From: [Candidatus Thermochlorobacteriaceae] bacterium GBChlB
Lineage (GTDB): Bacteria; Bacteroidota; Chlorobiia; Chlorobiales; Thermochlorobacteraceae
DNA length: 64,000 nt
Assembly: GCA_000724175.1 (NCBI GenBank)
Contig: JPGV01000020.1
Coordinates: forward strand, 62,001 to 126,000
Reading direction: 5' to 3'
This document shows, piece by piece, positions 1 through 64,000 of the stretch. The notes beneath the pieces were generated by a model. It worked only from the letters and a program-made list of their open reading frames with translations. It was not told the origin of the DNA and did not search any database. The first letter of the stretch is position 1. Every line of letters begins with the position of its first letter. A program made the translations under genes and the position numbers.

Positions 1-2
1 CG

Positions 3-371
3 TTTGGCTTGCAACTGCTATTGCTCTCGACCGATGTGCAATTTTTATCGCAACAATTTGAAGGTCGCCGAACAACCTTCACGGTTGAGAACGGCATTCC
101 GCGAGAAACGTTTGAGACATCGACGCTCACGCGCTCCGAAATTCATTTACGATTCGGCGCCATGCTTCAGCCAATACGCCAACTCAAGTTCCGCGTCGGC
201 ATTGACCGCTTGGGCATTCAGGGCATTCAATTTTTCGACGCAGCGCGTCCCGCCATCGGCTTTTCGTTTGAGTATCCGATTGAAGGCGCGTTAGCCGTTT
301 TGGATTATACCTTTTCATTTGAGCCGAACAGCGCTGGCGTCAATCTTATTTCGCTCGGCGCGCGATTTTAA
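3..371 (+). CDS. C-terminal part of a PorV/PorQ-like outer-membrane beta-barrel protein (5' end outside window)
   Basis: The frame is open from the first bases of the window to a TAA at 369-371, so only the last ~122 residues are present. The visible part alternates polar and hydrophobic residues in beta-strand fashion (e.g. LRFGAMLQPIRQLKFRVGI, then a turn, then IGFSFEYPIEGALAVLDYTF) and ends in SLGARF, a C-terminal phenylalanine typical of outer-membrane barrels. The ending resembles the PorV/PorQ family of FCB bacteria, which includes the T9SS shuttle protein PorV; family assignment is by pattern and is moderate. It is followed after 19 bp by a lipoprotein gene on the same strand, so the two are probably co-transcribed. 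Confidence 0.6.
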   Translation, partial: FGLQLLLLSTDVQFLSQQFEGRRTTFTVENGIPRETFETSTLTRSEIHLRFGAMLQPIRQLKFRVGIDRLGIQGIQFFDAARPAIGFSFEYPIEGALAVLDYTFSFEPNSAGVNLISLGARF

Positions 372-390
372 ACTCATCAAAGCGGGACTT

Positions 391-1251
391 ATGAAAAAAT
401 TTGTGTGCGCTATCGTCGCAGTGGCGACGGCATTGCTTGTTGCATCGGGCTGCGGCAACCTTGAAGAGATTGCTTCGTCGAGCGACCACCTTCCGCCGTT
501 TGACGTGTCGGAGATGACGCTCTCGCCCGCCGCCATTGATTTGGATACGCTGCAATTTGAATCCAACAATCAAGCCTTAGTTACGCTCCGCGCGCGCGTG
601 CGACTTTCACCACAGCCCGCGTCGTTGCCAAACAGCCCATCAAGTCAGAGTTCTCCTTACCGCGTCCGATTTTTCCTGAACGCAGTTGCCTCAGACGCGC
701 CTACGCCGTCCATAGAGCTCACGCCAACACCCGAAGTTCGTCCGCCGAACATCGGAGCAGAACTCATTTACACCTTCACAACGCGGTTCTCGCGCGCGCA
801 AGTTGGGGCATACACATTCATTGCTTTTACAGAGAGCGTGATGTCAGGACGTGTTGGACAAACCGCTCGACACAAAGTAACGATTCTGGATAGCCGCGCC
901 TCCGCGCCGCAGCTCGTCGGTGTCAATTCGCCCGATACGGTTCGCATTCCAGCGAGCGGCACATCGCTTATTCAAATCACGGCGACCGCAACGCATCGCA
1001 ACGGTGTTGGCTTCATCCGCGAGGTTCTTGCCACCCGCACCGACAATCGCAGCATCACGTTTCAACTTTTGGACGACGGAGACCGCAACGGACTTTCAGG
1101 CGACCTCATCGCTGGCGATGGCACCTTTACCGCAACACTTCAAGTTCCCTCGACCAATTCGCCTGCGGTTCGCACATTTGAGTATCAGGCTATCGACCGA
1201 AACAACACTCGAAGCAACGTTATCTCGAGAAGAATTGTATTCATTCGTTGA
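391..1251 (+). CDS. Exported lipoprotein with C-terminal Ig-like/beta domain, unknown function
   Basis: The ATG at 391 gives 286 residues beginning with a lipoprotein signal: basic MKKF, hydrophobic core and lipobox VASGC with the lipidated Cys at residue 21. An in-frame start at 319 lies inside the upstream gene and would bury this signal, so 391 is preferred. The rest is predicted beta-rich; the last ~120 residues contain a DDGDRNGLSGD.IAGDGTF motif seen in extracellular 'choice-of-anchor' Ig-like domains of Chlorobiota/Bacteroidota proteins. No enzymatic motif is visible. It sits in a co-directional group of exported proteins (3-4149) and is likely anchored in the inner or outer membrane facing the periplasm or surface. 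Confidence 0.75.
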   Translation: MKKFVCAIVAVATALLVASGCGNLEEIASSSDHLPPFDVSEMTLSPAAIDLDTLQFESNNQALVTLRARVRLSPQPASLPNSPSSQSSPYRVRFFLNAVASDAPTPSIELTPTPEVRPPNIGAELIYTFTTRFSRAQVGAYTFIAFTESVMSGRVGQTARHKVTILDSRASAPQLVGVNSPDTVRIPASGTSLIQITATATHRNGVGFIREVLATRTDNRSITFQLLDDGDRNGLSGDLIAGDGTFTATLQVPSTNSPAVRTFEYQAIDRNNTRSNVISRRIVFIR

Positions 1252-1353
1252 ACTTTCTTGTGCGAAAACGCAAAGCAGTTTAGGCGATTTTTTGTAATTT
1301 TGTACTCGCGTCTCTGGCGTCTCAATACCATTTCCAACTAATCAATAACTCTT

Positions 1354-1944
1354 ATGAAGAAGCCGATTCTTTCCTTGTTGCTCATTGTGGCTGTGGCTGT
1401 TAGCGTTGCGTTTGTGGCTCAACAAAGTCCAAAACAATTTTACACGATTATTGGCGAGGACGGAAGCAAAACGAAAAAGTATTTTTTCCGTGATGCCGCG
1501 CGTGGTGTCGGCGTCGCTGTCGTCGGTCAATATGAAGTTATTGTTAAGCCGCTTAAAAACGAGCGCGTGCGACTTGCCGCCGTGCGCTCCGTCGTCGAGC
1601 TTGATTTGGAGAACAAAGGCACAGAGACGATGGAGATTGACATTTCAAAATTGAAACTGCTCTCGTCGACGTTTCTTTACATCAGTTTTAAGGAATTTGC
1701 GGCGCGCTACAAAATGGAAGTTCCGAACAAGCCCGATAAAATCACGGTTGCGCCAGGCAAGGGCGAAAAAGTCTATGCGACGTTCATCGCTGATTTCGCC
1801 GACTCGACGGTCATTTACCCGTATGATTATCCCGGCGCATACAAAGTTGGCAATACCGAAGATTTGGTGCTGCTCTGGAACAGAGCTGTCAAGGTGAGCA
1901 AAGACACGCTGGCACTGCAACCGATTCGTTTCAAACCGGAGTAA
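1354..1944 (+). CDS. Exported protein of unknown family, paralogue A of a tandem pair
   Basis: 196 residues starting MKKPILSLLLIVAVAVSVAFV, a clear signal peptide. The mature protein is homologous along its whole length to the next gene (1959-2537): shared KKYFFRDA/HKFFHRDE, GVGVAVVGQYEV/GVAVTGSYKV, VRSVVELDLENK/VQSVIEIDLENR, VAPGKGEKVYATFIADFAD/LPPGK..KIVAVFVADFAD and the ending PIRFKPE. The VELDLENKGTETMEID stretch resembles domains that define conserved beta-sandwich accessory proteins, but I do not recognise the family. A TAATTTTG at 1295-1302 fits the FCB -7 box, so transcription may start about 50 bp upstream of the gene. The next gene starts 14 bp after the stop. Confidence 0.8.
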   Translation: MKKPILSLLLIVAVAVSVAFVAQQSPKQFYTIIGEDGSKTKKYFFRDAARGVGVAVVGQYEVIVKPLKNERVRLAAVRSVVELDLENKGTETMEIDISKLKLLSSTFLYISFKEFAARYKMEVPNKPDKITVAPGKGEKVYATFIADFADSTVIYPYDYPGAYKVGNTEDLVLLWNRAVKVSKDTLALQPIRFKPE

Positions 1945-1958
1945 TTTTCATTCCCTCT

Positions 1959-2537
1959 ATGAAACCGTTCATCGCGCTATTGCTCTTCGTGCTGACAGGG
2001 GTTTTCGGCTGCGGCATGTCGCAACAGGTCTTCAAAATTGTAAACGGCAGTTACGCGACGCATAAATTTTTTCACCGCGATGAAATCAACCACTTCGGTG
2101 TCGCCGTAACAGGCAGTTACAAAGTGCTGAGCGTACCGCATCAAAATAATCAAGTCAAACTCCGCGCGGTGCAGTCGGTTATCGAGATTGACCTCGAGAA
2201 TCGGAGCGGCGGCACATTAGAACTTAACACGCGCAAATTCCAGCTTATCTCGACAAATTTTTTCTACGAAACCCTGCAAGAATTTATCGCACGAAATAAA
2301 ATGGACCTGCGCGTGAAAGATGAGCGCGTCAGTTTGCCGCCCGGTAAGCCAAGCCAGAAAATCGTGGCTGTATTTGTCGCTGATTTTGCCGACTCTGTCG
2401 TTGTATTTTCGCCTGACCACATCGGCACACAAAAACTCGGCAAAGGCGAAGAACTTGTCCTTGTTTGGAATGACGCACTCACGCTCAACGGCGTTAAGAT
2501 GTCCGTTCCACCGATTCGTTTCAAGCCCGAAGAGTAA
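1959..2537 (+). CDS. Exported lipoprotein of unknown family, paralogue B of a tandem pair
   Basis: 192 residues. The N-terminus has a hydrophobic signal and a possible lipobox VFGC with Cys at residue 18, unlike paralogue A, which has no cysteine at that position. Full-length similarity to the preceding gene shows a tandem duplication followed by clear divergence; the conserved core is a VIEIDLENRSGGTLELN segment followed by an FVADFADSV segment and the terminal PPIRFKPEE. Function is unknown. It is followed 34 bp later by a T9SS cargo gene, and the pair may therefore act at the cell envelope together with it. Confidence 0.8.
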   Translation: MKPFIALLLFVLTGVFGCGMSQQVFKIVNGSYATHKFFHRDEINHFGVAVTGSYKVLSVPHQNNQVKLRAVQSVIEIDLENRSGGTLELNTRKFQLISTNFFYETLQEFIARNKMDLRVKDERVSLPPGKPSQKIVAVFVADFADSVVVFSPDHIGTQKLGKGEELVLVWNDALTLNGVKMSVPPIRFKPEE

Positions 2538-2571
2538 CCGCGCCGTTGTTTGACGACTTATCTCATCGATT

Positions 2572-4149
2572 ATGAAACACGCTCTTGCCGCTCTCTTTTT
2601 CAGTTCGTCGCTTGCTGCGCTTGCGCAAAAAACAGAGCCGACGACCTTCGCGTTTGAAAAGCCCACACCGCGCGCACTGACGGTTTCCAATACAGTTGGC
2701 ATTGGCACCAATGTCGTCAGTCAATTCCGATACAGCGATGCACCACGTCGGCTTTGGCTCGGCGGTCGAAACGGACTCGTCTCAACGACCGATGGCGCAA
2801 CATTCACAACCGTAACCGCAGTGCGCAAGTTCAACGAACAAGGTGTGCAGGGCTTGTCAGTTCGAGACGCGCGCATTTGGGCATCGACGACGCGCATCAC
2901 CTTCAACAACAATACTGCTGTTCCAACTGGCGACGGACTGATGTTTTCCGACGACAACGGCACCACTTGGCGCACCCTGCCGCAACCGCTCGATGCGCCC
3001 GGTGACAGCACGGAACGCTACGGCGTAAGCACACTTCGCGCCTTGCCCGTCACCGTCGCACAACAAAACGTCATTTACGATATTGCTATTGGACAACGCG
3101 CTGGCACAGTTTGGGTTGCCTCGTGGTCAGGCGGCATTCGGCGCACGCAAAACAACGGTCAAACATGGCAGCGCATCGTTCTACCACCGACAGGCGTGCA
3201 GCGCATTCGTCCAACCGACACCCTCCGGTTTTCATTTGAGCCACGACGCGGCACACTTGGCGATTTGACATTTCTTGGATTCGCAACGCTTCAAGCCGCC
3301 GACGGTGCCGTTTGGGTCGGCACAGTCGACGGCATCTGCCGCACCGACAATCCCGACTCACTCTATCCCTCTTGGGTAAAGTATAATCGGACGTTTGGCG
3401 GACTGACAGGCAATTGGGTCATTGCCATTCGTGAACAGGCTGCAACGCGCGCGCGCGCCCGAACCATTTGGGCGGCATCGTGGCGAGCGGAAAGCAATAC
3501 CGAGGTCTTCGGCGTCTCCTACACCCGCGATAACGGCGCGTCGTGGAACACAGCACTCGAAGGCGAGCGCATTTATGACTTCGCGTTCAACGGTGATTCG
3601 GTGGTCGCCGTCGGCACAAACGGCGTGTTCATTTCGCCCAACGGCGGCGAGACATGGTTCAACCGACGAAACCTTGTCGACCAGAACAACACACGCCAGT
3701 TCATTAAATCGGGTGCAGAATTTATCGCCGCGTTTGTCGAGCCGCGCGTAGCTGGTACACGTCTTTGGCTTGGCACAGAAGACGGCACGGCGAAATCGGA
3801 CGACGGCGGCGCCTCATGGACGCTCTTTCGCGCCGACGTCTCAGCCGCCGAAACAAACGCTAATACTTACGCTTACCCGAACCCCTTTGCGCCGCGCATA
3901 GACGCCCTTGTTCGAATTCGTTACAAATTGAAATCGCCTGCCAGCGTTACGGTTCGCATCTACGATTTCGGAATGAACCTTGTCACCACACTTGTGCAAA
4001 ACGAAGCAAGGCAAAGCGAGCGCGAGGAAGAAGAGTCGTGGAACGGCAGAACAAGCGCGGGCGCGAAGGTCGCTAACGGCGTTTATTTTTACACCGTTGA
4101 AGCGCAAGGACAGGAGACGCTTCGCGGGAAAATTATGGTGCTGGAATAA
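2572..4149 (+). CDS. Secreted beta-propeller-type protein with T9SS C-terminal sorting domain
   Basis: 525 residues. A Sec signal peptide (residues 1-19, ending LAALAQ) is followed by several repeats with the Asp-box/BNR-like pattern (SDDNGTTWRTL, TQNNGQTWQRI, TRDNGASWNTA, SPNGGETWFNR, SDDGGASWTLF), each about 60-100 residues apart, as in exo-sialidase-like or photosystem-stability-factor-like propellers. The last ~95 residues (YAYPNPFAP... through SVTVRIYDFGMNLV, ANGVYFYTVEAQG, GKIMVLE) match type A T9SS sorting domains / FlgD-like Ig folds. It is therefore expected to cross the outer membrane by T9SS and be released or anchored at the surface. The ligand cannot be inferred. Confidence 0.88.
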   Translation: MKHALAALFFSSSLAALAQKTEPTTFAFEKPTPRALTVSNTVGIGTNVVSQFRYSDAPRRLWLGGRNGLVSTTDGATFTTVTAVRKFNEQGVQGLSVRDARIWASTTRITFNNNTAVPTGDGLMFSDDNGTTWRTLPQPLDAPGDSTERYGVSTLRALPVTVAQQNVIYDIAIGQRAGTVWVASWSGGIRRTQNNGQTWQRIVLPPTGVQRIRPTDTLRFSFEPRRGTLGDLTFLGFATLQAADGAVWVGTVDGICRTDNPDSLYPSWVKYNRTFGGLTGNWVIAIREQAATRARARTIWAASWRAESNTEVFGVSYTRDNGASWNTALEGERIYDFAFNGDSVVAVGTNGVFISPNGGETWFNRRNLVDQNNTRQFIKSGAEFIAAFVEPRVAGTRLWLGTEDGTAKSDDGGASWTLFRADVSAAETNANTYAYPNPFAPRIDALVRIRYKLKSPASVTVRIYDFGMNLVTTLVQNEARQSEREEEESWNGRTSAGAKVANGVYFYTVEAQGQETLRGKIMVLE

Positions 4150-4188
4150 TACCAAAATAATTAGAAGAGGAGTAGATTTTACCACGAT

Positions 4189-4262
4189 GTCATTCCGAGC
4201 GACGCGAGGCATCCATCTTTATGCTTGGATTCTTTATCCCACTTTGCGGGATGGAGAATGAC
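4189..4262. repeat. MITE-like palindromic intergenic repeat, copy 1
   Basis: The element begins GTCATTCCGAGCG and ends GGAGAATGAC, giving terminal inverted repeats GTCATTC/GAATGAC around a GGATTC core. It fills the space between the T9SS cargo gene and the pspC-type gene, which converge here, and could form a hairpin in transcripts from either side. Related copies are at 32645-32742, 33311-33487 and 36152-36340. Confidence 0.75.
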
Positions 4263-4292
4263 AAACCCTACCTTCTTCAAATTATATCCGTA

Positions 4293-4481
4293 TTACTCCT
4301 GCGCCTCTGGAATAATCACCCAAAGAAGGATATAAACGAGAACGCCCGGAAACGCTGCACTGACGATTGACACAACCACATACACAGCGCGCACTACCGT
4401 TGGGTCAATGCCGAGATATTCACCAAGTCCCGCACAGACGCCGCCGATAAGCCCGTTGCGCCGATACAACTTCTTCTGCAT
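4293..4481 (-). CDS. PspC-domain small membrane protein
   Basis: 62 residues. The N-terminal KKLYRRNGLIGGVCAGLGEYLGIDPTVVRA is the PspC signature and is followed by one hydrophobic segment (about residues 32-56). PspC in Proteobacteria is an inner-membrane partner of phage-shock control, but stand-alone PspC proteins of this length are common in Bacteroidota and their role is largely undefined. It lies 18 bp downstream of the response regulator gene 4500-4880 and in the same direction, so it may be co-transcribed with it and respond to envelope stress. Confidence 0.88.
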   Translation of the reverse strand: MQKKLYRRNGLIGGVCAGLGEYLGIDPTVVRAVYVVVSIVSAAFPGVLVYILLWVIIPEAQE

Positions 4482-4499
4482 TTGGGTTGCTTGCCTTGA

Positions 4500-4880
4500 T
4501 TAAATGCGTAACAGTTTTTTTACAGCCTCGCGCAGTTCTATGGCGCTGACCGGCTTATGAATAAACGCCGACGCGCCGACGCCAAGAATGTTCTTGACCA
4601 GATTGGAATCGTTCATTGAACTCATCACAACAAACGGCGGAAGTGGAATGGCATGGTGAAGCGTGTTACGGATAAAGTCGCCACCTGTCGCGCCCGGCAT
4701 CATCAAGTCGAGCAGAATTAAATCATACCGCTCTTGTTTGACTTTTTCCAACGCCTCGTCGCCGTCGAAAGCATCTGCGATAATCACATCGTCATCTTTC
4801 AAGATGGCTTTGATGAGTTGATGAAACTCGTCTTGGTCGTCGACCACAAGGAGTTTTTTGGCAATAGAGTTTCCCGGCAC
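4500..4880 (-). CDS. Single-domain response regulator (CheY-like receiver)
   Basis: 126 residues forming one receiver domain: acidic pair VVDDQDE at 13-18, phosphoacceptor Asp58 in LILLDLMMPG, Ser/Thr switch in VVMSS, and Lys109 in HKPVS. No output domain is attached, so it signals through protein contacts. The start is a GTG (4878-4880 on the minus strand) without an evident Shine-Dalgarno sequence; no ATG precedes it in frame before a stop. It follows the second regulator gene (4905-5522) by 24 bp; the two receivers share the MMPG/MPEMNG region and the VVMSSMNDSNLVK / IVLSSMSDTSLIVK segment, suggesting a duplication. Confidence 0.9.
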   Translation of the reverse strand: MPGNSIAKKLLVVDDQDEFHQLIKAILKDDDVIIADAFDGDEALEKVKQERYDLILLDLMMPGATGGDFIRNTLHHAIPLPPFVVMSSMNDSNLVKNILGVGASAFIHKPVSAIELREAVKKLLRI

Positions 4881-4904
4881 AGTTTAAACGCGGTTGGAGC
4901 AACA

Positions 4905-5522
4905 CTACTGCCCGTTGGTGTTGACAAGATTTCCCGACACAAATGTTACTTGCAGAAACTTTGTGCGCTTGGCAGCCTCTAAGGCTTCTAAGCCAGTCAA
5001 GCCTGCAAATTGAATTTGTTTCAGCTTCCCTTCTTCGTAGGTCATCACGCCGGTGTTCTTGCCATCATCAAGCATCAATTTGCCCGTCGATTTCATCATG
5101 GTCATTTCGCCCATATAACTCGATAGCGGACGCTGCGCAACAGGACTGCCCGTTTCATCAAGATGCAGAATGCCGTAGACGGTTTTTCTGATGCGGCTCG
5201 GGTCAGCTGGTTTGATGATGTAGTCCGAAACACCTGCGCTCAAGCACTTAACGATGAGGCTCGTGTCGGACATAGAACTTAGCACAATCACGGGCGGAAT
5301 TTTGAACTTCGATGCAAAGAGCGCTTTGATTAAATCGACGCCGTTCATCTCTGGCATTGAAAGGTCGGTTACGATCACGTCGTAATCCATTGTTTCAAAT
5401 TCCTTGAGTGCGTCTTTTCCGTTATAGACCGACTTGATATTGAGCCATGACGATTGCAGAACAGATTGCACATAAAAATGAATGTCGCGGTCGTCATCGG
5501 CAAGCAGCACTTTTCTAATCAT
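4905..5522 (-). CDS. Response regulator with C-terminal DUF4388-like domain
   Basis: 205 residues. The receiver domain (1-125) has the acidic cluster LLADDDRD, phosphoacceptor Asp53 in IVTDLSMPEMNG and Lys104 in IIKPAD. The tail (about 135-200), STGKLMLDDGKNTGVMTYEEGKLKQI.FAGLTGLEAL, resembles the DUF4388 domain (a roadblock-like/PatA-type module in gliding and development regulators) and ends in VNTNGQ. Such fusions often act in surface motility or signalling. The gene starts the leftward group 5522-4293 (two regulators and a PspC protein) and is divergent from the ETF-QO gene, sharing a 140-bp intergenic region. Confidence 0.85.
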   Translation of the reverse strand: MIRKVLLADDDRDIHFYVQSVLQSSWLNIKSVYNGKDALKEFETMDYDVIVTDLSMPEMNGVDLIKALFASKFKIPPVIVLSSMSDTSLIVKCLSAGVSDYIIKPADPSRIRKTVYGILHLDETGSPVAQRPLSSYMGEMTMMKSTGKLMLDDGKNTGVMTYEEGKLKQIQFAGLTGLEALEAAKRTKFLQVTFVSGNLVNTNGQ

Positions 5523-5662
5523 CGCAGATGCAAGATTGATTGGAGTTATTTAGGATGGAATATACAAAACATCGTTAAAAACCTTTTGTAAAATCTAAAC
5601 GCTTCCTATTTTCCAGCACTGGTAGTTTTTTTAACCTTGTCGATAGAAAGTAGAGAGTTGGT

Positions 5663-7366
5663 ATGTCGTCTTTTTCGATTGAGCGCGAAACGCTTGACAT
5701 GGACGTGGTATTTGTCGGCGCAGGGCCCGCAAATCTTTCCGCCGCGATTCACTTGCAAAACTTGATTGCTGAACACAACAAAAAAAATCCCGATAAAAAA
5801 CTCGACCCTCAGGTCGCCATCATCGAAAAAGGGCAGCGCGTCGGCGACCATCTCTTGTCGGGCGCGGTCTTAGACCCGATTGCGCTCAAAGAACTTTTGC
5901 CCGATTACAAAGAGCAAGGCTGCCCGATTGAAGCCGATGTTACTACTGAATCGCTCAACTTCCTCACTGAAAAATCAAAAATTCCGTTTCCGTTCATTCC
6001 GCCGCCGATGCAAAATCACGGCCACCATATCATCTCGCTCAATAAATTCGGTGCGTGGCTCTCGCGGCTCGCCGAAGACCGTGGCGTGAATATCTTCACC
6101 AACTTTGCGGGCGCGGAGCTTTTGATGAATGGCAAAAAAGTCGTCGGCGTTCAAACCGATGATAAAGGGCTGGACAAAGAGGGCGAGCCAAAACCCAACT
6201 TCGAGCCGGGCGTCAATATTCGCGCCAAAGTAACCGTGCTTGGCGAAGGACCAAGAGGCTCGCTCACCAAAAAAATCGTCCCGAAACTTAACCTTGATTA
6301 CGACCGCAATCCGCAGAGCTACGAGACAGGCGTTAAAGAGATTTGGGAAATTCCCGCTGGACGCATCAAGAAAGGCGCCGTGATTCACACGATGGGGTTT
6401 CCTCTGCCGTTTGATGTCTATGGCGGCAGTTGGATTTACGCCATGAGCGAGACAACGCTCTCCGTCGGCTTTGTTACTGCGCTCGACGCTGCCAACCCAA
6501 CGAGCGACCCACATTTCAATCTGCAAAAATTTAAAACACATCCGTCGGTCAAACGGCTGCTCGAGGGCGGCAAAATGGTCGGCTACGGCGCCAAGACGAT
6601 TTCTGGTGGCGGCTATTTTTCAATGCCAAAGCTCTATGCCGATGGGCTGCTGCTTGTGGGCGAATCGGGCGGGTTTCTGAACATGATGCGGCTTAAAGGC
6701 ATTCACCTTTCTATGAAGTCGGGCATGCTTGCCGCCGAAACGATTTTCGAGGCCTTGCTCAAAAATGATTTTTCCGAAGAAACGCTCAAAGGCTACGACG
6801 AGCGGTTTCAACGGTCGTGGGCGAAAAAAGAACTTTACAAGACGCGCAATTTTCGTCAGGCGTTCAACTACGGACTCTACATCGGCATGCTCCGAGCGGG
6901 CGGGCAGATGCTGTTCGGCGGCAGACTCCTGAAAGACAAACTGCCGCTCTTCGCCGACCATACCCACATGGAACGCTACTCGCGCATCTATCGACAAAAA
7001 TTTATGCAAGAGCGTGAAACCTTCAAGTTCGACGGCAAACTCACCTTTGATAAGCTCACCGATGTCTACGAGTCGAAGACAATGCACGAGGAAAATCAAC
7101 CCTGTCATTTGTATATCAAGCCGGACATCATCGCCGATATTTGCAACACCAAGTGCGTGATTGAATACGGCAATCCCTGTCAGCATTTTTGTCCAGCACA
7201 GGTCTATGAAATGGTCTCGACCGACGCGCTGATGGGGACGAAGAAGCTGCACATCAACGCGTCTAATTGCGTGCATTGCAAAACGTGCGACGTCGCCGAC
7301 CCGTATCAAGCCATCACTTGGAAAGTTCCCGAAGGCGGCGGCGGCCCGGTTTATACCAACGGGTGA
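5663..7366 (+). CDS. Electron transfer flavoprotein-ubiquinone oxidoreductase (ETF-QO)
   Basis: 567 residues, the usual length of ETF-QO. The N-terminal FAD-binding motif VVFVGAGPANLSAA is at 15-28, and the middle shows the flavin/quinone-domain segments GDHLLSGAVLDP and GLLLVGESGGFLN. The C-terminal ~90 residues carry the 4Fe-4S ligands (CQHFCPAQVYE and NCVHCKTCDVADPYQAITW). ETF-QO passes electrons from reduced ETF (acyl-CoA and amino-acid dehydrogenases) to membrane quinone, so the cell probably respires fatty or branched-chain amino acids. A possible promoter lies at 5585-5614 (TTTG, 18 bp, TATTTTCC). No etfAB genes are adjacent. Confidence 0.95.
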   Translation: MSSFSIERETLDMDVVFVGAGPANLSAAIHLQNLIAEHNKKNPDKKLDPQVAIIEKGQRVGDHLLSGAVLDPIALKELLPDYKEQGCPIEADVTTESLNFLTEKSKIPFPFIPPPMQNHGHHIISLNKFGAWLSRLAEDRGVNIFTNFAGAELLMNGKKVVGVQTDDKGLDKEGEPKPNFEPGVNIRAKVTVLGEGPRGSLTKKIVPKLNLDYDRNPQSYETGVKEIWEIPAGRIKKGAVIHTMGFPLPFDVYGGSWIYAMSETTLSVGFVTALDAANPTSDPHFNLQKFKTHPSVKRLLEGGKMVGYGAKTISGGGYFSMPKLYADGLLLVGESGGFLNMMRLKGIHLSMKSGMLAAETIFEALLKNDFSEETLKGYDERFQRSWAKKELYKTRNFRQAFNYGLYIGMLRAGGQMLFGGRLLKDKLPLFADHTHMERYSRIYRQKFMQERETFKFDGKLTFDKLTDVYESKTMHEENQPCHLYIKPDIIADICNTKCVIEYGNPCQHFCPAQVYEMVSTDALMGTKKLHINASNCVHCKTCDVADPYQAITWKVPEGGGGPVYTNG

Positions 7367-7412
7367 TGTATGCGAATTTCTTACCGTTGCCACATCGTCT
7401 TTACAGCGCGCT

Positions 7413-7571
7413 ATGTCCGACACGCCCGTTTTGCCTGAACCAATTACGCTGCGCCAGTGGCTTGGAGCGTTGTGCGTCTCGCCAGGTATGCTGTTCGCGG
7501 CAGAATACGGACTGGTGCGGCTGGTTCAGGCCTTGGACATTGACTTCCTTTTGCAGTGGATTCCGCATTGA
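7413..7571 (+). CDS. Possible small protein (52 aa), hypothetical
   Basis: An ATG-started frame of 52 codons lies in the 313-bp gap between ETF-QO and the next gene. It begins MSDTPVLPEPITLRQWLGAL and ends FLLQWIPH; the middle is hydrophobic/amphipathic with LRQWLG and VRLVQAL segments. No Shine-Dalgarno sequence is visible and I know no family match. Composition is protein-like rather than random, and it is co-directional with both neighbours, so it may be a small ETF-QO-linked gene, but it could also be a chance frame. Confidence 0.35.
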   Translation: MSDTPVLPEPITLRQWLGALCVSPGMLFAAEYGLVRLVQALDIDFLLQWIPH

Positions 7572-7679
7572 TTTTGTCAAATTTTTGGGCTGTGTTGCAA
7601 CTTTCTTTCGTCGGACGGGTATGAGACGAATACTTTGCGGACGATAACCATTTCAATTATTTGGAGTAGGGCTAATACA

Positions 7680-8585
7680 ATGTTCAGAGGCTTTATTTTT
7701 CGCGGCGCAGTTTTTGCCGTATTTCTTCTCGCCTGTGATGGTTTTGCCCAAGTCTCGTCTCGCTCTGTTTCGCTTTCAGGCGAGCGCGCCCTCAAAGCCG
7801 ATATTGAAGTCGGCGCTCTGAAATTGATTCTTACCTCGCATTCCGCGCCCAGTGTCTTTCGCTACGAATTTGACGCCGACGATACCACCACGCTTCAATG
7901 TCTCTATGACATCCGAAACGGCGTCGGCTACTTGGAACTCCACAACAATTCGCAGGACAAAAACCGCAAAAAGAAATTCCGCCTGCGCGACCTCTTCGGC
8001 GGCGAGGACGATGAGGACACCGAACACGGACGCCGCAGCAACGCGATTCTTCGGCTCTCACTTACCGACTCGATTCCGATTCACTTGGACTTGACCGTTG
8101 GCGCCGCGAATACCGAGTTGGACTTTTCAGGCTTGAAGCTCTCGAACTTCTCGCTCAGTTCGGGCGCGTGCGCCGCCAAAGTGCGCTTTAAGACGCCGAA
8201 CCGCGTTACTATGCAACAAATGAAACTCTCGACGGGCGCGTCAAAACTCATTGTGGAGGGCTTAGGCAACGCCAACTTTGAACGGTTAGAGATGAGCGGC
8301 GGCGCCTCAGATGTCGTGCTTGACTTTGACGGCAAAGGCTGCCCAGCCGCAAAAGCAAATCTCTCCATCGGCGCTGGCTCCCTGCGGATTATTTTGCCGC
8401 CGACACTCGACGTCGATTTAAACTATTCCAACGATTTCTTTTCCACCTTTCGCGTGCCAGACGCCTTCGAAAAAAACGGCGACACCTACATTCTGCGCTC
8501 AACAAACGGCGCAAACAATCTGAAAATGAATGTCTCCAGTGGTATGGGGTCGGTTCGCATCAAACTCAAAGGCGAAGAGAAATAA
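7680..8585 (+). CDS. Exported beta-solenoid-like protein (toast-rack/LiaF-like domain)
   Basis: The start at 7680 (ATG after GGAGTAGGG, about 10 bp upstream) gives 301 residues with a signal peptide (MFRGFIFRGAVFAVFLLACDGFAQ). An in-frame ATG at 7635 would put a non-signal extension before it. The mature part repeats short strands ending in turns with G-A/G-S (LTVGAANTELDF, LSSGACAAKVRF, LSTGASKLIVEG, MSGGASDVVLDF, LSIGAGSLRIIL, VSSGMGSVRIKL), the spacing of about 22 residues typical of the DUF4097/DUF2154 'toast-rack' fold. An acidic patch (DLFGGEDDEDTEH) lies near residue 110. Function unknown; likely periplasmic or surface. Confidence 0.8.
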   Translation: MFRGFIFRGAVFAVFLLACDGFAQVSSRSVSLSGERALKADIEVGALKLILTSHSAPSVFRYEFDADDTTTLQCLYDIRNGVGYLELHNNSQDKNRKKKFRLRDLFGGEDDEDTEHGRRSNAILRLSLTDSIPIHLDLTVGAANTELDFSGLKLSNFSLSSGACAAKVRFKTPNRVTMQQMKLSTGASKLIVEGLGNANFERLEMSGGASDVVLDFDGKGCPAAKANLSIGAGSLRIILPPTLDVDLNYSNDFFSTFRVPDAFEKNGDTYILRSTNGANNLKMNVSSGMGSVRIKLKGEEK

Positions 8586-8694
8586 CAGCCTCTCAGCGCC
8601 CAAAGCATTGCAGATTGCGGATAAGCCCGTCGTAACCAATACTCCTGACACACACTCTCTCTGACGCCGCACAGACTCTTGCACTGCCGATGTT

Positions 8695-9969
8695 CTACTC
8701 AATTTTTCGTTGTAAAAACCAGCGCTCGCCAATGTTGAGCGAGACATTGATGCGAAAGATGTTTTCACGAATCAGGTTTTGAGCGGTTGTGCCGCGCGAG
8801 GTGTATTGCAGGTTTAGGTCGAGCCGCGCCGATTCCGCCGCGAGCGGCAACCCAATGCCCGCCGTTACGCCAAATTCATCAATGCCTGTGCCTTGCACCG
8901 CCACATTAGTTTGCTGATAATATACACCCGCTCGATAGGCGGCGCGTTGAAAAAAACCAGCGCGTAAGTCCTGCGATTGCACGACCTCTCCGCCCACGCC
9001 GACGCGCAGGGAATTTCGTCGGAACGACACATCATCGTTGAAGTATCGAAAGTCTGACCAATTTTGAAGCGCGATGTCGACGCCCAGCACATAAGTATCG
9101 TTGCCTCTATACGAGATGCCCAACGCGAGTGAACTCGGCAGCGCGGCTTGTCCTGATGTAATGCCAATCGTATCGCGCCGCTCATTCTGCGTCAGCCAAC
9201 TGGTTGTTACGATGCTTTGGCGCGTGCCGTTGAGCGTTACGGGCGAATTGAATGCCGCGCCGAGCGTCAGTTGGTCGGCTGCTGAGAACAGTCCGCGTTT
9301 AGACGTGTAGCCGACGCCAAGCGTGTAGCCAACGCCTGAGAGTCGGTCTTCGCGGTCGAGGGCGGCGTTGGAAAATGTGGCGGGAAAAAAGGTGCTTTCT
9401 GAGGCTTCTTCAAAAACGCCAAACGCAAAATTCAGCGACGCGCCCAGCCGCAGGGTGCCAAGCGTCTCATCGCTGAACGGCGCCGCAGCAATTGTAATCG
9501 GTACGGTGTTCAGCCCGCCCACGCCCGAATAGGTGTAATCGAATTGAATTGTGTCGCCAGCGGTCGAGCGAAACGCCCCTGCTTCATTTTGCAGATAGTT
9601 CATGCGCGAATACGGATAAAGTCCCGTCGAGACGACGAGTTTCCAAATGGGAAATGCAAGTCCCGCACCTTCGAAGCCGACGACAGTTTGATAGGCGCTG
9701 CGCGTGCTTGCTTGCGCCGCGTAACCGATGTAACTGAAGTCGCCCGCAATTCTCGCTTGGTCAATCGATGAGAGCATCGCTGGATTCAGGCGATTGATGT
9801 AGAGTCCGTCTGCAATGCCGACGCCGATATAGCCCATGCCTGCCGCTTGTCCTGTCGGCGCATAGCGCAATTCTCCCACGCCGAAACGCGAATAGAGCGA
9901 GCCGCCCTGCGCAAAAGCCGTTGCCGATAAAGCGGCAAGTGCAAGGCTCATCAACACAATTTTTTTCAT
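8695..9969 (-). CDS. Outer-membrane beta-barrel protein (OmpP1/FadL-like, unknown role)
   Basis: The ATG at 9969 gives 424 residues beginning with a signal peptide MKKIVLMSLALAALSATAFAQ; upstream in-frame codons reach into lepB and are rejected. Directly after cleavage comes GSLYSRFGVGELRYAPTGQA, the 'S-YSR.G.G.L' opening of a family of Bacteroidota barrels, then GYIGVGIADG and NPAMLSSIDQAR, which resemble the N-terminal hatch region of FadL-like porins. The remainder is alternating strands; the last residues are WFLQRKIE rather than aromatic-terminal. It may transport hydrophobic compounds, but substrate is not visible. It is 16 bp downstream of the first signal peptidase gene. Confidence 0.75.
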   Translation of the reverse strand: MKKIVLMSLALAALSATAFAQGGSLYSRFGVGELRYAPTGQAAGMGYIGVGIADGLYINRLNPAMLSSIDQARIAGDFSYIGYAAQASTRSAYQTVVGFEGAGLAFPIWKLVVSTGLYPYSRMNYLQNEAGAFRSTAGDTIQFDYTYSGVGGLNTVPITIAAAPFSDETLGTLRLGASLNFAFGVFEEASESTFFPATFSNAALDREDRLSGVGYTLGVGYTSKRGLFSAADQLTLGAAFNSPVTLNGTRQSIVTTSWLTQNERRDTIGITSGQAALPSSLALGISYRGNDTYVLGVDIALQNWSDFRYFNDDVSFRRNSLRVGVGGEVVQSQDLRAGFFQRAAYRAGVYYQQTNVAVQGTGIDEFGVTAGIGLPLAAESARLDLNLQYTSRGTTAQNLIRENIFRINVSLNIGERWFLQRKIE

Positions 9970-9985
9970 CTGCTGGATTTCAACA

Positions 9986-10903
9986 TTAACGAATGATTGT
10001 TCCGATTCTTCCCCAGCGCACTGAGCCAAGTTTCTCTGTAATCTGGGAAAGCGGAATTTCAGTGTCCCACGACCAATAAATCATCAGCGCCGAGCCAACG
10101 ATGTTCGATTCTGGCACGAATCCCCAATAGCGGCTGTCTAAACTGTTGTCCCGATTGTCGCCCATCATAAAGTAGTAGTTCTGCGTAACCGTGTAGTCGC
10201 TGGCAGGTTTGCTGTCGATATAGACTTGGTTGCCCATCAACGCTGTTGTGTGTCCGTCGTATTCGATGATGGCTTTGTAGGTATAAAAATTTTCGGCGGT
10301 GAGTTTCAGCACGTCGCCTTTTTTCGGCACATAGAGCGGTCCGTAGTTGTCTTTATTGAACGACGTGTATTTCGGAAAAATGTTCATTTCGGCTCGCCCT
10401 GAGGCAACGGTGTCGTCATTCATGCGCGCGTTGAGCGGAAGCGGATACAGTGCGCCATCAACCAGAACGACTTTGTCTCGAATTTCAATCGTGCTGCCTG
10501 CTGTCGCCACGCATCGCTTGATGTAGTTTATCTCTTTATCGGGCGGAAATTTAAAGACGACAATATCGCCTTGCTCGACGTCCTTAATGCCCGACACCCG
10601 AACATCGGTAAATGGAATCGCTGCACCGTAAATGAACTTATTGACGAGCAGAAAGTCGCCGACGAGCAGCGTGTTTTCCATTGAACCGGTCGGAATTCGA
10701 TAGGCTTCCACGATGAACGAGCGTAAGATAAAGGCAGCAATGACGGCGATGAACAACGCCTCTGCCCACTCGCGGGTTTTGCTGTGCGTCGGCGGCTTGG
10801 TTGTTTGGATAGCGCGCGCATCGTTCTTGGTTGTCGTGTCCAGCGCTGGCGCGCGGTTCGGGTCGGGCGTTGGTTGCGCTTTGTTTGCCGTTGGAATTGC
10901 CAT
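9986..10903 (-). CDS. lepB: Signal peptidase I, copy 1
   Basis: 305 residues. After a Thr/Pro-rich cytoplasmic stretch there is one membrane segment (about 47-66), then box B with nucleophile Ser74 (RIPTGSMENTLLVGD), box D with general-base Lys129 (INYIKRCVATAGSTIEI) and box E MGDNRDNSLDSRYWGFVPE. It cleaves Sec signal peptides on the outer face of the inner membrane. Compared with E. coli LepB it has only one N-terminal membrane segment. It lies 11 bp downstream of a second signal peptidase gene with a near-identical core. Confidence 0.96.
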   Translation of the reverse strand: MAIPTANKAQPTPDPNRAPALDTTTKNDARAIQTTKPPTHSKTREWAEALFIAVIAAFILRSFIVEAYRIPTGSMENTLLVGDFLLVNKFIYGAAIPFTDVRVSGIKDVEQGDIVVFKFPPDKEINYIKRCVATAGSTIEIRDKVVLVDGALYPLPLNARMNDDTVASGRAEMNIFPKYTSFNKDNYGPLYVPKKGDVLKLTAENFYTYKAIIEYDGHTTALMGNQVYIDSKPASDYTVTQNYYFMMGDNRDNSLDSRYWGFVPESNIVGSALMIYWSWDTEIPLSQITEKLGSVRWGRIGTIIR

Positions 10904-10914
10904 AAACAGTTTCG

Positions 10915-11799
10915 TTAGTTAAATGTCGTGCCAATGCGATTCCATCGAATTGAACTGAAGCGCTCGATTGGGTTCGACCAACTAATATCTGTGTTCCACG
11001 ACCAATACACAATCAGCGGCGAGCCAACGATGTTCGATTCTGGCACAAATCCCCAATAGCGGCTGTCTAAACTGTTGTCCCGATTGTCGCCCATCATAAA
11101 GTAGTAATTTTGTTTGGTTACATAGCTCGTTTGCGCCACGCCGTCAATGTAGACTTTTCCGCCGCTCAGTGTAACCTTATGTCCTTCATATTCCAATACC
11201 CATTTATAGAGCGTAAAACTTTGCGTGGAGAGTGCGAGCGTATCGCCTTTTTTCGGCACATAGAGTGGTCCGTAATTGTCTTTATTGAACGGCGCATACT
11301 GCGGAAAGATGTTCGGCTCTGCCACATTGGCGGGCAAAGGGTCGCCCGTGAGTTTTCCCAAGCTCGAAAGCGGCGACGGCTGCCCGTTGATGTAGAGTTG
11401 TTTGTTTCGGATTTCAATGGTGCTGCCCCCCGCCGCGACGCATCGCTTGATGTAATTTTCACCCGTGCGCGGCTGAACGAACACGACAATATCATTCTGT
11501 TGAACTTCCCGTAGCCCGGGCAATCGAATATCGGTGAACGGAATTTTCGCGCCGTAGATGAACTTCCCGACCCAAAAATGGTCGCCGATGAGAATCGTGT
11601 TTTCCATCGACCCCGTCGGCACCCCATAGGCTTGAATGGCAAACGTGTTGATGAGAACGACGGCAATGACCACAGGCCCGTATTCTTTGACAAGCGTAAT
11701 CAGGTTGAACGGCGACGCTGGTTTTTGCGCCGTCGTTTTTTTCGCCGATGATTTCGATGACGGCGCGGGTTTTCTCGGAGTTGCAGGCGGTGTTGGCAT
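10915..11799 (-). CDS. lepB: Signal peptidase I, copy 2 (tandem paralogue)
   Basis: 294 residues with the same architecture as the downstream copy: Lys/Pro/Ser-rich N-terminus, membrane segment about 41-57, catalytic Ser64 (GVPTGSMENTILIGD), Lys118 (NYIKRCVAAGGSTIEI) and MGDNRDNSLDSRYWGFVPE. Both dyad residues are intact, so both copies should be active. They differ mainly in the N-terminal region, in the loop after box D and at the C-terminus (FSSIRWNRIGTTFN versus LGSVRWGRIGTIIR). Likely the first gene of a three-gene unit lepB-lepB-barrel. Confidence 0.95.
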   Translation of the reverse strand: MPTPPATPRKPAPSSKSSAKKTTAQKPASPFNLITLVKEYGPVVIAVVLINTFAIQAYGVPTGSMENTILIGDHFWVGKFIYGAKIPFTDIRLPGLREVQQNDIVVFVQPRTGENYIKRCVAAGGSTIEIRNKQLYINGQPSPLSSLGKLTGDPLPANVAEPNIFPQYAPFNKDNYGPLYVPKKGDTLALSTQSFTLYKWVLEYEGHKVTLSGGKVYIDGVAQTSYVTKQNYYFMMGDNRDNSLDSRYWGFVPESNIVGSPLIVYWSWNTDISWSNPIERFSSIRWNRIGTTFN

Positions 11800-12077
11800 A
11801 GCGTTTTAGATGCGCAAGTTCGTTTAGACGAGTTCGTTTAGAATAAATCGGTAATCATTTTGCCGCCGGTGGCAGGGTTGCCTTCGTGAATTTGCGTCTG
11901 CCATTTTGGTCGCTTCGGTGCTCATCGGTTGCTTGTTCATCGCTAAGGCTGACCTTTCTTTATTTGACAGCAATAATCAAAACACTTTCCACTCATCTTT
12001 TTTATTGACAGCAAAATAAGTGATAAATACTGGCAAAAATTATCAACATCAGAGCCATTTTCAGATATTAGCTTTCC
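11800..12077. other. Intergenic region between lepA end and lepB start, short direct repeats only
   Basis: About 280 bp without a convincing gene. It holds two imperfect direct repeats: AGTTCGTTTAGA at about 11818 and 11831, and TTATTTGACAGCAATAA / TTATTGACAGCAAAATAA at about 11960 and 12003. It must contain the end of the lepA transcript and the promoter for the lepB pair, both leftward, but I cannot place either with confidence. Confidence 0.5.
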
Positions 12078-13937
12078 TCAATCATCATTTACGCTTAAGA
12101 CGGCAAGGAATGCTTCTTGTGGAATTTCCACTCTGCCGACCTGTTTCATACGCTTTTTGCCTTCCTTTTGCTTCTCGATAAGTTTGCGTTTGCGCGAGAT
12201 GTCGCCGCCGTAGCACTTTGCCAGCACGTTTTTGCGCATGGCGCCGATGCTTTCGCGCGAGATGATTCGGCTGCCGATAGCGGCTTGGATTGCCACGTCG
12301 AACATTTGTCTCGGAATCAGCTCTTTCAATTTCGCGCAGAGTTTTTTGCCCCATTCGTAGCTCTTCGATTTATGCACAATCATCGAGAGCGCGTCGACGG
12401 GTTCGCCGTTGAGCAGAATATCGAGTTTAATCAAATCGGACTCGCGATAGCCAATCGGTTCATAGTCCATTGACGCATAGCCTTTGGAGATGGATTTGAG
12501 CTTATCATAAAAATCGAAAATGATTTCGGAGAGCGGAAACTCGAAACGCAGTTCAGCGCGAGTTTGGTCAAGATAGCGGGTGTCTTTGTATTCGCCGCGC
12601 CGCTCCATTGAGAGTTTCATAATGTTGCCGATGTATTCGGTCGTGGTGATAATTTGCGCGCGAATGAACGGCTCTTCAATGCGCTCGATGCGCGTCGGGT
12701 CGGGCATTTTAGATGGGTTCTCGACCAGAATCTGCTCGCCGTCGCTTGCATAGACAACATACTCCACGTTGGGAACGGTGGTGATAATCGTCATGCCGTA
12801 TTCGCGTTCCAAACGCTCTTGCACAATTTCCATGTGAAGCAATCCCAGAAAGCCGCACCGAAATCCGAAGCCAAGCGCGACAGAGCTTTCGGGCGTATAG
12901 ACGAGCGATGAATCGTTGAGGGAGAGCTTATCGAGCGCTTCACGCAGTTCTTCAAAATCTTCGGTGCTGACGGGATAGATGCCGCTGAAGACCATCGGTT
13001 TGACCTCTTTGTAGCCAGCGAGCGGTTCATCGGCGGGCGCATCGGCGTTTGTAACCGTGTCGCCGACTTTGGTGTCTTTGACATCTTTAATCGAGCAGAT
13101 GAGGTAGCCGACATTGCCTGTTTCCAACACGTCGGTTGGTTTTTTCGTCAAGCCCAACACGCCGATTTCTTCTGCGAGAAATGTCTTGCCATTGGCGAAG
13201 AACCGCACTTTATCGCCTTTGCGAAGTTTGCCATCAACGATTCGGATATAGGCGACTGCACCGCGATATGCATCGAAGACGGAATCGAAAATGAGGGCGC
13301 GAAGCGGCTGTTGTAAATTCGGCTTCGGCGCCGGCACACGGGCAATAACCGCTTCAAGTATCTCCTCAATGCCCAGCCCTGCTTTGGCAGAAGCCAGCAC
13401 GATTTCCTCTTCCTTAGCGCCGATGAGGTCTTTAATTTGCGCGGTTACTTTCGGAATGTCTGCCGAAGGCAAATCAATTTTATTGATAACAGGAATGATT
13501 TCGAGTCCAGCGTCAATGGCGAGATACAAGTTGGCGATGGTTTGTGCTTCCACGCCTTGCGCGGCGTCGACCACTAAAATCGCGCCTTCGCAGGCGGCAA
13601 GCGAGCGCGAGACTTCGTAGGTGAAGTCCACGTGTCCGGGCGTGTCAATCAAATTCAAGATGTAGGTTTCGCCGTTCTTGGCTTTGTAGTGCATCTGAAT
13701 CGCGTGGCTCTTGATGGTAATGCCGCGCTCGCGTTCCAAATCCATATCGTCGAGCACCTGGTTCATCATCTCGCGCTGCGAAATTGTGCCTGTAAATTCG
13801 AGCAGTCGGTCGGCGAGCGTAGACTTTCCGTGATCGATGTGGGCGATGATGCAGAAATTTCTAATTTTTTCTTGAAGCGACAATGCAGGTTTCGTTGCGC
13901 TTGCGACGTTCTCTAAGGAATGTGCGGCGTTGGTCAT
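12078..13937 (-). CDS. lepA: Elongation factor 4 (back-translocating GTPase LepA)
   Basis: 619 residues, about 20 longer than usual because of an N-terminal extension before [18 protein letters not shown]. GTPase motifs: P-loop HIDHGKST (33-40), [17 protein letters not shown]. The C-terminal LepA-specific domain is present ([57 protein letters not shown]). It acts on ribosomes during initiation/elongation under stress. Transcribed leftward, divergent from the rimP-nusA-infB operon with 265 bp between them. Confidence 0.98.
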
Positions 13938-14058
13938 ACTGATATTAAACCGGTTTCAAATTTTCATTTCCATAAAGAAGGCGAATATAAGAAAATCCGT
14001 TTCAACCGACATCGGCTTTCCTTTTTGGGCTGAGTGAAAGGTTGGTATAGCATCTCGG

Positions 14059-14089
14059 TTTGAAAATTGGCAGGGCGGTGTTATATTTT
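14059..14089 (+). promoter_or_regulatory. Candidate promoter of the rimP-nusA-infB operon
   Basis: TTTG (14059-14062, overlapping TTGAAA) and TATATT (14082-14087, followed by TTG) are separated by 19 bases when read as the FCB -33/-7 pair; read as a classical sigma-70 pair (TTGAAA/TATATT) the spacing is 16. It would give a leader of about 110 nt before the rimP start, containing the hairpin at 14111-14138. Confidence 0.5.
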
Positions 14090-14110
14090 GCACGAAATTT
14101 CCGTTCTGCT

Positions 14111-14138
14111 AAAGTGGGAAAAAAAGCCCACTTTTTTT
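14111..14138 (+). terminator. Terminator-like hairpin in the rimP-nusA leader (possible attenuator)
   Basis: AAAGTGGG (14111-14118), an 8-nt A-rich loop, CCCACTTT (14127-14134) and a T run form an intrinsic-terminator-type stem about 65 bp upstream of rimP. It lies downstream of the candidate promoter at 14059, so it is positioned to control read-through into a nusA operon. Its other reading, on the minus strand, would stop nothing because lepA runs away from it. Confidence 0.65.
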
Positions 14139-14202
14139 GTTACTTGTTGTTACTCGGCAGCGCGATACGTCTGCTTTTTAGCTGATTTGCTTATTTCAAG
14201 GA

Positions 14203-14793
14203 ATGCAACTGCGATACGACCAAGCGAAAGCGTGGGTTGAGCGCCTATTAGAACACTACACCGTCGTGCGAGAGCAGGTTGCCGACAGCGATATGCTGAA
14301 CAGCGACACGCCCAGCGCGCTGCATACGGAAACGCTCGATGTGTATTTGGTGCATTTCGTCTTTCGCAACAACAACGGTCGAGACATTTTAGAACTTTAT
14401 GTCGATACTGACAAAGGCATCACGGTTGGCGAGTGCGCCAAGCTCAGTCGGCACATTTTAGAGATGATGGACTCATCGCCCGACGCGGCGGAACTGTTCA
14501 GCGATAACTTTCGGTTGGAAGTCTCCTCGCCCGATGTCTCAAAGCCGATTCGCGTGCCACGACAGTATGTCAAAAACATCGGGCGAAAACTGCGCGTGCG
14601 GTTTCTCGACAACCTTGATGAAGAGCGCACCGTAGAAGGGCGTCTAAAAACCGCCGAACTGCACGGCGACGACAAATTCATAGAACTAACTACGCAACGC
14701 AAAAAGAAAGCCGACAAAACCAGCGATGCGCCGCCGACGGTCAAAATTCCGCTCGACCGCATTCGCGACGCCATCGTGCAAGTCGAGTTTTAA
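14203..14793 (+). CDS. rimP: Ribosome maturation factor RimP
   Basis: 196 residues. Recognised by the family order and by the motifs ILELYVDTDKGITVGECAKLSRHI (N-terminal domain, with the strand-DKGITVGEC helix) and RLEVSSPDVSKPIR (normally LEVSSPGLDRPL), then the SH3-like C-terminal domain RKLRVRF...GRLKTAELHGDDKFIEL. RimP binds the 30S head and is needed for its assembly. The usual SSPG glycine is Asp here (SSPDVSKP), a mild variation. It is the first gene of rimP-nusA-infB-rbfA-truB-ribF, the conserved translation/transcription operon. Confidence 0.93.
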   Translation: MQLRYDQAKAWVERLLEHYTVVREQVADSDMLNSDTPSALHTETLDVYLVHFVFRNNNGRDILELYVDTDKGITVGECAKLSRHILEMMDSSPDAAELFSDNFRLEVSSPDVSKPIRVPRQYVKNIGRKLRVRFLDNLDEERTVEGRLKTAELHGDDKFIELTTQRKKKADKTSDAPPTVKIPLDRIRDAIVQVEF

Positions 14794-14856
14794 GCGTTGT
14801 TGTGTCAGGCAGCAGTCATCAGCACATTTGTTTTGTAATTTATTTGAAGCGCAATT

Positions 14857-16401
14857 ATGGCACGAAAAAAAGAGGGAAACCCTCAGGAAGATAGAAAGAC
14901 GCAAATTAAGGCGGCGTTCAACTCGATTGAGGAATCCGACCGGCTGCGCGACCGGAAATCCGACAGCGCGGCGATGAAAATGGACATCGCAGATTTGCTC
15001 AAAGAGACCATTCAAAAGCAACTGCGAAAGGACTACGACCCCGAAGTCAACGCCCGTGTAATTTTGAACCCTGAAAAGGGCGACTTCGAAGTCTATATCA
15101 TTAAGGAAATCGTCGATGATGTGGATTTACCAACGATTCAAATTCACATCAACGATGTGCGCGACATTGACGACTCGCTCGAACTCGGCGACACGCTGGA
15201 TGTCGGACCAATTCGCTTAGAAGATTATCTGACGCGCAAGTCTATTCAAATCATCAAGCAGGCAGTTCAGAAGAAGATGCGCGACGCCGAGCGGCAGACG
15301 ATTTACGAAGAAATGTTGGAGAAAGTTGGCGACGTGGTCTCCGCCGAAGTCTATCAAGTGCGTTCAAAGGAAACGGTGTTCACCTACAACACGACGAAGA
15401 ACAACAAAGTAGAGTTGATTTTGCCGCACAGCGAGAAAATGCAGCGCGACAATCCGCGCAAGACGCCGCGCATGAAGCTTTATGTCAAGCGCGTTGAGCG
15501 TGAGCGAATCAGAGTCAAGCAAGAGGACGGGACGGAAATCGAGAAGGAGCGCGAAGATGGACCGATGCGCGTTATCGTCTCGCGCACCGACGACAATTTT
15601 TTAAGAAAGCTCTTTGAGAACGAAGTTCCGGAAATCAACGAAGGGCTAATTGTCATTAAAGGCATTGCGCGCGTGCCGGGCGAGCGAGCGAAAGTCGCCG
15701 TCGAATCGACCAGCAACCGCATCGACCCTGTTGGCGCGTGCGTCGGGCACAAAGGCAAACGCATTCAAAATATTGTGCGCGAATTGGGCAACGAAAATAT
15801 CGATGTCATTAACTTCAGCGACGAGCCGCAAATCTACGTCGCCCGCGCCTTGCAGCCTGCGAAGATAGACCCAACGACGGTCCTGACCGATTACAAAAAC
15901 AAGAAGTCGCGTGTTATGCTCAAGCCCGACCAAATCAAATATGCTATCGGCAAGAACGGCAATAACATTCACCTTGCTGAACGGCTGACGGGCTTCGAGA
16001 TTGAAATCTACCGCGAGATTGACAAATCGATTGAAGATTCGGACGATATCGACATCATTGCGTTCCGCGAAGATTTCGGCGACGATATGATTTACCAACT
16101 GCTCGACAGCGGGTTAGACACCGCCAAGAAAGCCTTGGACGCAGGCATCGACGCCATTGAGCAAGCACTTATTATTTCGCCGCGCCGCGAAGACTCGATT
16201 GATGCAATTAAACTTGGCAAAGCGCCGCGCGCCAATACGCGCATCATCAGCGAAGAAGAACGCAGACACTGGCGACGGATAGCGGAAAATATTTACAAGG
16301 TCATTAAGGCGGAATTTGATGAGGGCGAGCATGAGGACAAACACCACACTGAAGCTGAAGCCGTCGTGAGCAACGCCGATGCGCCGGAAGAGAATAACTA
16401 A
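14857..16401 (+). CDS. nusA: Transcription termination/antitermination factor NusA
   Basis: 514 residues. N-terminal RNA-polymerase-binding domain (about 40-165), S1 domain (GDVVSAEVYQVRSKETVFTY), then tandem KH domains (PGERAKVAVESTSNRIDPVGACVGHKGKRIQNIV and KSRVMLKPDQIKYAIGKNGNNIHLAE; GHKG and GKNG are the GXXG loops). No C-terminal acidic repeats, as in most non-enterobacterial NusA. The N-terminus has a charged extension of about 40 residues (MARKKEGNPQEDRKTQIKAA...) relative to typical NusA, and internal Met codons (40, 42) could be the true start, but the extension is also found in relatives. It promotes pausing and termination and may control its own leader hairpin. Confidence 0.96.
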   Translation: MARKKEGNPQEDRKTQIKAAFNSIEESDRLRDRKSDSAAMKMDIADLLKETIQKQLRKDYDPEVNARVILNPEKGDFEVYIIKEIVDDVDLPTIQIHINDVRDIDDSLELGDTLDVGPIRLEDYLTRKSIQIIKQAVQKKMRDAERQTIYEEMLEKVGDVVSAEVYQVRSKETVFTYNTTKNNKVELILPHSEKMQRDNPRKTPRMKLYVKRVERERIRVKQEDGTEIEKEREDGPMRVIVSRTDDNFLRKLFENEVPEINEGLIVIKGIARVPGERAKVAVESTSNRIDPVGACVGHKGKRIQNIVRELGNENIDVINFSDEPQIYVARALQPAKIDPTTVLTDYKNKKSRVMLKPDQIKYAIGKNGNNIHLAERLTGFEIEIYREIDKSIEDSDDIDIIAFREDFGDDMIYQLLDSGLDTAKKALDAGIDAIEQALIISPRREDSIDAIKLGKAPRANTRIISEEERRHWRRIAENIYKVIKAEFDEGEHEDKHHTEAEAVVSNADAPEENN

Positions 16402-16428
16402 GCTTATTGCTGAAATGGGAGGTAGCAG

Positions 16429-19416
16429 ATGTCAGACGAAAAAAAGTATAAAGTAGCAGACCTTGCGGAAGAGTTATCTATCTCCGCCCAAGAGTTGTTG
16501 GATTTTTTGAAAGAGAACGATGTGAAAGTCGCTTCGCCTTCGTCGAAGGTAACGGAAGGCGTGCGCAACATCGTAATTTCTCATTTCAGCGACGAGAAAA
16601 AATTGAGCGACGCGCATCGCAAACACAAGGAAGAAAAAGAACGTCGCCGCAAGACTATTGAGGCAAAAGCAGAGGCGATGCTTCATCCGAGAGACACAAA
16701 GGTAAAAAAGCCCGCTCCCGCCGTATCTACTTCGCCCACAGTAAAACCGCTGGTTGAAAAATCCGTCGAGGTGGTGCGCACCGCCGAGCCAGAGGTCGTT
16801 GCAGCGAGCGTCGGCAGTTCAGAGCCGATTGCGCCTGTCTTGGAGCCGCATCTGGTTGAAGCATCCGTTGTGGAAGCTGTCGCTGAAACCGATGCCGCCA
16901 AAGCGGCATCCGTTGTGCCAGTAGAGATGGTTGCGGAAGTAGCAGACTCCATGAACACAAACGACGCGTCAGCAAATCACGACGAGTCAATCATGTCTGA
17001 ACCGATTGAATTGACAGTAGAGGAGCCTGAGCTTGTCGTTGCCGAAACCGACAGTATGGCCGACGCCATTGAGGAAAATGTCGATGACGAAACCGAAGAC
17101 AACGCGGTTGAAAGTGAAACGCAAACGCCCGACGCTCGCACCGAGCTTCAACGCGAAATTGGACGACAACAAGTTGAAATCAGTAATCGATTTGCGTCGG
17201 CGGAAAACGTTGGCGGATTGAAAGTGCTTGGCGCGATTGACTTATTCAAGAAAAAACGTAAGCGCAAAAAGAGCTTCGGCGAACAGGCAAAAGACCTGAC
17301 GGCACAAAAAAACGCGCCCGCCACGCCGCCCAAGCCGCAACCCAAACCAGCGGAGGCAAAAGCCGCCGAGCAGAAAGCCGCAGAAGAAGTTAAGCCGCCA
17401 TCGGAGAAACCGGCTGAGGCGACCGCTGCAAAAAGCCGCGAACTCTTCATTGACAAAGAGGTCAGCAAAGGCAAAAAGAAGGGCAAGAAATTCGAAGTCG
17501 ACGAGAAGACGCTTGACCGCAACATTCGTCAGACCATTATGAATATGGACGACGGCGGCGAAGTTACTTCGCGTCAAAAGTTCAGAAAGATGCGCCGCCG
17601 CGAGCGCGAAGAGCGCGAAGAAATCGCCGCCTTGCAGCGTGAAGCCGAAGATAAAATCATTAAAACCACCGAGTTTGCCTCTGCGCACGAGTTTGCCGAT
17701 TTGCTCGGCATTACGCCGAAGGAGGTCATTGAAAAATGCTTCCGCATGGGCAAATTTATTACGATTAACCAACGCTTAGACCGCGAAACGCTCGAACTGC
17801 TTGCGCTCGAATTTGGTCGTGAAATTCAGTTTGTTTCCGACATCGAAGCCACGCAAATCACGGTTGATGAAGACAGCTCCGAAGATATGTCGACGCGCCC
17901 GCCTGTCGTTACGATTATGGGACATGTCGACCATGGCAAGACCTCGCTGCTCGATTACATTCGGCGCAGCAATGTTGTTGCGGGCGAAGCCGGCGGCATC
18001 ACGCAGCATATCGGCGCGTATGAAGTTACACTGGAAAGCGGACAGCAATTAACATTTCTCGATACGCCCGGCCACGAAGCCTTTACCGCGATGCGTGCGC
18101 GCGGCGCGCAAGCGACCGACATTGTCATTCTCGTTGTCGCTGCCGATGACAGCGTGATGCCCCAAACGCTTGAAGCCATTAACCACGCCAAAGCCGCTAA
18201 TGTGCCGATTGTCGTCGCCATCAATAAAGTCGATAAACCCGAAGCCAATCCCGATAAAATCCGCACCCAGCTTTCGGAGAACGGCGTTCTGGTCGAAGAA
18301 TGGGGCGGTGATGTGCAATGTCAGGAAATTTCTGCCAAGAAAGGCACGGGCGTGCGCGAACTTATTGATAAAGTTCTCGTGCAAGCTGAACTGATGAACT
18401 TGAAAGCGAATTTCAACAAAAACCGTTTAGCCAAGGGCGTCGTTGTTGAAGCCGAACTCGATAAAGGCAAAGGCGTTGTGGCGACGGTGCTGGTTCAGAA
18501 CGGCGTCTTGAAAGTCGGTGATCCCTTTGTGGCGGGCAGCGCGTCGGGTCGCGTGAGAGCCATGCTCGATGAACGCGGACGCCGAGTGGCGGAAGCAACG
18601 CCTTCGCAGCCGGTTCGGATTTTAGGCTTTGAATCGCTGCCCGAAGCTGGCGACATTTTCAACGTGGTGCCAAGCGACCGCGAAGCCCGCGAAATCTCGC
18701 AGCGTCGTCAGCTCATTCGCCGCGAACAATTGATGCGAACCAGCACGCGCATTAAGCTCAACGACATTGCGCAGCAAGTCAAAGATGGCTCGGTGCGCGA
18801 ACTGCGGCTTATCGTCAAAGCCGACGTGAGCGGCTCGATTGAAGCCTTGTCCGACGGCTTGATGAAGGCGCAAACAAACGAAGTGAAAGTTCAAATTATT
18901 CACCGCGGCGTTGGTCAAATCACTGAAACCGATGTCTTGCTGGCCGCAGCATCGGACGCCATCATCATCGGCTTCCGCGTGCGCCCGAACCTGAACGCAA
19001 AACGCTTGGCGGAAAAAGAAGAAATCGACATTCGATTCTACACCGTTATTTACCATGCGTTGGAAGAAATTAAAGACGCGCTCGAGGGCATGCTCGCGCC
19101 CGAAGTTACAGAGGAGACCGTCGGCGTGGTTGAAATCCGCGAAGTCTTCCGCATCTCGAAAATCGGCATTGTGGCCGGCTGCTATGTGCTCGAAGGCACA
19201 ATTAAACGCGATGCCAAAGTGCGGCTCTTGCGCGACGGCATTCAGATTTTTGAGGGCGCGCTCGATTCGCTCAAACGCTTCAAAGACGATGTGCGCGAAG
19301 TCGAAGCAGGTTACGAGTGCGGTCTCTCACTCGCGGGATTTCACGACATCAAGGTCGGCGACATCATCGAGGCGTTCCAGACCGTCGAGACCAAGCGCAA
19401 ATTGGTGATGCAGTAA
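16429..19416 (+). CDS. infB: Translation initiation factor IF-2
   Basis: 995 residues with a strong Shine-Dalgarno (GGGAGG, 8 bp before the ATG). N-terminal IF2N helical domain (1-55, [18 protein letters not shown]), then a long low-complexity Ala/Glu/Pro/Lys-rich linker (about 90-380), a second IF2N-like segment ([17 protein letters not shown].. [14 protein letters not shown]), and the GTPase core: GHVDHGKTS near residue 497, [15 protein letters not shown]-terminal domains III-IV ([33 protein letters not shown]) bind fMet-tRNA. It delivers initiator tRNA to the 30S subunit. Confidence 0.98.
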
Positions 19417-19600
19417 TTTTTTACCTAACGCGATTATTTCGCTCAACCAGCGCGTGCCTAAACACGCTGCGGTTTCAGCGTTAATCGGAGCGCGGTGTCT
19501 ATCTGTAAATTTAGAAGCGACATCGACGATGAGGCCAGTTCGCCTCCTGCTGCCGAGTCGTTGTTTTTGAACTTAGAAGTTAAACGAAAGGATCTTTGAT

Positions 19601-19963
19601 ATGTCTGTTCGAACCGAGCGCGTTGCCGAACTCTTACAACGAGAGTTGTCGGGAATTTTTCAGAAGGAGCTTCCGCGCAACGGCGCGCTCGCGACCATCG
19701 TCGGCGTGAAAATTTCGCCCGACCTGAGCATGGCGCATGTGTATTTGTCCGTTTTGGGCAGCAAGGAAATGGGCGAATCGCTGCTTGCGCATATTCGCAA
19801 AGAAAATAAATTCTTTCGCAAGGAACTCTCGCTGAAAATCCGCAACCAATTTCGCCGCATGCCCGAATTGGAGTTCCATTTAGACGATTTAGGCGCGCGT
19901 GCTGCACGGCTCGACGCGCTTATCCGCGAAGCCAATAAGCCAACCGAAACGCCCGATAAGTAA
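19601..19963 (+). CDS. rbfA: Ribosome-binding factor A
   Basis: 120 residues with a Shine-Dalgarno GAAAGG before the ATG. KH-like fold: VRTERVAELLQRELSGIFQKEL, then MAHVYLSVLGSKE, and the C-terminal FRRMPELEFHLDDLGARAARLDALI matching the RbfA 'P-L-F-D-S' region. It binds 16S rRNA near helix 1 during late 30S maturation and cold adaptation. Separated from infB by 184 bp, where no gene is visible, but still in the conserved order. Confidence 0.94.
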   Translation: MSVRTERVAELLQRELSGIFQKELPRNGALATIVGVKISPDLSMAHVYLSVLGSKEMGESLLAHIRKENKFFRKELSLKIRNQFRRMPELEFHLDDLGARAARLDALIREANKPTETPDK

Positions 19964-19992
19964 AGACCCGATAAGTAAAGGCAGTATGAACA

Positions 19993-20703
19993 ATGCCGAG
20001 TGTTGTAGACGATTTTCTGCTGATTGATAAACCCAAAGGGTGGACGTCGTTTGATGTCGTCGCCAAAATTCGAAACGCTTATGCGCGGCGCGGCTTGCGA
20101 CAAAAAGTTGGACACACTGGCACGCTCGACCCGCAAGCGACAGGATTGCTCATTCTCGCTGTTGGGCAAAAGACGAAAGAGATTTCAACCCTCGAGGCAC
20201 TCGATAAAGTCTATACTGGCACATTCAGGCTCGGCGCGAAAACAAAAAGCTACGACGCTGAAACCGACGCATACGACGCGGTCAGTGTCGCGCACTTGAG
20301 CGCGTCTGATATTCTCACCTGTGCTGCGTCGTTTTTGGGAAAGCAGCTTCAACAGCCGCCGATGTTTTCCGCCACATGGCACAATGGCAAACGGCTCTAT
20401 GAACTTGCCCGTCAGGGAAAAGACATACCGGAACGCAAAGCTAAATTGATTGACATCTTCGAGTTTGAGATTTTGAGCATTGGCTTGCCTGACGTGGCAT
20501 TTCGCTTGCGCGTCTCAAAAGGCACCTATATCCGCTCGATTGCACACGACTTCGGCGAGCGCTTGGGCGTTGGCGCGTATTTGTCATCGCTGCGCCGAGA
20601 GCGCATTGGCGCTTACCGCGTTGAGGACGCCCTATCCGTTTCCGATGCCGTCGCACAAGTTTTATCAACCGATGCATTACCGTCCGCGCATCCTGCTTCT
20701 TGA
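19993..20703 (+). CDS. truB: tRNA pseudouridine(55) synthase TruB
   Basis: 236 residues, shorter than E. coli TruB because it lacks the C-terminal PUA domain. Catalytic Asp46 lies in KVGHTGTLDPQATGLLI; DKVYTGTFRLGAKTKSYD, QQPPMFSATWHNGKRLYELAR and RVSKGTYIRSIAHDFGERLG are family motifs. It makes psi-55 in the T-loop of tRNA. ATG start at 19993; it ends 10 bp before ribF. Confidence 0.96.
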   Translation: MPSVVDDFLLIDKPKGWTSFDVVAKIRNAYARRGLRQKVGHTGTLDPQATGLLILAVGQKTKEISTLEALDKVYTGTFRLGAKTKSYDAETDAYDAVSVAHLSASDILTCAASFLGKQLQQPPMFSATWHNGKRLYELARQGKDIPERKAKLIDIFEFEILSIGLPDVAFRLRVSKGTYIRSIAHDFGERLGVGAYLSSLRRERIGAYRVEDALSVSDAVAQVLSTDALPSAHPAS

Positions 20704-20713
20704 ATTTGAGACC

Positions 20714-21697
20714 ATGCAACTTCTTCGCTACAAAGGCCGTCGGTTTTACGACGCTTCAGGGAACATCCCGCTTGACGCGTTTCATGCAGAGCCGTCGGCG
20801 ATTACGATTGGCACTTACGACGGCGTGCATGTGGGGCATCGAAAACTCATTGCGGAACTCACCCGCATCGCGGCTCAAAAAAATATGCGCAGCGTGCTCA
20901 TCACCTTTGAGCCGCATCCGCGTTTGGTCGTCGGTAAAAAAGACAGTCAGACCGTTAAACTCCTTACGACGCTTGATGAAAAAATCGCCCTGCTCCGCCC
21001 GCTCGGTCTCGATACCGTCGTCGTCATTGAGTTCACAAAAGCCTTTTCGGAGACACCGCCCGATGTGTTCGTTCAAGATGTATTGATGACGCAACTCGGT
21101 CTTTCCGACATGGTCATCGGCTACGACCATGGGTTTGGCAAAAATCGTCAAGGCACAATCGATACGCTGCGGCAGCTTGCAAATACAGGCAATTTCGGCA
21201 TTACGGTCGTCGAAGAGCAAACCGTCGGCGGCGCGCATTTATCCAGCACGGTCATTCGTGAACGGCTCGAACACGGGCTTATCGAAGAAGCCAATCAACT
21301 TTTGGGCAGCGCTTATCACCTTTCAGGAACAGTAACGCGCGGCGAGGCGCGCGGCAGAACCATCGGATTTCCAACGGCAAATGTCAGCGTTGCCAACGCA
21401 CATAAACTGATTCCTAAACGCGGCGTTTATGTCTGCGATGCACTCGTGCTCGGACATCGGTTTCGTGCTATGACCAACATCGGTTACCGACCGACTGTCG
21501 CCGACGAATCGCGCCTCTCGATTGAAACACATTTGCTCGACTTCAACGGCGACCTCTACGGGAAGAGCATCTCGATTGAATTTTTATCGCGGTTGCGCGA
21601 CGAGCAAAAATTCTCAAGCATAGATGCGCTCAAAGCACAATTGGAGGCGGACAAGCAAGCGACAGCCACCTATTCAAAAGAACTTCTATGGAACTGA
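20714..21697 (+). CDS. ribF: Bifunctional riboflavin kinase / FAD synthetase
   Basis: The ATG at 20714 gives 327 residues starting MQLLRYKGRRFYDASG; longer in-frame starts run through truB. N-terminal FMN adenylyltransferase domain with GTYDGVHVGHRKL (33-45, nucleotidyltransferase HxGH) and VIGYDHGFGKNRQG; C-terminal riboflavin kinase with RGEARGRTIGFPTANV, GVYVCDAL and TNIGYRPTV. It converts riboflavin to FMN and FAD, needed for ETF-QO, PyrK and the reductase fusion seen elsewhere in the window. It overlaps a possible upstream start of the S9 peptidase. Confidence 0.96.
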   Translation: MQLLRYKGRRFYDASGNIPLDAFHAEPSAITIGTYDGVHVGHRKLIAELTRIAAQKNMRSVLITFEPHPRLVVGKKDSQTVKLLTTLDEKIALLRPLGLDTVVVIEFTKAFSETPPDVFVQDVLMTQLGLSDMVIGYDHGFGKNRQGTIDTLRQLANTGNFGITVVEEQTVGGAHLSSTVIRERLEHGLIEEANQLLGSAYHLSGTVTRGEARGRTIGFPTANVSVANAHKLIPKRGVYVCDALVLGHRFRAMTNIGYRPTVADESRLSIETHLLDFNGDLYGKSISIEFLSRLRDEQKFSSIDALKAQLEADKQATATYSKELLWN

Positions 21698-21750
21698 ACA
21701 GTTGCGACGTTCTTCTTACATTCCAACATTTTCATCAACTTAAACTCGGT

Positions 21751-24213
21751 ATGGCTATGATACAGTCAAAATTCATTTGGCATTTTGCATTGACGCTGGC
21801 AGGATTGCTCTTGCTTGGCGCGCCAATGTTTGCGCAACTTCAAAGCGGCTACAAGTTGCCGCCGAAAGCGATTGCCGATATTGTCGATGCGCCGCCCACG
21901 CCGCTTTTGTCGGTCTCGCCGAAGAACGACGTCGCGCTTGTCTTGGAGCGGTCAAGCCTTCCACCGATTTCAGAACTTGCCGCGCCAGAACTGCGGCTTG
22001 CGGGCATTCGCATCAATCCGCGCACATTTGGCAGAAGTCGCGCGCCGTATTTCACCAAGTTGACGATTAAAGACATTGCATCGGGAAAAGAGCGCGTCAT
22101 TTCAGGCTTGCCGCCAAATCCGCGCATCGGCTCGCCGCGTTGGTCGTCCGATGGAAAACAGGTCGCTTTTACACTTACAGTTGAAAACGGCATTGAACTC
22201 TGGACAGCCGACCTCGGCGACGCCTCCGCCAAACGGCTCATCGAGCCAATGTTGAACGACATCTACGGCGCATCGTTTGCGTGGCTTTCTGATGGCAAGA
22301 CGCTCGTTGCAAAAGTTCGTCCCGATAAATTTATGAGCGAGAAACGCCAAATGCCCGACGCGCCCAGCGTTCCCGATGGTCCAACGATTCAGGAGAACAC
22401 AGGCAAAGCGCTCGCCGCGCCGACCTTTCAAGACCTTTTGAAGAATGCTTACGACGAAAACCTCTTTGACTACTTTATGCAGTCGCGCCTCGTGCGTGTG
22501 TCGCTCGATGGTAAACTGACGCCGTTGGGGACTGCGGGACTGATTGCCTCGCTCTCGCCCTCGCCGAATGCAAAATTTCTTTTGGTTGAAACGCTGCATC
22601 GCCCGTTTTCCTACCTTGTTCCCGCCGGGCGCTTCCCGATGAAAATTGACGTGATGGATATGACCGGAAAGGTTGTCAAGGAGCTTGCCGATTTGCCGCT
22701 TGCCGAAGACGTTGGAATTGGACGCGATGCAGAACGCAAAGGCGTGCGCAATGCCACATGGAGAGCCGACGCGCCCGCTACGCTCGTTTGGGCAGAAGTG
22801 CAAGACGGCGGCGACGCCAAATCCAAGGCCGAGATTCGAGACAAAGTGTTTATGCTCGCTGAACCCTTCACGGGACAGCCCCAGACGCTTATCTCGTTGG
22901 AATTTCGTTTCAGAGGCATGACTTGGAGCGAACAAGGCTTTGCACTGGTGAACGAATTTTGGTGGCAGTCGCGCAAAGTTCGAACATGGCTCGTCAAGCC
23001 GTCTGAAAAGCCTGACCTCATTTTCGACCGCTCATCGGAAGACCGCTACAACGCGCCCGGCACGCCTGTTACAAAACTTGCCTCCAACGGCGAGACCGTT
23101 TTGCACACCGTCGACGGCGGCAAATCTATTTTCCTCGTCGGCGATGGCGCCTCGCCCGATGGCGATAAACCGTTTATGGACAAGTTCGATTTAACTGTCA
23201 AAAAAGCTGAGCGGCTTTGGCGTTCCGAAGCGCCTTACTATGAACTGCCCGTCGATATTTTGGACGACGCGGGAAAAGTCGTTCTTACCAGCCGCGAATC
23301 CGTCAGCGAGCCGCCAAATTATTTTATCCGAAACTTGGATAAAAAGACAATGACGCAATTCACCTCGTTCACCAATCCTGCGGCGGCGCTCTCGAAAGCC
23401 AGCAAAGAACTTATCAAATATAAACGCGACGACGGCGTTGAGCTTTCGGCGACGCTCTACTTGCCCGAAGGCTATGATGCCAAAAAAGACGGCGCATTGC
23501 CGATGCTGATGTGGGCGTATCCGCAGGAGTTCAAGAGCGCGGCAGCCGCAAGCCAAATCATTGGCTCGCCGTATCGATTCGTGCGCATCAATTGGGGGTC
23601 GCCGCTTTATTGGCTTACGCAAGGCTATGCGATTCTCGATGGCCCGACGATGCCCATCGTCGGCGAAGGTAATAAAGAGCCAAACGACACTTATGTTCAG
23701 CAGCTCGTCAGCAGCGCGAAAGCCGCCGTTGATGAAGTCGTGCGGCGTGGCGTCGCCGACCCAAAGCGCATTGCGATTGGCGGACACTCTTACGGCGCGT
23801 TTATGACCGCGAACTTGCTGGCGCATTCCGATTTATTCCGCGCCGGCATTGCGCGAAGCGGTGCCTACAACCGCACGCTCACACCGTTTGGGTTCCAAGC
23901 CGAAGAACGCACGTTCTGGCAAGCGCCCGACACGTATATGAAAATGTCGCCGTTTATGAACGCCGACAAAATCAATGAGCCGATTCTGCTTATTCACGGC
24001 GAGGCGGATAACAACACTGGCACGTTCCCGATTCAAAGCGAGCGGTTCTATACCGCCTTGAAAGGGCTTGGCAAAACAGCGCGTCTGGTCATGCTGCCGT
24101 TTGAATCGCACGGCTATCAAGGGCGCGAATCGGTCATGCACACGCTCTATGAAATGCACGAATGGCTTGAACGCTATGTCAAAAAAGCCGAGACAAAGAC
24201 AACGGCGCAATAG
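21751..24213 (+). CDS. Exported prolyl-oligopeptidase-family serine peptidase (S9, glutamyl-endopeptidase-like)
   Basis: The ATG at 21751 gives 820 residues with a signal peptide (MAMIQSKFIWHFALTLAGLL); the frame extends to 21688 inside ribF, but that adds a non-signal stretch. An N-terminal propeller-like region (about 60-520, e.g. PRWSSDGKQVAFTL) precedes the alpha/beta-hydrolase domain with catalytic triad Ser680 (GGHSYGAF), Asp753 (HGEADNNT) and His787 (FESHGYQG). The core resembles the S9D 'glutamyl endopeptidase' of plant chloroplasts and bacteria. It is likely a periplasmic peptidase. It is near ribF but not obviously linked in function. Confidence 0.92.
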   Translation: MAMIQSKFIWHFALTLAGLLLLGAPMFAQLQSGYKLPPKAIADIVDAPPTPLLSVSPKNDVALVLERSSLPPISELAAPELRLAGIRINPRTFGRSRAPYFTKLTIKDIASGKERVISGLPPNPRIGSPRWSSDGKQVAFTLTVENGIELWTADLGDASAKRLIEPMLNDIYGASFAWLSDGKTLVAKVRPDKFMSEKRQMPDAPSVPDGPTIQENTGKALAAPTFQDLLKNAYDENLFDYFMQSRLVRVSLDGKLTPLGTAGLIASLSPSPNAKFLLVETLHRPFSYLVPAGRFPMKIDVMDMTGKVVKELADLPLAEDVGIGRDAERKGVRNATWRADAPATLVWAEVQDGGDAKSKAEIRDKVFMLAEPFTGQPQTLISLEFRFRGMTWSEQGFALVNEFWWQSRKVRTWLVKPSEKPDLIFDRSSEDRYNAPGTPVTKLASNGETVLHTVDGGKSIFLVGDGASPDGDKPFMDKFDLTVKKAERLWRSEAPYYELPVDILDDAGKVVLTSRESVSEPPNYFIRNLDKKTMTQFTSFTNPAAALSKASKELIKYKRDDGVELSATLYLPEGYDAKKDGALPMLMWAYPQEFKSAAAASQIIGSPYRFVRINWGSPLYWLTQGYAILDGPTMPIVGEGNKEPNDTYVQQLVSSAKAAVDEVVRRGVADPKRIAIGGHSYGAFMTANLLAHSDLFRAGIARSGAYNRTLTPFGFQAEERTFWQAPDTYMKMSPFMNADKINEPILLIHGEADNNTGTFPIQSERFYTALKGLGKTARLVMLPFESHGYQGRESVMHTLYEMHEWLERYVKKAETKTTAQ

Positions 24214-24266
24214 CTTGGCATTTTCGCCACTATGCGGCAAGGCACTTTGTAGTTTCTGCGTCCAGA

Positions 24267-24297
24267 TTTGTTTTTCACATTGGCAGCCCTATTTTTG
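24267..24297 (+). promoter_or_regulatory. FCB-type promoter of topA
   Basis: TTTG at 24267-24270 and TATTTTTG at 24290-24297 are separated by 19 bp, matching the Bacteroidota -33/-7 consensus (TTTG, 19-21 bp, TAnnTTTG) exactly. Transcription would begin about 50 bp upstream of the topA start. Confidence 0.6.
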
Positions 24298-24350
24298 CGC
24301 TCAAACTCGCAGACATAGGCGCGCGTTTTGACAAGCAAACGAGATACATC

Positions 24351-26807
24351 ATGGCGACAAAGACAGCGAAGACATCGAAGACATCGAGAACAACACGAAC
24401 TTCAAAAAAATCAGCGGCTGCGGATTCGGAAACGACGCTTTCGGCGAGCGGCAAGAAACTTGTCATTGTCGAATCGCCCTCAAAAGCGAAAACCATCAAC
24501 AAATATCTTGGCAAAGATTTTACTGTGTTCGCCTCCGTCGGACACATTAAGGAACTTCCGCGCAAAGAAATCGGCATCAACTTTGAGCATCATTACGAGC
24601 CGCGCTACGAAACCATTGCGGGCAAAGAGAAAGTCGTGCGCGATATGAAAAAACTCGCCAAAGAGTCGAGCGAGATTATGATTGCGACCGACCCTGACCG
24701 CGAAGGCGAAGCCATTGCATGGCATATTGCCAACGAAGTCGACGGCTTTCGAAAGCCCATCAAGCGCGTGCTTTTTAATGAGATTACGCAGAAAGCCGTG
24801 CGCGACGCGATTGAGCAGCCGCGCGACATTGATTACAAACTCGTGCGCTCGCAGCAGGCGCGGCAAGCAATGGATAAAATCGTTGGCTATAAAGTCAGTC
24901 CGTTTCTGTGGGAAACCGTGCTGCGCGGCATCTCGGCGGGCAGAGTGCAGTCGGTTGCGCTTCGGCTTATTTGCGAGCGCGAAGCGGAAATCAATGCGTT
25001 CAAGCCCAAAGAGTATTGGTCGATTGTCGGCGAATTTTTAACGGCGACGGGCGAAAAAGTCTTTGCTAAACTCGCCAAAGTCGGCGGCAAAGACATTGAC
25101 ATTCCCAACGAAGAAACCGCGCGCGCGCTCGCCGACAAAATCAAACAACGGCTTTATGCGATTGCGGAAATTCGACGCAAGCGCGTGAGGCGCAATCCGC
25201 CCTCGCCCTTCACCACCTCGCTCTTGCAGCAAGCGGCATCGAACCAGTTGGGCTACGGCTCGAAGAAAACCATGATGCTTGCGCAACAGCTCTACGAAGG
25301 CATCGAGATTGGCTCGGACGGCGCCGTTGGACTCATTACCTATATGAGAACCGACTCGAAGCGCATCGGCAAAGAAGCGCAAGCCGAAGCCCGCGAGTTC
25401 ATTGCCGCGCAATTCGGAAAAGCATTTGTGCCGGATGTGGCGGCGCAATTTAAAACGTCGGAGAATGCCCAAGATGCACACGAAGCCATCAGACCCACAT
25501 CGGTCGACCGCACGCCGCGCACACTGGAAAAATTTCTCACGGGCGAGCAATCGCGGCTTTACGAACTGATTTGGAAACGCTTGGTAGCCTCGCAAATGGC
25601 GCCCGCCGAGTTGGAGCAAACCAGCGTCGATATCGTCGATAACGATAATGAGTTCTTGTTCCGCGCATCGGGCAGCGTTGTCCTGTTTGAAGGCTTTTTG
25701 AAAGTCTATGGCGACGCCCGCGAACTTGCCTATGAAGAACGCAAATCGACCAAAGACGAGGGGGAGGACGACGAGCGCGCCGTTCTGCCGAAAAACTTGC
25801 AGGAACGCGACCAATTGAAGCTCGCCGACCTGAAAGAAACTCAACACTTCACCAAGCCGCCCGCGCGATACAGCGAAGCGAGTTTAGTCAAAGAGCTGGA
25901 CAACTACGGCATTGGTCGCCCATCGACTTATGCATCGATTATGTCGACGCTTGTCGAGCGCAACTATGTCGAGATCCGCGACCGTCGCTTGTTCCCAACT
26001 GAACTTGGAAAAGACGTATCGAAAATTTTAGTCGCTAATTTTCCCGACCTCTTCAACGTCGAGTTCACCGCGAAAATGGAAGATGACCTCGATAAAGTGG
26101 CGACGGGCGAAGATGACTACGAAACGCTGCTCGATAAATTTTATCTCCCGTTTGAAAAGGCGTTAGAACTGCGCTCGGCGAATCCGATTCTGCCGCAAAA
26201 CGACGACGCGCAGCTGTGCGACAAATGCGGTCAAGGCGTTATGCGCGTCAAGTGGACGAAGTCAGGAAAATTTCTCGGCTGCTCGCGGTATCCAAAGTGT
26301 GATAACATCAAATCGCTTGCTGCGCCGAAAGCGCCGCCTCAGGAAACTGGCATCAAATGCCCGAAGTGCGAGACGGGACGCTTCGTTGTCAAAACTGGCC
26401 GCTTCGGCAAATTTCTCGCTTGCACGAACTATCCAACGTGCGACGGTCTTCTAAATCTCGATAAATATGGCAAGGTAACGCCGCCGAAAACGCCGCCGCT
26501 CACGACCACTGTGCCGTGTCCGAAGTGCGGCGCGCCACTCTACCTGCGCGAAGGCAAGCGTGGCTTGTGGCTTGGGTGTTCGAAGTTCCCAAAGTGCCGC
26601 GGCAGAAAAGCATGGTCGGAACTGGACGAGGCAACACAAGCGCAGCTCGACGCGGAGAACATCAAACATCAACAAGCACATCCGCGCGTGGAGATTCTGA
26701 TGCTCGACGGCACGCCGATTGATTACTCATTGAAGTTAGAGGACTTGATTCAAACCCGCGCCAACGCTGTCGCACTTGCGCCCGCGCCCGAAGCCCAAAC
26801 AGTATAA
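24351..26807 (+). CDS. topA: DNA topoisomerase I
   Basis: 818 residues. Toprim domain begins at KKLVIVESPSKAKTINKYLG with acidic residues ATDPDREGEAIAWH; catalytic Tyr331 lies in GLITYMRTDS; the DAHEAIRPTS and SYGIGRPSTYASI-type motifs follow. The N-terminus has a Lys/Thr-rich 30-residue extension. The C-terminus carries three Cys4 zinc ribbons (CDKCGQGVMRVKWTKSGKFLGCS, CPKCETGRFVVKTGRFGKFLAC, CPKCGAPLYLREGKRGLWLGCS). It relaxes negative supercoils. Directly followed (3 bp) by a small membrane protein gene. Confidence 0.97.
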   Translation: MATKTAKTSKTSRTTRTSKKSAAADSETTLSASGKKLVIVESPSKAKTINKYLGKDFTVFASVGHIKELPRKEIGINFEHHYEPRYETIAGKEKVVRDMKKLAKESSEIMIATDPDREGEAIAWHIANEVDGFRKPIKRVLFNEITQKAVRDAIEQPRDIDYKLVRSQQARQAMDKIVGYKVSPFLWETVLRGISAGRVQSVALRLICEREAEINAFKPKEYWSIVGEFLTATGEKVFAKLAKVGGKDIDIPNEETARALADKIKQRLYAIAEIRRKRVRRNPPSPFTTSLLQQAASNQLGYGSKKTMMLAQQLYEGIEIGSDGAVGLITYMRTDSKRIGKEAQAEAREFIAAQFGKAFVPDVAAQFKTSENAQDAHEAIRPTSVDRTPRTLEKFLTGEQSRLYELIWKRLVASQMAPAELEQTSVDIVDNDNEFLFRASGSVVLFEGFLKVYGDARELAYEERKSTKDEGEDDERAVLPKNLQERDQLKLADLKETQHFTKPPARYSEASLVKELDNYGIGRPSTYASIMSTLVERNYVEIRDRRLFPTELGKDVSKILVANFPDLFNVEFTAKMEDDLDKVATGEDDYETLLDKFYLPFEKALELRSANPILPQNDDAQLCDKCGQGVMRVKWTKSGKFLGCSRYPKCDNIKSLAAPKAPPQETGIKCPKCETGRFVVKTGRFGKFLACTNYPTCDGLLNLDKYGKVTPPKTPPLTTTVPCPKCGAPLYLREGKRGLWLGCSKFPKCRGRKAWSELDEATQAQLDAENIKHQQAHPRVEILMLDGTPIDYSLKLEDLIQTRANAVALAPAPEAQTV

Positions 26808-26810
26808 TTT

Positions 26811-27263
26811 ATGCGCGAGTTGAGATACTACATTAAACCGTCAGCGCCCGATGTGTCGAAGTCAGGCTCACAGCTCTTTATGATTGGCGCGTGGCTTGCG
26901 TTGGGCATGTTAATCTTCGTCTTTTTTCCCGATAGTTTTTTTCTCGTCAGCTACATTGTCATCTCGCTGGCGTGGGCTGGGTTTATGTGGTGGTATGTTC
27001 GCGACCAACAGCGCCCGCAATTTTTCATCGCGCTAAGCGGCGAAGGACTGACCATAAAAACATCGCCCGTGAGCGACCTGCAGTTCAAGTGGAGCGACGT
27101 GTCGTCTATTCAATTAAAGCGCTCACAAATGACGATTGCCGTCAAGAATCGAGATGAATACGACGTCGGGCTGGAATGGCTTAGCTCAACAGAGTTCGCC
27201 GAATGGACATCGAGCTTAAAAAACGCCGCCGTCGCCCACAACATTCGCTTGTCGGTTACCTAA
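26811..27263 (+). CDS. Membrane protein with PH-like domain
   Basis: 150 residues with two adjacent hydrophobic segments (about 23-40 and 43-62, LFMIGAWLALGMLIFVFF and SYIVISLAWAGFMWWYV), then a cytoplasmic domain ISGEGLTIKTSPVSDLQFKWSDVSSIQLKRSQM typical of bacterial PH-like/YcxB-like proteins. It starts 3 bp after the topA stop and is probably read through from topA. Role unknown; it may associate with the inner membrane. Confidence 0.7.
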   Translation: MRELRYYIKPSAPDVSKSGSQLFMIGAWLALGMLIFVFFPDSFFLVSYIVISLAWAGFMWWYVRDQQRPQFFIALSGEGLTIKTSPVSDLQFKWSDVSSIQLKRSQMTIAVKNRDEYDVGLEWLSSTEFAEWTSSLKNAAVAHNIRLSVT

Positions 27264-27303
27264 CGACTTACATCAGAGACAGTTCAGAACAGACTTTGAC
27301 GCT

Positions 27304-27909
27304 ATGCAAGATATTGGTTCCGCTTTCGGGCTTACGCTTATTGCGCTTTCAGGCGCCGTTGTTCTCATTGTGCTGCTCCCGATTTTACTCGGGCTCAAAC
27401 AGTTCAATCGCTTGACTTACGCGCCCTATCCGCTTTGGATTTGGGGCATTATCGGAACGCTCGGCGTCATTGGGCTGACGCTCGTCCTCTCTCAATCGAG
27501 TGAATTGCATGAACGTTCGTTGCGCAAAAAGTGGCCGACGGTTCAAGGGAAAATCGACAGCACCGTCGTTGTTGGCAAACGTGGGTTTCTGCCAATCGTG
27601 GTCTATCGCTACGCCATAGACGGAAAGGAATACACCTCGAGCGCAGAACTTTATTCGCCGCAGTTCGGCGGAAAGAATATGCGCAAAGAAACGTCAGAGC
27701 GCATTGCGAGTGCGTTTGAATCAGGAAAAGACATCACTGTGTATTACAACCCGCTTGAGCCTTCGGAGTCGTGCCTCGAGACGAACCTGCGATGGGATAT
27801 GTTCATTCGGCTGGGCGTTGGGCTGTTTCTCTACGTCGGCGCGATAGGCGCTGCGCTCGAGCATTTGCTCCGAAAAATTCTTCTTGCCCTGACCGCATCC
27901 GTCAAGTAG
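27304..27909 (+). CDS. DUF3592-family membrane protein
   Basis: 201 residues with hydrophobic segments near 8-33, 44-65 and 175-195. The central domain WPTVQGKIDSTVVVGKRGFLPIVVYRYAIDGKEYTS...ITVYYNPLEPSESCLE is characteristic of DUF3592 (beta-rich, outside or within the membrane face). Function of the family is unknown. It follows the PH-like protein by 40 bp in the same direction. Confidence 0.85.
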   Translation: MQDIGSAFGLTLIALSGAVVLIVLLPILLGLKQFNRLTYAPYPLWIWGIIGTLGVIGLTLVLSQSSELHERSLRKKWPTVQGKIDSTVVVGKRGFLPIVVYRYAIDGKEYTSSAELYSPQFGGKNMRKETSERIASAFESGKDITVYYNPLEPSESCLETNLRWDMFIRLGVGLFLYVGAIGAALEHLLRKILLALTASVK

Positions 27910-27957
27910 TCTTCGTATATTTATTATCGTATCTGAAATTCTCTAATTCGTTTTACT

Positions 27958-28794
27958 TTGGAACAGGCTCAAACGAACACGTTTTCCGACAATACCAACG
28001 GGCGCGCGCCGCATCACACCGACGCCGAACCGCACGTTGATGGCGAATCCACCGACGCGCTGTCCGACCAAACCAACGCCGATAGTGTGCCACCCAGCAC
28101 GCTCCGCTTAGAGCAACCGACGCCCGGCGCCAACTCACGCCAAGCCGATTTGAAACAACAAATTGAAGCCTTGATTTTTTCAAGCGACGAAGCCCTGCCC
28201 GTTAAAACCATTCGCGTCGCGCTCGGCGACGAGACGCTGACCGACCTTGACATCGAGCAGCTTATCGACTCGCTCAATCAAGATTATGACTCGACCGGGC
28301 GCACGTTCAGAATTCATCATATCGCGCAGGGATACCGCTTTCTGACCGAAAAGCAATTTCACAGCACAATTCAAAAACTTTTGCAACCGAAATTGCAGCG
28401 AAAGCTCTCGCAAGCGGCGCTCGAAACACTCGCGATTATCGCCTACAAGCAGCCTATCTCGAAGCCAGAAATTGAAGCGATTCGCGGCACCAACGCCGAC
28501 TATGTGATTCGAATGCTGCTTGAAAAAAACCTGATTGAAGTCAGCGGACGCGGCGAAGGCATCGGCAAACCGCTTCTTTATGGCACCACAAAAGAGTTTC
28601 TCGATTACTTCAACTTAGGGTCGCTTTCCGATTTGCCAAAGCCGCGCGAAATCGATGAGCTGATGCGCGAAGGCGAAACTCAGGAATTTGTAACTGCGCA
28701 ACTCAACGCTCGACTTCGTGTCGAACTCGAAACCGATGGCACAACCGCCGAAAAGACCGCTTCGAAAGAACATGCGAGCGACGACGCCGAATAA
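27958..28794 (+). CDS. scpB: Segregation and condensation protein B
   Basis: 278 residues. The start appears to be TTG at 27958: no ATG or better GTG occurs in frame before the conserved region, which begins at DLKQQIEALIFSSDEALPV. Winged-helix motifs: LSQAALETLAIIAYKQPISKPEIEAIRGTNADYVIRMLLEKNLIEVSGRGEGIGKPLLYGTT. ScpB joins ScpA and SMC in chromosome condensation. The ~60-residue N-terminus and the acidic C-terminal tail are low complexity. scpA is not in the window. It overlaps rluB by 23 bp. Confidence 0.92.
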   Translation: MEQAQTNTFSDNTNGRAPHHTDAEPHVDGESTDALSDQTNADSVPPSTLRLEQPTPGANSRQADLKQQIEALIFSSDEALPVKTIRVALGDETLTDLDIEQLIDSLNQDYDSTGRTFRIHHIAQGYRFLTEKQFHSTIQKLLQPKLQRKLSQAALETLAIIAYKQPISKPEIEAIRGTNADYVIRMLLEKNLIEVSGRGEGIGKPLLYGTTKEFLDYFNLGSLSDLPKPREIDELMREGETQEFVTAQLNARLRVELETDGTTAEKTASKEHASDDAE

Positions 28795-29662
28795 GTCGGA
28801 TAAGTCAAAAAACTTGTCGGAGTCATCACGCCGCACTCGACCGCCAAAGCCGTTTGGCGCATCGACGGGCGCAACATCTGCCGCAAAAGCACGTCCGAAG
28901 GGCGCGGCGGCGACAGAGCCATTGGAATCGGGCGAGATGGTTCGGCTGAATAAATTTATCTCGATGTGTGGCGCAGCGTCGCGTCGAAAAGCCGACGAAC
29001 TCATCGAGCAAGGCGAGGTCATTGTCAATGGCAAGGTGATTACGGAATTAGGCTTCAAGGTTCATCGGGAAACCGACGAGGTGATGGTCTCTGGCAAGCC
29101 GCTTCGTGAGCCGCGCCGAAAATTGTATATTCTGCTCCACAAGCCGAAAGACGCGATTACAACGACGCAAGACGACCAAAGCCGACGCACAGTGATAGAC
29201 CTTCTCGGCATTGATGGGCGCGTTTATCCCGTTGGGCGGCTGGATAGAAATACCACTGGCGTGCTTTTGCTCACGAATGACGGCGACCTTGCCACACGGC
29301 TGATGCACCCGTCTTACGGTGTTGAAAAAGAATACATCGCCGCGCTCGATAAGAAATTCACGCGCGCCGATTTGCCGAAACTCACTGGGGGCATGCGGCT
29401 GAAAGACACGGGCGAAAAAGTCAGCGAGTGCGCAGCAGAAATTCTCGGCGATGGGCTTAGCGTTTGGCTGAAAATCCACGAAGGCAAAAATCGTCAGGTG
29501 CATCGAATGTTTTGGTCGCTTGGATACGATGTCAAAAAATTGGAGCGCGTGCGTTACGCGGGCTTAACGGTCGGCAATCTGCGACGTGGGGAGTGGCGAC
29601 GGCTTTTGCCCGACGAAATCCGCCAGCTCTACAAACAAGTTCGCCTTGAACCTGAATTTTAA
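28772..29662 (+). CDS. rluB: rRNA pseudouridine synthase (RluB/RsuA type)
   Basis: The ATG at 28772 gives 296 residues; GTG 28718 is a longer alternative deep inside scpB. A basic N-terminal tail (about 1-55) precedes an S4 RNA-binding domain (VRLNKFISMCGAASRRKADELIEQGEVIVNG) and a catalytic domain with GRLDRNTTGVLLLTNDGDLA (catalytic Asp in RLDRNT), YIAALDKKF and HEGKNRQVHRMFWSLGYDV. It probably modifies 23S rRNA at position 2605 or a 16S site; the exact target cannot be read from sequence. Overlap with scpB indicates translational coupling, a common scpA-scpB-rluB arrangement. Confidence 0.93.
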   Translation: MRATTPNKSDKSKNLSESSRRTRPPKPFGASTGATSAAKARPKGAAATEPLESGEMVRLNKFISMCGAASRRKADELIEQGEVIVNGKVITELGFKVHRETDEVMVSGKPLREPRRKLYILLHKPKDAITTTQDDQSRRTVIDLLGIDGRVYPVGRLDRNTTGVLLLTNDGDLATRLMHPSYGVEKEYIAALDKKFTRADLPKLTGGMRLKDTGEKVSECAAEILGDGLSVWLKIHEGKNRQVHRMFWSLGYDVKKLERVRYAGLTVGNLRRGEWRRLLPDEIRQLYKQVRLEPEF

Positions 29663-29672
29663 TCGGTCGTTT

Positions 29673-29702
29673 TTTGCACCTAAACGTTTACACTTAAATT
29701 TA
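29673..29702 (+). promoter_or_regulatory. Candidate FCB-type promoter before the TPR lipoprotein
   Basis: TTTG (29673-29676) and TAAATTTA (29695-29702) are 18 bp apart, close to the FCB consensus but with the final G of the -7 box replaced. It lies just before the ATG at 29720. Confidence 0.35.
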
Positions 29703-29719
29703 AAACCACACATCGAGCC

Positions 29720-30871
29720 ATGAAATACGCTGTTCTCTTTTTACTCGCCGTGATGCTCGCCGTCGGCTGCGGCACGCCCAGAGAGCAATCCAACGCCAAG
29801 ATTAAATCGGCGATGCTTACCTACGGAGAGCTCTCCGAATTGCAGCAGCAACTCTTGAACGCCGACCCGGCCAAGAAAACACAAATTGAAGCCCGCATCG
29901 ATGAATTGACCTCCACCGTCAATAAACTCATGGACGAGGCAACGAAATTAGACCCTGAAAATCTCGATGCGTTTTACAACTACGGCATTTTGCTGCGCGC
30001 ACAACAGTATCCCAACGAAGCCATTCCGCGCCAGCTTACGGCATACAACATTCTTGTCAAACAGCAAGGCAAGCCGCCCTACACCGCCATTTCGGATATG
30101 AAAATGCGCGACTCAATTCAGAACACATGGAACACCATCAACAACGAACTCTATCTTTGCTACAAAGCGATGAAGAAGCTCGACTCCGCGCTGATTTTCG
30201 CCGAGAACATCAGAGACTACTTCCCCTCGCGCTACGCCGAAGCCACGCTGCTCGCCGGCTTCGATGCGCAAAGCAAAGGCAAATTTGAGGAAGCCATCAA
30301 GACGTTCGAGACCGCGCTGCAAGCCTATAAAAAAGCCATCGAGCGCAACGCCTCGCCCGACGCCTTGCAAGGCATCGGCACGGCAGCCTATTACATTCAA
30401 GAAGGATACAAAGCCAAAGCTAAAGCCACCAAAGGCAAACCGGACTACGAGAAAATTTACAACGCTTATGAATTCGCCATCGCCGCCGCGCCGACCGAAG
30501 TCGAGAACTATCTCAAACTTGCCGACATCGCCAATGAGGGCGGCGATAAAAAGCGCGTTGAAGAAGCCTACAAAAAAGCGCGCGAAAAATTCCCGAAAAA
30601 TGCAACTGTGCTGACCAACTACGGACTCTGGCTCGTCGATAACAATCGCGCCAAAGAAGCCATTGAGCCGCTCCGCGCCGTCGTAGACGCCAATCCCAGA
30701 GTGCCTGTGAACTACTTCAACTTAGGGTCAGCTTACAGCAAAGCCGGCAACAAAGCCGAAATGATTAACAACCTCAAGAAGTTCGTCGAGTTGGGCGAAA
30801 AAGACCCCAGCCAAAAATCCAATGTCGAGGCGATTAAAAAAGAACTCGCTGGCATGGGCGTCAAAATGTAA
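29720..30871 (+). CDS. TPR-repeat lipoprotein
   Basis: 383 residues. Lipoprotein signal (MKYAVLFLLAVMLAVGC, Cys17), then a coiled-coil-like stretch (ELSELQQQLLNADPAKKTQIEARI) and tetratricopeptide repeats (NYGILLRAQQYPNEAI, AIKTFETALQAYKKAI, LKLADIANEGGDKKRVEEAYKKAREKF, NYFNLGSAYSKAGNKAEMI). It is a periplasm- or surface-facing scaffold whose partners are unknown. dacB follows 78 bp downstream on the same strand, so a role in envelope or peptidoglycan organisation is possible. Confidence 0.88.
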   Translation: MKYAVLFLLAVMLAVGCGTPREQSNAKIKSAMLTYGELSELQQQLLNADPAKKTQIEARIDELTSTVNKLMDEATKLDPENLDAFYNYGILLRAQQYPNEAIPRQLTAYNILVKQQGKPPYTAISDMKMRDSIQNTWNTINNELYLCYKAMKKLDSALIFAENIRDYFPSRYAEATLLAGFDAQSKGKFEEAIKTFETALQAYKKAIERNASPDALQGIGTAAYYIQEGYKAKAKATKGKPDYEKIYNAYEFAIAAAPTEVENYLKLADIANEGGDKKRVEEAYKKAREKFPKNATVLTNYGLWLVDNNRAKEAIEPLRAVVDANPRVPVNYFNLGSAYSKAGNKAEMINNLKKFVELGEKDPSQKSNVEAIKKELAGMGVKM

Positions 30872-30949
30872 GCATGATTTTACGCTGCGGCTCGATGCAC
30901 AACGGCGGTCGAGCCGCAGAGTGTTTTTCAACAATTTATCTTTTCAGCG

Positions 30950-32611
30950 ATGCGAGTGCTCTCACAACTGATTTGTTTGACGACGGTCATTGTCATCGGC
31001 ACGCTCGCCCTACCGACAGACGCCGCCGCCCAAACGCTTTTCGGAAAGAAACTTGTTACCCATAAAAAATTTCCGCGCCGCACCAAAAATGAACTCGCTC
31101 AGCTCAAAGTGCTGCGCAAAACACTCACCGACATTTTCGCCGATTCTACCTTCGACAATGTCTTTTGGGGCGTCCGCATTGAATCGCTTGACCGCAATGA
31201 ACTCATCTTCAAGCTCAATGGCGAAAAAAATTTTGTCCCCGCCTCGAACCAAAAACTATTGACCGTCGCCGCCGCGCTGACCTATCTTGACACCGCGTTT
31301 CGTTACGCCACGAGCGTTTATACCGACGGCAAGCCCTCGCTTCAACCGAACCATGCAAACGGCGAGTGGATGCTCAACGGCAACCTCATCGTGCGCAGCG
31401 ACGGCAATCCGTGTATCTCGGCGCGCTGGTTTTCACCCGATTCACTCGCGGAGTATGCTTCGTCCCTTAAATTTTTTGAGGGCATTGCAGACAGTTTGCT
31501 CAAACAAAAAATTACACTCATCGCAGGCGACCTCGTTGCAGACGATGGCGCGTTCATCGCCAACCAAACCTCGACCGACTGGCAAGGCGGCGACGGCGAC
31601 TATGCCGTTGGCTGGGATTGGGACGATTTGTTCTACGGTATGGCGTCGCCCGTCTCGGCGCTCGCGCTGAACGAAAATTCGATTGTCGTTAAAGTCTTTC
31701 CCGCTGATTCCGTCGGCAAGCCGCCAGTCGTGGTCATTTCGCCTGCAACGGGCTATGTGAGCGTGCAAAATCAAGCGACGACGGGCGATAAGAAATCTAA
31801 ACGCACCTTGCTTGTCTCGCGCCAGCTCGGCACGAACAACATCGTCCTCTCTGGTGAGCTCCCAATAACCTCCAAAGGCTATACGGAACGCATTGCCGTC
31901 GAGAAGCCCTCGATGTTTTTTCTTTCGGCAATGGCGGAAGTGTTTTCACAAAAGGGCATTCGAGTCGCGGGCAAGCTGCGGCGTAAGCGCAGCGATGAGC
32001 AATTTGGTTACGACAAGCTCGATGTTGTGGGCATCTATCAGTCACCGCCGCTTTTGGACATTCTTTCCTACCTCAATAAAGAGAGCGATAATTTTTTGGC
32101 AGAGCAGGTCTTGCGTTCCATCGGCATACAGTATCGCGGCGAAGGCTCGCTGGAAGCGGGACTTGATGCGGTTCGCTCAATGATGACAGCCTGCGGCGTC
32201 GATATGAAAAAACACAGCGTCGCCGATGGAAGCGGGCTGAGCCGAAAAAACCGCATTTCGCCCAACGCGATTGTCGCGCTCCTGCGCCGTTTCTACCGCT
32301 CCGAAAAATTTCCGTTGCTCTTTCAAACCCTGCCGATTTCGGGCTACGACGGCACGCTGCGTGAACGCATGAGCGACACAAAAGCTGATAAGCGGGTCTT
32401 TGCTAAAACCGGCTACTTAGGCGGGATTCGCACGCTCTCTGGCTATTTGAAAGGCGACAACAAAGAGTGGTTTGCCTTTTCAATTATGTCGATGAACTTC
32501 ACGCAGCCACGCCCCGACATTGAAGCCGTGCAGGACAAAGCGTTGGAAGCCCTCGCAGCCTTTGTCGCCGACCCCGTCCTCGGCGATACGCTCAAAGTCG
32601 CGCAACCCTGA
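30950..32611 (+). CDS. dacB: D-alanyl-D-alanine carboxypeptidase/endopeptidase (PBP4 family)
   Basis: 553 residues with a signal peptide (residues 1-27). Serine-peptidase S13 motifs: SxxK at Ser99-Lys102 (VPASNQKLLTV), SxN in NKESDNFLAEQVLRSIG, and KTG in VFAKTGYLGGIRTLSGYL. The region between SxxK and SxN contains the PBP4-type insertion domains (VGWDWDDLFYGMASPVSALALNEN). It trims or cleaves peptidoglycan cross-links in the periplasm. Confidence 0.95.
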   Translation: MRVLSQLICLTTVIVIGTLALPTDAAAQTLFGKKLVTHKKFPRRTKNELAQLKVLRKTLTDIFADSTFDNVFWGVRIESLDRNELIFKLNGEKNFVPASNQKLLTVAAALTYLDTAFRYATSVYTDGKPSLQPNHANGEWMLNGNLIVRSDGNPCISARWFSPDSLAEYASSLKFFEGIADSLLKQKITLIAGDLVADDGAFIANQTSTDWQGGDGDYAVGWDWDDLFYGMASPVSALALNENSIVVKVFPADSVGKPPVVVISPATGYVSVQNQATTGDKKSKRTLLVSRQLGTNNIVLSGELPITSKGYTERIAVEKPSMFFLSAMAEVFSQKGIRVAGKLRRKRSDEQFGYDKLDVVGIYQSPPLLDILSYLNKESDNFLAEQVLRSIGIQYRGEGSLEAGLDAVRSMMTACGVDMKKHSVADGSGLSRKNRISPNAIVALLRRFYRSEKFPLLFQTLPISGYDGTLRERMSDTKADKRVFAKTGYLGGIRTLSGYLKGDNKEWFAFSIMSMNFTQPRPDIEAVQDKALEALAAFVADPVLGDTLKVAQP

Positions 32612-32644
32612 TAACCCACGCTCACAACACCCTAAACATCCACC

Positions 32645-32742
32645 GTCACTGCGAGCGCAGCGAGGAATCCATCACACTTCGCCTGTCATTCCGAGCGGTA
32701 GCGAGGAATCCAGTGTGGATGATTCACTCGGTTCAGAATGAC
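32645..32742. repeat. MITE-like palindromic repeats, copy 2 (two units)
   Basis: A degenerate unit GTCACTGCGAGCGCAGCGAG (32645 on) is followed by a fuller unit GTCATTCCGAGCGGTAGCGA at 32685 that ends in CGGTTCAGAATGAC at 32742. The two arms of the second unit are inverted repeats. The element occupies the gap between convergent dacB and crcB. Confidence 0.75.
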
Positions 32743-32829
32743 ACAAACACCACTTTGATGCGCAACTCGAGTTTATTTTTTGTGTCGGCGCAATCATTGC
32801 TGCAATTGCGGAGGTCGGCGTAGAGACAT

Positions 32830-33210
32830 TTAAATCGCCCGTGCCAGCGCCACACCAAGCCAGACGCAGAGAAGCGATAAACCGAGATTAAACATCGCAT
32901 TTAGGGAAGCCAGCACGTAGTTTCCGTTGAGAACAAGTTGCACGGTTTCTAAACTGAATGTCGAGAAGGTCGTCAAGCCGCCCATAAATCCTGTGGTTAG
33001 GGCAGTTCGCCACAGCGCGGGAAAGGTGTCGTGTTTGACCGAGAACTCAATGATAAATCCGATGCAGAGCGCGCCGATAAGATTGACCAGCAATGTGCCG
33101 TACGGAAAAGTTTTTCCGAGCAGCGCTGCCGACCAGACCGAAATGGCATATCGCGCCACACAGCCCAACGCCCCAAAGAGCGCGACCATCAACACGGTTT
33201 GCAGGTTCAT
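32830..33210 (-). CDS. crcB: Fluoride-specific ion channel CrcB/Fluc
   Basis: 126 residues with four membrane segments. Family motifs: MVALFGALGCVARYAISVW, GTLLVNLIGALCIGFII (pore Asn in VNL) and TTGFMGGLTTFSTFSLE. It exports fluoride down its gradient as a dual-topology dimer. It lies between two repeat clusters. I looked for a fluoride riboswitch upstream and did not see one. Confidence 0.95.
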   Translation of the reverse strand: MNLQTVLMVALFGALGCVARYAISVWSAALLGKTFPYGTLLVNLIGALCIGFIIEFSVKHDTFPALWRTALTTGFMGGLTTFSTFSLETVQLVLNGNYVLASLNAMFNLGLSLLCVWLGVALARAI

Positions 33211-33533
33211 TGGTTTTTTCCCAAGAGCGTTTCAATTTGCTCGATAAGCGCGGGCAACTCTTTTGTCATTGTTTTCCAAACAATGGTTTGATGAATCCAT
33301 GACACTGTTCGTCATTGCAAAAATGGATTCTTCACTTCGCTACGCTCCGTTCAGCATGACAAGCGCTGTTCGATTCCCAGTTGCTCACTCGACCAACGAC
33401 TGTCATTCCGAGCGGTAGCGAGGAATCCATCTTTGGAACGGCTTGTCTTGTCTGGATTCTTCACGGCGCGGCGCTCCTTCGCAATGATGGCTGTCGAGGC
33501 ATCACCCACCTTGTCTGTCAATCCACATCTGTA
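33211..33533. other. 323-bp gap without a gene, mostly repeats
   Basis: Between the crcB start and the YebC-type stop. The first ~60 bp contain only a 20-codon leftward frame ending in crcB (rejected), and 33311-33487 is repeat sequence. No riboswitch, tRNA or promoter could be placed. Confidence 0.6.
33311..33487. repeat. Cluster of palindromic repeats, copy 3
   Basis: Three half-units are visible: GGATTCTTCACTTCGCTACG (33325-33344, running on to CAGCATGAC at 33360), GTCATTCCGAGCGGTAGCGA at 33402-33421 (continuing to GGAACGGC at 33442) and GGATTCTTCACGGCGCGGCG at 33453 (running to 33487). The 41-bp unit 33402-33442 recurs in inverted orientation, with one mismatch, at 36300-36340. Confidence 0.8.
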
Positions 33534-34244
33534 TTATCTCATGTTGTGAAACACGGCTTGCACGTCGTCGTCCTCCTCGAGCCGCTCCAAGAGCGCGTTC
33601 ACGTCATTTTCCTGCTCCTCCGAGAGTTCAATGGCGCTCAGCGGCGTGCGTTGCAACTCGGCGTTCAAGACCGATAAGCCTTTATCTTCTAACGCTTTTT
33701 GCATTGCACCGAAATCTTCAAACTTAGTGTAAATGAAAATCTCGTTGTCCTCGACCGCAAATTCGTCCGCGCCAAAATCGATAAGTTCTAATTCCAATTC
33801 CTCAATGTTTTTAACGCCGTCCGATGAGAGTCGGAACACGCCTTTGCGCTCAAAAAGAAAGCTTACGGAGCCATCAGTGCCAAGTGAGCCACCAGATTTA
33901 TTGAGGTAGCTGCGAATGTTTGCCACGGTGCGAGTCGGGTTATCGGTTGCCGCTTCAATCATCAAAGCAATGCCGTGCGGCGCGTAGGCTTCATAGACCA
34001 CTTCTTGAAAATCGCCTTCTTCTTTGTTTGAGGCTTTTTTAATGGCGGCATCGACGCGGTCTTTCGGCATATTGACCGTCTTGGCGTTTTGAATTGCCCG
34101 ACGCAAGCGTGGATTGGATTCCGGGTCAGGTCCGGCTTGTTTGACCGCAATGGCGATTTCGCGCCCGATTTTCGTGAAGGCTTTGGACATCTTTGCCCAA
34201 CGCGCAAACATCTTGTGCTTGCGTTTCTCAAAAATGCGTCCCAT
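33534..34244 (-). CDS. YebC/PmpR-family DNA-binding regulator
   Basis: 236 residues. Opens MGRIFEKRKHKMFARWAKMSKAFTKIGREI, with LRRAIQNAKTVNMPKDRVDAAIKKA and AYAPHGIALMIEAATDNPTRTVANIR, the conserved helical and beta regions of the TACO1/YebC family. Family members act as translation factors relieving ribosome stalling or as regulators (PmpR). The usual 'GHSKW' opening is replaced by GRIFEKRKHKMF, a variant common in Bacteroidota. The gene stands alone, flanked by the inverted repeats at 33.4 and 36.3 kb. Confidence 0.9.
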   Translation of the reverse strand: MGRIFEKRKHKMFARWAKMSKAFTKIGREIAIAVKQAGPDPESNPRLRRAIQNAKTVNMPKDRVDAAIKKASNKEEGDFQEVVYEAYAPHGIALMIEAATDNPTRTVANIRSYLNKSGGSLGTDGSVSFLFERKGVFRLSSDGVKNIEELELELIDFGADEFAVEDNEIFIYTKFEDFGAMQKALEDKGLSVLNAELQRTPLSAIELSEEQENDVNALLERLEEDDDVQAVFHNMR

Positions 34245-34427
34245 TTTTACACTTATTATTTGATGAACTGGTTTTGTTTGAACCGTGAAGATACAAAAAT
34301 CGTGCTGCCAATGAACGCGTTTCTTTGCGCAAAAACGTTTCTTATCTTCCCGCGCATGCTTGACTCAAAAAGCGTTGCTGTGCGTTAATGCCCGCGATTT
34401 TCCGAACAGAGAACAACCAACCGACTT

Positions 34428-36095
34428 ATGCCCGATAAACAGCCCATTATTTTTGCTGTCGATGACGACATGCAGGTGCTTCGCGCCATTGCTCGCGATT
34501 TACGCGCACAGTTCAAAAAAGACTTTCGCGTGCTTAGCACCGCATCGGCAAACGAAGCTGCTTTCTCGCTTGCAGAGCTCAAAAAACAAGGGGAGACTAT
34601 CGCGCTCTTCGTCTCCGACCAACGTATGCCCGAAATGAACGGCGTCGAGTTTCTTGAAAAAACGCGCGCGCTTTTTCCCGACGCCAAGCGCGTCTTGCTT
34701 ACAGCCTATTCTGATACCAGCGCAGCGATTAAAGCCATCAACGATGTCAAGCTCGACTACTACTTGATGAAGCCTTGGGACCCGCCCGAAGAAAAACTCT
34801 TTCCCGTTCTCACCGAGCTGCTCGACGATTGGCAGGCGACTTACAAGCCGGAGTTCGTCGGCATCAAACTTGTTGGGTATCAATTTTCGCCGCGCTCACA
34901 TGAGATTAAAGACTTTCTTGCCGGCAATTTGATTCCGTATCAGTGGCTTGATGCCTCAGTCAGCGATAAAGCCCGCGACCTTCTGACGCTGCACGCAATT
35001 GACACCAAAGATTTGCCCGCGGTTTTCTTCGAGGATAACTCGTTTTTACTTAATCCCACGCCGACAGACCTCGCCCAAAAAGTCGGCTTAACGCCGAATG
35101 CTTCGGAAAAAATTTATGATGTGGTCATTATTGGCGCAGGACCGGCAGGACTGGCGGCGGCGGTTTACGGCGCGTCGGAAGGGTTAAAGACGCTGCTCAT
35201 TGAGCGGCGCGCGCCCGGCGGGCAAGCTGGCACAAGTTCGCGCATTGAAAATTATCTCGGATTTCCGACGGGACTTTCAGGCGCTGATTTAGCTCGGCGC
35301 GCCATCACGCAAGCCACGCGCTTTGGCACAGAATTTCTTGCGCCCCAAGCAGTCAAGCATATTCGGCTGCAAGATGATTACAAAGTCATTACACTTTCCG
35401 ACGGCAACGAACTGCTGGCGCGCAGCCTTGTGATTGCCACCGGCGTCGAGTATCGAAAGTTGGAGGCACAAGGCATTGAAAAGTTCACTGGCGCTGGCGT
35501 CTATTACGGCGCGGCGACGACCGAAGCTGGCGCATGCAAAGACAAGGACGTCTACATCGTCGGCGGCGGAAACTCGGCGGGACAAGCGGCAATGTATCTC
35601 TCGCGCTTTGCTCGACGAGTCTTTATCGTCATTCGCAAGCCTAACTTATCCTCGACCATGTCGCAGTATCTCATTGACCAAATCGCGGGAACGCCGAACA
35701 TCGAGCTTGTGCCGAAATCCGAAATCATTGAAGTCTGCGGCGGCGAGACACTCAAAGAAGTTGTGATTCAACAGACCGATACGAAAGAGACTTCGACCCG
35801 CGAGGCAGTCGCGCTGTTTGTCTTTATCGGCGCGAAGCCCGCAACCGATTGGCTGAATTTGGAGATCATTAAAGATTCAAAAGGTTTTATTGAAACCGGC
35901 AGAGAACTTCTGCAATACGACGCCTTCAAAAAATTATGGAAGAAACATCGTGAGCCGCTGCTGCTCGAGACTTCTGTGTCAGGCATTTTCGCGGCAGGCG
36001 ACGTGCGCGCAGGCGCGATGAACCGTGTGGCATCGGCTGTCGGCGAAGGCTCGATGGCGATTAAATTTGTGCATCAGTATCTTGCGGAAACCTGA
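34428..36095 (+). CDS. Receiver / glutaredoxin-like / thioredoxin-reductase-like FAD fusion
   Basis: 555 residues in three parts. (1) Receiver domain, about 1-125: acidic VDDD at 11-14, phosphoacceptor Asp64 in LFVSDQRMPEMNGV, Lys115 in LMKPWDPPEE. (2) Thioredoxin/glutaredoxin-like domain, about 138-215: KLVGYQFSPRSHEIKDFL...IPYQWLD...LPAVFFEDNSFLLNPT, where the CPxC motif reads SPRS. (3) FAD/NAD-binding domains, about 229-555: VVIIGAGPAGLAAA, RIENYLGFPTGLSG, VGGGNSAGQAAMYLS, GDVRAGAMNRVASAVGEG. The CxxC of real thioredoxin reductases is absent (region reads YYGAATTEAGACKD). It is a signalling or alternative NAD(P)H flavoenzyme under two-component control; the partner is unknown. Confidence 0.9.
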   Translation: MPDKQPIIFAVDDDMQVLRAIARDLRAQFKKDFRVLSTASANEAAFSLAELKKQGETIALFVSDQRMPEMNGVEFLEKTRALFPDAKRVLLTAYSDTSAAIKAINDVKLDYYLMKPWDPPEEKLFPVLTELLDDWQATYKPEFVGIKLVGYQFSPRSHEIKDFLAGNLIPYQWLDASVSDKARDLLTLHAIDTKDLPAVFFEDNSFLLNPTPTDLAQKVGLTPNASEKIYDVVIIGAGPAGLAAAVYGASEGLKTLLIERRAPGGQAGTSSRIENYLGFPTGLSGADLARRAITQATRFGTEFLAPQAVKHIRLQDDYKVITLSDGNELLARSLVIATGVEYRKLEAQGIEKFTGAGVYYGAATTEAGACKDKDVYIVGGGNSAGQAAMYLSRFARRVFIVIRKPNLSSTMSQYLIDQIAGTPNIELVPKSEIIEVCGGETLKEVVIQQTDTKETSTREAVALFVFIGAKPATDWLNLEIIKDSKGFIETGRELLQYDAFKKLWKKHREPLLLETSVSGIFAAGDVRAGAMNRVASAVGEGSMAIKFVHQYLAET

Positions 36096-36151
36096 CCGGC
36101 AAGATAAGAAAACCCCGTTTAGAAAATAGCGCGAGAGTAAAGTTTAAAACG

Positions 36152-36340
36152 GTCAGGCTGAACGGAGCGCCGCCCGACCTCTCCCTGTTTCGGCTTTTCG
36201 CCGAAACGTCCTTCTCCTGACAAGGAGAGGGACGTCGCGCAGCGACAGGGTGAGGACTGTTCCCCCACGCTTGTCGTGTGAAGCATCCAGACGGGACACG
36301 CCGTTCCAAAGATGGATTCCTCGCTATCGCTCGGAATGAC
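36152..36340. repeat. Repeat cluster, copy 4, including inverted copy of 33402-33442
   Basis: Contains GTCAGGCTGAACGGAGCGCC (36152 on), a second palindrome around CTTCTCCTGACAAGGAGAGG (36211-36230) and GCCGTTCCAAAGATGGATTC (36300 on) through CGGAATGAC at 36340. The last 41 bp are the reverse complement of 33402-33442 with one mismatch. The cluster lies between the convergent reductase fusion and aldehyde dehydrogenase genes. Confidence 0.8.
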
Positions 36341-36349
36341 GAAAGGGGA

Positions 36350-37960
36350 TTATTTTTTGAACGCTTTGATGATTTCAGAAATTGCCTCGTCGGACAGCTT
36401 TCCCGTAACGGACGATTTCACAGGCAAAGGCGACTTACCTAACGGTCGGTTCTGCGTTGAGGGCGCGTTGCCTGCCTTTAAGCGAATGCGCTCATCAATG
36501 ATGTCGGAGAAACTTTTTTGAGACTGCGTATTTATTTTTTCGTTTGGTGTTTCCGAGGCGGGCGCAATGGGATTTCCGTTGGCGTCGTTGACAGGAGTTG
36601 TCTCGAAGCCAATGCGTTTGATATTCAAGAGGTGCATTGGCGTAATGTTGTCGGTGGTAATAGAGCCGCCAATCGTGCCGGGACCGAGTGTCATAGCGGG
36701 CGCGAGCGACGTGGTGTATCCTACTGCGCCGACCGCCGCAACAGTGTTGATTAAAATCCGAAACGCTGGTTTGTGCAACGCGAATTGCTCAATCACATGG
36801 TCGTTTTGTGAATGCAGTGCAAGCGAGTGTCCAATGCCGCCGTAGTTGAGCAGCTCAATGCAGCGTTTGCAGCCCGCTTCCCAGCCGTCCTCAACATAGA
36901 ACGCCAAAACGGGCGAGAGTTTTTCCGCCGAGAGCGGGTGTGCGCGACCGACGCCGCCTAACTCCGCCATCAAAACGGTCGTATTTGCAGGCACCGAAAG
37001 TCCCGCCCGCTCGGCAATGTAAGTTGCTGGTTTGCCGACGACTTCCGGGTTCAAGCCTTTTGGGAACATAAACCGCTCCAATTTTTGCCGCTCCTCGCCC
37101 TCGACGAAATACGCGCCGCGCTTTTTGAGTTCTTCGACAACGCGGTTCTTCAACGGCAGGTCGCACACAATCGCTTGCTCCGATGAACAGAGCGTTCCGT
37201 TATCGAACGTCTTTCCGAATAAAATATCGGCAACGGCTTTCGGCACATTGGCGGTGCGCTCGATAAACGCTGGCACGTTGCCCGACCCAACGCCGTAGGC
37301 AGGTTTGCCCGATGAATACGCGGCGCGAACCATTGGCGTGCTGCCCGTTGCAAGAATCACGCTGGTAAGGTCATGGCGCATCAGTTCCGATGTGCCTTCG
37401 AGCGTCGGCGTGGTCATACATTGAACAAGGTCGTGCGGTGCGCCTGCTTTCTTTGCTGCATCGGACATAATTTTCGCCGCCGCCGATGTGCATCGAACCG
37501 CGCGCGGGTGCGGGGAGGCGACAATCGCGTTTCGAGATTTCAGCGAAATGATGGCTTTATACATCATCGTCGAGGTCGGGTTTGTCGTCGGAATCAGCGC
37601 AGCGACGACGCCCATCGGCGTTGCAACTTCCCAGACTTTTCCGTCGTGCGTTTTTTTAATGATGCCGCACGTTTTCATCTCCTTGATGTAATCGTAGAGC
37701 ATTTTTGTGCCGACGATATTTTTGGTGATTTTGTCTTTCACCACGCCGAAGCCAGTTTCCTCGACGGCGAGTTTGGCGAGTTTCTCGCGCGCGTCGTAGC
37801 CCGCTTCCGCCATCGCTTTAACGATTTTATCGACGCGCTCTTGCGACAACTCTTTGTAAAGCTCGCACGCCACTTTTGCTTTTTGAAGCAAGGCTCGCGC
37901 TTCCTGAATTGATTTAAGGTCGGTCGAGAGTTCCATCGCCGTTATGGTTTGGTTGTCCAC
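36350..37960 (-). CDS. CoA-acylating aldehyde dehydrogenase (AdhE/EutE type) with C-terminal encapsulation-peptide-like helix
   Basis: 536 residues. Start: GTG at 37960 with GAAAGG 5-6 bp before it; ATG at 37936 (Met9) is an alternative. ALDH fold with IPTTNPTSTMMYKAI, VILATGSTPMVRAAYSSGKPAYGVGSGN (NAD site) and catalytic Cys258 in FDNGTLCSSEQAIV, the AdhE-type sequence; SLALHSQND, INTVAAVGAVGYTTSL and GPGTIGGSITTDN are also AdhE/PduP-type. The enzyme makes acyl-CoA from aldehyde, CoA and NAD+. Residues ~455-520 are a non-conserved linker (with an SFSDIIDERIRLK helix), and 522-536 are LSDEAISEIIKAFKK, the pattern of microcompartment targeting helices. No alcohol-dehydrogenase domain is fused. 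It overlaps the upstream gene by 19 bp. Confidence 0.93.
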   Translation of the reverse strand: MDNQTITAMELSTDLKSIQEARALLQKAKVACELYKELSQERVDKIVKAMAEAGYDAREKLAKLAVEETGFGVVKDKITKNIVGTKMLYDYIKEMKTCGIIKKTHDGKVWEVATPMGVVAALIPTTNPTSTMMYKAIISLKSRNAIVASPHPRAVRCTSAAAKIMSDAAKKAGAPHDLVQCMTTPTLEGTSELMRHDLTSVILATGSTPMVRAAYSSGKPAYGVGSGNVPAFIERTANVPKAVADILFGKTFDNGTLCSSEQAIVCDLPLKNRVVEELKKRGAYFVEGEERQKLERFMFPKGLNPEVVGKPATYIAERAGLSVPANTTVLMAELGGVGRAHPLSAEKLSPVLAFYVEDGWEAGCKRCIELLNYGGIGHSLALHSQNDHVIEQFALHKPAFRILINTVAAVGAVGYTTSLAPAMTLGPGTIGGSITTDNITPMHLLNIKRIGFETTPVNDANGNPIAPASETPNEKINTQSQKSFSDIIDERIRLKAGNAPSTQNRPLGKSPLPVKSSVTGKLSDEAISEIIKAFKK

Positions 37961-38682
37961 TTATTGCCTTTCTTTACGAGCACCACGCGGTCGGGCAGGA
38001 TGCCGTTAAACCCGCAGAACGCAGCGTGCTGCTCAACGGAAAGTTGAACGAGGTAAGTTTCATCGTTTGTTTTTTCAATTATGACTTCGCCCGCCTTTTC
38101 TTTTTTGCCATCATAATTCGTCGAGATGACCACGGTTGTTTTTTGCGCGGCATCGCTCCATTGCTCCATGTTTTCGCTGTTTGAAAAGTTATCGCGGTCA
38201 ATGTCAAGGTTGCAGAGATACACGTTTACGCCCGACTTCGTCGTCGTCGATATTGAGAACCACTGAACTTTTCCATCAACGACGCACATCGAGAGGTCGC
38301 CGTTTTTCGATAAACTGGTTTCAATAAGCTCGACTTGTGCCGCTTTGTAGAGCGCAACGGTCAGCGTTTTTTTGCCGCCTTTCCATTCGCCGCGCAATAC
38401 ATCTCCTTTCATGCGCAACGTAAACTTTCCTGTGTTGGTGCCTTTTTCATCGAATTCATCAAGCTCAATGCTGCCATTTGGATTGACTTTGCCTTTGAGC
38501 GTAATTGGTTTTCCAGTTCGGTCATACGCATAGACGCCGCTCATCAAATTGTCTTTACGCTCCAACGTCATCTTGATTTTGTAAGAACTTACACAGCCGA
38601 CGAGTTCTTTTTTAAACTCCTGCGCACTTGCAACACGATTAAGCGCGGCGACGCACAACAAGGACCAAACGATGGTTTTCAT
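37942..38682 (-). CDS. Exported protein, beta-rich domain, unknown function
   Basis: About 246 residues with a signal peptide (MKTIVWSLLCVAALNRVASAQ; two residues longer if the 38688 start is used). The first ~95 mature residues, YKIKMTLERKDNLMSGVYAYDRTGKPITLKG, then ELDEFDEKGTNTGKFTLRMKGDVLRGEW, follow a beta pattern common in secreted proteins of Bacteroidota without known function. The second half has a further unknown domain with cysteines. Its stop overlaps the start of the aldehyde dehydrogenase gene by 19 bp, and sppA ends 15 bp upstream, so the three are co-transcribed. Confidence 0.75.
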   Translation of the reverse strand: MKTIVWSLLCVAALNRVASAQEFKKELVGCVSSYKIKMTLERKDNLMSGVYAYDRTGKPITLKGKVNPNGSIELDEFDEKGTNTGKFTLRMKGDVLRGEWKGGKKTLTVALYKAAQVELIETSLSKNGDLSMCVVDGKVQWFSISTTTKSGVNVYLCNLDIDRDNFSNSENMEQWSDAAQKTTVVISTNYDGKKEKAGEVIIEKTNDETYLVQLSVEQHAAFCGFNGILPDRVVLVKKGNKWTTKP

Positions 38683-38697
38683 GCTCATTTTATTTTT

Positions 38698-40512
38698 TTA
38701 TTTCACAATTATGTCGTAAGGTAACCGCGCTTGTGGCGACAGCACAGATGCACTGAGAAATTGCAAGGCAGATTTCATCCATTGGAGTTCGTCTTTAATT
38801 AAGCCTGTGCCAAACATGTCGGATAAAACGGCGTCTTCGACATCACGCTTGAATGTCCTGACGAACTTTTCGTAGAGCGAGGCGTCGTCATTGTCGTCGC
38901 CAAAGAGGCTTTCAAAGAAAGATTGTGGCGCGGGATACGAGACGAGTTGAACCGTTGCCGCCGTGTCAATGCCGGCTAACTCTTTTGCGGTTTGAATTGC
39001 CTTTCTAAATCCGCCGAGTTCATCGACCAACCCGATAGCTTTGGCGCGTTGTCCAGTCCATACTCTGCCTTGCGCAATAGAGTCGACATCTGCGACGGTC
39101 ATTTTTCGACCGTCGGCGACGCCCGCAAGGAACTGCTTGTAAATTTTGCCGACAAGTTCGTCATACTTTGCAAAGGCATCGGGCGAGGCTTTCTCGAACA
39201 TATTGAGCGCGTCGGCGTATTTGCCGCGCGTCAGCACCTGACGGTGCAATCCGGCATTCTCTTGCAACTTTTTGAAATACGGGCGCACGCTGAACACGCC
39301 AATAGACCCTGTAATTGTAAGCGGGTCAGCGATAATTTTATTTGCGTTCATTGAAATCCAATAGCCACCCGACGCTGCAAGACCCGACATTGAGACCACC
39401 AATGGTTTTTTCTTTTTCGCTTCATTGAGTGCGTTGAGTATTTTGTCGGAGGCGAGCACCGAGCCGCCCGGACTATCGACACGCAAGACAATCGCTTTAA
39501 TACTCTCATCTTTCTGAGCCGAGCTGACTGCCGCCACAATTGTCTGGTCGCCGCTGTCCTCGCTATCACCAAGCGGACTTGACGAGGCTTTGCCGTCGAC
39601 AATTGTTCCTACGACATTGACCACCGCGATTTTTTCCTTCGCCAGATTTCTTGTCGACACACTGACACCCGCATACTGCCCTGCGCTGACAAACAGCGCG
39701 TCGTCGGCAGCGTCGAATTTTTGTTTTAACTGCTCTTTCAATTGCGATAGATACAGCACACTGTCGACCAATTTTAACTTGACCGCGTCTTGTTCGGAGA
39801 CAATTGCGACCTCATCGATGATGCGTCGATACTCGGCTTCGGAGAGGTTTTTGTCTTTGGCGACGTCGGCGACATAAGCGTTGAAAAAGTCGTCCAAGAG
39901 CGCGCTACGCTGCTCAATGTCGTAGATGCTTGCGCTGTCGCGCACAAGCGGTTCAGTTGCGCTTTTATACTTGCCGCGTCCGAAGACCTCGACGCCAATG
40001 CCGATTTTTTCCAACGCCGTTTTGAAATAGAGGTTCTCCGTTTTGATGCCGTCGAGCGAGAGCGAGGAAAACGGCTCGAGAAAAATTTTATCGCACGCCG
40101 CTGCCAGATGATAATCGTTGTCGTCGGGCGAGGAGAGATACGCCCATACCTCTTTGCCCGACGCGCGAAAGTCTTTTATCGCCTCGCGCACTTCATTGAC
40201 TTTTGAGGGATAAGCGCCAACGCTGATTTCCATCAGCACCAACTTGATGCGGTCGTCGGTTTTGGCTTTTCGCAAGGCTTGCAATGTGCCTTGCAGCGTG
40301 ATGGGCTGGCGCTGCCGACTAAATGGCGACGGCTCCGTAAGTGAAATTTCCGGCAATGCACCTTTGACGGGCAACACCAACACGCTTTTGGGTGGCACAT
40401 CGGCTTTTGGGTTGAGCAAACTAAATACGCCAATGCCGAACAGCGCGATGAACAAAACAAGTAGAATAATGAGCAGTCGCTTTTTGCTTGAACGCTTCTT
40501 TTCTTCCGCCAT
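38698..40512 (-). CDS. sppA: Signal peptide peptidase SppA (67-kDa type)
   Basis: 604 residues, the length of the tandem-domain (67K) SppA. N-terminal membrane anchor (about 11-33) after a basic tail; two S49 domains. The catalytic Lys183 lies in the first domain (GRGKYKSATEPL) and nucleophile Ser381 in the second (SMSGLAASGGYWISM), as in E. coli SppA, where the two halves share the dyad. A strong Shine-Dalgarno (AAGGAG) precedes the ATG. It degrades leftover signal peptides in the inner membrane. It lies 40 bp downstream of an oligopeptide ABC ATPase gene. Confidence 0.95.
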   Translation of the reverse strand: MAEEKKRSSKKRLLIILLVLFIALFGIGVFSLLNPKADVPPKSVLVLPVKGALPEISLTEPSPFSRQRQPITLQGTLQALRKAKTDDRIKLVLMEISVGAYPSKVNEVREAIKDFRASGKEVWAYLSSPDDNDYHLAAACDKIFLEPFSSLSLDGIKTENLYFKTALEKIGIGVEVFGRGKYKSATEPLVRDSASIYDIEQRSALLDDFFNAYVADVAKDKNLSEAEYRRIIDEVAIVSEQDAVKLKLVDSVLYLSQLKEQLKQKFDAADDALFVSAGQYAGVSVSTRNLAKEKIAVVNVVGTIVDGKASSSPLGDSEDSGDQTIVAAVSSAQKDESIKAIVLRVDSPGGSVLASDKILNALNEAKKKKPLVVSMSGLAASGGYWISMNANKIIADPLTITGSIGVFSVRPYFKKLQENAGLHRQVLTRGKYADALNMFEKASPDAFAKYDELVGKIYKQFLAGVADGRKMTVADVDSIAQGRVWTGQRAKAIGLVDELGGFRKAIQTAKELAGIDTAATVQLVSYPAPQSFFESLFGDDNDDASLYEKFVRTFKRDVEDAVLSDMFGTGLIKDELQWMKSALQFLSASVLSPQARLPYDIIVK

Positions 40513-40552
40513 AATCCGCTCCTTTGTTGAAAAAATTAACTGTTAAAAAAAT

Positions 40553-41596
40553 TTATGCTGCCTGCACGTTTTTTGCAGTCGGCTCATAGAGCAAGCAACT
40601 GACCTTGTGCGTTTCCTCCTCCGAAAGCGCGGCAAGCTGCGGAGCCTTGATTTTACAAGCGTCGACGGCTTTCGGGCAGCGTGGGTGAAATGCGCACCCG
40701 CTCGGTGTGTTGGCAGGACTTGGTAAGTCGCCCGTTAGGATAATTCGTTTCTTCTTCGCCTTTGGATTCGGCACTGGCACAGCGGAAAGCAAGGCTTCGG
40801 TGTAAGGGTGCTTCGGCGAGGCGTAAAGCTCGTCGCAGCCCGCTATCTCGACCACTTTTCCGAGATACATCACCGCGACTCTGTCTGAGATATGCTCGAC
40901 GACCGACAGGTCGTGCGCAATGAAGAGATATGTCAATCCGAACTCTTTTTGCAAGTCTTGCAAGAGGTTGATGATTTGCGATTGAATGGACACGTCCAGC
41001 GCAGAAACAGGTTCGTCGCAAACAATGAATTTTGGCTTCACTGCTAACGCCCGCGCAATGCCGACACGCTGACGCTGACCGCCCGAAAATTCATGCGGAT
41101 ACCGATTGAGATATTCTTTTCGCAGACCGACGATGTCGAGCAGTTGTTCGGCTGCGCTGCGTGCCGAACTGCCCTCAGCGAGTTGATGCACTTCTAACAC
41201 TTCTCGCAGCATCTCTCCAACGGTGAGCCGCGGGTTGAGCGAACTGAATGGGTCTTGAAAAATGATTTGGATTTCCTTGCGCAGTTTGCGCAACTCATCT
41301 TTGCTTAACGCTAAAACATCTTTGCCCTCGAAGAAAATAGAGCCGCTCGTCGGTTCAATCAATCGCAGCAAGGCTCTGCCCGTTGTTGTTTTGCCGCAGC
41401 CCGATTCGCCGACGAGACCGAGCGTTTCGCCTTTGCGAATTGTAAAAGAGACACCATCAACGGCTTTAACATAGCCGACCGTCCGCGAAAAAAATCCTTT
41501 TCTGATGGGAAACCATTTGGTCAGATTCTTGACGACCAGCAGCTCGGGCGCATCGGTTAAATTTTTTGCAGGCATTGGCGTTTGTGTTTTTTTCAA
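40553..41596 (-). CDS. oppF: Peptide ABC transporter ATP-binding protein (OppF/DppF type)
   Basis: 347 residues. Walker [10 protein letters not shown] (63-71), Q-loop, signature [14 protein letters not shown], Walker [13 protein letters not shown], and the C-terminal oligopeptide domain [25 protein letters not shown], a Cys-rich motif found in OppD/OppF/DppD/DppF. It energises peptide uptake together with permeases and an OppD partner, none of which is in the window. It is the first gene of the leftward cluster oppF-sppA-exported protein-aldehyde dehydrogenase. Confidence 0.9.
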
Positions 41597-41738
41597 AATA
41601 CGCGATTTGCTTTGAATCGACCAACGTCCGTCGTTTCAGAAACAGCATATCGAGAAAGCGCAGGCGTTTTTCTTGGCGGGCGCGCAACTTGCGGCTTTCT
41701 TGGTTGATAAAAAGCGTTAATTTGCGGCCACAAATTTT

Positions 41739-44051
41739 TTGACCACGTTGCACCGCTTGATACCATTAGTTCAATTACCTTGCCGCGCTGCGCTTGTTGC
41801 GCTGTCTCTTGGAGCGCTTTTGGTTTCATCGTGCGCCCGCGACGACGCCAGCCTTGCCGGAAACTTGTATCACAATTTCACGGCGTTTTTCAATGCGTAT
41901 TACAACGCAGGGGTTGAGTATGAGAAAGGCATTAAGGCAATGAAATCGTCGGTTAGCTACGACCGCAACGCGCGGCTACAGATTTTTATTTCGCTCGAGA
42001 ATGCACAGCAGGGAAAACAATTTTTCGACAAGGTCATTGAGAAGGCGGGCGCAGTGGTGCAGGCGCATCCGAACAGCGATTTAGCAGATAACGCGTTGCT
42101 CTTGATGGGCAGGGCGTATTATTATCAGCGTGAATTTCAGCCCGCCGAGCGCAAGTTCAAAGAAGTCATCTCGAATTATCCGACCAGCGACATCTTGGAC
42201 GAGGCGACATTCTGGTATGGGCGTACGCTCTCGCAACAGCAGCAAACATCAGAGGCGCGGGAAATTTTGGGAGGCGTGATTGCCTCGCCTCGAACAGCAC
42301 CCAATGTCAGAGCCGACGCGCATTTCTCGCTCGCCGAACTTGCCATCAGAGACGAAGAACTCGACGAAGCCGAAAAGCAAATTCGCTTGGGACTGCCGCT
42401 TGCCACCGACAACGACCGCAAAGCCACTGCCGCTTTCGTCTTGGCACGCATTTACGACCAATTGGGGAAATACGACCAAGCCGCTCAATTTTATCAACTC
42501 GTGCTTTCGCTCGACACCGACTACGAACTGCGCTATGCCGCACAGCTCAGCTACGCGCTCGATTTGCGCGAACAAAATAATTTAGACGAGGCAATCGAGG
42601 CATTTATGCGAATGCTCTCCGACGATAAAAATCTGGACAAGTTCGCCGAAATTCGCTATGAACTCTCGCAATGCTACGAGAAACAAGACCGATTGGGCAA
42701 AGCGATTGATTTGTATTTGGAAATCATTCGAAAAAATCCGCGCACCGAAGGCGCAGCGAAAAGTTATTATCGGTTGGGCTTGATTAAGCAAGACATTTCG
42801 CGCGACTATGAAACGGCGCGTGCGCTCTTCGATAGTGCTAAAATTGAGTTCGCTCAGGGCGAGATAAACAAAGCAGCAAGCGAGGCATCGGAACGTATGA
42901 CGAAAATTTTATCGCTCTATGAAGCCGTCGCCGCGCTCGATAGCACAATTCGGCTGGGCATTGTGAGCCAAAAAAAGACGGAGAAACCGCGCGACACACT
43001 CGACGCCCAGCCCGACGCACCAACGGTGCAGCGCACGCGGCGCGATTACCGACGCAGCGCGTTTTTAGCCTCCGGCGCACGCGACGCCTTCGGCGATACG
43101 CTTACTACACGCCAAACCGAGAAGCGCCAACGAATCGTCTTTGACGCTGCACGCGACACAGCAACGCTGCTCGGCTATAAGCGCGAGTTGCTCAATCGAT
43201 ATTCTGGCATCGGCAATTTCTATCAAACCACGTTGCCCATTCCTGACTCGGCGATTCATTGGCATCGGTTTACGCTTCGCGCCATTGACGACAGTTTGAA
43301 CGTTTTTCCCGATTCAATGAAACCCGCTGTGCGTGCGCTTCAAGAGCCAATTTTGTATGCACTCGCCGACGCGCATCGCCTTAAAAATGACCTGTCAGAG
43401 ACCGACTCGATTTATAAGTTGATGCTGGAGCGCTATCCGAAAAGCCGTTACGCTGAGCGCATCAGGATTTATTACAACATGCCGAGCGACGCGGTTGAAC
43501 AAACGAAAGACTACGCGTTGTATCAATCCGCGATTGCAGGCATAGAGCGCCGAGAGTTTCGGCTGTCGCTCAAACGGCTCGATAGTCTCCTTACGCGCTA
43601 TCCGCGCTCGCCGCTTCGCCCGAAGGCATTGCTTGCCAAAGGCTACATTTATGAAACATCAGTCGCTTTGCCCGATTCGGCGATTGCAATTTACAAGCAG
43701 TTGGAGTTGCAGTATCCATCGTCGCCCGAAGCGTTGTCGATACAAGCGAAATTGCAAGCGGTCGCCCTTGCGCGCGCGCCAAAATTGGACACCGTGAAAT
43801 CCAAATCGGTGTCGCCGAAAGACACGACGCAAAAAAGCGTGCCTGTTAAAGAGGCACAGACGAGAAACGCGCTGCCTGCTGCGCCGAAATCAACTGGCGT
43901 GAAACAACCCATGACGCCCAACGCCGCCTTGCCTGACAGCCTCGGTGGCGCGGCATCCTCGAGAACGCCGCCCTCGACATCTCGTAACTTTCGTAAACCA
44001 ACTCCGGCTCGACCGGAATCCACAACGACTACAACGCCGCGACCAAAATGA
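41739..44051 (+). CDS. Large TPR lipoprotein, PorW/SprE-like
   Basis: About 770 residues. No ATG is available; TTG at 41739, 41748 or 41757 are the possible starts (I use 41739), none with a clear Shine-Dalgarno. The signal ends in a lipobox VSSC (Cys32). Directly after it, LYHNFTAFFNAYYNAGVEYEKGIKAM resembles the N-terminus of SprE/PorW, a T9SS accessory TPR lipoprotein, followed by many tetratricopeptide repeats (GRAYYYQREFQPAERKFKEVI, ARIYDQLGKYDQAAQFYQLVL, YELSQCYEKQDRLGKAIDLYLEI). The C-terminal ~100 residues are Pro/Thr/Ser-rich and basic. It overlaps pyrK by 4 bp. Confidence 0.75.
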   Translation: MTTLHRLIPLVQLPCRAALVALSLGALLVSSCARDDASLAGNLYHNFTAFFNAYYNAGVEYEKGIKAMKSSVSYDRNARLQIFISLENAQQGKQFFDKVIEKAGAVVQAHPNSDLADNALLLMGRAYYYQREFQPAERKFKEVISNYPTSDILDEATFWYGRTLSQQQQTSEAREILGGVIASPRTAPNVRADAHFSLAELAIRDEELDEAEKQIRLGLPLATDNDRKATAAFVLARIYDQLGKYDQAAQFYQLVLSLDTDYELRYAAQLSYALDLREQNNLDEAIEAFMRMLSDDKNLDKFAEIRYELSQCYEKQDRLGKAIDLYLEIIRKNPRTEGAAKSYYRLGLIKQDISRDYETARALFDSAKIEFAQGEINKAASEASERMTKILSLYEAVAALDSTIRLGIVSQKKTEKPRDTLDAQPDAPTVQRTRRDYRRSAFLASGARDAFGDTLTTRQTEKRQRIVFDAARDTATLLGYKRELLNRYSGIGNFYQTTLPIPDSAIHWHRFTLRAIDDSLNVFPDSMKPAVRALQEPILYALADAHRLKNDLSETDSIYKLMLERYPKSRYAERIRIYYNMPSDAVEQTKDYALYQSAIAGIERREFRLSLKRLDSLLTRYPRSPLRPKALLAKGYIYETSVALPDSAIAIYKQLELQYPSSPEALSIQAKLQAVALARAPKLDTVKSKSVSPKDTTQKSVPVKEAQTRNALPAAPKSTGVKQPMTPNAALPDSLGGAASSRTPPSTSRNFRKPTPARPESTTTTTPRPK

Positions 44052-44854
44052 CCACAGCCACACACGCCGCGCCCGTGCGCGATTTGCTTTTGAGCGTTGC
44101 CGACAACACTCGGCTCACCTCATCGATTCACGTCTTGAAACTCCGCGCGCCAGAATTTGCCCATGTGTTCGGCGCAGGACAATTTTTGGAAATCAAAACG
44201 TCAAACGGGCTGGCGCCGCTTTTGCGCCGACCGTATAGCATTCACCGCGTCGAGGGCGACTGCATTGAAGTGATGGGCAAGGTCGTGGGCATCGGCACCA
44301 AGCAGCTTTACGACGCCCGCGTCGGCGACCGCTTTCAAGTTCTTGCGCCGCTTGGAAACACATTTGGCTACGATAGAGACGATTTTGATACGGCGTTGCT
44401 GGTTTCAGGTGGCATTGGCGTTGCACCGATGGCGATGCTCGAAGAGGAACTTTTGAAACGCGGCAAAACGGTGATAAACCTCATCGGCGCGCGCACTGCC
44501 GAAGACATCATGACGCGGCATCTCTCGAATTGGTCGGTGGCAACGGACGACGGCACAATGGGACTGAAAGGCACTGTGGTTTCATTACTCGCCAGAGAGC
44601 TCCCCAAGCTACGCGGTTCGCACGTGCGCGTTTTTTCGTGTGGCCCGAACCGAATGCTCGCCGCGCTCTCGGCATTTTGCAATGAACGCGGCATTGCTTG
44701 CGAGGTCTCGATTGAATCAACGATGGGCTGTGGCATTGGAATCTGCTATGGCTGTCCTGTCAGAATCCGCGATGCGCGCGGCGCCGTGCGCAACGAACTG
44801 CTTTGTCAATATGGCAGCGTTCTTGACGCCCGCGAAGTCGTTTGGGACGAGTAA
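44048..44854 (+). CDS. pyrK: Dihydroorotate dehydrogenase electron transfer subunit
   Basis: 268 residues, ATG within ATGA overlap of the preceding stop. FAD-binding motif LLRRPYSIHRVEG (59-70), NAD domain ALLVSGGIGVAPMAML, and C-terminal 2Fe-2S ligands Cys228, Cys233, Cys236, Cys253 (CGIGICYGC...LLC). It transfers electrons from PyrD to NAD+, making UMP synthesis NAD-dependent. pyrD is not adjacent. It could also be a generic NAD(P)H-flavin reductase of this family, but the 2Fe-2S tail and length fit PyrK best. Confidence 0.92.
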   Translation: MTTATHAAPVRDLLLSVADNTRLTSSIHVLKLRAPEFAHVFGAGQFLEIKTSNGLAPLLRRPYSIHRVEGDCIEVMGKVVGIGTKQLYDARVGDRFQVLAPLGNTFGYDRDDFDTALLVSGGIGVAPMAMLEEELLKRGKTVINLIGARTAEDIMTRHLSNWSVATDDGTMGLKGTVVSLLARELPKLRGSHVRVFSCGPNRMLAALSAFCNERGIACEVSIESTMGCGIGICYGCPVRIRDARGAVRNELLCQYGSVLDAREVVWDE

Positions 44855-45040
44855 GCGACGCTCAGCATCGACAAAGGCGGTTGGTTGGACAGACGCGCCA
44901 GCCGTTTCTCAGTCAAAGTTATCAGGCGTTTGTCCGAAAAATTTTTATCTTTGCGCTTTCACGATGTATGTTCACGCGCACATTTACGCACAAGTTGTTT
45001 GGTTGAAACCATCATTGCATGACAATCGTAGCCCTTGTCT

Positions 45041-47410
45041 ATGTCAGAACAAAATCCGTTTAAACCGCAAGACACTCCCGAAAAAACCGCGCCATCGTCG
45101 GAGGGGGCTTACTCGTCAAAACAGCGCGAAGATTACTTCAACAATCCCGAACAGCGTCGTAAAGTCGCCGCGCGTCGTCAGCTCTTGGAGCGCATTTACA
45201 TTGGCGTCTTGGGCGCGGTTGGCGTTGGCGTTTTGGCACTGCTGATTTTCATCGCGATTCTTTCGGGCGACCTTCCGAGCCTCGAACAACTCGAGAATCC
45301 AAAGCCGCAATTAGCGACCGAAGTTTATTCGGCGGATGGCGTTTTGCTGACCAAGTTTTTCAATGAAAACCGCACTGCTGTTCCCATCGACTCGGTCTCG
45401 CGGCATGTGGTCAATGCGTTGATTGCAACCGAAGACATTGACTTCTACAAGCACTGGGGATTTGACTTGCCGCGCTTTTTGAAAGTCATGCTGTTCGACA
45501 ATGTCGCTGCGGTGCTTCGCGGCAGAAATGCGCGCGGCGCCAGCACCATTACACAGCAATTGGCAAAGAACCTTTATCTGACGCCAGAGCGCAGCGTGAA
45601 ACGCAAAATCAAAGAAGTCTTGACCGCCATACAAATCGAGCGCACCTATACGAAACGGGAAATCCTTGAACTTTATCTCAACACGGTTTTTTTCGGCGCT
45701 GGGGCATACGGCGTTGAAGCCGCTGCATGGACGTATTTTGCAAAGCCCGCCTCGCAGCTCAACATCGCTGAAAGTGCCCTACTTGTCGCTGTTCTGAAAA
45801 GCACGAAAAATTACAACCCCGTCGAAAAGCCCGACGAAGCGTTAGAGCGGCGCAACCTTGTCATCGGCTTAATGAAAAACGCAGGGTTCATCAGTGCCAG
45901 CGACGAAGCCAAATACAAAGCAACGAAACTCGCGCTCAACTATACGCCCGTTACCGACCTTGGGCTCGCGCCGTATTTCACCGAATATGTACGCCGACAA
46001 ATGCAGGAAGAAGCAGCGAAAAATAAACTCGATTTATACCGCGACGGCCTCGTCGTTTATACCACACTCGATACGCGCATACAGCATCACGCAGAAACAG
46101 CCATTCGAAAACACTTTCCGCAAGTGCAAGCTGCACATGATAAGAGTTGGAGTTGGGACTCGCGCGAAGGCGACAGTTTGAGAGTCGTTTTCATCAAAGA
46201 AACGGCGCGGTTCAAAAACCTCGTCAAAACAGGTCTCTCGGAAAAAGAAGCCGTCAGGCAACTCAAAAACGAAAAAGGCTGGCTCGATACGCTCTTGCGC
46301 GAAAAGAGCATCGTCCAACATGCGTTTGTGGCAATTGAGCCATCAACGGGTTACATCAAGGCATGGATAGGCGGCAAAGATTTCGTCAAGTATAAATTCG
46401 ACCATGTTTGGCAGGCAAAACGTCAGCCCGGCTCGACATTCAAGCCGTTTGTCTATACGGCTGCGATTGACGAGGGCATTCCGCCGAACTTCCCAGTGCT
46501 TAATCAGCCGATTGCGATTGCCACCGAACAGCGGATGTGGATTCCCGAAAACGCCGATAGTAAATCGGGCGGCTATGTTACCTTGCGCGATGCATTGGCC
46601 AGTTCGCTCAATCAAGTAACGGTTCGCTTGTCCCAGAAATTCGCCACGCCCGATAAGGTCGCCCGATATGCCAAACGCATGGGCATTGAAACACCGCTTG
46701 AAGTCAACTTGGCAATGGCGCTGGGCGCGTCGGTCGTTACGCCGCTTGAGATGACATCTGCCTACGGCACCTTCGCCAACAACGGCGTCCATGTCGAGCC
46801 GATTGGCATCTTGCGCGTTGAAGATAAATTTGGCAACGTGGTCGCCAGCTACAAGCCCGAAAAACGCGAAGCGCTTAGCGCCTCATCGAACTATGTGATG
46901 GTTACAATGCTCAAAAGCGTGGTCGATAGAGGCACAGCCGCATCGATTCGTAGCAAGTATAATTTTAGGGGTGAAGCAGGCGGCAAAACCGGCACGACGC
47001 AAAATCAAGGCGACGGCTGGTTTATGGGCTTCACGCCGCAACTCGTCGCAGGCGTCTGGACGGGCTTCGACGATAACCGGATGCACTTTAAGTCAATGAG
47101 TATCGGACAAGGCTCCAGTTCGGCGCTGCCTGTGTGGGCGATGTTCATGAAAGCGTGTTACGACGACAAATCGCTCGGCTTGCAGAACCGTTATTTCACC
47201 AAACCCAGCAGTGTGATTACTAAGATGGTTTCGCGCGACCCAAATAACCCGACCGATACGTCGCCCAACAAAGCTTATCCCGAGTATTTCACCGAAGCAA
47301 GTTTGCGACGCTATACATCGCTGATGCCCGGCTCCGATTCTATTCGCATCGGCAACTCCGCCTTGATACCTGTCGTCAATCAAAAAAAGCGTGGCGAAGG
47401 TCAATACTAA
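45041..47410 (+). CDS. mrcA: Penicillin-binding protein 1A (bifunctional transglycosylase/transpeptidase)
   Basis: 789 residues (ATG at 45041; an in-frame TTG lies two codons upstream). One membrane segment (about 52-75) after a charged N-terminus. Glycosyltransferase-51 motifs: catalytic Glu131 in IATEDIDFYKHWG and GASTITQQLAKNLY; transpeptidase motifs: SxxK at Ser465 (PGSTFKPFVY), SxN in ASSLNQVTV, and KTGTT with Lys649. It polymerises and cross-links peptidoglycan. A TATCTTTG at 44946-44953 may be the -7 box. Confidence 0.97.
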   Translation: MSEQNPFKPQDTPEKTAPSSEGAYSSKQREDYFNNPEQRRKVAARRQLLERIYIGVLGAVGVGVLALLIFIAILSGDLPSLEQLENPKPQLATEVYSADGVLLTKFFNENRTAVPIDSVSRHVVNALIATEDIDFYKHWGFDLPRFLKVMLFDNVAAVLRGRNARGASTITQQLAKNLYLTPERSVKRKIKEVLTAIQIERTYTKREILELYLNTVFFGAGAYGVEAAAWTYFAKPASQLNIAESALLVAVLKSTKNYNPVEKPDEALERRNLVIGLMKNAGFISASDEAKYKATKLALNYTPVTDLGLAPYFTEYVRRQMQEEAAKNKLDLYRDGLVVYTTLDTRIQHHAETAIRKHFPQVQAAHDKSWSWDSREGDSLRVVFIKETARFKNLVKTGLSEKEAVRQLKNEKGWLDTLLREKSIVQHAFVAIEPSTGYIKAWIGGKDFVKYKFDHVWQAKRQPGSTFKPFVYTAAIDEGIPPNFPVLNQPIAIATEQRMWIPENADSKSGGYVTLRDALASSLNQVTVRLSQKFATPDKVARYAKRMGIETPLEVNLAMALGASVVTPLEMTSAYGTFANNGVHVEPIGILRVEDKFGNVVASYKPEKREALSASSNYVMVTMLKSVVDRGTAASIRSKYNFRGEAGGKTGTTQNQGDGWFMGFTPQLVAGVWTGFDDNRMHFKSMSIGQGSSSALPVWAMFMKACYDDKSLGLQNRYFTKPSSVITKMVSRDPNNPTDTSPNKAYPEYFTEASLRRYTSLMPGSDSIRIGNSALIPVVNQKKRGEGQY

Positions 47411-47418
47411 TCAATGCT

Positions 47419-47491
47419 GAATTGTGAAGTATGAATTCTGAATGAGGAGTTCAATCCACAGGCATTTGTTCTCATTCACACTTCACAATTC
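47419..47491. repeat. Long imperfect inverted repeat before guaA
   Basis: GAATTGTGAAGTATGAATTC (47419-47438, extended to GAATGAG at 47446) is complementary to CTCATTCACACTTCACAATT (47471-47490) apart from a seven-nucleotide gap. It lies between the PBP1A stop and the guaA start and could terminate the first or act as a leader hairpin of the second. Confidence 0.6.
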
Positions 47492-47509
47492 ATACTTTAT
47501 CATTCTACT

Positions 47510-49042
47510 ATGAGTTCAGTCATCATTCTCGATTTTGGGTCGCAGTATACGCAGCTGATTGCGCGGCGCGTCCGCGAACTTGGCGTTTATTCCGAAATTC
47601 TGCCGTATCACACGCCGTTCGAGAAACTGCAACTCCTCAATCCGCAGGCGCTCATTTTTTCGGGCGGCCCGGCAAGCGTGTATGACAAATTTGCGCCGAT
47701 GCCCGATAAGCGGCTCTTCTCGCTCCGCAAACCCATTCTGGGAATTTGCTACGGGCTTCAGGCGATTGCCAAACACTTCGGCGGAAAAGTCCAGAACGCC
47801 AAACGCCGAGAATTTGGTCGCGCCAAAATCACTATCGCCCGAAACGGCTCGTCAAATCAACTCTTCGCGGGCGTCGATGATTCCGAAGTGTGGATGTCGC
47901 ACGGCGATAAAGTTACTCAATTGCCAAGCGGGTTTCGGGTTACCGCACGGAGCGAGAACTCCGAACTCTGCGCCGTCGAAATGATTTCCGAGACCGACCG
48001 CATTTTCGGACTGCAATTTCACCCCGAAGTGCATCATACCGAGCAGGGCAAAAAAATTCTCTCGAACTTTCTTTTTGAAATTGCCGGGCTTAAAGCCGAC
48101 TGGTCGCCCAAAAACTTCATCGAGTCCGAAATTGACAAAGTGCGCCAGATGGTCGGAAAGCAAAAAGTTATTTGCGCAATTTCGGGCGGCGTCGATTCCA
48201 CTGTTGCTGCTACGCTCGTCAGCCAAGCCATTGGGAAAAATCTGCGCTGTGTGTTCGTCGATAACGGCTTGCTTCGAAAAAATGAAGCAAAAGAAGTTCG
48301 CACGGCGCTCGGCACCTTGAATTTAAATCTCAACGTCGTTGACGCCTCGTCGCTCTTTCTTTCCAGACTTCATCGCGTCGTCGACCCCGAAAAGAAACGG
48401 CGCATTATCGGGCGCACCTTCATCGAGGTCTTTGAATCAGAATTGAAGCACGAGACTTTTTTAGTTCAAGGCACGCTCTATCCCGACGTGATTGAAAGCG
48501 TGAGCGTAAACGGTCCGTCCCAAACCATCAAGACGCACCACAATGTCGGCGGGCTGCCCAAGCGCATGAAGCTCAAACTCATCGAGCCGCTCCGAGAACT
48601 TTTCAAAGATGAAGTGCGACAAGTCGGTAAGTTGCTCCATGTTCCCGACGCCATTCTGAAGCGGCACCCGTTTCCCGGACCCGGACTTGCCGTGCGCGTG
48701 CTTGGCGCAGTTACCAAAGAGCGATGCGACGTGCTTCGAGAAGCCGACGCGATTTTTATTTCCGAGTTGAAGACGCATGGGCTCTACGACAAGACATGGC
48801 AAGCCTTTGCGGTTCTCTTGCCGATTCAATCGGTCGGCGTCATGGGCGACAATCGCACTTACGAGAATGTCATCGCGCTGCGTGCCGTCAATTCCGTCGA
48901 CGGCATGACGGCAGACTGGACGCCCTTGCCAAACGACTTTTTAGCGCTTGTCTCTAACCGCATCATCAACGAAGTGCGCGGTGTCAATCGCGTGGTTTAT
49001 GATGTCTCTTCCAAGCCGCCAGCGACGATTGAGTGGGAGTAG
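47510..49042 (+). CDS. guaA: GMP synthase (glutamine-hydrolysing)
   Basis: 510 residues. Class I glutamine amidotransferase domain ([15 protein letters not shown], Cys80 in [12 protein letters not shown], His/Glu in [13 protein letters not shown]), ATP pyrophosphatase P-loop [11 protein letters not shown], and the C-terminal dimerisation domain ending KPPATIEWE. It converts XMP to GMP. Single copy, followed by a strong bidirectional terminator. Confidence 0.98.
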
Positions 49043-49061
49043 ACGCCGCCCTTCTCGAAAC

Positions 49062-49092
49062 AAAAAAGTCCCGTTTGTTGCGGGACTTTTTT
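49062..49092. terminator. Bidirectional intrinsic terminator between guaA and desaturase
   Basis: AAAAAAGTCCCG (49062-49073), loop TTTGTTG, CGGGACTTTTTT (49081-49092). The 12-bp stem has A-tract and T-tract on opposite sides, so it serves guaA (rightward) and the desaturase gene (leftward), which converge here. Confidence 0.9.
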
Positions 49093-49107
49093 ATGGTGAA
49101 ATTTCTA

Positions 49108-50247
49108 TCAGGCAAGTTTTCCGAGACCTTGTGCCATGGCTTTCCACATCGCAACGGTTTGATAAAACTCGCGCTGTGCTTCGTGGAACTTCACGCGCAT
49201 TTCCTCGACTTGGTGCGCGATGGCTTCGTCCTTTTTGGATTGCAATTCGTGATATTGTTCGCGGATGTCGGCCAGTCGTTCCGATGCAGCTTGGAAGCGC
49301 GCTTTTGCGGCAGCGATGGTCTCGTGCGCGAATGTAACGACGGCAGGCGATTTCTTGGCTAATTTTCGCGTCAGGCGAACTTCCTGCATCTGAATTTTGC
49401 GTTCAATGATGCGCTCTGGCGCAACGACGTGTAAGCCATTTGCCATGCCGATTTTCGAGAGCCCGTAAATCAGCCACTTGGTCGGGTCGTAATCGAACCA
49501 ACGAATGCCGTTGCGGTAATCGCCCGGAAATTCGTGGTGGAAATTGTGATAGCCTTCGCCATAGGTGAAGAGCGCGGTAAACCAATTGTCGCGCGATGTG
49601 TGCTTATCGGAATAGGGCTGCGCGCCGACATAATGGCACAGCGAGTTGATAAACCATGTGAAGTGATGGTTCAGCACTAAGCGCAGCGCGCCAGCAATAA
49701 ACAAGCCGCCGAGGGCGTCGCCCCAAAGCGCCGCGACCGCCATTGGAAATCCGAAGCACATCACCGACGCAATCAGGATGTAGTTTTCGTGTTGCCACTT
49801 CAGCAACGGATTCGCCCACAAATCTTTTACGCCTTTGCCTTCTTCCGCCTTCCAATTTTTCAGAAAGAGCCAGCCGACGTGCGCATACCAGAAGCCTTTG
49901 TGAATCGCGTAAGGGTCTTCTTCTTTGTCTTGAAAGCGATGATGAACGCGGTGGTCGGCGCACCAATCGATAATTGTGCCTTCAAAACTCGCGCTGCCGA
50001 AGAGCATAAAAAACCACTCAACGGGTTTTGAAGCGGTGTAACTGCGATGTGAAAAAAGTCGATGATAGCCCGCGGTGATGGACATTCCCGTCGCGTAGAG
50101 CATTGCGACTGCGAAAATAACAGTTGCCCAGTTAAAGCTCCCGCTTGCAATCCACCATGCTGTTCCCGCAATGGCGACGACAGGCGTGATGGTGATAAAA
50201 AGTGTGTTCGTCCAATTGATTCGTTGGAGTATGTGTTTCTCACTCAT
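49108..50247 (-). CDS. Acyl-CoA/fatty acid desaturase with C-terminal coiled-coil
   Basis: 379 residues. Histidine boxes of membrane di-iron desaturases: HRLFSH (62-67), DHRVHH (98-103, His99, His102 and His103 are ligands) and HNFHH (234-238). Four hydrophobic segments lie between. Unlike standard delta-9 desaturases it has an added ~80-residue helical tail (about 295-379, LTRKLAKKSPAVVTFAHET... EEMRVKFHEAQREFYQ) rich in Glu/Lys/Gln, likely a coiled coil. It inserts a double bond into acyl chains with O2, so the cell lives with oxygen at least part of the time. Confidence 0.93.
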   Translation of the reverse strand: MSEKHILQRINWTNTLFITITPVVAIAGTAWWIASGSFNWATVIFAVAMLYATGMSITAGYHRLFSHRSYTASKPVEWFFMLFGSASFEGTIIDWCADHRVHHRFQDKEEDPYAIHKGFWYAHVGWLFLKNWKAEEGKGVKDLWANPLLKWQHENYILIASVMCFGFPMAVAALWGDALGGLFIAGALRLVLNHHFTWFINSLCHYVGAQPYSDKHTSRDNWFTALFTYGEGYHNFHHEFPGDYRNGIRWFDYDPTKWLIYGLSKIGMANGLHVVAPERIIERKIQMQEVRLTRKLAKKSPAVVTFAHETIAAAKARFQAASERLADIREQYHELQSKKDEAIAHQVEEMRVKFHEAQREFYQTVAMWKAMAQGLGKLA

Positions 50248-50328
50248 GAGTTAAAATAACGAGATGTTAGAATGATGCCTAAAAGCAAGTTACGAAAAAT
50301 CAGCGCGTTTGCACGCATGTTGAAAAAT

Positions 50329-50784
50329 TTATTTTTGCGCCATGCCTGTATGTCCAAACCCGCCCGCGCCGCGTTCCGTTTCACTCAGATGGGTTGCCTC
50401 CACAAATTGCGCTTTTTCGACTTTGGCGATAACCATTTGCGCAATGCGGTCGCCGTGTTTGACCGTAAAGGCATCTTCGCCGTGATTGATGAGAATGACC
50501 TTCACTTCGCCCCGATAATCGGCGTCGATGGTCGCCGGTGTGTTCGGCAAAGAGATGAGATGCTTCAAGGCAAGACCGCTTCGCGGGCGCAACTGTGCTT
50601 CGTAGCCGTCGGGCAGTTCAATTGCCAGTCCCGTTGGCACTAAGGCGGAGCGACGCGGCGGAATAACAATCTCTTGCTCCAAACAGGCAGCCACGTCCAT
50701 TCCGGCGGCTTGGGGCGTGGCATAAGCGGGCGCAATTGCTTTCGGGTGCAGTTTCAAAAAACGTATGGTTAGCATTGTAGGCAT
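50329..50784 (-). CDS. dut: dUTP diphosphatase
   Basis: 151 residues. All five dUTPase motifs are visible: [40 protein letters not shown], the [14 protein letters not shown] uracil-binding loop and the Gly-rich C-terminus [10 protein letters not shown]. It hydrolyses dUTP to dUMP and keeps uracil out of DNA. Met4 is an alternative start. On its 3' edge, on the opposite strand, TTTG (50308) and TATTTTTG (50330) are 18 bp apart and resemble an antisense promoter. Confidence 0.96.
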
Positions 50785-50908
50785 TTATTGACGTTAGTTT
50801 AAGCCGCCTTTCAAACAGCGGTTTTAGCGATGTTAAAGGTCGCAAACGCAGGGCAGCATATCAGGATTCTTAACAAAAGTTTAATACGGCATTTCTGAAC
50901 TCTGAACC

Positions 50909-50916
50909 TATATTTG
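50909..50916 (+). promoter_or_regulatory. Possible -7 box for the TonB-receptor gene
   Basis: TATATTTG matches TAnnTTTG exactly, about 145 bp before the receptor ATG at 51061. No good TTTG lies 19-21 bp upstream (only TTTA), so the call is weak. Confidence 0.3.
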
Positions 50917-51060
50917 CCGCGCGTCAAAGGAATATCTGTTCCCCACAGCAGTCGGGTATTTACTTTGCTCAAAGCAGTGAGAATGGCAAGACCTAACGAC
51001 TTTACAGTTTTCTCAGGTAAACATTTTCTCGGTAAACCAATAACCAAATAACCAACAACA

Positions 51061-54000
51061 ATGAAGCCAAGATACAGATTTTCCCTTGTAGCGGCTCTCC
51101 TTGCGCTGTTTGCCTTTTCGGGCAACGCTTTGGCGCAAGGTGTTACGACGTCGTCTATGATAGGACTTATTACGGATACCAAGAACGAGCCACTTATCGG
51201 CGCGTCGGTTGTGGCCACGCACATGCCTTCGGGCTCGAAATACGGTGCGATTACGCAACTCGATGGCCGTTTTACGATTCCGGGTATGCGCGTCGGCGGA
51301 CCATACCGTGTGGTCGTCAGCTACGTCGGATACCAATCACAAACCTTTGAAAATATCTTCCTCTCGCTCGGCAGCGCTGGCAATGTAAACGCCAAACTTT
51401 CCGATGCAGCAACCACGACCGCCGAAGTAACAGTTACCGCCTCTCGCAGCGCGGCCATCAGCCCCGACCGCACTGGCGCCTCGACCAACATCAGCAAAGA
51501 GGCTATCAATACGCTGCCGACGATTAACCGTAACTTTACGGATTTTACGCGCCTCACGCCACAGGCAAACGGCACGTCGTTTGGCGGACAAGACAACCGC
51601 TTGAACAACATCACGGTTGACGGCTCGTATTTCAACAATAGCTTCGGCTTGTCAGGCTTGCCGGGCGGCAGAACGGGTGTCTCGCCGCTAAGCTTGGAGT
51701 CGGTTGAAGAGGTTAGTGTCAATCTTTCGCCCTTCGATGTGCGCCAAGCAGGCTTCGTCGGTGCCGGTATTAACCTTGTTACGCGAAGCGGCACGAATGA
51801 TTTTTCCGGCTCGGCATTTGCGAACATTCGTAACCAGAATTTCTTGGGCAGACGGGCTAACTCCGACACCAACAACGTTACCGTTGCCAACTTTAACAAC
51901 TTTCAAGGCGGTTTTCGCTTCGGCGGGCCGATTATCCAAGATAAACTCTTCTTCTTTGCCGCCGCCGAAACCGAACAGAACACACAGCCGTTTGGGTTTC
52001 GCGCTCGAAATCCCGGAGAGCCTTCTGGGGGCAGCGTCTCGCGTGCCGTTGCCGATACAATGCGCGCCTTGAGCGACTTCTTGCGCACCAATTTTGGCTA
52101 CGAAACCGGTCCGTTCCAAGATTACACCCAGCAACGTCCGAGCAGCCTCAATTGGCTTGTGAAGCTCAACTGGAACATTGATGATTACAACAAATTCAGC
52201 ATTCGCTACAACGGTCTGGATTCGCGTCAAGATGTCGGCATCAGCCAGAGCAATTCACTTGGCTTCGGCAACCGCCAAGGCGTTAATGCGTTGAGCTTCG
52301 AAAACTCGAACTACATTCAATTTGAGCGCATCCAGTCGGTTATCGCAGAATTGAACTCCACGTTTGGTGGAAAGTTTTCTAACAACTTGATTATCGGCTA
52401 TACCTACCAGAACGAAGACAGAGGCTCGCGTGGCACGCTATTTCCACTGGTTGAAATTCAAGACGGCGCCAATACAACGCTCTACTCCTTCGGCTTCGAA
52501 CCTTTTACGCCGTCGAACCAACTGAGCTACGGCACGTTCCAATTGCAAGATAACTTCAGCTACTTTGCAGGTGCGCATACCATCACGGGCGGCTTGAACT
52601 TAAACTACTACAACTACCGCAACGTGTTCTTCCCCGGCTCGCAAAGTGTCTATGTGTATAATACACTTACCGACTTTTACACCGACGCCAACGACCGCTT
52701 GCGCAATCCGAACCGCACCACATCGCCCGTTACGCTCCGCCGATTCCAATATCGCTTCTCTGCGCTTGAAGGCGGCGCCGAACCTGTTCAGCCCACGCGC
52801 GTGTGGTATCCGGGCATTTACCTTCAAGACGAATGGCAAGCCTTGCCAAACCTGCGCGTTACAGGGGGCATCCGAGTCGACCTGCCGATTTTTGAAAACA
52901 CAGGCTTCGCTAACCCGCGTGTTCCATCGCTTACCTTCCGCGACGGCGATGGCAATCCAATCCAATCGCAGACCGACAAACTTCCGAATACCGCGCCGCT
53001 CTTTTCGCCCCGCGTTGGGTTCAACTGGGATGTATTTGAAGACAAGTCGTTCCAGTTGCGCGGTGGAACGGGTATTTTCACAGGTCCGCCGATTTTCGTT
53101 TGGATTTCCAACCAAATTGGTAACAACGGCGTTCTGACGGGCTTCGAGCAGCTTGATAACACTCGCAATCGTCCGTTCAGCCCAAACCCGAACCAATACC
53201 TCCCGCCGAATGCGTCGCAACAGTTGCCTGCGTCGTTTGAATTGGCAACGACCGACCCGAACTTCCGATTCCCGCAAGTTTGGCGTTCAAACTTGGGCGG
53301 CGATTATCAGTTGCCGCTTGGCATCGTCGCAACGCTTGACTTCATTTACACGCGAACCATCAACGGCATTAGCTATATCAATGCCAATCTAAGACCAGCA
53401 ACGCGCAGATTTGCTGGACCGGACAACCGCCTGCGATACGATGGCACGGTGCGCGATACGAACCGTCTTAACACGTTCATCACCAGCAACATTGTGCTTC
53501 AAAACTCGAACCAAGACGATGCGTTCCAGTTCACTGCCCAACTTCAACGGGCGTTTGGTGAAAGCAGCTTCGGCACTTGGTTTGCTCAATTGGCTTACAC
53601 CTATAGCGTCTCGCGCAATACCAACAACCCGGGCAGCATTGCGCTTGGCTCTTGGACAAACAACGCCGTTTCCAACAACCCTAACCGTCCAGAATTAGGC
53701 TTCTCGAGTGCTGATATTCCTCACAGAATTATCGCCAGTTTATCGTATCGCAAGGAGTATGGCGATATTGCCGCCACTCAGATCTCGCTGTTCTGGTCAG
53801 CGAACCCACAAGGTCGGTTCAGTTATACCTACAACGGCGATATGAACCAAGATGGTGTCTTTGGAAACGACCTTATTTTCATTCCAAATCGCGCCACAGA
53901 CTTGCGCTTCGTGCCGCTCACAGTCAGCGGACGCACCTTCACGCCTGCCGAGCAAGCAGCTGCGTTCGATGCTTATATTGAGCAAGATGATTATCTCAAA

Positions 54001-54381
54001 ACCCGCCGCGGTCAATACGCCGAGCGCAACGGCGCACTCTTCCCGTGGGTATTCAGAGCCGACCTCAGCATTGCTCAGGAGTTCTTCATTGACATTGGCG
54101 GCAAGCGCAACACACTTCAATTCCGCGCCGACTTTTTCAACGTTGGCAATTTGTTGAACAGCGCTTGGGGCGTCGGCTGGCAGCGCGTTGAACCTGCTCC
54201 GATTAACGTGGCTACTGCGGCGCAAGGCGGTCCGGTTGCTGCCGATGGCACGCCACAATTTACGATGCGTTTCCGTAACACGCCGTCTGGCCCGATTCTT
54301 CTGGACCAAACCTTCCAGCGTTCGGCAGGATTAGGCGACATTTGGTCGGCTCAGTTCGGCATTCGCTACATCTTTAACTGA
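51061..54381 (+). CDS. Oar-like TonB-dependent outer-membrane receptor
   Basis: 1106 residues with a signal peptide (residues 1-27, ending ALAQ). Residues ~35-105 are a carboxypeptidase-regulatory-like/Ig domain (GLITDTKNEPLIGASVVAT), then a plug region (INTLPTINRNFTDFTRL, DNRLNNITVDGSYFNN, ESVEEVSVNLSPFDVRQ) and a long barrel with GAGINLVTRSGTNDFSGSAF, and a C-terminal aromatic ending FGIRYIFN. The pattern matches the Oar family (e.g. Myxococcus Oar) involved in uptake or surface signalling. A terminator follows at 54406. Substrate unknown. Confidence 0.9.
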   Translation: MKPRYRFSLVAALLALFAFSGNALAQGVTTSSMIGLITDTKNEPLIGASVVATHMPSGSKYGAITQLDGRFTIPGMRVGGPYRVVVSYVGYQSQTFENIFLSLGSAGNVNAKLSDAATTTAEVTVTASRSAAISPDRTGASTNISKEAINTLPTINRNFTDFTRLTPQANGTSFGGQDNRLNNITVDGSYFNNSFGLSGLPGGRTGVSPLSLESVEEVSVNLSPFDVRQAGFVGAGINLVTRSGTNDFSGSAFANIRNQNFLGRRANSDTNNVTVANFNNFQGGFRFGGPIIQDKLFFFAAAETEQNTQPFGFRARNPGEPSGGSVSRAVADTMRALSDFLRTNFGYETGPFQDYTQQRPSSLNWLVKLNWNIDDYNKFSIRYNGLDSRQDVGISQSNSLGFGNRQGVNALSFENSNYIQFERIQSVIAELNSTFGGKFSNNLIIGYTYQNEDRGSRGTLFPLVEIQDGANTTLYSFGFEPFTPSNQLSYGTFQLQDNFSYFAGAHTITGGLNLNYYNYRNVFFPGSQSVYVYNTLTDFYTDANDRLRNPNRTTSPVTLRRFQYRFSALEGGAEPVQPTRVWYPGIYLQDEWQALPNLRVTGGIRVDLPIFENTGFANPRVPSLTFRDGDGNPIQSQTDKLPNTAPLFSPRVGFNWDVFEDKSFQLRGGTGIFTGPPIFVWISNQIGNNGVLTGFEQLDNTRNRPFSPNPNQYLPPNASQQLPASFELATTDPNFRFPQVWRSNLGGDYQLPLGIVATLDFIYTRTINGISYINANLRPATRRFAGPDNRLRYDGTVRDTNRLNTFITSNIVLQNSNQDDAFQFTAQLQRAFGESSFGTWFAQLAYTYSVSRNTNNPGSIALGSWTNNAVSNNPNRPELGFSSADIPHRIIASLSYRKEYGDIAATQISLFWSANPQGRFSYTYNGDMNQDGVFGNDLIFIPNRATDLRFVPLTVSGRTFTPAEQAAAFDAYIEQDDYLKTRRGQYAERNGALFPWVFRADLSIAQEFFIDIGGKRNTLQFRADFFNVGNLLNSAWGVGWQRVEPAPINVATAAQGGPVAADGTPQFTMRFRNTPSGPILLDQTFQRSAGLGDIWSAQFGIRYIFN

Positions 54382-54405
54382 GGACATTTTCAAAACCATA
54401 AGAAG

Positions 54406-54435
54406 GCGCCTCGAGTCTCTCGGGGCGCTTTTCTT
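54406..54435 (+). terminator. Intrinsic terminator after the TonB receptor
   Basis: GCGCCTCGAG (54406-54415), loop TCT, CTCGGGGCGC (54419-54428) with one G-T pair, followed by TTTTCTTT. Confidence 0.88.
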
Positions 54436-54559
54436 TATTTCGCACGACACCTGTTTTTTATCCCGCCTCTATGAAAACATACATCTTGCCTAAACTAAAT
54501 TGACCTTGTTTAAGTTATTTGAAGTAATTTCTTGCTTATCAACTCTTTACTACCGTGTC

Positions 54560-55915
54560 ATGTATCGCTTTCACCTTACCGTTAGCCTCCTGTTCTCTTT
54601 TCTGATGGGGCTTTCTGCGTTAGCACAACAAACGCTTTTACAATCTGGCCCGATGGTTGGCTATTCAGAGATGCGCGAAGTTATGCTCTGGGTTCAAACC
54701 AATGCGCCTGCCAAAGTGCAGTTCAAGTATTGGGAGAAATCCAACCCAAAGGACAAGTTCTCGACCGAAGAGGTGCAAACCCTGAAAGACCGCGCGTTTA
54801 CCGCGCATTTGGTGGCCGACCAAGTTCAGCCGAGCAAGAAATACGAGTATGAACTCTACATCAATGGTAAAAAAATCGCCCGCCCGTATCCGTTAGAATT
54901 TCAAACGCAAACGCTTTGGCGTTACCGCACCGACCCGCCAGAGTTCACCGTCGCTATGGGCAGTTGTCTTTATGTCAATGAATCGCAATACGACCGACCG
55001 GGCAAACCCTACGGCGAGAGCTACGAGATTCTCAAATCCATTCACGCCAAGCGTCCCGACGCAATGCTCTGGCTCGGCGATAACATGTATTTACGCGACC
55101 CCGATTGGAACACGCGCACAGGTATTTTTCATCGACATACCCACACACGCTCCATTCCTGAACTGCAGCCGCTCTTGGCATCCACACACCACTACGCAAT
55201 TTGGGACGACCACGACTTCGGGCCTAACGACGCCGACGGCAGTTTTTGGAACAAAGACATGACGCTGGACGCCTTTAAACTTTTCTGGTGCAATCCCTCC
55301 TACGGCGTGAATGGCGGGAAAGGCATCACAGGTATGTTCTCGTGGGGTGACGTCGATTTCTTTTTGCTCGACGACCGCTACTTCCGCACGCCCAACGACC
55401 GTAAGACCGGCGAGCGCGAGATTCTCGGCAAAGCCCAACTCGACTGGCTTATTAACGCACTGTCATACAGCAACGCGACGTTCAAAATCATTGCCATCGG
55501 CGGACAAGTGCTGAACACAGCCAAAAAATATGAGAACTACGCCAACTACGACGAAGAACGGCAAAAACTCATTGACGCCATTACCAAAGAGAAAATCACA
55601 GGCGTTATGTTCGTCGACGGCGACCGACATTTTACCGAACTCTCCAAGCTGCCGCGTGAAAACGCCTATCCGCTCTACGACCTCACCTGTTCGCCGCTCA
55701 CGTCAGGCATTCATAAAGCCGATGAAACCAACACGCTGCGCGTCGAAGGCACACATATCGAGATGCAAAACTTTGCGTTGCTGAAATTTTCAGGCAAACG
55801 CTTGGAGCGCGTCATGACAATTCAAATTTTTGATAAAGACGGCAAAGAGGTTTGGACACGGGAAATCAAAGCTGCCGACCTGCGCGACCCGAAAGAGCCA
55901 ACAGGCAGTAAATAA
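54560..55915 (+). CDS. PhoD-family phosphatase/phosphodiesterase
   Basis: The ATG at 54560 gives 451 residues with a signal peptide (MYRFHLTVSLLFSFLMGLSAL); an in-frame start at 54500 lacks signal character. After an Ig-like N-terminal domain (to ~125) comes the metallophosphatase core: MGSCLYVNESQYDRPG, AMLWLGDNMYL, YAIWDDHDFGPNDADG (metal ligands DDHD and ND), LLDDRYFRTPNDR and VDGDRHFTELSK, all typical of PhoD-like alkaline phosphatases. It probably releases phosphate from phosphodiesters outside the inner membrane. Confidence 0.9.
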   Translation: MYRFHLTVSLLFSFLMGLSALAQQTLLQSGPMVGYSEMREVMLWVQTNAPAKVQFKYWEKSNPKDKFSTEEVQTLKDRAFTAHLVADQVQPSKKYEYELYINGKKIARPYPLEFQTQTLWRYRTDPPEFTVAMGSCLYVNESQYDRPGKPYGESYEILKSIHAKRPDAMLWLGDNMYLRDPDWNTRTGIFHRHTHTRSIPELQPLLASTHHYAIWDDHDFGPNDADGSFWNKDMTLDAFKLFWCNPSYGVNGGKGITGMFSWGDVDFFLLDDRYFRTPNDRKTGEREILGKAQLDWLINALSYSNATFKIIAIGGQVLNTAKKYENYANYDEERQKLIDAITKEKITGVMFVDGDRHFTELSKLPRENAYPLYDLTCSPLTSGIHKADETNTLRVEGTHIEMQNFALLKFSGKRLERVMTIQIFDKDGKEVWTREIKAADLRDPKEPTGSK

Positions 55916-56058
55916 ACTATGGCACTCCTCCGACGGCAAGCATTACCTTAGGCAACTAAAGGGGGAAATTGTGTGTCGCCAGAACGCTTGGCTGTAGCGC
56001 AGTATCGGTGAAACTCTCTTGGGATTTACAACCAACCGCCGTCGCTCGTCTTGCGCAG

Positions 56059-58149
56059 TTAAAGTTCCACCTCGACTTTCTGCGACTCGCTGTCGAAGAT
56101 GCGGAACATAATTTTTTGCTGTTCATTCGGGCGCTCGTATCCCCAAATCATCGCAAGTTCCTCCATTTCGGTCTCCATGCTGAAGCGTTGCGATTCTCCC
56201 AGATAGACCTCGCGCACGCCCAGTTCTTTCGCCGTATTGACAATGCTGAAAAACGGATTAAAACTTGGCACAACCAACGGAATGACAGGCTTGCCGACTT
56301 CTTCCGCAAGGTTCACCACTTCTGTAAAGAGTTGGCGCTCTTCCCTGGTCATTTCAGGCGAGAACGGCTGGTCGCCTTTTTCAATCACGCGCACCGTCAT
56401 CACAATCACATCGGTCGTTTCAGCGTCGACCACGTCCAAGCATTTGGCGAAATGCTCCATGTTCGTCGCTTTCTTGACGGCAACCAAGACGCGGTTCGGC
56501 TTTTCAGAGCCGATGGACTCTGGCGTAATTTTAATTTCGTTTTCCTGATTGAACTTCTCGAGCGATTGCAACTCCTCGAGCGAGAGCGCATCGCGCTGTG
56601 CTTTCTTGCGTTTCTCTTTTTCGCGCTGGTTGATTTTTTCCGACGCGCTGAAGAGTATCAAAAAGAACATTGTGAACGCCACGCCCGACATGGTCGCGAC
56701 CGACTTTGTAAATAAATTTGCCGTTGCCACCGTGAGCAGCACGAGAAACACGATGAGAATACCGACCGGAAATTCCACGCCTCCAAGCGCAAGGTTCATC
56801 GGCACTCGGAACCGACGCGGACTGCGGTCTTTGAAGCGCAAGACGAGCATCGCAAAGGCATTAAAGACGAAACTCCAAATCACGCCGAAGGCGTAGGCTT
56901 CGCCAAGCAGATAAACATCGCCACGGCTGATGAGAATTGTGGTGAGTTGAAAAAACGTAATCAGGTTAATCATTCGGTAGGTTGTGCCGAATCGGTCGTG
57001 CGGTTTTCTAAACCAATCTGCCAGAATGCCGTCTTCGGCGACGCGGTTCAGCACGCCGTTAGCGCCGATGAAAGATGTGTTTACCGCGCCCGACAAAATC
57101 AAAAATCCGACTACAACCACAAACGCTTGAAGTGCAAGGCGCACGGGTTCGGGACCGACGACATTCATGGCCAAGCCAGCGAGCAGGTTGTCCGCGTATT
57201 GCGCCACGCGAACTTCGTCGGGAATTATCATCACAGCAAGAAACGAGAAAATGCCCGTGAACGTGACGCTGAAAATAAGAATGGTAATGGCGGCGCGTTT
57301 GAGGTTTTGCAGTTTCGGCGCTTCAATTTCGCGGTAGACTTGCGCAAGTGATTCCTCGCCCGACATTGCCAACATCGAGTGCCCCAGCGCAATGACCAGC
57401 CCAATCGCGCCGAGCAGTTTGCCCGACAGGAGTGTTTCGCCGAGTTTAGTATGCCCTAAAAATCCCAACGATTCTTCGTTGAACTTGATGGTAAAAGACG
57501 GCAGTTCTGCGCCGCGCAAGTAAATCGTTAGCCCGCACCAGACGAGCATTATCAACACCATTGCGCCCGTGATTTGCATAATCCTCAGCGCCTGACCCGA
57601 CGACTCCGTAATCCCTCTCGTGTTGAGCCGCCAAAAATACACGACAATCAGAATCGCAATCAACTGAGCCGTTAGGTTGACAGGCAACTTTCCGCCGTCG
57701 GGCAAAAATGAATTGACGAGACCGACGATATACTGTCCCGCAGAGACCGAGCTAATTGGACCAGTTAGGACATAATCGAACATCAGCGCGGAGACGGCGA
57801 TTTTAGCGAGGTTTTCGCCGAGCGTGTTTCGGACGACGCGATAGACACCGCCGCGCGTGAAAATTGAGCATGACTCCATATACACCATGCGCACCGCGTA
57901 GGCGAAAATCATCACCCCGAAAATAAAATACGGCGCCGCTTCCCCGATGGCGCGTTCTGTAATGCCGCCAATGTAGTAGGCGGTCGAGGCTAAATCGCTC
58001 AAGACAATTGCGGCGGCTCTCCAAAAAGAAATAAACGAGAGCATCACCGATGTTACGACCACGACTTTAACGGAACTGCTCGAAGACCGCGCTGATGTGG
58101 AGGCGTCGGCAGAATTAGGGTCTCCCTGACGATTACTACTTGTTTCCAT
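56059..58149 (-). CDS. APC-family amino acid/polyamine permease with C-terminal USP-like domain
   Basis: 696 residues. The first ~480 residues hold about 12 hydrophobic segments (e.g. VVTSVMLSFISFWRAAAIVL, YFIFGVMIFAYAVRMVYM, LAALGLVIALGHSMLAMSGEESLAQVYREI, FVVVVGFLILSGAVNTSFIGANGVLNRVAEDGILA), as in APC-superfamily permeases of the KUP/YjeM-like kind. The last ~190 residues are soluble with a charged linker (KREKEKRKKAQRDALSLEELQ) and a universal-stress-like domain (NRVLVAVKKATNMEHFAKCLDVVDAETTDVIVMTVRVI). Such tails may sense nucleotide state. Substrate unknown. Confidence 0.85.
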   Translation of the reverse strand: METSSNRQGDPNSADASTSARSSSSSVKVVVVTSVMLSFISFWRAAAIVLSDLASTAYYIGGITERAIGEAAPYFIFGVMIFAYAVRMVYMESCSIFTRGGVYRVVRNTLGENLAKIAVSALMFDYVLTGPISSVSAGQYIVGLVNSFLPDGGKLPVNLTAQLIAILIVVYFWRLNTRGITESSGQALRIMQITGAMVLIMLVWCGLTIYLRGAELPSFTIKFNEESLGFLGHTKLGETLLSGKLLGAIGLVIALGHSMLAMSGEESLAQVYREIEAPKLQNLKRAAITILIFSVTFTGIFSFLAVMIIPDEVRVAQYADNLLAGLAMNVVGPEPVRLALQAFVVVVGFLILSGAVNTSFIGANGVLNRVAEDGILADWFRKPHDRFGTTYRMINLITFFQLTTILISRGDVYLLGEAYAFGVIWSFVFNAFAMLVLRFKDRSPRRFRVPMNLALGGVEFPVGILIVFLVLLTVATANLFTKSVATMSGVAFTMFFLILFSASEKINQREKEKRKKAQRDALSLEELQSLEKFNQENEIKITPESIGSEKPNRVLVAVKKATNMEHFAKCLDVVDAETTDVIVMTVRVIEKGDQPFSPEMTREERQLFTEVVNLAEEVGKPVIPLVVPSFNPFFSIVNTAKELGVREVYLGESQRFSMETEMEELAMIWGYERPNEQQKIMFRIFDSESQKVEVEL

Positions 58150-58316
58150 ACCGACTGCTTAAAATTAACGCGCGGACGGCTGTTGTGCGTCGACGCGAAA
58201 AGCGGATTCTGACCACAATGGTGATTTTAAACAGAGGCTAATATAATTCGGCGCTTGGAGATTTTTTTGATTTTCCGCCGTCTCCCGAAATGACCTGTGC
58301 ATAAGGCGACTCTCAT

Positions 58317-58481
58317 CTATTGCCTGTCGCTTTTTTGGAGTGTGTCGTCGTCGGAGACGAGTTTTTCAAGTCGGGAAATTTTGGCATCGAGCCGCGTTAG
58401 ATACAGAAACACACCTGTCCACACAAGCAGAACAATGACAAGAACAACATAAATGGAGTTTTGCGTAAAGAACTCTTCCAT
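58317..58481 (-). CDS. ccmD: CcmD-family small membrane protein (54 aa)
   Basis: A short leftward frame, easily missed. It begins MEEFFTQNSIYVVLVIVLLV, continues as one membrane segment into YLTRLDAKISRLEKLV, and ends KSDRQ. The order hydrophobic helix, then L-x-R-L-D-x-K-I-x-R-L-E-K is the signature of CcmD (DUF4149-type/HemD-like) proteins in Bacteroidota and Chlorobiota cytochrome c biogenesis (system I), where CcmD stabilises the CcmABC heme exporter. No other ccm gene is in the window; the M48 gene lies 63 bp away on the same strand. Confidence 0.75.
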   Translation of the reverse strand: MEEFFTQNSIYVVLVIVLLVWTGVFLYLTRLDAKISRLEKLVSDDDTLQKSDRQ

Positions 58482-58544
58482 TGCGGTAAATTTGACGGTT
58501 GCTGCAAACGTTAAGTTTTATTCGGCGTAATCCGTTTCGGCGCA

Positions 58545-59369
58545 TTATGGAATCAGGTTGCTTGGCACGCCGCCCGGAAATTCCTCTTTAATTGCCGCTT
58601 TGATTTTCTCAATACGGTTTTCGGGATTTGGGTGTGTGCTGAAAAATTCAGGCTGACGATTGCCACCACTTGCCTGCGCCAGCACCTCCATCACGCCGAT
58701 TAAGGCACGCGGGTCGTAGCCCGCCTGCGCCATAAAGCGCACACTGAGCCGGTCGGACTCCAACTCATCGTCGCGTCCGTAGCTCATATTGACCAATTCG
58801 CCGACGACTTGCGCGATTTGCGTCGCTGAAGCATCGCCTGACGCAACGGCGACCGCGCCCGTTAAGCCTTGCGTCAGTTGAGACTTTGCCATACGCTCTG
58901 CGCCGTGCCGCGCAACCACATGTCCGATTTCATGCGCCAAGACGCCCGCTAATTGTCCTTCGGTTTTAAGCCGCGAGTAGAGCGCCGCAGTAATGAACAC
59001 CTGTCCGCCCGGCAGCGCAAACGCATTGATGGTTCGAGTGTCGCCCAGCAAATGAAACTCATACTGCCAATTTGTTTTTGCCGCGTCGCTTTGTTTCACC
59101 AGCCGAAAGCCCACTTTATCAACAATCGCTTGTCCATTTTGGTCGGGGTGCATGCCGCCGTATTGCCGAATCAGTTGCGGCGTAGCGCGTAGCCCTAACG
59201 CGATTTCTTGCTTCGGCGAGAGACTAACAAACTGCGTCTCTTTCGTTACGGGATTGTATTCGCGCGAACTGAAATAGCCCACGATTGACACCAGCGCAAT
59301 AATGACGCCAATGATGAACCGAATGTTCATGCCGCTCGGCTCTCCATATCGATTTTCAAATCCGAACAT
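58545..59369 (-). CDS. M48-family zinc metalloprotease
   Basis: 274 residues. N-terminal hydrophobic segment (about 15-33) anchors it, then the zinc motif HEIGH at 146-150 (GVLAHEIGHVVARHGAERM) with the third ligand probably in YGRDDELESDRLSVRFM near residue 203. This is the BepA/LoiP-like Ste24 group of periplasmic proteases that degrade misfolded outer-membrane proteins. The C-terminus NPENRIEKIKAAI...NLIP is the usual 'H-P-x-x-x-R' tail (THPNPENRI). Confidence 0.93.
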   Translation of the reverse strand: MFGFENRYGEPSGMNIRFIIGVIIALVSIVGYFSSREYNPVTKETQFVSLSPKQEIALGLRATPQLIRQYGGMHPDQNGQAIVDKVGFRLVKQSDAAKTNWQYEFHLLGDTRTINAFALPGGQVFITAALYSRLKTEGQLAGVLAHEIGHVVARHGAERMAKSQLTQGLTGAVAVASGDASATQIAQVVGELVNMSYGRDDELESDRLSVRFMAQAGYDPRALIGVMEVLAQASGGNRQPEFFSTHPNPENRIEKIKAAIKEEFPGGVPSNLIP

Positions 59370-59449
59370 ATACAGCGTGGTTTACCTGTTAATTTCTGCC
59401 GCGCCAAAGTTACGATGAAGATTTGAATTTGATTCAGCCGAGCAGAAAA

Positions 59450-59474
59450 CAAAAAGTCCCGCATCGGCGGGACT
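59450..59474 (-). terminator. Intrinsic terminator of the lipoprotein gene
   Basis: Read leftward, AGTCCCGC (59455-59462, plus strand) pairs with GCGGGACT (59467-59474) around ATCG, and the minus strand ends in a T run (AAAAC on the plus strand at 59447-59454). Confidence 0.85.
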
Positions 59475-59497
59475 CTTGCATAGATACAGCCGTTAGG

Positions 59498-60001
59498 TTA
59501 CTTGACGACTTTGAACGATTCGGTTTTCGCGGCAGCGCCGTTGAGCGAGATTTCAACTTTGTAGTCGCCGACGGGCATACCCTTCGGATTGGCAAGGTTG
59601 AACTGCACATTGCTTGTGCCAGCTTGCACGACTTTGGCAGAATCGACGCGAGCAATTTTATCGCCCATCATCCATTTGGCAGAAACGCTGTTTCCCACAA
59701 CGCCGTTGTCAATTTTCACCGACGCATACACTTGGTCTTTCGGTTTGAATTCTGTCGCCGCCGTTTTAATTGTCTTCGTAGCTTGGTCGATGTCCTTGCC
59801 AAGCATTACGGCAGAGACCATCGGCGCAGGCGGCGGTGGCGGCGTTGCGGCTTTGATTGAATCTTCGCGGCGCTTCGCCTCGGCTTCGGCAGCAGCTTTC
59901 ATTTCTGCCTCTTTCTTCTTCTTGTCTTCGCAGCCCGTTACGCTCAGACCAACGGCAACGAAGCCAATTAGCATCAACGATACTAAAAACTTGCTCTTCA
60001 T
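59498..60001 (-). CDS. Small lipoprotein with Ala/Pro linker and Ig-like domain
   Basis: 167 residues. Lipobox VTGC (Cys24) after MKSKFLVSLMLIGFVAVGLS, then a Lys/Ala/Glu helical stretch (EDKKKKEAEMKAAAEAEAKRR), a Pro run (ATPPPPPAP) and a ~110-residue domain with VYASVKIDNG, SAKWMMGDKIA, VQFNLANPKGMPVGDYKVEISLNG, an Ig-like fold seen in surface lipoproteins of Bacteroidota. Function unknown. A terminator lies just after it and a LysM gene 34 bp upstream on the same strand. Confidence 0.85.
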   Translation of the reverse strand: MKSKFLVSLMLIGFVAVGLSVTGCEDKKKKEAEMKAAAEAEAKRREDSIKAATPPPPPAPMVSAVMLGKDIDQATKTIKTAATEFKPKDQVYASVKIDNGVVGNSVSAKWMMGDKIARVDSAKVVQAGTSNVQFNLANPKGMPVGDYKVEISLNGAAAKTESFKVVK

Positions 60002-60035
60002 GATGTGTTCTCCTGTGTTTGGTTTTTGAAAAAAG

Positions 60036-60260
60036 TTAGTCTGGAATGACGAGCTCCCAGCCGATTTGAATCATGTCTGGATTTTTGATGCGGTCTTTGT
60101 TCGCCTCGTAAATTTTCTTCCACTTATTGGCGTCGCCGTAAAATTCTTTGGCGATTTTAGACAGCGAGTCGCCTTTCTTAACGGTGTAAGTTCGTGCCGA
60201 TTCGCCTTCAGCAGATGCACCGCCGACGAAACCGTCCATGTCGCTGAAATACGCAGCCAT
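60036..60260 (-). CDS. Small LysM-domain protein (Kbp/YgaU-like)
   Basis: 74 residues without signal peptide. One LysM domain, [50 protein letters not shown], which most resembles the LysM part of E. coli Kbp/YgaU (a K+-responsive cytoplasmic protein) rather than of peptidoglycan hydrolases. The N-terminal ~25 residues ([20 protein letters not shown]) are acidic and unstructured; a BON domain is absent. Likely cytoplasmic. Probably co-transcribed with the following lipoprotein gene, but convergent with nothing. Confidence 0.85.
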
Positions 60261-60378
60261 AGCATTCCTCCTTTGGGTTGGTTTGATGGTAATTTGTTAT
60301 GAAGCGCGAATTTACGGAAAAACAGCGCGATTTTCTATACCGCAAGTTCGCCCTTCACCAAGCAGGCAGGCACAATAA

Positions 60379-60407
60379 CAAAAAAGCCAATCGTGTTCAG
60401 ATTGGCT
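60379..60407 (-). terminator. Intrinsic terminator of rpoD
   Basis: AGCCAATC (60385-60392) and GATTGGCT (60400-60407) pair around GTGTTCA; the minus strand then has a T run (AAAAAA at 60379-60384 on the plus strand). It ends the leftward operon that includes rpoD. Confidence 0.88.
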
Positions 60408-60431
60408 TTGCTTGCTCTGCGGCGATGGAGT

Positions 60432-61331
60432 TTATCCGCCGATGTATTCTTTCAGAACACCGCTATACGGCGAGTGGCGCAGTCGGCGAATCGCCTTTTC
60501 TTTGATTTGCCGCACGCGCTCGCGCGTGAGCTTGAACTTCTCGCCGATTTCTTCCAGCGTAAGCGGGTTGTCCATTCCAATTCCAAAATACGAGCGAATC
60601 ACGTCTGCCTCGCGCGGCGTGAGCGAAGAGAGCGAGCGCTCGACTTCAATGCGAAGCGACTCGCGCATCAATCCGTGGTCGGGACGCTGCGAATCGTTTT
60701 GAAGCACATCGAGCAGTCGGTTGTCATCGCCCTGCGCAAAGGGCGCATCGACCGAAATGTGCCGCCCTGCAATTTTGAGCGTGTCAGTGATTTCCGACGA
60801 GTTCATATCGAGCAGATTCGCCAGCTCTTCCGTGCTGGGGTCGCGCTCAAATTCCTGCTCCAACTGCGAGAACGCCTTGCCGATTTTATTGAGCGTGCCG
60901 ACGCGGTTGAGCGGCAACCGCACAATGCGCGACTGCTCGGCGAGCGCCTGTAAAATCGATTGACGAATCCACCAGACCGCGTAGGAAATGAACTTAAATC
61001 CGCGCGTTTCATCGAAGCGTTTTGCCGCCTTGATGAGACCGAGGTTGCCCTCGTTAATCAAATCGCCGAGCGATAAGCCTTGATTTTGATACTGCTTCGC
61101 CACCGACACCACAAAGCGCAAGTTCGCCTTAATGAGCTTCTCCAACGCCCGACGCCCTTCCTTGAACTCTTTGGAATCGACGGGCTTGCCGTCGCCCTTT
61201 TTGATTTTCATCGTGAGCGTGATTTCGTCTTGCGCCGTGAGCAAATCGAACTTGCCGATTTCCTGCAAATATCGGTCGAGCGATTGGCTCTCGCGGTTCG
61301 TAATCTGCCTGCTGATTTTTAACTGTCTCAT
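60432..61331 (-). CDS. rpoD: RNA polymerase primary sigma factor (short type)
   Basis: 299 residues, lacking region 1.1, as in Bacteroidota/Chlorobiota. It begins [19 protein letters not shown]; region 1.2-2.1 [14 protein letters not shown]; region 2.4 [19 protein letters not shown], then [17 protein letters not shown]; region 4.2 [28 protein letters not shown]. Its likely promoter is that of the operon at 63826-63856 (none was found in the 26-bp gap before it), so housekeeping sigma expression may be tied to genes for shell proteins. An internal promoter cannot be excluded. Confidence 0.96.
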
Positions 61332-61357
61332 TTGTTCCCCTCTTAAAACTTCTAAAT

Positions 61358-61777
61358 TTATTTAAGAACTATTACTGAATCGACTACAACATCGATGCGG
61401 TCGACAATCCCGACGATGGTCGCGTCTGTCGGCACAAGCGACATTTGCTTGCGGCTGCGTATCGGAATCGCCGCTTCAGACGATGTTACGAACATCACGG
61501 TTTCGCCGGCGCCCGCGCCGACCGAATTGACGGCGGCAATCGGACTGCCCGACGGCTTCTTTGCCGCATCGAGCGGCTGGACGAGTTGCAATGTTTCGCC
61601 GACCAAGCTCGCGTCCTTTTGCGTCGCCCAAATCGCACCGATTACTTTTCCGAAATACACTTTAACGATTGACGAATTTGGATTGTTTTGTCCACGATTT
61701 AAAAATGTCGCACCCGAACCGAGCAAATTGTTCAACTTTTTCGAAACGACCTTTCCCTGATTTGAGAATCCCTTCAT
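61358..61777 (-). CDS. eutN: EutN/CcmL microcompartment vertex protein 1, with N-terminal extension
   Basis: 139 residues from ATG 61777, or 100 from GTG 61660. The core, [25 protein letters not shown]..., [20 protein letters not shown] and [14 protein letters not shown], is a complete EutN/CcmL (PF03319) fold; the GAGAGETV loop forms the pore region of the pentamer that caps vertices of bacterial microcompartments. The 38-residue basic extension ([20 protein letters not shown]) is unusual and may be non-coding if GTG is used. It is paralogous to the next gene upstream (62080-61811), and its stop lies 27 bp before the rpoD start. Confidence 0.85.
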
Positions 61778-61810
61778 CTGGCATCTGGCATCGTCCCTTT
61801 CAGTTCGTCC

Positions 61811-62080
61811 TCATTCTGCGACATCGAGTTTATCGACGATTGCCATGATGACGGCGTCTACGGGCTTATTCTTCGTCAGTTCCGTCAGCCGCGCTGAGCT
61901 GCCGGTGGCAACGAGAACCGTTTCGCCGACGCCCGCCCCGACCGAATCAACCGCCACCAAAAAACTCTCTTTGCTTTGACCGTCCAAGCCGATGTGTCGC
62001 ACCAACTGCAATTTCATGCCGACAAGTCCCTCATCTTTGCGCGTCGCCCAAATCGTGCCGATTACCTTTCCCAAAATCAT
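61811..62080 (-). CDS. eutN: EutN/CcmL microcompartment vertex protein 2
   Basis: The ATG at 62080 gives 89 residues beginning MILGKVIGTIWATRKDEGLV, the canonical EutN start; a 107-residue form from ATG 62134 adds MWNFSRSGTVFNQSCKQT. The core SVGAGVGETVLVATGSSA and the ending VIMAIVDKLDVAE are typical. A pair of different EutN-type proteins is common in heteromeric BMC shells, where several pentamers occur. No BMC-H or BMC-T hexamer gene lies near. Spacing to the GAF-GGDEF gene upstream is 69 bp. Confidence 0.9.
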   Translation of the reverse strand: MILGKVIGTIWATRKDEGLVGMKLQLVRHIGLDGQSKESFLVAVDSVGAGVGETVLVATGSSARLTELTKNKPVDAVIMAIVDKLDVAE

Positions 62081-62149
62081 TGTTTGTTTACAACTCTGGT
62101 TGAAAACCGTTCCACTACGGCTAAAATTCCACACGGTTACAAAAATTTG

Positions 62150-63775
62150 TTAAAAAATCTTCACCACATTGCCGCCTGATTGTCGCGCGTGGTCTAAGGC
62201 TCTTTCAGCTTGCTCGAGCAGGAGTTCCACATCGGGCTTATCTGGTTTCAGCCGTGCAATACCGACGCTGACGGTGGCAATGATGGTTTTGTATTCGTCG
62301 TCCGTCTCAAACGGCGAGTTTAAGATTTGCTCGCGGATTTTGTCCGCCCAAAACCGCGCGTTGAGTTCCGAGATGCCGCTCAAACAAACGGCGAATTTTA
62401 GGTTATCCAGTCGGGCGAGTAAGTCGTAATTGCGCGTATTAGCTTCGATGAGCCTCGCCGTTGAGCGCATCAATTGCGTGAGCGATGCTTGTCCGTAGCG
62501 GCTTTTGAGTCCGTCCGTGTCGTCGAAGGCGATGAGCATCAGCACAAGGTCGTGTCCGAGCCGCGTTGCGCGATTGATGTCGGCACGAAGCCGCGAAAAA
62601 AATGTGCGCACAGAGAGCGTGTTGGTTTCCTCATCGAGCGGTGTTACAGTTCTGACGCGCTCGTCCAGAAGCATCACTTGCATCGAGAATGTCAGCGCCT
62701 CAGCGAAAAAACGCACGCGCGCGAAGGTTTCGGACGTGAAAAAACTTTTTTGTCCGCTTTCCAGCACCAGCGCTCCTGCAGTAAGGTCGCCTAACCTAAT
62801 CGGCAGAATCAGCATCGAGCCGTTTTTTTCAATGGCAGGTTCGCCCGAAAAAAAGCGTGGCGTTTCGCCGAGTTGAGCAAGGTCGTCAATTGCGCCGTGT
62901 TCGCCGTGCAAAATGCACAGCCCGACCGCCGAGCGTTCTAAGTCGATTTTTGCCCCTTCGGAAATGTATCCTTGTGCCGACCTGACCTTGCGAACGGTCA
63001 TTTCGGACTTCGAGTTGAGCAACAAAAGCGCCAGATGGTCAACGTCAACGGCTTCGGTGAGCGACTCGCACAAGCAGGTTAAAATGGTCTCCAAGTTTGT
63101 CGTCGCGTGAAGCGTGTGCATAAACGCCTGCGCTGGTTCGGCAAACCGCATGGACTCGAGATAGGCTGATTTCAGGGCATAGTTGTCGATGAGCGTCGAG
63201 CAAATTTTTCCGAATCGGTTGAGCAGCTTTACGTCGTCGTGTCCGAATGCGCCTTTTTCGATGCTGTCGGCGAAGAGCACCGCATAGATTTGGTCGCGGT
63301 GAAATACAGGCACGCCCATAAACGCTTTGATGGCATTGGGCGCGAGGTAGTATCGAATAATTTTAGGTTCGTCTGCTGCGCTGATTTCCGTGTAGAGCTG
63401 TGCGTTTCGCGCCAAAAAAATTTGTGTAACGGCGTCGCTGCCGAAGGCAAGCCATTTATCGGTGGTGAAATCGGCGGCATCGGTTTGATGCGAGGCGATG
63501 TAAAACTTTTTTTTCGCCTGACTTACCCAACAAAAGGCAACGGTGCGGGCTTGAACAGTTTCCTTGACAGTGGCCAGCAAGTCGGTAATAATTGCGCCGA
63601 GTTCTTCTTCAATGCTGCCTTGCGATTCGGCACTGACAGACGGCGTCGGGTCGGCGAATGTCTCCAGCTCGATTTTAACGGTCTTGGGCGCGGCCTCTGG
63701 CCTGTATTTGCGGACATTGATAACGCCTTCAAAGTCGTCGGACGTTTGCTTGAAAAAACCTTGCGTTTCCAACAC
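62150..63775 (-). CDS. GAF-GAF sensor with degenerate GGDEF domain
   Basis: 541 residues, GTG start at 63775 with GTAGGG before it. Two GAF-like domains: about 60-200 (MGVPVFHRDQIYAVLFADSIEKGAFGHDDVKLLNRFG) and 215-370 (SMLILPIRLGDLTAGALVLESGQKSFFTSETFARV). The C-terminal GGDEF-family domain (about 385-541) keeps HDLVLMLIAFDDTDGLKSRYG and SVGIA, but the GGDEF signature reads LDNLKF at 456-461 (ARLDNLKFAVC), so cyclase activity is unlikely. It lies first in an operon with two EutN genes and rpoD, suggesting a regulatory or signal-sensing role there. Confidence 0.9.
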   Translation of the reverse strand: MLETQGFFKQTSDDFEGVINVRKYRPEAAPKTVKIELETFADPTPSVSAESQGSIEEELGAIITDLLATVKETVQARTVAFCWVSQAKKKFYIASHQTDAADFTTDKWLAFGSDAVTQIFLARNAQLYTEISAADEPKIIRYYLAPNAIKAFMGVPVFHRDQIYAVLFADSIEKGAFGHDDVKLLNRFGKICSTLIDNYALKSAYLESMRFAEPAQAFMHTLHATTNLETILTCLCESLTEAVDVDHLALLLLNSKSEMTVRKVRSAQGYISEGAKIDLERSAVGLCILHGEHGAIDDLAQLGETPRFFSGEPAIEKNGSMLILPIRLGDLTAGALVLESGQKSFFTSETFARVRFFAEALTFSMQVMLLDERVRTVTPLDEETNTLSVRTFFSRLRADINRATRLGHDLVLMLIAFDDTDGLKSRYGQASLTQLMRSTARLIEANTRNYDLLARLDNLKFAVCLSGISELNARFWADKIREQILNSPFETDDEYKTIIATVSVGIARLKPDKPDVELLLEQAERALDHARQSGGNVVKIF

Positions 63776-63825
63776 CCTACCGCTTAATTTGGATTAACTT
63801 TTTTGGCGTGATTTTTCGTGAACGG

Positions 63826-63856
63826 CAAATATACAGAAATTCTCGGTGCAGACAAA
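63826..63856 (-). promoter_or_regulatory. FCB-type promoter of the GAF/EutN/EutN/rpoD operon
   Basis: On the minus strand, TTTG (plus-strand CAAA 63853-63856) and TATATTTG (plus-strand CAAATATA 63826-63833) are separated by 19 bp, a full match to the FCB -33/-7 consensus. The leader to the GTG at 63775 is about 45 nt. The four genes 63775-60432 follow without another clear promoter. Confidence 0.65.
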
Positions 63857-64000
63857 CGGCTATCTCGACCATGAGACCTCGCTAAAAAGTGCTTGTATAT
63901 CGATGGCGCTTATCCTAAATTTACGCCAGAGGTTACAGCAGTATGTATCGGCTCTCCCCAGCCGAGTTTTGTGCAAGGAGTTGCAGCACAGAAGCATAAA
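63857..64000. other. Window-end intergenic sequence
   Basis: About 145 bp upstream of the GAF/EutN promoter, with no recognisable gene. A small hairpin TCGGCT-CTCCCC-AGCCGA at 63947-63964 is followed by GTTTTG and could be a weak rightward terminator, but no gene ends before it within the window. Confidence 0.4.

What the first reader, a model, noticed from the sequence alone, without database searches (positions are those of the whole stretch)
61358..62134. Two EutN/CcmL vertex proteins point to a bacterial microcompartment with the shell genes elsewhere
Sequence shows two complete, non-identical EutN/CcmL domains side by side. Established knowledge: EutN/CcmL (PF03319) pentamers close the vertices of microcompartment shells and work with BMC-H/BMC-T hexamers. 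No hexamer gene is within 64 kb of sequence here, so the locus is a satellite arrangement. That is unusual, because shell genes normally cluster with enzymes. With the aldehyde dehydrogenase at 36-38 kb (separate finding) this suggests a dispersed, possibly undescribed, BMC in an FCB-group bacterium.
Basis: partly seen in the sequence, partly recalled or inferred. Interest (0 to 1): 0.9.

Follow-up and report, generated by a model that had tools for sequence, protein, structure and literature searches.

The report
Scattered-gene microcompartment for deoxyribose breakdown
The two genes are real corner proteins of a bacterial protein-shelled compartment whose genes are scattered around the genome, and related genomes suggest that it breaks down deoxyribose phosphate, a DNA sugar, through toxic acetaldehyde; this would give a job to a catalogued class of compartments whose function was unknown.

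Summary
In detail: two adjacent EutN/CcmL (PF03319) genes. The arrangement is not undescribed. It fits the "FRAG" microcompartments of Sutter et al. 2021 (PMC8217296): scattered shell genes, vertex-protein triplets, signature enzyme unknown.

New here is evidence for the cargo. (1) The window's aldehyde dehydrogenase (36350-37960) is of the CoA-acylating acetaldehyde type with a conserved C-terminal helix resembling an encapsulation peptide. In 247 genomes of the phylum it occurs in 46 of 48 with PF03319 and 0 of 199 without; the two exceptions carry other compartment types. (2) Deoxyribose-phosphate aldolase (DeoC), which releases acetaldehyde, has an N-terminal extension in 45 of those 48 and no recognisable one in the other 199. 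A sister genus lacking vertex genes and this dehydrogenase has plain DeoC. (3) In Ignavibacteria, phosphopentomutase lies just upstream of the vertex pair.

Most likely: a dispersed deoxyribose-phosphate metabolosome. Weak points: the window's family lacks phosphopentomutase, its genome lacks the third vertex gene, one same-order genome has the compartment but unextended DeoC, and nothing is shown experimentally.

The parts
61811..62134 (-). BMC-P vertex protein 1 (EutN/CcmL family); likely start ATG at 62080, PF03319 domain from there
   Evidence: PF03319 105 bits, protein residues 19-101; nearest solved chain 5v74, 86 bits; sequence
61358..61777 (-). BMC-P vertex protein 2; likely start GTG at 61660
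   Evidence: PF03319 88 bits, residues 42-126; sequence
62150..63775 (-). GAF/GGDEF protein upstream of the BMC-P pair; conserved neighbour, role in the compartment unknown
   Evidence: PF00990 and GAF domains; present at 64 of 80 named relatives' loci
60432..61331 (-). Primary-type sigma factor (RpoD-like) downstream of the BMC-P pair; conserved neighbour, probably housekeeping
   Evidence: Sigma70 regions 1.2, 2, 3 and 4; present at 75 of 80 named relatives' loci
36350..37960 (-). CoA-acylating acetaldehyde dehydrogenase, probable cargo enzyme
   Evidence: TIGR02518 613 bits, cut-off 620.1; same phyletic pattern as PF03319
36467..36514 (-). First conserved segment of the AldDh C-terminal tail (SFSDIIDERIRLKAGN, residues 483-498)
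   Evidence: Alignment A1; tails of relatives; sequence
36353..36397 (-). Terminal encapsulation-peptide-like helix of the AldDh (LSDEAISEIIKAFKK, residues 522-536)
   Evidence: Similar terminal segment in all 40 tails printed; amphipathic moment above shuffles, mean z 2.1; sequence

Best explanation
The two genes encode vertex pentamers of one dispersed (FRAG-type) bacterial microcompartment. Its facets would be made by the two BMC-H proteins encoded on contig C13. Its cargo would be (a) DeoC, deoxyribose-5-phosphate aldolase (contig C23), targeted by an N-terminal helical extension, and (b) the CoA-acylating acetaldehyde dehydrogenase at window 36350-37960, targeted by its C-terminal helix. 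[quoted passage not shown] In Ignavibacteria, phosphopentomutase next to the vertex pair would feed the pathway from deoxynucleosides. Shown here: gene identities, gene order, tails, co-occurrence. Inferred: assembly, encapsulation, chemistry in vivo. Not found: the enzyme that recycles CoA, and the source of deoxyribose-5-phosphate in the window's own family.
For: Hexamers present. AldDh orthologue in 46 of 48 PF03319-positive and 0 of 199 negative genomes, with a conserved terminal helix. DeoC N-terminal extension in 45 of 48 and none recognisable in 199; the sister genus without PF03319 or this AldDh has an unextended DeoC beside the same ABC-transporter gene. EP-like pattern h..hh..hh in 23 of 33 DeoC N-termini, shuffled mean 1.3. 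Phosphopentomutase at 72 of 80 named loci, 65 of them within 700 bp upstream of the BMC-P pair on the same strand. In G127, deoB, the BMC-P pair and extended deoC lie in one stretch. SPU compartments are proposed to do the same chemistry with DeoC and AldDh (PMC8217296).
Against: Chloroherpetonaceae, the window's own family, lack DeoB. The window's genome has only two BMC-P genes instead of the usual three. G054, same order, has three BMC-P and the tailed AldDh but a DeoC without extension. G063 has extended DeoC but its BMC-P genes lie in a different, clustered BMC locus. The DeoC extension of the window's genome is less like a textbook encapsulation peptide than the Ignavibacterial ones; single-sequence amphipathicity is only modestly above shuffles. 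Genomes are related, so the p-values overstate independence. No CoA-recycling enzyme was identified. No experiment.
Confidence: 0.7

Rival explanations
1. A real FRAG microcompartment, but its main aldehyde is not made by DeoC: acetaldehyde comes from another source (for example ethanol), and the DeoC extension does something else, such as oligomerisation.
For: AldDh tracks the shell slightly better than extended DeoC (46 vs 45 of 48). G054 has shell genes and tailed AldDh but plain DeoC. DeoB is missing from the window's family.
Against: The extension is confined to shell-positive genomes and is absent from the syntenic DeoC of the shell-negative sister genus; phosphopentomutase neighbours the vertex pair in Ignavibacteria.
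Confidence: 0.2
2. The EutN-like proteins have a non-compartment role next to the sigma factor and GGDEF gene (for example regulation), and no closed shell is made.
For: They sit among housekeeping genes in nearly all relatives, and genus g4 keeps a BMC-H without any BMC-P.
Against: BMC-H genes are present in the same genome, tail-bearing AldDh and extended DeoC co-occur with the vertex genes across the phylum, and a third BMC-P copy elsewhere is the rule.
Confidence: 0.07
3. Assembly artefact: shell genes and cargo genes come from different organisms binned together.
For: The genome is a 51-contig assembly and the hexamer contig is short, 27 kb.
Against: Given as 100% complete and 0.4% contaminated; the same set recurs in relatives, with AldDh 73-79% identical and conserved neighbours.
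Confidence: 0.02

Closest known systems
FRAG bacterial microcompartments (Sutter et al. 2021, PMC8217296)
   Same: Shell genes in several genomic places; BMC-P triplet in relatives; AldDh present; Ignavibacteriae and related phyla.
   Different: The main text gives no signature enzyme for FRAG1-7; here DeoC is proposed. The window's genome has two BMC-P, not three. The FRAG subtype was not determined.
SPU (sugar phosphate utilization) microcompartments (PMC8217296)
   Same: DeoC-type aldolase making acetaldehyde, AldDh converting it to acetyl-CoA; proposed use of DNA breakdown products.
   Different: SPU genes form one locus with RpiB (PF02502); here the parts are scattered and RpiB was not searched.
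HO microcompartment of Haliangium ochraceum (PMC8217296)
   Same: Some HO genomes have a remote DeoC-family gene with an EP-like N-terminal extension; the closest solved chain to BMC-P 1 (5v74) is from this shell.
   Different: HO has main loci carrying BMC-T proteins; here only two single-domain BMC-H proteins were found and no main locus exists.

Membership tests
BMC-P vertex proteins (PF03319) | Full-length PF03319 domain above the curated cut-off | tested here: met
   105 and 88 bits, cut-off 25
BMC-P vertex proteins (PF03319) | Forms pentamers at shell vertices | not testable with these tools
   Sequence similarity to solved pentamers only
Bacterial microcompartment | Both hexamer (PF00936) and pentamer (PF03319) genes in the genome | tested here: met
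   Two PF00936 genes on C13 and two PF03319 genes in the window
FRAG BMC | Shell genes in several genomic places, no main locus with both BMC-H and BMC-P | tested here: met
   BMC-P on C20, BMC-H on C13; same in relatives
FRAG BMC | BMC-P triplet (a common feature, not strictly defining) | tested here: inconclusive
   Three copies in most relatives; only two found in this genome
FRAG BMC | FRAG-type clades of the shell-protein trees or HMMs | not tested
   The published FRAG HMMs were not available here
SPU BMC | DeoC-type aldolase (PF01791) with AldDh | tested here: met
   DeoC at C23 (PF01791 64.5 bits); AldDh
SPU BMC | RpiB-type isomerase (PF02502) | not tested
SPU BMC | Shell and enzyme genes in one locus | tested here: not met
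   Parts on C13, C20 and C23. Not filed as SPU, though it probably works like one
Encapsulation peptide on AldDh | 15-20 residue amphipathic helix on a flexible linker at a terminus | tested here: met
   targeting itself not testable
Encapsulation peptide on DeoC | 15-20 residue amphipathic helix on a flexible linker at a terminus | tested here: inconclusive
   Clear pattern in Ignavibacteria (23 of 33 N-termini), weaker in the window's family

The most novel reading that the evidence does not exclude
The Ignavibacteria/Chlorobiota FRAG compartments are DNA-salvage organelles: imported DNA or nucleosides are degraded and the deoxyribose is consumed in a routinely expressed compartment whose genes sit among housekeeping genes. 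The third vertex gene lying beside dprA (a DNA-uptake and recombination factor) in several families would then be a functional link rather than accidental synteny.
Probability: 0.15. Interest if true: 0.8.

Novelty: new variant of a known kind. Interest (0 to 1): 0.62.

Why it matters
FRAG compartments were catalogued without a known function. A candidate signature enzyme whose extra segment almost perfectly tracks the shell genes across 247 genomes turns an enigmatic class into a testable one. It also suggests that a metabolosome can persist with its parts encoded in different places, among housekeeping genes. It extends such compartments to Chloroherpetonaceae and probably to the cultured phototroph Chloroherpeton, where microscopy could be done.

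Tried and rejected
Literature searches for FRAG function, deoxyribose and Ignavibacterial or Chlorobial BMCs found no paper assigning this function in the library held; supplementary files could not be read, so an earlier mention there cannot be excluded. Phosphopentomutase as a universal partner was rejected for Chloroherpetonaceae (weak, partial, below-cut-off hits only). A phosphosugar mutase gene beside the third BMC-P in some families was considered as a substitute, but it matches archaeal-type GlmM and was not pursued. Genes beside the BMC-H pair in the window's genome (glutathionylspermidine synthase-like, DUF350, a 204 aa protein between the two BMC-H genes) had no counterpart at the relatives' fetched loci and were set aside. 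The C-terminal module of BMC-H 2 gave no credible Pfam match.

Full report
OBSERVATION. The window is G000:C20:62001-126000 of a 3.05 Mb, 51-contig genome given as 100% complete. Both minus-strand ORFs are full-length PF03319 proteins (105 and 88 bits), closest among solved structures to Haliangium BMC-P and to EutN/CcmL pentamers. The sequence suggests starts at ATG 62080 and GTG 61660. The nearest named relatives are Chloroherpetonaceae / Candidatus Thermochlorobacteriaceae MAGs.

HEXAMERS. The genome has two PF00936 genes on contig C13 (20514-20741 and 21466-21693) and no other; PF03319 occurs only in the window. The first BMC-H reaches the EutM equivalog cut-off (136.5 vs 133 bits). The second carries a C-terminal extension. 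So hexamers and pentamers are both encoded, in two places.

FAMILY COMPARISON. Relatives G001, G002, G003 and G005 have the BMC-P pair, a third BMC-P elsewhere and a BMC-H pair elsewhere. G004, an 81% complete assembly, shows one BMC-P and no BMC-H. Genus g4 (G006-G008) has no PF03319 but keeps a BMC-H. The BMC-P pair lies between the GAF/GGDEF gene and the RpoD-like sigma factor in the family members where it was found. In 80 named relatives (Chlorobiota, Kryptonia, Ignavibacteria, some Calditrichota), 78 have two BMC-P genes, 75 the sigma factor and 64 the GGDEF gene.

ALDEHYDE DEHYDROGENASE. The gene at 36350-37960 scores 613 bits on TIGR02518, acetylating acetaldehyde dehydrogenase (cut-off 620.1), and 493-504 bits to the two best solved members. 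Orthologues exist in G000-G005 and not in G006-G008, the same pattern as PF03319. Its C-terminus beyond residue ~456 is a variable linker holding two conserved segments, here SFSDIIDERIRLKAGN and LSDEAISEIIKAFKK. The 40 tails printed from across the group end in a similar segment, often of the form GISEEEIxKIIxEF; its amphipathic moment exceeds shuffles (mean z 2.1). Encapsulation peptides are described as 15-20 residue amphipathic helices on a flexible linker (PMC8217296).

SIGNATURE ENZYME. In 72 of 80 named relatives a phosphopentomutase gene (DeoB; 523 bits on NF003766 for the one from L040) lies by the BMC-P pair, in 65 within 700 bp upstream on the same strand. The eight without it are the Chlorobiales, Kryptonia and two further loci. 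That link pointed to deoxynucleoside breakdown, so DeoC was examined. The window's genome has one DeoC (C23:41614-42246, 290 bits on TIGR00126). It has about 55 residues before the canonical core, which starts at residue 56. BMC-P-positive family members in which DeoC was found share the extension. DeoC of g4 lacks it (227 aa in G007 and G008), although it sits beside the same ABC-transporter gene. In Ignavibacteria and Kryptonia the extension is about 70-81 aa and often opens with helices such as MDREYLEKIIEELLLEV or MRQSEIDKIIQNILGE. The pattern h..hh..hh occurs in 23 of 33 N-termini against a shuffled mean of 1.3. Second DeoC copies in three genomes match only from about the core.

ASSOCIATION. 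In 247 genomes drawn from the phylum, 48 have PF03319, most of them exactly three copies. The AldDh (600 bits or more) is in 46 of the 48 and in none of 199; extended DeoC is in 45 of the 48 and in none of 199. About 60 of the 199 have a canonical DeoC whose profile match starts only near the core; the apparent exception G008 comes from reading through stop codons. Fisher p-values are around 1e-46 but ignore ancestry, so they are not probabilities. Families f1, f7 and f32 contain contrasts agreeing with the model: shell-negative members with unextended DeoC. G179 and G288, shell-positive without this AldDh, carry other, clustered BMC types. The real exception is G054, a 3,293,456-base single contig of the same order (from memory this is the size of the Chloroherpeton thalassium genome; not verified): three BMC-P, tailed AldDh, DeoC of 234 aa without extension.

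GENE ORDER. In G127 the pieces lie in one stretch: GGDEF, deoB, BMC-P, BMC-P, rpoD, further genes, then extended deoC. Genes that read by eye as def and fmt stand between rpoD and deoC there, and similar genes lie near the BMC-H pair in the window's genome. This suggests, without proving it, that the scattered parts descend from a larger cluster.

MECHANISM. [quoted passage not shown] the AldDh captures acetaldehyde as acetyl-CoA. This is the chemistry proposed for SPU compartments (PMC8217296). The CoA and NAD recycling enzymes are unknown here. DeoB is absent in Chloroherpetonaceae, so the source of deoxyribose-5-phosphate there is open.

KNOWN OR NEW. The arrangement is that of FRAG compartments: shell genes in up to six places, BMC-P triplets, Ignavibacteriae and related phyla. 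The paper's main text lists FRAG1-7 among types without an obvious signature enzyme. It also notes EP-like N-terminal extensions on remote DeoC in some HO genomes, which is a precedent. The DeoC/DeoB assignment for FRAG was not found in the literature held, but supplements were not readable. Verdict: a known class of organelle, with a new and testable functional assignment.

Noticed in passing
L275:8696-9796, L276:8816-9928, L277:8782-9900 (Pfam-checked); L279:366-1487, L282:8787-9884, L288:10372-11499, L290:8783-9898 (by eye): The third, remote BMC-P gene lies next to dprA (PF02481), a DNA-uptake and recombination gene, in several families of the phylum.
   Followed up: partly
L161:9781-10101, L162:9797-10072, L163:9777-10046 (genus g4): Three related genomes keep a BMC-H gene but have no BMC-P gene and no FRAG-type AldDh: an orphan hexamer.
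   Followed up: no
L005:16431-16991 and orthologues in L146, L150, L154, L158: The second BMC-H has a conserved C-terminal module (VxELRxxAR...GREISR...LLR) behind a variable linker, somewhat like a SAP or Rho-N fold by eye; no credible Pfam match.
   Followed up: partly
L005:15812-16426: In the window's genome a 204 aa protein with a signal-peptide-like start is inserted between the two BMC-H genes, which are adjacent in relatives.
   Followed up: no
L155:7545-9392, L159:1-1401, L160:2521-4368; also L154:8721-10790, L158:2775-4838: In genus g3 an acetyl-CoA-synthetase-like gene directly precedes the AldDh gene and a related one lies near the BMC-H pair; a possible CoA-handling partner.
   Followed up: partly
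L283:8533-9906 with BMC-P at 9903-10181: In G050 the third BMC-P overlaps by 4 bp the end of an archaeal-GlmM-type phosphosugar mutase gene; similar mutases lie near the third BMC-P in L275 and L288.
   Followed up: partly
G054 (L271, L272, L273): A single-contig genome of the same order, probably Chloroherpeton thalassium by size, has the compartment genes and would be a culturable test organism.
   Followed up: partly
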